From Clostridiales bacterium (lineage in GTDB: Bacteria > Bacillota > Clostridia > Peptostreptococcales > BM714), in assembly GCA_002869095.1 (NCBI GenBank), contig PKTO01000310.1, positions 1 through 12,296 on the forward strand: a DNA stretch of 12,296 nt, given 5' to 3'. Below the pieces are notes generated by a model. It had not been told where the DNA came from. It saw only the letters and a program-made list of their open reading frames with translations, and ran no database searches. Below are positions 1-12,296 of the stretch, one piece after another (position 1 is the stretch's first letter; each line of letters opens with the position of its first letter). Position numbers and translations under genes: made by a program.

Positions 1-184
1 CAATGTCTTCCTCAGTTGCAGTTTCACCAACCTCCTCGACACCCGATGAAATGACTTCGCTGCCTGATTCTTCTTCCGCATTTTCAGTCTCGGAATCCAA
101 AGAGCCTTTATCCGAACAAGCTGTAAAAGCAAATAAAACCGCCAATAGGAACAATGCCGCCATGATTTCTTTTTTTCTCTTCAT
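1..184 (-). CDS. Lipoprotein, N-terminal part (gene runs off window edge)
   Basis: The first 61 codons of a gene that continues beyond the left edge. It begins MKRKKEIMAA, followed by a hydrophobic stretch and the lipobox FTAC, so it should be processed by signal peptidase II and anchored by a diacylated Cys near residue 23. After the lipobox comes a Ser/Glu-rich acidic linker, much like the one in the L,D-transpeptidase lipoprotein just upstream, so the two may be paralogues or work together at the cell surface. An AGAGGTG ribosome site lies 4-5 bases before the ATG. The catalytic or binding domain is outside the window, so no function can be given. Confidence 0.8.
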   Translation of the reverse strand, partial: MKRKKEIMAALFLLAVLFAFTACSDKGSLDSETENAEEESGSEVISSGVEEVGETATEEDI

Positions 185-219
185 CCCGCACCTCTTTCAG
201 TTTATATGTTCTACTTCAC

Positions 220-225
220 ATTATA
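220..225 (-). promoter_or_regulatory. Probable -10 box of the truncated lipoprotein gene
   Basis: Read on the minus strand this is a perfect TATAAT, 35 bases before the ATG at 184. No convincing -35 hexamer sits 16-18 bases upstream; the nearest is TTGATG at about 20 bases. It lies between the terminator of the preceding gene and this start codon, which fits a separate transcription unit. Confidence 0.45.
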
Positions 226-281
226 ATGGGAAACACTCCCCTTTTCATCAAAAAATATATGACAATGCCGTAATATCTTTA

Positions 282-314
282 AAAAGCGCGCATCCTTTAC
301 AGATGAGCGCTTTT
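282..314 (-). terminator. Rho-independent terminator after the L,D-transpeptidase gene
   Basis: A 13-bp stem with one mismatch (arms 282-294 and 302-314) and a 7-base loop. On the minus strand it reads GC-rich near the base and is followed by TTTTT. It starts 18 bases after the TAG of the L,D-transpeptidase gene, so it should end the nitroreductase/L,D-transpeptidase transcript. Confidence 0.75.
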
Positions 315-331
315 ACAAAAACACCATTTGC

Positions 332-1768
332 CTATTCAATTACTATTATCGCGGCTTTGCCTATTTCTATCCAATCATACAGGAATTTGGCATGGCTTGT
401 ATAGTTCCTCACGCACTTGTGTGAACGGGGAACAGTCCCTATGGTAAAAAGATACTCCTTCATGCCTGGATCGACTTTCGCGCCGTTCACAATCGAATAA
501 TTGACCGGCACGCCATGAATGTAGGCGCCTGCATTGAATCTTATCGTATACGGCGCATACCCCGCCACTTCTTTTGTTATGTCGTCCAGATATATGAATT
601 TGGGCTGTGTCCCGATAGCCATCCAATATCCAAGCGATGTGGGCATTTTGTACTCGGCTTCCTCGCCGGTAGTGGCAAAAATATAAGAAATCAGACTCCA
701 GTTTCCATCAGCGAATTCAAAAACCCCTTCGTTTTGGTTCTTGCGGTCGACCACAACAACCTGTTTCAGCTCTTCTATCGAATTCCTGAATGAAACATAT
801 TTCTTGGGGACCCATAATTCAAGCCCTTCCTCCATTGTCCTGACATTGTAGTGGGTTTTGGAATCGTTTTCACCAAATACCGTAAGCAGGGTTCCGTCTT
901 CAAGATACCTGAAACCGCTTTTGTCATCCAGGTCATAATAGGCTGGCGCGGACTGGGATCTTGCAGTGCCGAATTCATCCTCAACCTTTCCATTGAAGAG
1001 AGGGGCCCTGCCGTTTATGTTCTTGTAATTGGATATATAGGCGGTTGTATTGGAGTCCAGTTCATCCTTGAGCAATTTCACCTTTTCAAACATCTTGTCG
1101 AACTGATAGGTCCGAGGTTCCGCCAACGCCGAAAAAACGAAACCTTCCCTTATGTCGTCTCCGTCCTTCCACAGGATCCTGTACCACAAATCGGTATCGT
1201 ATTTCTCGACATACTGGCCTTTGACAATCGCCTCAAGATTGACTTTTTCAAAATAGTAAACCTTGTTTATTATATTGTCTTCAATGACCGGCTCCGCCCT
1301 TACGTTAAGAGTGTTGGTCATTATCAGCGCATAGCTGTATCCCGACGGGTATTCATCATACTTGAGGTCAATCGACAAGCCATCCGGAATTTCAACTTGA
1401 AAAACTGCCACTTCAACTATCTCTTGGGCAATTTCTTCTTGGGCCGCAATATCAGGCTCGGTTTCAAGAACCTCTTCAATGTTCATTGCCTGCTCGAATT
1501 CTTCCTGCGAAACCATTACCTGCTGCTCTGTGATCGCCTTTTGGATTGCTCTTTCGGTGATGTCCATGCTCTCTTCTATTTCTTCGACTGTTTTTTCTTC
1601 TACGGTGTTTGGTCCGGATTGGCCGCTGTCGCAGTCGTTTTCTTCGATGGGGAAGCGTTCATCACTTAAGCCGTCCGAATCACCTGACCCGCAACCCGGC
1701 AAGATTGCCGACAGGCATAGGACAATCAACAGAAGCCTTGCGGATTTCATTGCTTTTTTGCTTGTCAT
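332..1768 (-). CDS. L,D-transpeptidase lipoprotein with SH3-like domain
   Basis: A 478-aa lipoprotein. Residues 1-26 form a signal peptide ending in the lipobox LPGC. Residues 40-120 are a Glu-rich linker. Around 140-225 lies an SH3-type domain (NTLNVRAEP, then a WYRI segment). The C-terminal 90 residues look like a YkuD catalytic domain: His418 in IHGVP and the nucleophile Cys452 in SHKCVRN. In the family these residues make 3-3 cross-links in peptidoglycan or attach proteins to it. The usual SHGC glycine is Lys here, and His418 is farther from the Ser-His pair than in short YkuD proteins; I recall similar forms in other Clostridia. The start is set by AGGA overlapping the TAG of the nitroreductase gene; the stop and start are 6 bases apart, so the two are cotranscribed. 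Confidence 0.85.
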   Translation of the reverse strand: MTSKKAMKSARLLLIVLCLSAILPGCGSGDSDGLSDERFPIEENDCDSGQSGPNTVEEKTVEEIEESMDITERAIQKAITEQQVMVSQEEFEQAMNIEEVLETEPDIAAQEEIAQEIVEVAVFQVEIPDGLSIDLKYDEYPSGYSYALIMTNTLNVRAEPVIEDNIINKVYYFEKVNLEAIVKGQYVEKYDTDLWYRILWKDGDDIREGFVFSALAEPRTYQFDKMFEKVKLLKDELDSNTTAYISNYKNINGRAPLFNGKVEDEFGTARSQSAPAYYDLDDKSGFRYLEDGTLLTVFGENDSKTHYNVRTMEEGLELWVPKKYVSFRNSIEELKQVVVVDRKNQNEGVFEFADGNWSLISYIFATTGEEAEYKMPTSLGYWMAIGTQPKFIYLDDITKEVAGYAPYTIRFNAGAYIHGVPVNYSIVNGAKVDPGMKEYLFTIGTVPRSHKCVRNYTSHAKFLYDWIEIGKAAIIVIE

Positions 1769-1774
1769 AAAATC

Positions 1775-2671
1775 CTAACTCTCAAAATAGCCGACGACAT
1801 AATAATCTTCCGGCAATTTATAATCGTTGTTTCCCCCATCGATACTCCAACTTCCCGACATGCCTTTTTCAGCCATTGCCAATTCCAGATACAGCATTGC
1901 TATGCCTGCCTCTATCTTCTCGATTTTTCCGCTTATGCCTTGGCATCCGCTTTGCATAAGAAGAGCAATTCTGGTACCGTCGAGTATGAATCTCCAAGGT
2001 TGCCGGTTTCCCCAAGAAGGAGCCAATCGCATGTAGTAGAAAACTTCATCCACTCCGCGTCGCTGCAATTCTTCCATGTCGACTTTCGCTCCCCATTCCC
2101 CGATGAATACTATTTCATCAACCGCGAGTCTTGAACTTACCGGTTCTTTCGAGTATTCAGGGTCAATTTCAGGATATCCAAGTTCGGTTAGCGGCGACAG
2201 ACTGCCTTTAAGCATTGTGTCGTATATGTTGGATACTTTTCTCTCCTTTTTGGCATATCCCAGCGCCAAAAGCACCATCAAATCCATTTCGCTTCCGATT
2301 CCCAAAGTTTCTTTTATTTCGGCTGTGTCTTCTGGCACTTCGATTGTGCATGTCCCAAGCCCCATATCCGTTGCCATGAGATTGAATCGCTCCACCATAT
2401 ATCCGGCATTCATCAATGAGCCTTTTTTGTTTTCCGACAAAACGGCAAAATAATGCGGAGCTTCGATCAGTTTTCCATAGTATCCAACTTGTCCGTCGAG
2501 CATGCCGTGAATTTTTTCGCCTTCCTTCAGGAAGACGAATTCAATATCTATGCCTTCGACCAAGCCCGGTTTCGATTTGATTGTCTCAATCAAATCGTTG
2601 ATGAGACTCTGATCAACAGCTCTCGCTTTGTATTCTCTTACAGATCTTCTTTTTTCAAATAATCTATGCAT
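1775..2671 (-). CDS. Nitroreductase family protein, TM1586-type
   Basis: A 298-aa protein that probably binds FMN and uses NAD(P)H, in the cytoplasm. The N-terminal RRSVREYK is the classic nitroreductase opening. The C-terminal half carries SWGNRQPWRF, a second FMN-site-like motif, so one chain appears to hold two nitroreductase-like halves, as in the TM1586 family; that reading is from memory of the family. A MGLGTCTIE segment near the middle is also typical. I place the start at 2671, just after a GGGGGG tract and in phase with the motif, rather than 26 codons upstream. The true substrate cannot be told from the sequence. Its TAG stop is 6 bases before the L,D-transpeptidase start, though no functional link between the two is obvious. 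Confidence 0.82.
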   Translation of the reverse strand: MHRLFEKRRSVREYKARAVDQSLINDLIETIKSKPGLVEGIDIEFVFLKEGEKIHGMLDGQVGYYGKLIEAPHYFAVLSENKKGSLMNAGYMVERFNLMATDMGLGTCTIEVPEDTAEIKETLGIGSEMDLMVLLALGYAKKERKVSNIYDTMLKGSLSPLTELGYPEIDPEYSKEPVSSRLAVDEIVFIGEWGAKVDMEELQRRGVDEVFYYMRLAPSWGNRQPWRFILDGTRIALLMQSGCQGISGKIEKIEAGIAMLYLELAMAEKGMSGSWSIDGGNNDYKLPEDYYVVGYFES

Positions 2672-2699
2672 ATATGACCCCCCTTTTTTTCTTATTTGA

Positions 2700-2727
2700 T
2701 TTATACTCATAATGGACAGTCTGTAAA
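2700..2727 (-). promoter_or_regulatory. Sigma-A-like promoter of the nitroreductase operon
   Basis: On the minus strand: -35 TTTACA (2722-2727), a 16-base spacer, and -10 TATAAA (2700-2705), about 29 bases before the start codon. The opposite strand of this intergenic region serves the metallo-beta-lactamase gene, for which I see no clear promoter. Confidence 0.5.
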
Positions 2728-2817
2728 CCAAAAATGCGAATCTTTCCAAACACGCTTGCCAACAATCGTTTTTTGAAACATAATGGGTATATCAAACAAT
2801 ATAAAATGAATGGAGTG

Positions 2818-4482
2818 ATGAATTTGAATATCAGCTTTCTAGGAGCCGCAGGAACAGTCACTGGATCCAACTATCTTATCACTACAGAAAAATACAAATT
2901 CATACTGGACTGCGGTCAATTCCAGGGCGGAAAAAAGACCGAAGCCATGAACTTTACCGATTTCGCCTACAATCCCGCAGACATAGATTTCATGATTCTG
3001 AGCCATGCCCATATCGACCATAGCGGCAGAATCCCCAAATTGGTCAAGGAAGGTTTCAAGGGGCGAATATACTGCACTCGCGGCACATCGGACCTTGCAG
3101 ACATACTCCTGAAAGACAGCGGATATATACACGAGAAGGAAACGGAATGGGAAAACCGAAAAAGGGCGAGGGCAGGACTGCCTTCAGTCGAGCCCCTCTA
3201 CACGGTCGCAGACGCGGAAGTTGCCGTAAAATACCTCTATCCCGTACTTTACAACCAGACAATACTGATAAACGATGAAGTCACCGTCAGATTCAAGGAC
3301 GCGGGACACATACTTGGTTCGTCAATAGTGGAAATATGGGTCAAAGAAAACAGCCATGAAAAGAAATTGGTTTTCTCCGGAGACCTTGGAATGATGAACA
3401 AACCCCTCCTGAGGGACCCTGAATTCATTGATGAGGCTGATTACCTTCTCATTGAATCCACCTACGGAAACAGGTTCCACGAACACCCCGAACAAAGGAT
3501 AGACAAACTGATCAAAATAATATTGGATACTACAGACCGTGGCGGAACAGTTGTAATACCTTCATTCGCCGTCGGCAGGACACAGGAGATCATCTACGAA
3601 CTCAACAAATACTACGACAACAAGGAAGAAGGCAAGAGGTTCAACAAGATTCCCGTATACATCGACAGTCCTTTGGCCACAAGGGCAACTGAAATTTTCC
3701 GCAAGAATGCAGAAGTCTTCGACGAAGAAACCCGCGAATTCATAATGAGCGGCGACAATCCACTCGACTTCAAAAATCTTCATTTCACAAAAACCGTAGA
3801 AGAATCGATAGCTCTCAATAAAAACGTGGCTCCCAAAATAGTCATTTCCGCAAGCGGAATGGCAAATGCCGGACGAATAAAGCACCATCTCAAGCACAAT
3901 CTCTGGCGTCCGGAATGCAGCGTGATTTTCGTAGGCTACCAGGCCGAAGGAACACTTGGAAGAATAATCAAAAACGGAGAAAAGAACGTCCGTATTTTCG
4001 GGGAACAAATTCAAATCAATGCGGAAATTCATTCAATTGAAGGTTTTTCGGGCCACGCAGACCAAAACGGACTACTCGATTGGCTTAAGGGATTCAAGAA
4101 GTTCCCGGAAAAAATATTCATTGTGCATGGAGAAGACGATTCGAGAGAAGGTTTCAAAAATGTTATTGAGTCAACCTTTGATGTTAAACCCATAATTCCA
4201 AAGATGAACGAGGTGTTCAACTGTCGAATGGAAACGGCCGAACCTGTCGAAACTGTAGAGGAAGTGCTTTTGGCCGACAAAGAGGACACCAAAGAGCTTT
4301 TGTCCGATTTGGCGCACCTGCAGGAAATCTATGAATCGACTCTTAAGAAAACAGGCAGCATATTGGCTAAAAAAGTAAAGGAAGACGAATTCAATCTTAT
4401 CAAGAACAAGCTAATAGAAATGGAAAGGAACATAATCAATCTTGGAATGCTTTTGGGAGACCGTTACGAAGATGAGGCCTAA
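2818..4482 (+). CDS. Metallo-beta-lactamase / beta-CASP domain protein, RNase-like
   Basis: A 554-aa cytoplasmic protein, probably a zinc-dependent nuclease acting on RNA. The metal-binding motif HAHIDH is at 63-68, followed by His164 (AGHILGSS), Asp189 (FSGDLG), and late histidines at 413 (GFSGHAD) and 437 (VHGED). The beta-CASP part runs from about 245 to 395 (VGRTQEIIY, SASGMANAGR), and an RNA-specificity-type segment follows at 395-455. The length and motif order match the bacterial CPSF-like family that includes TTHA0252. The last 90 residues are a Glu/Lys-rich, probably coiled tail, longer than usual. Start choice: the ATG at 2818 has GGAG only two bases away; a TTG at 2824 has ideal spacing, so the protein may begin two codons later. 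It is followed 15 bases on by the GNAT gene. Confidence 0.88.
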   Translation: MNLNISFLGAAGTVTGSNYLITTEKYKFILDCGQFQGGKKTEAMNFTDFAYNPADIDFMILSHAHIDHSGRIPKLVKEGFKGRIYCTRGTSDLADILLKDSGYIHEKETEWENRKRARAGLPSVEPLYTVADAEVAVKYLYPVLYNQTILINDEVTVRFKDAGHILGSSIVEIWVKENSHEKKLVFSGDLGMMNKPLLRDPEFIDEADYLLIESTYGNRFHEHPEQRIDKLIKIILDTTDRGGTVVIPSFAVGRTQEIIYELNKYYDNKEEGKRFNKIPVYIDSPLATRATEIFRKNAEVFDEETREFIMSGDNPLDFKNLHFTKTVEESIALNKNVAPKIVISASGMANAGRIKHHLKHNLWRPECSVIFVGYQAEGTLGRIIKNGEKNVRIFGEQIQINAEIHSIEGFSGHADQNGLLDWLKGFKKFPEKIFIVHGEDDSREGFKNVIESTFDVKPIIPKMNEVFNCRMETAEPVETVEEVLLADKEDTKELLSDLAHLQEIYESTLKKTGSILAKKVKEDEFNLIKNKLIEMERNIINLGMLLGDRYEDEA

Positions 4483-4497
4483 AGAGGAGGAATTATA

Positions 4498-5094
4498 ATG
4501 GAACTGACACAACCCGATGCCAGTAAAATTTTAATTCGAAAGGCAAAGCCCAAGGATCTTGAAGGAATTTTTCAAATCGCCAAGGAAGTCGGTTCGGCAA
4601 GAAAAAACATGAACACCGGCTTTCTCATCGACGATTATTCTGTTTCGCCAGACAAGCATAAAGGCAAATTCAAGGAAAAAATCGCATCCGGAAACTATTT
4701 TTATGTGGCAGTCGAAAAGAAAAAGCCGATAGCCTTTCTGATGGCGAACAGCGTTGAGGAATGGGAATCCACCTGCCCCAACTGGAGGCAAATGGTTAGA
4801 TGGAGGCCCGATTTCTATTGGACCGGGATAAAGACTTTCATATATTCGGAAAAAATGGCGGTGGACATAAACTATGCCGGGAAGGGAATTGCAAGCCTCC
4901 TGTACGACAGCATGATGAGCGATATGCTTGCTGTAAACATTCACGATATTTTTTCCGAAACAGTCATAAGTCCGATTCCAAACATGGCTTCTCTGGGTTT
5001 CCGGAGAAAACAGGGCTTCACCCTTGCAGGAGTAAGGTATGAGGAATTTCAGAACAATATTGTTACAAATCTTGTCTTTCACAAAAAAATATAA
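4498..5094 (+). CDS. GNAT family N-acetyltransferase
   Basis: A 198-aa protein with the GNAT fold signature: strand-rich N-terminus (KILIRKAKPKDLEGIF), then the acetyl-CoA pyrophosphate loop around YAGKGIASLLYDSMM (about residues 125-139) and a C-terminal SLGFRRKQGF motif. It should move an acetyl group from acetyl-CoA to an amine; the acceptor is unknown. An exact AGAGGAGG ribosome site precedes the ATG, and the gene follows the beta-CASP gene by 15 bases, so the two form one operon. It ends right at a strong terminator. Confidence 0.83.
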   Translation: MELTQPDASKILIRKAKPKDLEGIFQIAKEVGSARKNMNTGFLIDDYSVSPDKHKGKFKEKIASGNYFYVAVEKKKPIAFLMANSVEEWESTCPNWRQMVRWRPDFYWTGIKTFIYSEKMAVDINYAGKGIASLLYDSMMSDMLAVNIHDIFSETVISPIPNMASLGFRRKQGFTLAGVRYEEFQNNIVTNLVFHKKI

Positions 5095-5122
5095 ACCCGA
5101 AGGGTAATCCCTTCGGGTTTTT
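5094..5122. terminator. Bidirectional terminator between GNAT and bioY
   Basis: A perfect 11-bp stem (5094-5104 and 5109-5119) with a TAAT loop. It is followed by TTT on the plus strand and by a T-rich run on the minus strand. It can therefore end both the beta-CASP/GNAT transcript and the convergent bioY transcript, whose stop codon is only 4 bases away. Confidence 0.88.
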
Positions 5123-5125
5123 CTA

Positions 5126-5689
5126 TCAGCTGTTCAAAAGGCCCGTCTTTTTCATCAGACGCATTATGTGCGACGAAGTTGCCGCTACAACCGCAAGCTT
5201 TATCATGTCCGGAACTATGAACGGAGTCAGGCCCGCCGCCAAAACTCCCGCAATCCCCATGTCCTTGCCGACAACAAATTTCACAATCAAGTAGAGATAT
5301 GGAAGTCCCGCCAAATAAATCAAACATGTTCCAATAAAAAGAATTCCGCCAGCCTTTAAACTTGTAAGGACTTTGACTTTTTCCCCAAGCCTTCCTATTA
5401 CATATGCCGCAAGCATGAATCCAAGCAAATATCCGAACGAAGGACTTAAAATGTATCCAGGGCCGCTCGCTCCATTGGCAAATACAGGAGCCCCCATGAT
5501 GCCCAGCATTATGTATACGGCCTGCGAAGCAAGGGCCCTTCTTCCTCCCAGAAGCAAACCCGAATACATTACAAAAACAGTCTGCAGTGTAAATGCCACC
5601 GGCTGCATCGGTATCCTTATGAATGTGCCGACCACTGTGAGGGCGGCAAACAATGAAACCAGAATCATATCCTTTGTACTCCATTTCAT
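5126..5689 (-). CDS. bioY: BioY, biotin ECF transporter S component
   Basis: A 187-aa, almost entirely hydrophobic membrane protein with about six membrane segments. Family marks include FIRIPMQPVAFTLQTVFV near the N-terminus, GGRRALASQAVYIMLG, FGYLLGF, and the C-terminal LTPFIVPDMIKL. BioY binds biotin from outside and works with the EcfA/A'/T energy module (not in this window), or alone in some species. The ATG at 5689 is chosen because AGAGGG lies 7 bases upstream; a TTG two codons earlier is the other choice. Expression is probably repressed by BirA when biotin is plentiful, judging by the operator upstream. No biotin synthesis genes are next to it, so the cell may depend on uptake. Confidence 0.93.
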   Translation of the reverse strand: MKWSTKDMILVSLFAALTVVGTFIRIPMQPVAFTLQTVFVMYSGLLLGGRRALASQAVYIMLGIMGAPVFANGASGPGYILSPSFGYLLGFMLAAYVIGRLGEKVKVLTSLKAGGILFIGTCLIYLAGLPYLYLIVKFVVGKDMGIAGVLAAGLTPFIVPDMIKLAVVAATSSHIMRLMKKTGLLNS

Positions 5690-5696
5690 AAACAAA

Positions 5697-5738
5697 CCCT
5701 CTTTTCATTTAATAAAACCATAATAAATGAAAAGAGGG
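5697..5738. repeat. Perfect inverted repeat across the bioY promoter and ribosome site
   Basis: Arms 5697-5710 and 5725-5738 (14 bp, plus one more pair at 5711/5724) separated by about 12 bases. One arm contains the bioY ribosome site AGAGGG; the other fills the spacer between the -10 and -35 boxes. Because the predicted transcript starts inside it, it is more likely a DNA operator than an RNA hairpin, unless a transcript enters from farther upstream. Confidence 0.75.
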
Positions 5739-5749
5739 TCTATTGTCAA
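5720..5749 (-). promoter_or_regulatory. bioY promoter
   Basis: On the minus strand: a consensus -35 TTGACA (5744-5749), an 18-base spacer and -10 TATTAT (5720-5725), with the start codon about 30 bases downstream. The -35 box lies inside one half of the BirA-like operator. Confidence 0.75.
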
Positions 5750-5774
5750 CCGGTTTTTGATTTATGTTGACAAT
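5742..5774. promoter_or_regulatory. BirA-type biotin operator
   Basis: Perfect inverted repeat ATTGTCAAC (5742-5750) and GTTGACAAT (5766-5774) with a 15-base spacer. This closely resembles the BirA site of Firmicutes as I recall it (TTGTTAAC-N15-GTTAACAA), with one change per half. It covers the bioY -35 box, so a biotinyl-AMP-loaded BirA dimer would block RNA polymerase. Confidence 0.8.
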
Positions 5775-5782
5775 TATATTTT

Positions 5783-6799
5783 TTAAATATTCTTCGTTTC
5801 AAAATTATTTGCCGCCTGCTTCTCTTTTCCCGAAAGATTGGATGCCGTTTTTTTCAACAAGGCTTCATTGAAAGGGCATTCCGCCATGCAAATGCTGCAA
5901 TCGGTACCCATTCTGCTCCATACCATGTAGCACTTCTCAGGAATTATAGGGGGCCATTCCATCTTTCCGTCAACCAATGTCCTTCCACCTTCAGGTATAG
6001 CCTTGGAAGGGCATTTTTCGACGCAGCGCATGCATTTCAGACAAACGTCACCTACGCTTATATCGTCTCTTTCATCGGTCAGCAATTGCAGATTTGTCGT
6101 TACTGCACCCAGCCTGATCCTTGGGCCGAATTTTCTGGTCAGCACGAGTCCGGACTTTCCTATTTCGCCCAAACCCGCATCGACCGCCATCTTTTGTACC
6201 ATGGCAAGATAATTTCCGTCCATATGGGTCCTTGCCTCATATCCGAAGCTTCGTATATAGTAAGAAATCCATAAACCTATCATTGCAACGCTTACATAGC
6301 TCTTTACGCCTTCTATGCCCGATTCGACTCCCGGAGCAGTATTTATCATGTCCTTGTCCATTTCAACGGCAAAGACAATTGCATGGGTTGCACTGTCGTC
6401 GACAACTTGCCCCAATACGTCCTGTGGACGGCCACGGTGGGTATAAAGATGTTCCGGCTTGACTTCCGTAATTCCAACCATATCCGCGCCGAAATAGAGA
6501 ATCGCTTTTTTAATCTCTTGGGTCATCTTTTCCTTGTCCACTTCCCTGGGCTCCGCATCAGTTTTTTTTTCAGCCAAATGCTTTATGTCGGACAAAAATT
6601 CGAATCCCGCATTTCCGATCGGACTTTTCATCTCGTCGAACTCCACGGTTCCCGGTTCACCGTAACCCGGCCTGGACCTGAGCATGTCGTCAATGCCCTT
6701 TTTTTCGGGATGCTCACTGTAATATTCCTCGTAAATCTTCGAACCTTTTTCATATCCCAATCTTGAGAACATGATGTCCCTTTCATCCACATGTTTCAC
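5783..6799 (-). CDS. Reductive-dehalogenase-like double [4Fe-4S] protein
   Basis: A 338-aa protein. The N-terminal 240 residues resemble the corrinoid-binding part of reductive dehalogenases and QueG (DAGLGEIGKSGLVLTRKFGP, residues 207-225). The C-terminal part binds two [4Fe-4S] clusters: Cys253/256/259/263 and Cys290/301/304/308. It has no Tat signal and no membrane segment, and no rdhB-like anchor gene is near, so it looks cytoplasmic and not respiratory. Substrate unknown: it might remove halogens, reduce another compound, or bind cobalamin in a different role. The GTG start is set by AAAGGGG 7 bases upstream and keeps the VDERDIMF opening that I recall from relatives. It seems to be transcribed alone. 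Confidence 0.72.
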   Translation of the reverse strand: MKHVDERDIMFSRLGYEKGSKIYEEYYSEHPEKKGIDDMLRSRPGYGEPGTVEFDEMKSPIGNAGFEFLSDIKHLAEKKTDAEPREVDKEKMTQEIKKAILYFGADMVGITEVKPEHLYTHRGRPQDVLGQVVDDSATHAIVFAVEMDKDMINTAPGVESGIEGVKSYVSVAMIGLWISYYIRSFGYEARTHMDGNYLAMVQKMAVDAGLGEIGKSGLVLTRKFGPRIRLGAVTTNLQLLTDERDDISVGDVCLKCMRCVEKCPSKAIPEGGRTLVDGKMEWPPIIPEKCYMVWSRMGTDCSICMAECPFNEALLKKTASNLSGKEKQAANNFETKNI

Positions 6800-6830
6800 G
6801 AGAAAACCCCTTTCGCACTTTAATACTTAA

Positions 6831-6836
6831 ATTATA
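6831..6836 (-). promoter_or_regulatory. Probable -10 box of the RdhA-like gene
   Basis: Perfect TATAAT on the minus strand, 31 bases before the GTG at 6799. The -35 region is weak. It lies in the 73-base gap after the ferredoxin gene, which suggests separate transcription. Confidence 0.45.
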
Positions 6837-6872
6837 CAGCATCTTCTCTTAGATTGGACATATAAAATCGAA

Positions 6873-7076
6873 CTAGCTGATTTTCACCGCTCCCATTGGA
6901 CACACCTTCAGGCAAATTCCACAGCCCGTGCACTTGTCCTTGTCAATTTTGGGCGCATCGGCCCTGAAAAAGCCTTTCTTGTTTTGCGTCACAGCTCCTG
7001 CGGGACAAACCCTCTTTACCGGGCAAAATGGAGACTGATCACATTTTTTTATATTTATTACCGCTTTTTTAGACAT
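6873..7076 (-). CDS. Small ferredoxin-like [4Fe-4S] protein with an incomplete first motif
   Basis: A 67-aa soluble protein with two ferredoxin-like motifs. The second, CTGCGICLKVCP (Cys49/52/55/59), is complete. The first is odd: only three cysteines (12, 18, 24) with five residues between each, in place of CxxCxxCxxxCP. By analogy with 2[4Fe-4S] ferredoxins, one cluster would have Cys49, 52, 55 plus Cys24, while the other would have only Cys12, Cys18 and Cys59. That fits a [3Fe-4S] cluster, or a [4Fe-4S] cluster with an open site. GGAGG stands 6 bases before the ATG. The start overlaps the stop of the 52-aa gene upstream, so translation is probably coupled and both are under the CsoR-like operator. 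Confidence 0.82.
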   Translation of the reverse strand: MSKKAVINIKKCDQSPFCPVKRVCPAGAVTQNKKGFFRADAPKIDKDKCTGCGICLKVCPMGAVKIS

Positions 7077-7227
7077 TCCCTACCTCCAGAGACATTTTGA
7101 TTTCTTTTCTTTCATCCGCAAACTTGACAAGTTTCATATATCCCGCCGCTAGCGGAACCTGTACCATGTAAGCAAGAGCCAGCATAAAGCTTAGTCTGTC
7201 TTTTATACCAGACAAAATGCTTATCAT
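7069..7227 (-). CDS. Small membrane-type protein, 52 aa, coupled to the ferredoxin
   Basis: A short open frame with a near-perfect ribosome site (AAGGAGGTG, ending four bases before the ATG). The protein starts MISILSGIKDRLSF, has one hydrophobic stretch (about residues 12-32, MLALAYMVQVPLAAGYM) and ends in a charged tail. It is therefore probably a single-pass membrane protein or membrane-bound peptide. Its TAA overlaps the ferredoxin ATG by eight bases, a pattern of translational coupling. I do not recognise the family. The tight link to a ferredoxin suggests that it anchors or partners the iron-sulfur protein; this is inference. It is the first gene after the CsoR-like operator. Confidence 0.7.
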   Translation of the reverse strand: MISILSGIKDRLSFMLALAYMVQVPLAAGYMKLVKFADERKEIKMSLEVGNV

Positions 7228-7243
7228 GCGGCACCTCCTTGTT

Positions 7244-7262
7244 TATACCCCTACTTGGTATA
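7244..7262. promoter_or_regulatory. CsoR-family operator
   Basis: TATACC-N7-GGTATA. On the minus strand it reads TACC-AAGTA-GGGGTA, the same layout as the Bacillus subtilis copZA site that I recall (TACC-N5-GGGGTA). It lies directly downstream of the -10 box, over the likely transcription start. CsoR-family repressors sense Cu(I), Ni/Co, formaldehyde or persulfides; copper is favoured by the copA neighbour, but CstR cannot be excluded. Confidence 0.65.
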
Positions 7263-7290
7263 TAGTACCATAAGCTTTCCGGAGGCGCAA
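7262..7290 (-). promoter_or_regulatory. Promoter of the small protein/ferredoxin operon
   Basis: On the minus strand: -35 TTGCGC (7285-7290), a 17-base spacer and -10 TACTAT (7262-7267). The CsoR-like operator follows at once. The start codon is 35 bases beyond the -10 box. Confidence 0.6.
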
Positions 7291-7314
7291 CACGTATGAT
7301 TCAAATAGAAATCC

Positions 7315-7524
7315 CTATTCGAGCGAAATCACTTCATATCCCGCGTCTTCAACTGCAAAACGGAATTCAGAATCTCCAACTTCCCTAGACATTCTCAATT
7401 CGGCTTTTCCCTAGCCAAGGTCTACAATCACACCCAGAACCCCGTCGATTTCACGCAATGCGTTTTCAACCCTCATTTTACAATGTCCGCATGTCATCCC
7501 TTTAATAAAAATTGTCTTTTTCAT
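7315..7524 (-). pseudogene. copZ: CopZ-like copper chaperone gene with in-frame TAG
   Basis: This frame codes for a typical heavy-metal-associated domain: MKKTIFIKGM then TCGHC, VENALREIDGV and, at the end, AVEDAGYEVISLE. CopZ proteins carry Cu(I) to CopA. Codon 38 is TAG (7411-7413), in the position where relatives have Gln, Lys or similar before GKAEL. The reading frame is intact on both sides (69 codons if read through) and a strong AGGAGG precedes the ATG. As read, it gives only a 37-aa fragment lacking two strands of the fold. TAG ends at least three other genes here, so pyrrolysine readthrough is unlikely; a recent nonsense mutation or a sequence error is more likely. Confidence 0.75.
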
Positions 7525-7645
7525 TTTTATCCTCCTATCGATAGATTTCAGCGGGCAGCCGGCAGCAAATACAAAAACGTTCAAAAACCAAATGCATTTC
7601 GGTATTTTTTGCTTTTGTCTTTTCTTTTACTTTTTTGTTTCTTTC

Positions 7646-7737
7646 TTTAAAGCTTTTTCTTTCAACTTTCTACTTTCTACTTTCTGCTTTCTGCTTGCTG
7701 TTCTTTCTTTTCTTCTGGTTTTAAAGCTTTTTCTTTC
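7646..7737. repeat. Pyrimidine-rich tract with 18-bp direct repeat
   Basis: In the 475-bp gap between the CopZ-like gene and copA, bases from about 7600 to 7770 are almost all C/T on the plus strand. An 18-bp unit, TTTAAAGCTTTTTCTTTC, occurs at 7646-7663 and again at 7720-7737. I see no open frame with a ribosome site and no promoter here. Confidence 0.7.
7664..7698. repeat. Heptanucleotide tandem repeat (TACTTTC)
   Basis: Five head-to-tail 7-base units: AACTTTC, TACTTTC, TACTTTC, TGCTTTC, TGCTTGC. Two are identical and the rest differ by one or two bases. This is a simple slippage-type repeat, not a CRISPR array: there are no spacers. Confidence 0.75.
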
Positions 7738-7818
7738 CACTTGTTCCTAACTGCTTTCTACTTTTTGTCAACACCGAAGCCGGTCCTCCACTTCACCACC
7801 TTTTCGCAACATCAGAGC

Positions 7819-7862
7819 GATGAGAATGTTTAGGGTTCAGGCGACCATAAAATCTATGAGCA
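7819..7862. repeat. Degenerate partial copy of the structured element at 7878
   Basis: The run GATGAGAATG, then GGTTCA, GGCG and ATAAAAT matches, in order and with small gaps, GACGAGAATG, AGTTCAAGGCG and ATACAAAT of the next element. It looks like the decayed left part of a second copy in the same direction. Confidence 0.5.
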
Positions 7863-7877
7863 GTATGCTTTCTATAT

Positions 7878-7997
7878 AGACTGACGAGAATGCCTTAGTT
7901 CAAGGCGTCGATACAAATGCGCGAGTGCGCGTATTTCTAATACGCAATCGAGAGAGTTGTTGATGACAACGCAGAAATCAGGCATTCTCGTCAGTCT
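7878..7997. repeat. Structured intergenic element with 17-bp terminal inverted repeats
   Basis: Perfect 17-bp inverted arms at 7878-7894 and 7981-7997 enclose 86 bases. Inside are two smaller hairpins: a 7-bp stem 7929-7935/7939-7945 with a 3-base loop, and a 5-bp stem 7956-7960/7966-7970. The whole can fold as a multi-branched structure. It begins three bases after the copA stop, so the copA transcript would end in it, but no U-run marks it as a terminator. It codes for no protein. It may be a dispersed intergenic repeat (a MITE-like element) or a structured RNA end. Confidence 0.65.
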
Positions 7998-7999
7998 GA

Positions 8000-10453
8000 T
8001 TATGGTTTGAACTTTCGCAAGCGCAATGCATTCCCCACAACCGAAACACTGCTCATTGACATTGCAGCGGCCGCTATCATCGGATTTAGAAGAGGCCCTC
8101 CGAAAAGATGGAGAAGTCCTGCCGCTATCGGTATGCCCGCCGTATTGTATGCAAATGCCCAGAAAAGATTCTGTTTGATGTTTCCGATCGTGCTCCTGCT
8201 TAGCTTTACGGCTGTAACCACATCTGTGATTCTGCTGTGCATCAAAACGATGTCGGCCGATTCCATTGCCACATCCGTGCCGCTCCCGATTGCTATTCCT
8301 ATGTCGGCCTGCGCCAAGGCGGGGGCGTCGTTTATTCCGTCACCAACCATAGCCACGGTCTTTCCCTGTTTTTGAAGCTTTTTGATTTCCTCCGCCTTGT
8401 CGCCCGGAAGCACTTCCGCAAGCACCGATTTTATGCCCGCCTTGTCCGCTATAGCCAAAGCGGTTTTCCTGTTGTCTCCTGTTATCATGTATACATCTAT
8501 GCCCAGTCCGGAAAGTTCGCCAACCGCGCTTGCGCTGTCTTCCTTTATTACATCGGCAATACCGAAAACGCCTTCAACCGAGCTGTTTACAGAACATATT
8601 ACGGGAGTCTTTCCCTCCGAGGAAAATGCTTCAAGAACTTCCTCGATTTCATTTTCAAGCCTTATGCCCTTGTCATTGAAAAACTTTGCGTTTCCAATCA
8701 AAATGCTTTTGCCTTCGACTTCTGCTTCTATACCCTTTCCAGTGAAGGAGTTGAATGTTTCAGGCCTCGCGAGTCCCAATTCCCTGTCTTCGGCTTTTTT
8801 TACTATTGCGTCGCCAAGAGGATGTTCGGAAACTTTCTCAGCCGAAGCTGCAAGCCTGAGAACTTCAGATTCATCCATGCCGCCGAAAAATGCCATGTCG
8901 GTCACTTCCGGCTCTCCTTTCGTTATGGTTCCGGTCTTGTCGAAGACTATGGCATCAATCTTGTGGACGGTTTCAAGGGCGCCTCCGCTTTTGATGAGGA
9001 CACCGTAATCCGCGCCTTTGCCTGTTCCAACCATTATTGCCGTAGGAGTTGCAAGCCCAAGTGCGCATGGACATGCTATTACGAGAACGGAGATGAATAT
9101 GGTCAGAGAGAACACGGCTCCTTCTCCTGAAACATACCATGCCAATCCAGATAAAACAGCCACCGCCATCACCGCAGGAACGAAATATCCCGAGATGATA
9201 TCCGCAAGCCTTGCAATCGGAGCCTTGCTGCCTTGAGCTTCCTCAACCAGCTTTATTATTTGAGACAGGACCGTGTCTTTTCCCACTTTTTCTGCCGCAA
9301 ATACCAGGCTGCCGTTCTTGTTTATGCTTGCGCCTATGACCCGATCCCCTGAATTTTTCTCGACCGGAAGGCTTTCACCTGTAAGCATAGACTCGTCGAC
9401 TGAAGAATGGCCGCTTACGACTATTCCATCGACAGGTATCCTTTCTCCGGGCTTTACAACAATAATGTCCCCACTTTCCACCTCCCCAATCGGAATTTCA
9501 ATCTCCGAGTCGCCGTGGAGGACTGTGGCGTGCTTGGGCTGAAGGCCCGCCAATTTTTTGATTGCTTCGGAAGCCTTTCCCTTCGAACGCGTTTCAAGAA
9601 ACTTGCCAAAAAGAATCAATGTTATTATTGTCGCGGCAGTCTCGAAGTACAGCTGCGATGCATATGAAACATCTCCCGAAGAAATCCGCAACAGCGCATA
9701 CACACCATATAAGAATGCGGCGCTGGTACCCAATGCAATCAGAGAATCCATGTTCGGACTGCCCTTTGCAAGAGTCCTGAAACCCACAATATAGAATCTG
9801 TATCCTGCTCCCATCACAGGGATGACAAGCAGGAGTTGAGCAATTGCAAAATTCATTGGATTGGTCATTGGACTCAGCGCATCCGGAATGGGCATGCCAA
9901 GCATATGCCCCATCGCTATATAGAGAAGCGGCAGTGTGAACATGACAGATACCGCAAGCTTTGTTTTCATTATGCGTATTTCTTTGTCTTTCCTTTCCTT
10001 GTCGGCATCATGTTCTTCCGATTCCCGCTCTATTTCGAGCGGTTTGTAGCCTGCCTTTCTGATTGCAGCCTTAATTTCGGAAAGCCTCACGACATTTCCG
10101 TCATATGCAACCGTGACCTTTTCCACCGCCAGATTGACATCAGCGGATTCTATTCCAGAAAGCTTGTTGACCGCCCGGTCAACCGCCGCCGCGCAGGATG
10201 CTCAGGTCATTCCTTCCACAGGAATGACGACTTTCCTTGTATCCTTGTCCTCGTAGGCTCTGTAGCCGGCTTTCATGACTGCCCCGAATATTGTTTCCTG
10301 GTCCAAAAGGTTTTCATCATATTCGATTGTCATCTTGCCGGTGGCAAGATTGACTTCCGACTTCGCAACGCCTTCCAGTTTCCCGGTTGCCTTTTCTACG
10401 GCTGCCGAACAAGCCGAACATGTCATGCCGTCTATCCTGAATGTTTTTTTCAC
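8000..10453 (-). CDS. copA: CopA, copper-exporting P1B-type ATPase; in-frame TGA read as possible selenocysteine
   Basis: Read through one TGA (codon 84, 10202-10204), this gives 817 aa, a normal length for a two-HMA CopA. HMA1 has GMTCSAC (Cys12, Cys15). HMA2 has GMT-TGA-ASC, where the TGA replaces the first metal-binding Cys. Next come eight predicted membrane segments, TGE (358-360), CPC (461-463), the phosphorylated Asp505 in DKTGT, HP (544-545) and GDGIND (704-709). A YN pair (769-770) and MSMSS (798-802) are marks of Cu(I) pumps. The GTG at 10453 is chosen because GAGG lies 7 bases before it. No other stop or frameshift interrupts the frame, and no ribosome site serves a restart after the TGA. 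If the TGA is a true stop, the gene makes an 83-aa HMA protein only. Confidence 0.82.
10166..10204 (-). promoter_or_regulatory. Candidate bacterial SECIS element with its TGA codon
   Basis: In the copA mRNA, TGA (10204-10202) is followed by 18 bases and then a perfect 7-bp stem, GTTGACC (10183-10177) and GGTCAAC (10172-10166), with a GGGC loop. The loop starts 25 bases after the TGA and opens with GG. As I recall, bacterial SECIS elements need an apical loop 16-37 bases after the UGA with a G among its first two bases, so distance and loop both fit. SelB and SelC are not in the window. Confidence 0.55.
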
Positions 10454-10549
10454 AGTCACACCTCACTTTTTCGCCTCTTGAATATCTACCCCATTCGGCC
10501 GGCTGTATTCAGGCCAGTCGAATCCCCTGCCATAATAAGGTCCATTATG

Positions 10550-10585
10550 AAAATTCCCGCAAATTCAATTATTTGCCGGGATTTT
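10550..10585 (-). terminator. Hairpin at the end of the 8-oxoguanine glycosylase gene
   Basis: Arms 10550-10564 and 10571-10585 pair with one bulged base on each side; TTTT follows on the minus strand. It overlaps the TGA of the glycosylase gene and probably ends that transcript before copA. Confidence 0.55.
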
Positions 10586-11451
10586 CATTTGCCTATGCTG
10601 TTCTGCCTTGCGTAGTGGAAAAGGTATTGCTGCGCAAAGCCCTTCAAATCACCGAAGTAAGCCTCTGCAAAAGCGCTTATTTCTTCGGGACTGCTTTTTT
10701 TGTGGAGATAAAAGTATTCCATAGTCCTTCTCACCCATACGTCCACCGGGAAGGTGTCCATCTTTTTCATAGAAAAAAGAAGTATGCAGTCCGAAACCTT
10801 GGGTCCTACGCCGTTGAGCCTTATGAGTTCACTCCTGGCGTCTTCCGTGTCGAGCCCGCAAACCGACTCTAGCCATCCGCTGTTTCCCGAAACGGCCCTT
10901 GCAGCCTTAAGGATGTACTTGTCCCTGTAGCCGGCACCGCAGACCCTTATGTCCTCCTCATCCAAAGATGAAATGACTGAGGCTTCTGGAAATCCATACC
11001 TCATCTTGCCCTTGTATTCACCCAGCTCCGGCCCATACCTTTCACTGAGGTTTTCAACTATGCCCTTTATTCTGGCTACCCCATTGTTAGCCGATATGAT
11101 AAAGGAGACCAGTGTCTCCCACGGATCCTGATTCAGTATTCTCATGCCGCGACCGAAAGCCACAGCATTTTCCATTGTTTCATCGAGCTTCGAAAGTTGT
11201 TTTTCTATTTCCGAATAATCCCGCTTAAGATCGAAGTAATTTTCCCAAACAGCCTCAAAGTCCCCTTCGACTATATTGTCGAAAACGATTTTTTCCCCAT
11301 CCTTGAGCACATTCAGCACTTTCCCATGGGCGACACCCGTGTAGCTTCCATCGTCTTCCCTGTTCCACCTGAAACACTGTCCGCACTCGAAAATGTGTCT
11401 GGGTTCGAAATCCGGTATTGTCACTTCCAATTTATTTTTGTCAGATTTCAT
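10585..11451 (-). CDS. ogg: 8-oxoguanine DNA glycosylase/AP lyase, OGG1-type
   Basis: A 288-aa base-excision repair enzyme that removes 8-oxoguanine from DNA and nicks the strand. The N-terminal domain has GQCFRW (24-29), as in OGG1. The HhH-GPD domain carries the hairpin LNGVGPKVSDC with catalytic Lys218 and, further on, PVDVWV with Asp237. FIISANNGVARIKG (117-130) is also typical. The ATG at 11451 has AAGGA upstream; an overlapping ATG four bases earlier is out of frame. The gene follows the FmdB-type gene by 50 bases with no terminator seen between them, so the two are probably cotranscribed from the CsoR-like-regulated promoter. Confidence 0.9.
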   Translation of the reverse strand: MKSDKNKLEVTIPDFEPRHIFECGQCFRWNREDDGSYTGVAHGKVLNVLKDGEKIVFDNIVEGDFEAVWENYFDLKRDYSEIEKQLSKLDETMENAVAFGRGMRILNQDPWETLVSFIISANNGVARIKGIVENLSERYGPELGEYKGKMRYGFPEASVISSLDEEDIRVCGAGYRDKYILKAARAVSGNSGWLESVCGLDTEDARSELIRLNGVGPKVSDCILLFSMKKMDTFPVDVWVRRTMEYFYLHKKSSPEEISAFAEAYFGDLKGFAQQYLFHYARQNSIGK

Positions 11452-11501
11452 TCATTCAAATCCTTTCTGCAACTTTTTCCCAACGGGAATCAAAAGAGCC
11501 C

Positions 11502-11687
11502 TCAGCCTCCCGATGAAGCATTGCATGCTCCCTTTGATGCGCTCTTCGAAAGAAATCCCGAAACAAGTTTCACGGAATCCTCTTTTCCGCAATACGGGCA
11601 GGTTTTCATTTGGTCTTTCTCGGAAATGGATGACAGCTTGTCGAAAGTCCGGCCGCAGGCTTTGCATCTGTATTCGTAGATAGGCAT
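11502..11687 (-). CDS. FmdB-family zinc ribbon protein
   Basis: A 61-aa protein that opens [15 protein letters not shown] and has a second CxxC (TCPYCG), the four cysteines of a single zinc ribbon. The C-terminal tail is Ser/Gly/Ala-rich. FmdB-type proteins are small putative regulators whose exact role is not settled. The ATG at 11687 is chosen because AGGAGG lies 8 bases upstream; an earlier in-frame GTG lies in that ribosome site. It is the first gene of a unit with the 8-oxoguanine glycosylase. Confidence 0.87.
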
Positions 11688-11710
11688 GTGATTCACCTCC
11701 TCATATAGAC

Positions 11711-11737
11711 TTTATACCCCCACAGTGTATGTTTCAA
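11711..11737 (-). promoter_or_regulatory. Probable promoter of the FmdB/ogg unit, holding a CsoR-like site
   Basis: On the minus strand: -35 TTGAAA (11732-11737) and -10 TATAAA (11711-11716), with a short 15-base spacer. Between and over them, 11715-11729 reads TACA-CTGTG-GGGGTA, one base off the TACC-N5-GGGGTA layout seen at 7246-7260. The site would block this promoter if bound. Confidence 0.45.
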
Positions 11738-11756
11738 TATTTTTTTTATTTTTACC

Positions 11757-11780
11757 GAACTTTTTGCCGTTTCATCCGTC
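11757..11780 (+). promoter_or_regulatory. ECF-sigma-like promoter of the PLDc_N/ABC unit
   Basis: GAAC (11757-11760, within CCGAACTTTTT), 16 bases, then CGTC (11777-11780). This is the -35/-10 pattern of many extracytoplasmic-function sigma factors, and the Bacillus sigY promoter, as I recall, has a GAAC/CGTC pair. No good sigma-A promoter is seen. The start codon is 44 bases after CGTC. Confidence 0.45.
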
Positions 11781-11824
11781 ATATGACCGAAAACCAACAA
11801 CAATAACATTTGGGAGGCTATACT

Positions 11825-12034
11825 ATGTTTACTAACCTTACTGTCATTGAAGCGATAAAGCTTTTCGCTCCAATGATAGCAATACAGATCGGTCTTATTG
11901 CTTTCTGCCTGAGACTGCTTGTAAAAAATGACGTACGGACACTTTCAAAACCCTTTTGGGCTATGATAATAATATTCCTTAACATCATAGGCCCTGTGTT
12001 CTATCTGCTTTTCGGGAGGGTTGAAACAAAATGA
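11825..12034 (+). CDS. Small PLDc_N-domain membrane protein (YxlE-like)
   Basis: A 69-aa protein with two membrane segments (about residues 10-30 and 44-61) and the PLDc_N signature toward the end: PFWAMIIIFLNIIGPVFYLLFGR. In Bacillus subtilis, a protein of this type, YxlE, is coded beside the ABC transporter YxlFG in the sigY operon and affects SigY activity. The same order, small protein then ABC ATPase, is seen here. GGGAGG lies 7 bases before the ATG at 11825; an earlier in-frame GTG lies upstream of that site and is less likely. Its TGA overlaps the ATG of the next gene. Confidence 0.83.
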   Translation: MFTNLTVIEAIKLFAPMIAIQIGLIAFCLRLLVKNDVRTLSKPFWAMIIIFLNIIGPVFYLLFGRVETK

Positions 12035-12296
12035 TCTATGCAAAAGGGCTGAATAAAAGCTATGGGCCGCACCATGTGCTTAAGGACTTGTCAATGCATG
12101 TCGAAAAAGGCGAAATATACGGATTCATCGGCAAAAACGGCGCAGGGAAATCGACTGCAATGAATCTGTTTGCAGGCCTTGCCGAATTTGAATCCGGAGA
12201 ATGCCTGATAGCCGGCAAAGCGACAAGCATGCATTCCCGAAAGTCAGGCAAAATAGGATATCTGCCGGAAAATCCCGGATTCTATCAATACATGAC
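12031..12296 (+). CDS. ABC transporter ATP-binding protein, N-terminal part
   Basis: The first 88 codons of an ABC ATPase that runs off the right edge. It starts MIYAKGLNKSYG, has Walker A GKNGAGKST at about residues 40-48, and a Q-loop region, GYLPENPGFY, near 78-87. The EN in place of Q is common in ABC-2 type exporters. The ATGA overlap with the PLDc_N gene shows tight translational coupling. By order it resembles YxlF; the partner permease should lie just outside the window. The exported substrate is unknown. Confidence 0.88.
   Translation, partial: MIYAKGLNKSYGPHHVLKDLSMHVEKGEIYGFIGKNGAGKSTAMNLFAGLAEFESGECLIAGKATSMHSRKSGKIGYLPENPGFYQYM

Follow-up and report, generated by a model that had tools for sequence, protein, structure and literature searches.

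Does the single UGA codon in the copA frame of this locus end a protein, or is it read as selenocysteine (Sec)? The DNA analysed, here called the window, is the whole stretch of 12,296 nucleotides from a Clostridiales bacterium. The following features bear on the question.

8000..10453, minus strand: copA, predicted Cu(I)-exporting P1B-type ATPase; 817 codons, including one UGA, precede the stop
10262..10444, minus strand: HMA1 domain (domain match), motif GMTCSAC with standard cysteines
10043..10225, minus strand: HMA2 domain (domain match), holding the UGA
10202..10204, minus strand: TGA codon, putatively read as Sec, in place of the first Cys in the motif GMT-U-ASC of HMA2
8000..10126, minus strand: longest ordinary open reading frame past the UGA in the ORF listing, with a GTG start within HMA2, 708 aa

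The copA frame starts at GTG 10453, with GAGGTG upstream, and stops with TAA at 8000; another possible start is GTG at 10459. When the frame was translated with TGA as U, a single TGA was observed at 10204-10202 in the context VEGMT-U-ASCAAAV, which is codon 84 counted from GTG 10453 and codon 86 counted from GTG 10459. The first-pass annotation had described a second HMA motif (GMT-TGA-ASC) whose first Cys is replaced by the one TGA of the frame, and both the frame and the alignment with relatives confirmed this; the gene, which might have been broken elsewhere, is otherwise open. The annotation had also described HMA similarity on both flanks of the UGA in one frame and intact pump motifs downstream. 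Indeed, the Pfam profiles for HMA (two stretches), E1-E2 ATPase and HAD hydrolase all matched in the single frame, and TGES, CPC, DKTGT, HP and GDGINDAP, which we take to be the pump motifs of P1B ATPases, were found intact by reading the translation. Furthermore, the protein passed the curated NCBIfam cut-offs of TIGR01511 (629.4 versus 397) and TIGR01525 (655.1 versus 346.25), the copper-translocating and heavy-metal P-type ATPase subfamilies, respectively. Among its relatives of known structure are chains designated copper-transporting ATPase HMA4 (8q73) and copper-exporting P-type ATPase A (3j09), and Cu(I) transport is the predicted function. The identity to many Cys orthologues is about 60%; the architecture is wholly shared with Cys-containing CopA, whereas Cys stands there at the place of Sec.

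We consider it very probable that copA is a genuine selenoprotein gene, in which SelB and Sec-tRNA would read the UGA with the guidance of a hairpin to give a full-length pump with UxxC in HMA2. This basis is comparative: the decoding capacity of the genome, the retention of the UGA at a single functional residue across many lineages, the hairpin associated with it and selection on both of its sides. The Sec-for-Cys reading of the first-pass annotation is thus supported. Judged by such comparison, the UGA has been retained as a sense codon; the insertion of Sec itself and the reason for its use are our inference.

Selenocysteine machinery and the UGA codon in related genes

The window genome (G000; 1.93 Mb, 370 contigs, 90.87% complete) was searched for selA, selB, selC (tRNA-Sec) and selD, the genes that the first-pass annotation had named as a check of its proposal, and all four were present. 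Three of them lie together on contig C256: selA (513.6 bits), whose 5' end is cut by the contig end, is just before selB (366.2 bits), and tRNA-Sec (70.2 bits, gathering threshold 47) is just after it. The fourth is on another contig.

G000:C316:1386-2309: selD (L169), with an in-frame TGA in SGUAAKI

The selD frame contained exactly one in-frame TGA, at what is presumably the known Sec place in SelD, and this codon is a positive control for Sec decoding in the window genome. tRNA-Sec was found in 75 of the 80 genomes tested; a search with stricter filters found it in all 30 Sec-copA genomes (29 known then and G188, added afterwards) versus 45 of 50 others. No TGA was reported in copA of the five genomes lacking tRNA-Sec among the matches listed. 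Since Sec decoding is common in the order, tRNA-Sec discriminates poorly between Sec-copA genomes and the others.

The gene was searched for first in 60 relatives and then in 393 genomes of the same order, 141 of which had a match at 1e-250. Among the 150 matches listed (hand count), 30 in 29 genomes had a single TGA and three had TAA or TAG. All 30 TGA-containing genes could be aligned: 22 TGAs fell on the HMA2 Cys and eight on the homologous HMA1 Cys, whereas the second Cys of the motifs and the rest of the gene had none. The TAA and TAG stops aligned with E, K and K residues; two of the three were within 7 residues of the match start and may be outside the gene. Three more genes had a TGA upstream of the matched part, giving 33 genes in 32 genomes, in all of which the TGA takes the place of the first Cys in an HMA motif (22 in HMA2, 11 in HMA1). 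This count is a lower bound for the order sample, because stop-free genes with unfetched upstream DNA could hide more. The alignment with relatives that the first-pass annotation had proposed thus gave TGA as the homologous codon in 22 HMA2 genes including that of the window, and together with the 11 HMA1 genes this means that the TGA in copA is more than chance.

The congener that shares the TGA is the second genome of the genus and its copA is 83% identical to that of the window. In the other genes, the arrangement varied. L158, counted among the 22 HMA2 cases, has a single HMA only, which carries its Sec codon, and G134 contains two copA genes (L128 and L148), one with Sec in HMA2 and the other with Sec in HMA1. 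Three genes with three HMA domains (L164, L166 and L167, of G188, G218 and G247) have Sec in the first HMA; L165 (G074), from the same genus group, has the Cys codon TGT at this place. When 398 genomes were sampled phylum-wide, 169 had a match at 1e-220, and the rows listed contained one further TGA case outside the order (G468, Sec in HMA1) and two TAG cases. A scan of named genomes, covering the best 80 of 587 candidate loci, gave one TGA, in L049 from a Tepidibacter MAG, the sequence of which is identical to L132. The duplicates in the data are therefore L049/L132 among the Sec rows, as well as L027/L058 and L035/L067 among the Cys rows; L111 was presumed to be a duplicate of L162, since the match figures of the two are equal.

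In addition, L163 (G003), a different P-type metal ATPase with 33% identity, has a TGA at the HMA first Cys place (GVD-U-PSC); Sec may therefore have entered other metal ATPases.

The hairpin downstream of the UGA codon

A potential guide for SelB was found just 3' of the UGA.

10166..10183, minus strand: bSECIS-type hairpin GTTGACC-GGGC-GGTCAAC with a 7-bp stem, whose loop, stem and spacing agree with published constraints

The hairpin comprises 18 nt from 18 nt past the UGA, its apical loop GGGC (10176-10173) begins 25 nt past the UGA, and its stem energy is -9.0. The bSECIS model, as described in the relevant passages of PMC13188914, has a loop of 3-9 nt with G in the first two places, a stem of 4-16 bp, a spacing of 16-37 nt and an MFE of -7.5 or lower. 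Taken alone, the hairpin of the window was not significant (z-score of the single-sequence fold -0.08, synonymous-shuffle p 0.070), and the Rfam search of the window gave no match at the gathering threshold. Because of this z-score, the significance of the hairpin rests on the relatives, and the relatedness of the genes inflates all of the tests given here.

Of the 22 distinct HMA2-Sec genes, 17 retained six or seven of the seven stem pairs, as against four of 116 distinct Cys genes. The mean best stem energy was -4.87 in the 23 Sec rows (one duplicate) and -1.20 in the 118 Cys rows (two duplicates), a contrast with p=1e-10 when relatedness is ignored. Codon-preserving shuffles (300 and 100) were beaten at p<0.05 by 17 of 23 Sec rows (16 of 22 distinct) versus 11 of 118 Cys rows. 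In the alignment of the 22 HMA2-Sec sequences, 83.8% was paired, as compared with 20.8-50.0% for slid partners, and none of 500 shuffles reached this value; the covariation score was reached by 7 of 500 shuffles, and the three pairs changed on both sides were equalled by 39 of 500. The published value of -7.5 kcal/mol was reached by few Sec genes when the energy of the stem only was counted; over 48 nt it was reached by 21 of 22 HMA2-Sec and seven of eight HMA1-Sec genes. Five HMA2-Sec genes (L029, L135, L145, L158 and L159) kept fewer than six of the seven pairs, and an alternative hairpin at p<0.05 was observed among them in L159 only. Under the same p<0.05 shuffle rule, L029, L135, L145, L158 and L136 had no significant hairpin.

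The HMA1-Sec genes have a 6-bp stem with a loop that starts 21 nt past the UGA. In this stem, 95.2% of the cells were paired (seven distinct of eight genes) versus 7.1-61.9% for slid partners, and codon shuffles were beaten at p<0.05 in four of eight genes versus 2 of 110 Cys rows; the alignment gave no covariation beyond shuffles. Cys genes located inside Sec clades were also compared. Two of the seven pairs are broken in L131 and three in L033, as against none or one in the Sec relatives compared, and one of six is broken in L165. L028 and L133 were uninformative, because the neighbouring Sec genes L135, L029 and L145 are also without the stem.

Selection on copA and other readings of the UGA codon

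Between the copA genes of the window and the congener, pN/pS was 0.22 upstream of the UGA, 0.15 in the next 25 codons, 0.16 in the remaining HMA2 and 0.13 in the pump; it was 0.05 to 0.27 across the same parts in four other pairs. No start codon occurs within 21 codons past the UGA in four of the five pairs. In the four pairs with the next start at +22 or later, the 25 codons past the UGA gave 0.15, 0.10, 0.08 and 0.16, with few changes each; the pair L029/L145 says less, because it has a GTG at +7 after the UGA. The low pN/pS just past the UGA means that this stretch behaves as coding. A pseudogene is disfavoured by the pN/pS on both sides of the UGA.

A FastTree phylogeny of the copA cores was constructed with the HMA region excluded, as one tree of the 147 rows (145 distinct) left after L163 (another ATPase), L049 and L111 had been dropped. 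On this tree, several deep nodes of which are poorly supported and which places the window gene with weak support (57, 83), the 33 Sec genes require no fewer than 13 changes between Sec and Cys, counted without direction.

The alternative that survives best, although we regard it as unlikely, is that the UGA yields two products according to selenium supply: the full pump with selenium and, without it, an HMA1 fragment serving as a copper chaperone, as in E. coli copA frameshifting. According to the part of PMC5009743 concerned, recoding in E. coli copA is likewise in the N-terminal part and gives a 70-residue putative chaperone; however, the frameshift there makes the short product, whereas Sec recoding of the window copA would make the long one. 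The UGA comes after a complete HMA1 in two-HMA genes with Sec in HMA2, and the small chaperone-like frame near copA in the window is itself interrupted.

7315..7524, minus strand: copZ-like small HMA frame with an in-frame TAG at 7413-7411, above the Pfam HMA cut-off and below the NCBIfam CopZ cut-offs

On the other hand, termination in the 11 order genes with Sec in HMA1 and in the single-HMA L158 would free no complete HMA domain; these HMA1-Sec genes therefore disfavour truncation as the general purpose of the UGA. Moreover, a separate open copZ-like frame was observed by reading directly 3' of Sec-copA in 13 of the 27 Sec-copA genomes scanned, and release of an HMA1 chaperone seems unnecessary where such a frame follows. 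A short HMA1 product by termination at the UGA is possible in two-HMA genes with Sec in HMA2, that of the window included. A narrower version, to which we give slightly less credence still, confines the selenium-dependent switch to the HMA2-Sec lineages, with the pump made in selenium-replete cells and a free HMA1 copper chaperone in selenium-poor ones; if true, it would link copper handling to selenium status.

It is very improbable that the UGA is a true stop separating an 83-residue HMA1 protein from a 708-residue pump started at the internal GTG (10126), the gene being either functional in two parts or in decay. An in-frame GTG does lie 26 codons past the UGA, and these two pieces are what plain ORF listing gives. 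Nevertheless, the position of the UGA on the HMA-motif first Cys in 33 of 33 order genes and the purifying selection in the 25 codons past it speak against a true stop, and some Sec genes offer their next start only after 77 or 96 codons, past HMA2. Genome-wide reassignment of UGA to Trp, Cys or another amino acid would also keep the copA frame open (read with table 4), but the presence of the Sec genes, the single TGA in the 820-codon frame and the selD TGA in SGUAAKI make it barely credible. A sequencing or assembly error, for which the fragmentation of the genome into 370 contigs might speak, has a negligible probability: the first-pass annotation had allowed for a misread codon, but the identical TGA recurs in the congener and in 20 other HMA2 genes, and a misread base can therefore not reasonably account for it.

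Proposed role of Sec, related families and the region 3' of copA

In the reading of copA as a selenoprotein gene, SelB with Sec-tRNA would decode the UGA at 10204-10202 as Sec, and the hairpin just past it would guide this decoding. The product would be a full-length Cu(I)-exporting P1B ATPase, the second metal-binding domain of which has UxxC in place of CxxC. The Sec selenolate would most likely be a Cu(I) ligand that stays deprotonated owing to its low pKa and is rapidly re-reduced after oxidation; the N-terminal domain could thereby keep working as the anaerobe meets copper or oxygen. Because Sec occurs in either HMA1 or HMA2 and is frequently exchanged with Cys, it is probably of modest use that depends on conditions, and not essential. 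Most of the well-characterized selenoproteins are redox enzymes, and Sec at the copper-binding site of a transporter would place selenium in metal handling. The natural Sec/Cys exchanges, with Sec in HMA1 or HMA2, offer matched pairs on the contribution of Sec to Cu(I) binding. In addition, plain ORF calling splits Sec-copA genes and hides their N-terminal domains.

The first-pass annotation had spoken of an unusual selenoprotein family. Sec in a copper ATPase held up, but the implied newness did not: E1-E2 cation-transporting ATPases with UxxC already appear in published selenoproteome catalogues, as their table entries indicate, and the window copA belongs to this already predicted family of Sec-containing pumps. 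A table in a 2026 review lists a P-type heavy-metal ATPase with UxxC (TIGR01525), and the review cites Zhang and Gladyshev 2007 for the family; the table of the GOS survey gives 1 sequence, and the corresponding row in Peng et al. 2016 reads 25 and 32. Like the window CopA, the catalogued proteins are P-type heavy-metal ATPases with one Sec in UxxC; these table rows and short passages do not tell which of the two HMA domains holds the Sec, and the alternation between the two is between HMA1 and HMA2 is absent from the passages concerned in the 2026 review, the GOS survey and Peng et al. 2016. A term search of the main text of the deep-Sep paper found no mention of ATPase or copper, and a literature search, judged on the titles and the starts of abstracts of the records listed, found no experimental study of a Sec-containing copper ATPase. 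By their names, the NCBIfam families NF041115 (UxxU_metal_bind) and NF045683 (MerT/CopZ fusion-like selenoprotein) represent a related metal-binding domain with Sec; their profiles of 74 and 235 positions, respectively, are not pumps. The window CopA scored 94.5 with NF041115, under the cut-off of 95, and has one TGA versus two Sec; accordingly, it is not a member.

Several minor features were observed 3' of copA. The TAG in the copZ-like frame may be real nonsense or an assembly error; the copZ-like copy of the congener (L019, about 925-1134, minus strand) is an open frame. A perfect 18-nt inverted repeat is located directly 3' of copA at 7878-7895 and 7980-7997, and, by reading, a similar stretch is also 3' of copA in the congener. 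Between copA and the copZ-like frame, positions 7590-7720 of the window appeared by reading to be purine-rich with imperfect repeats.
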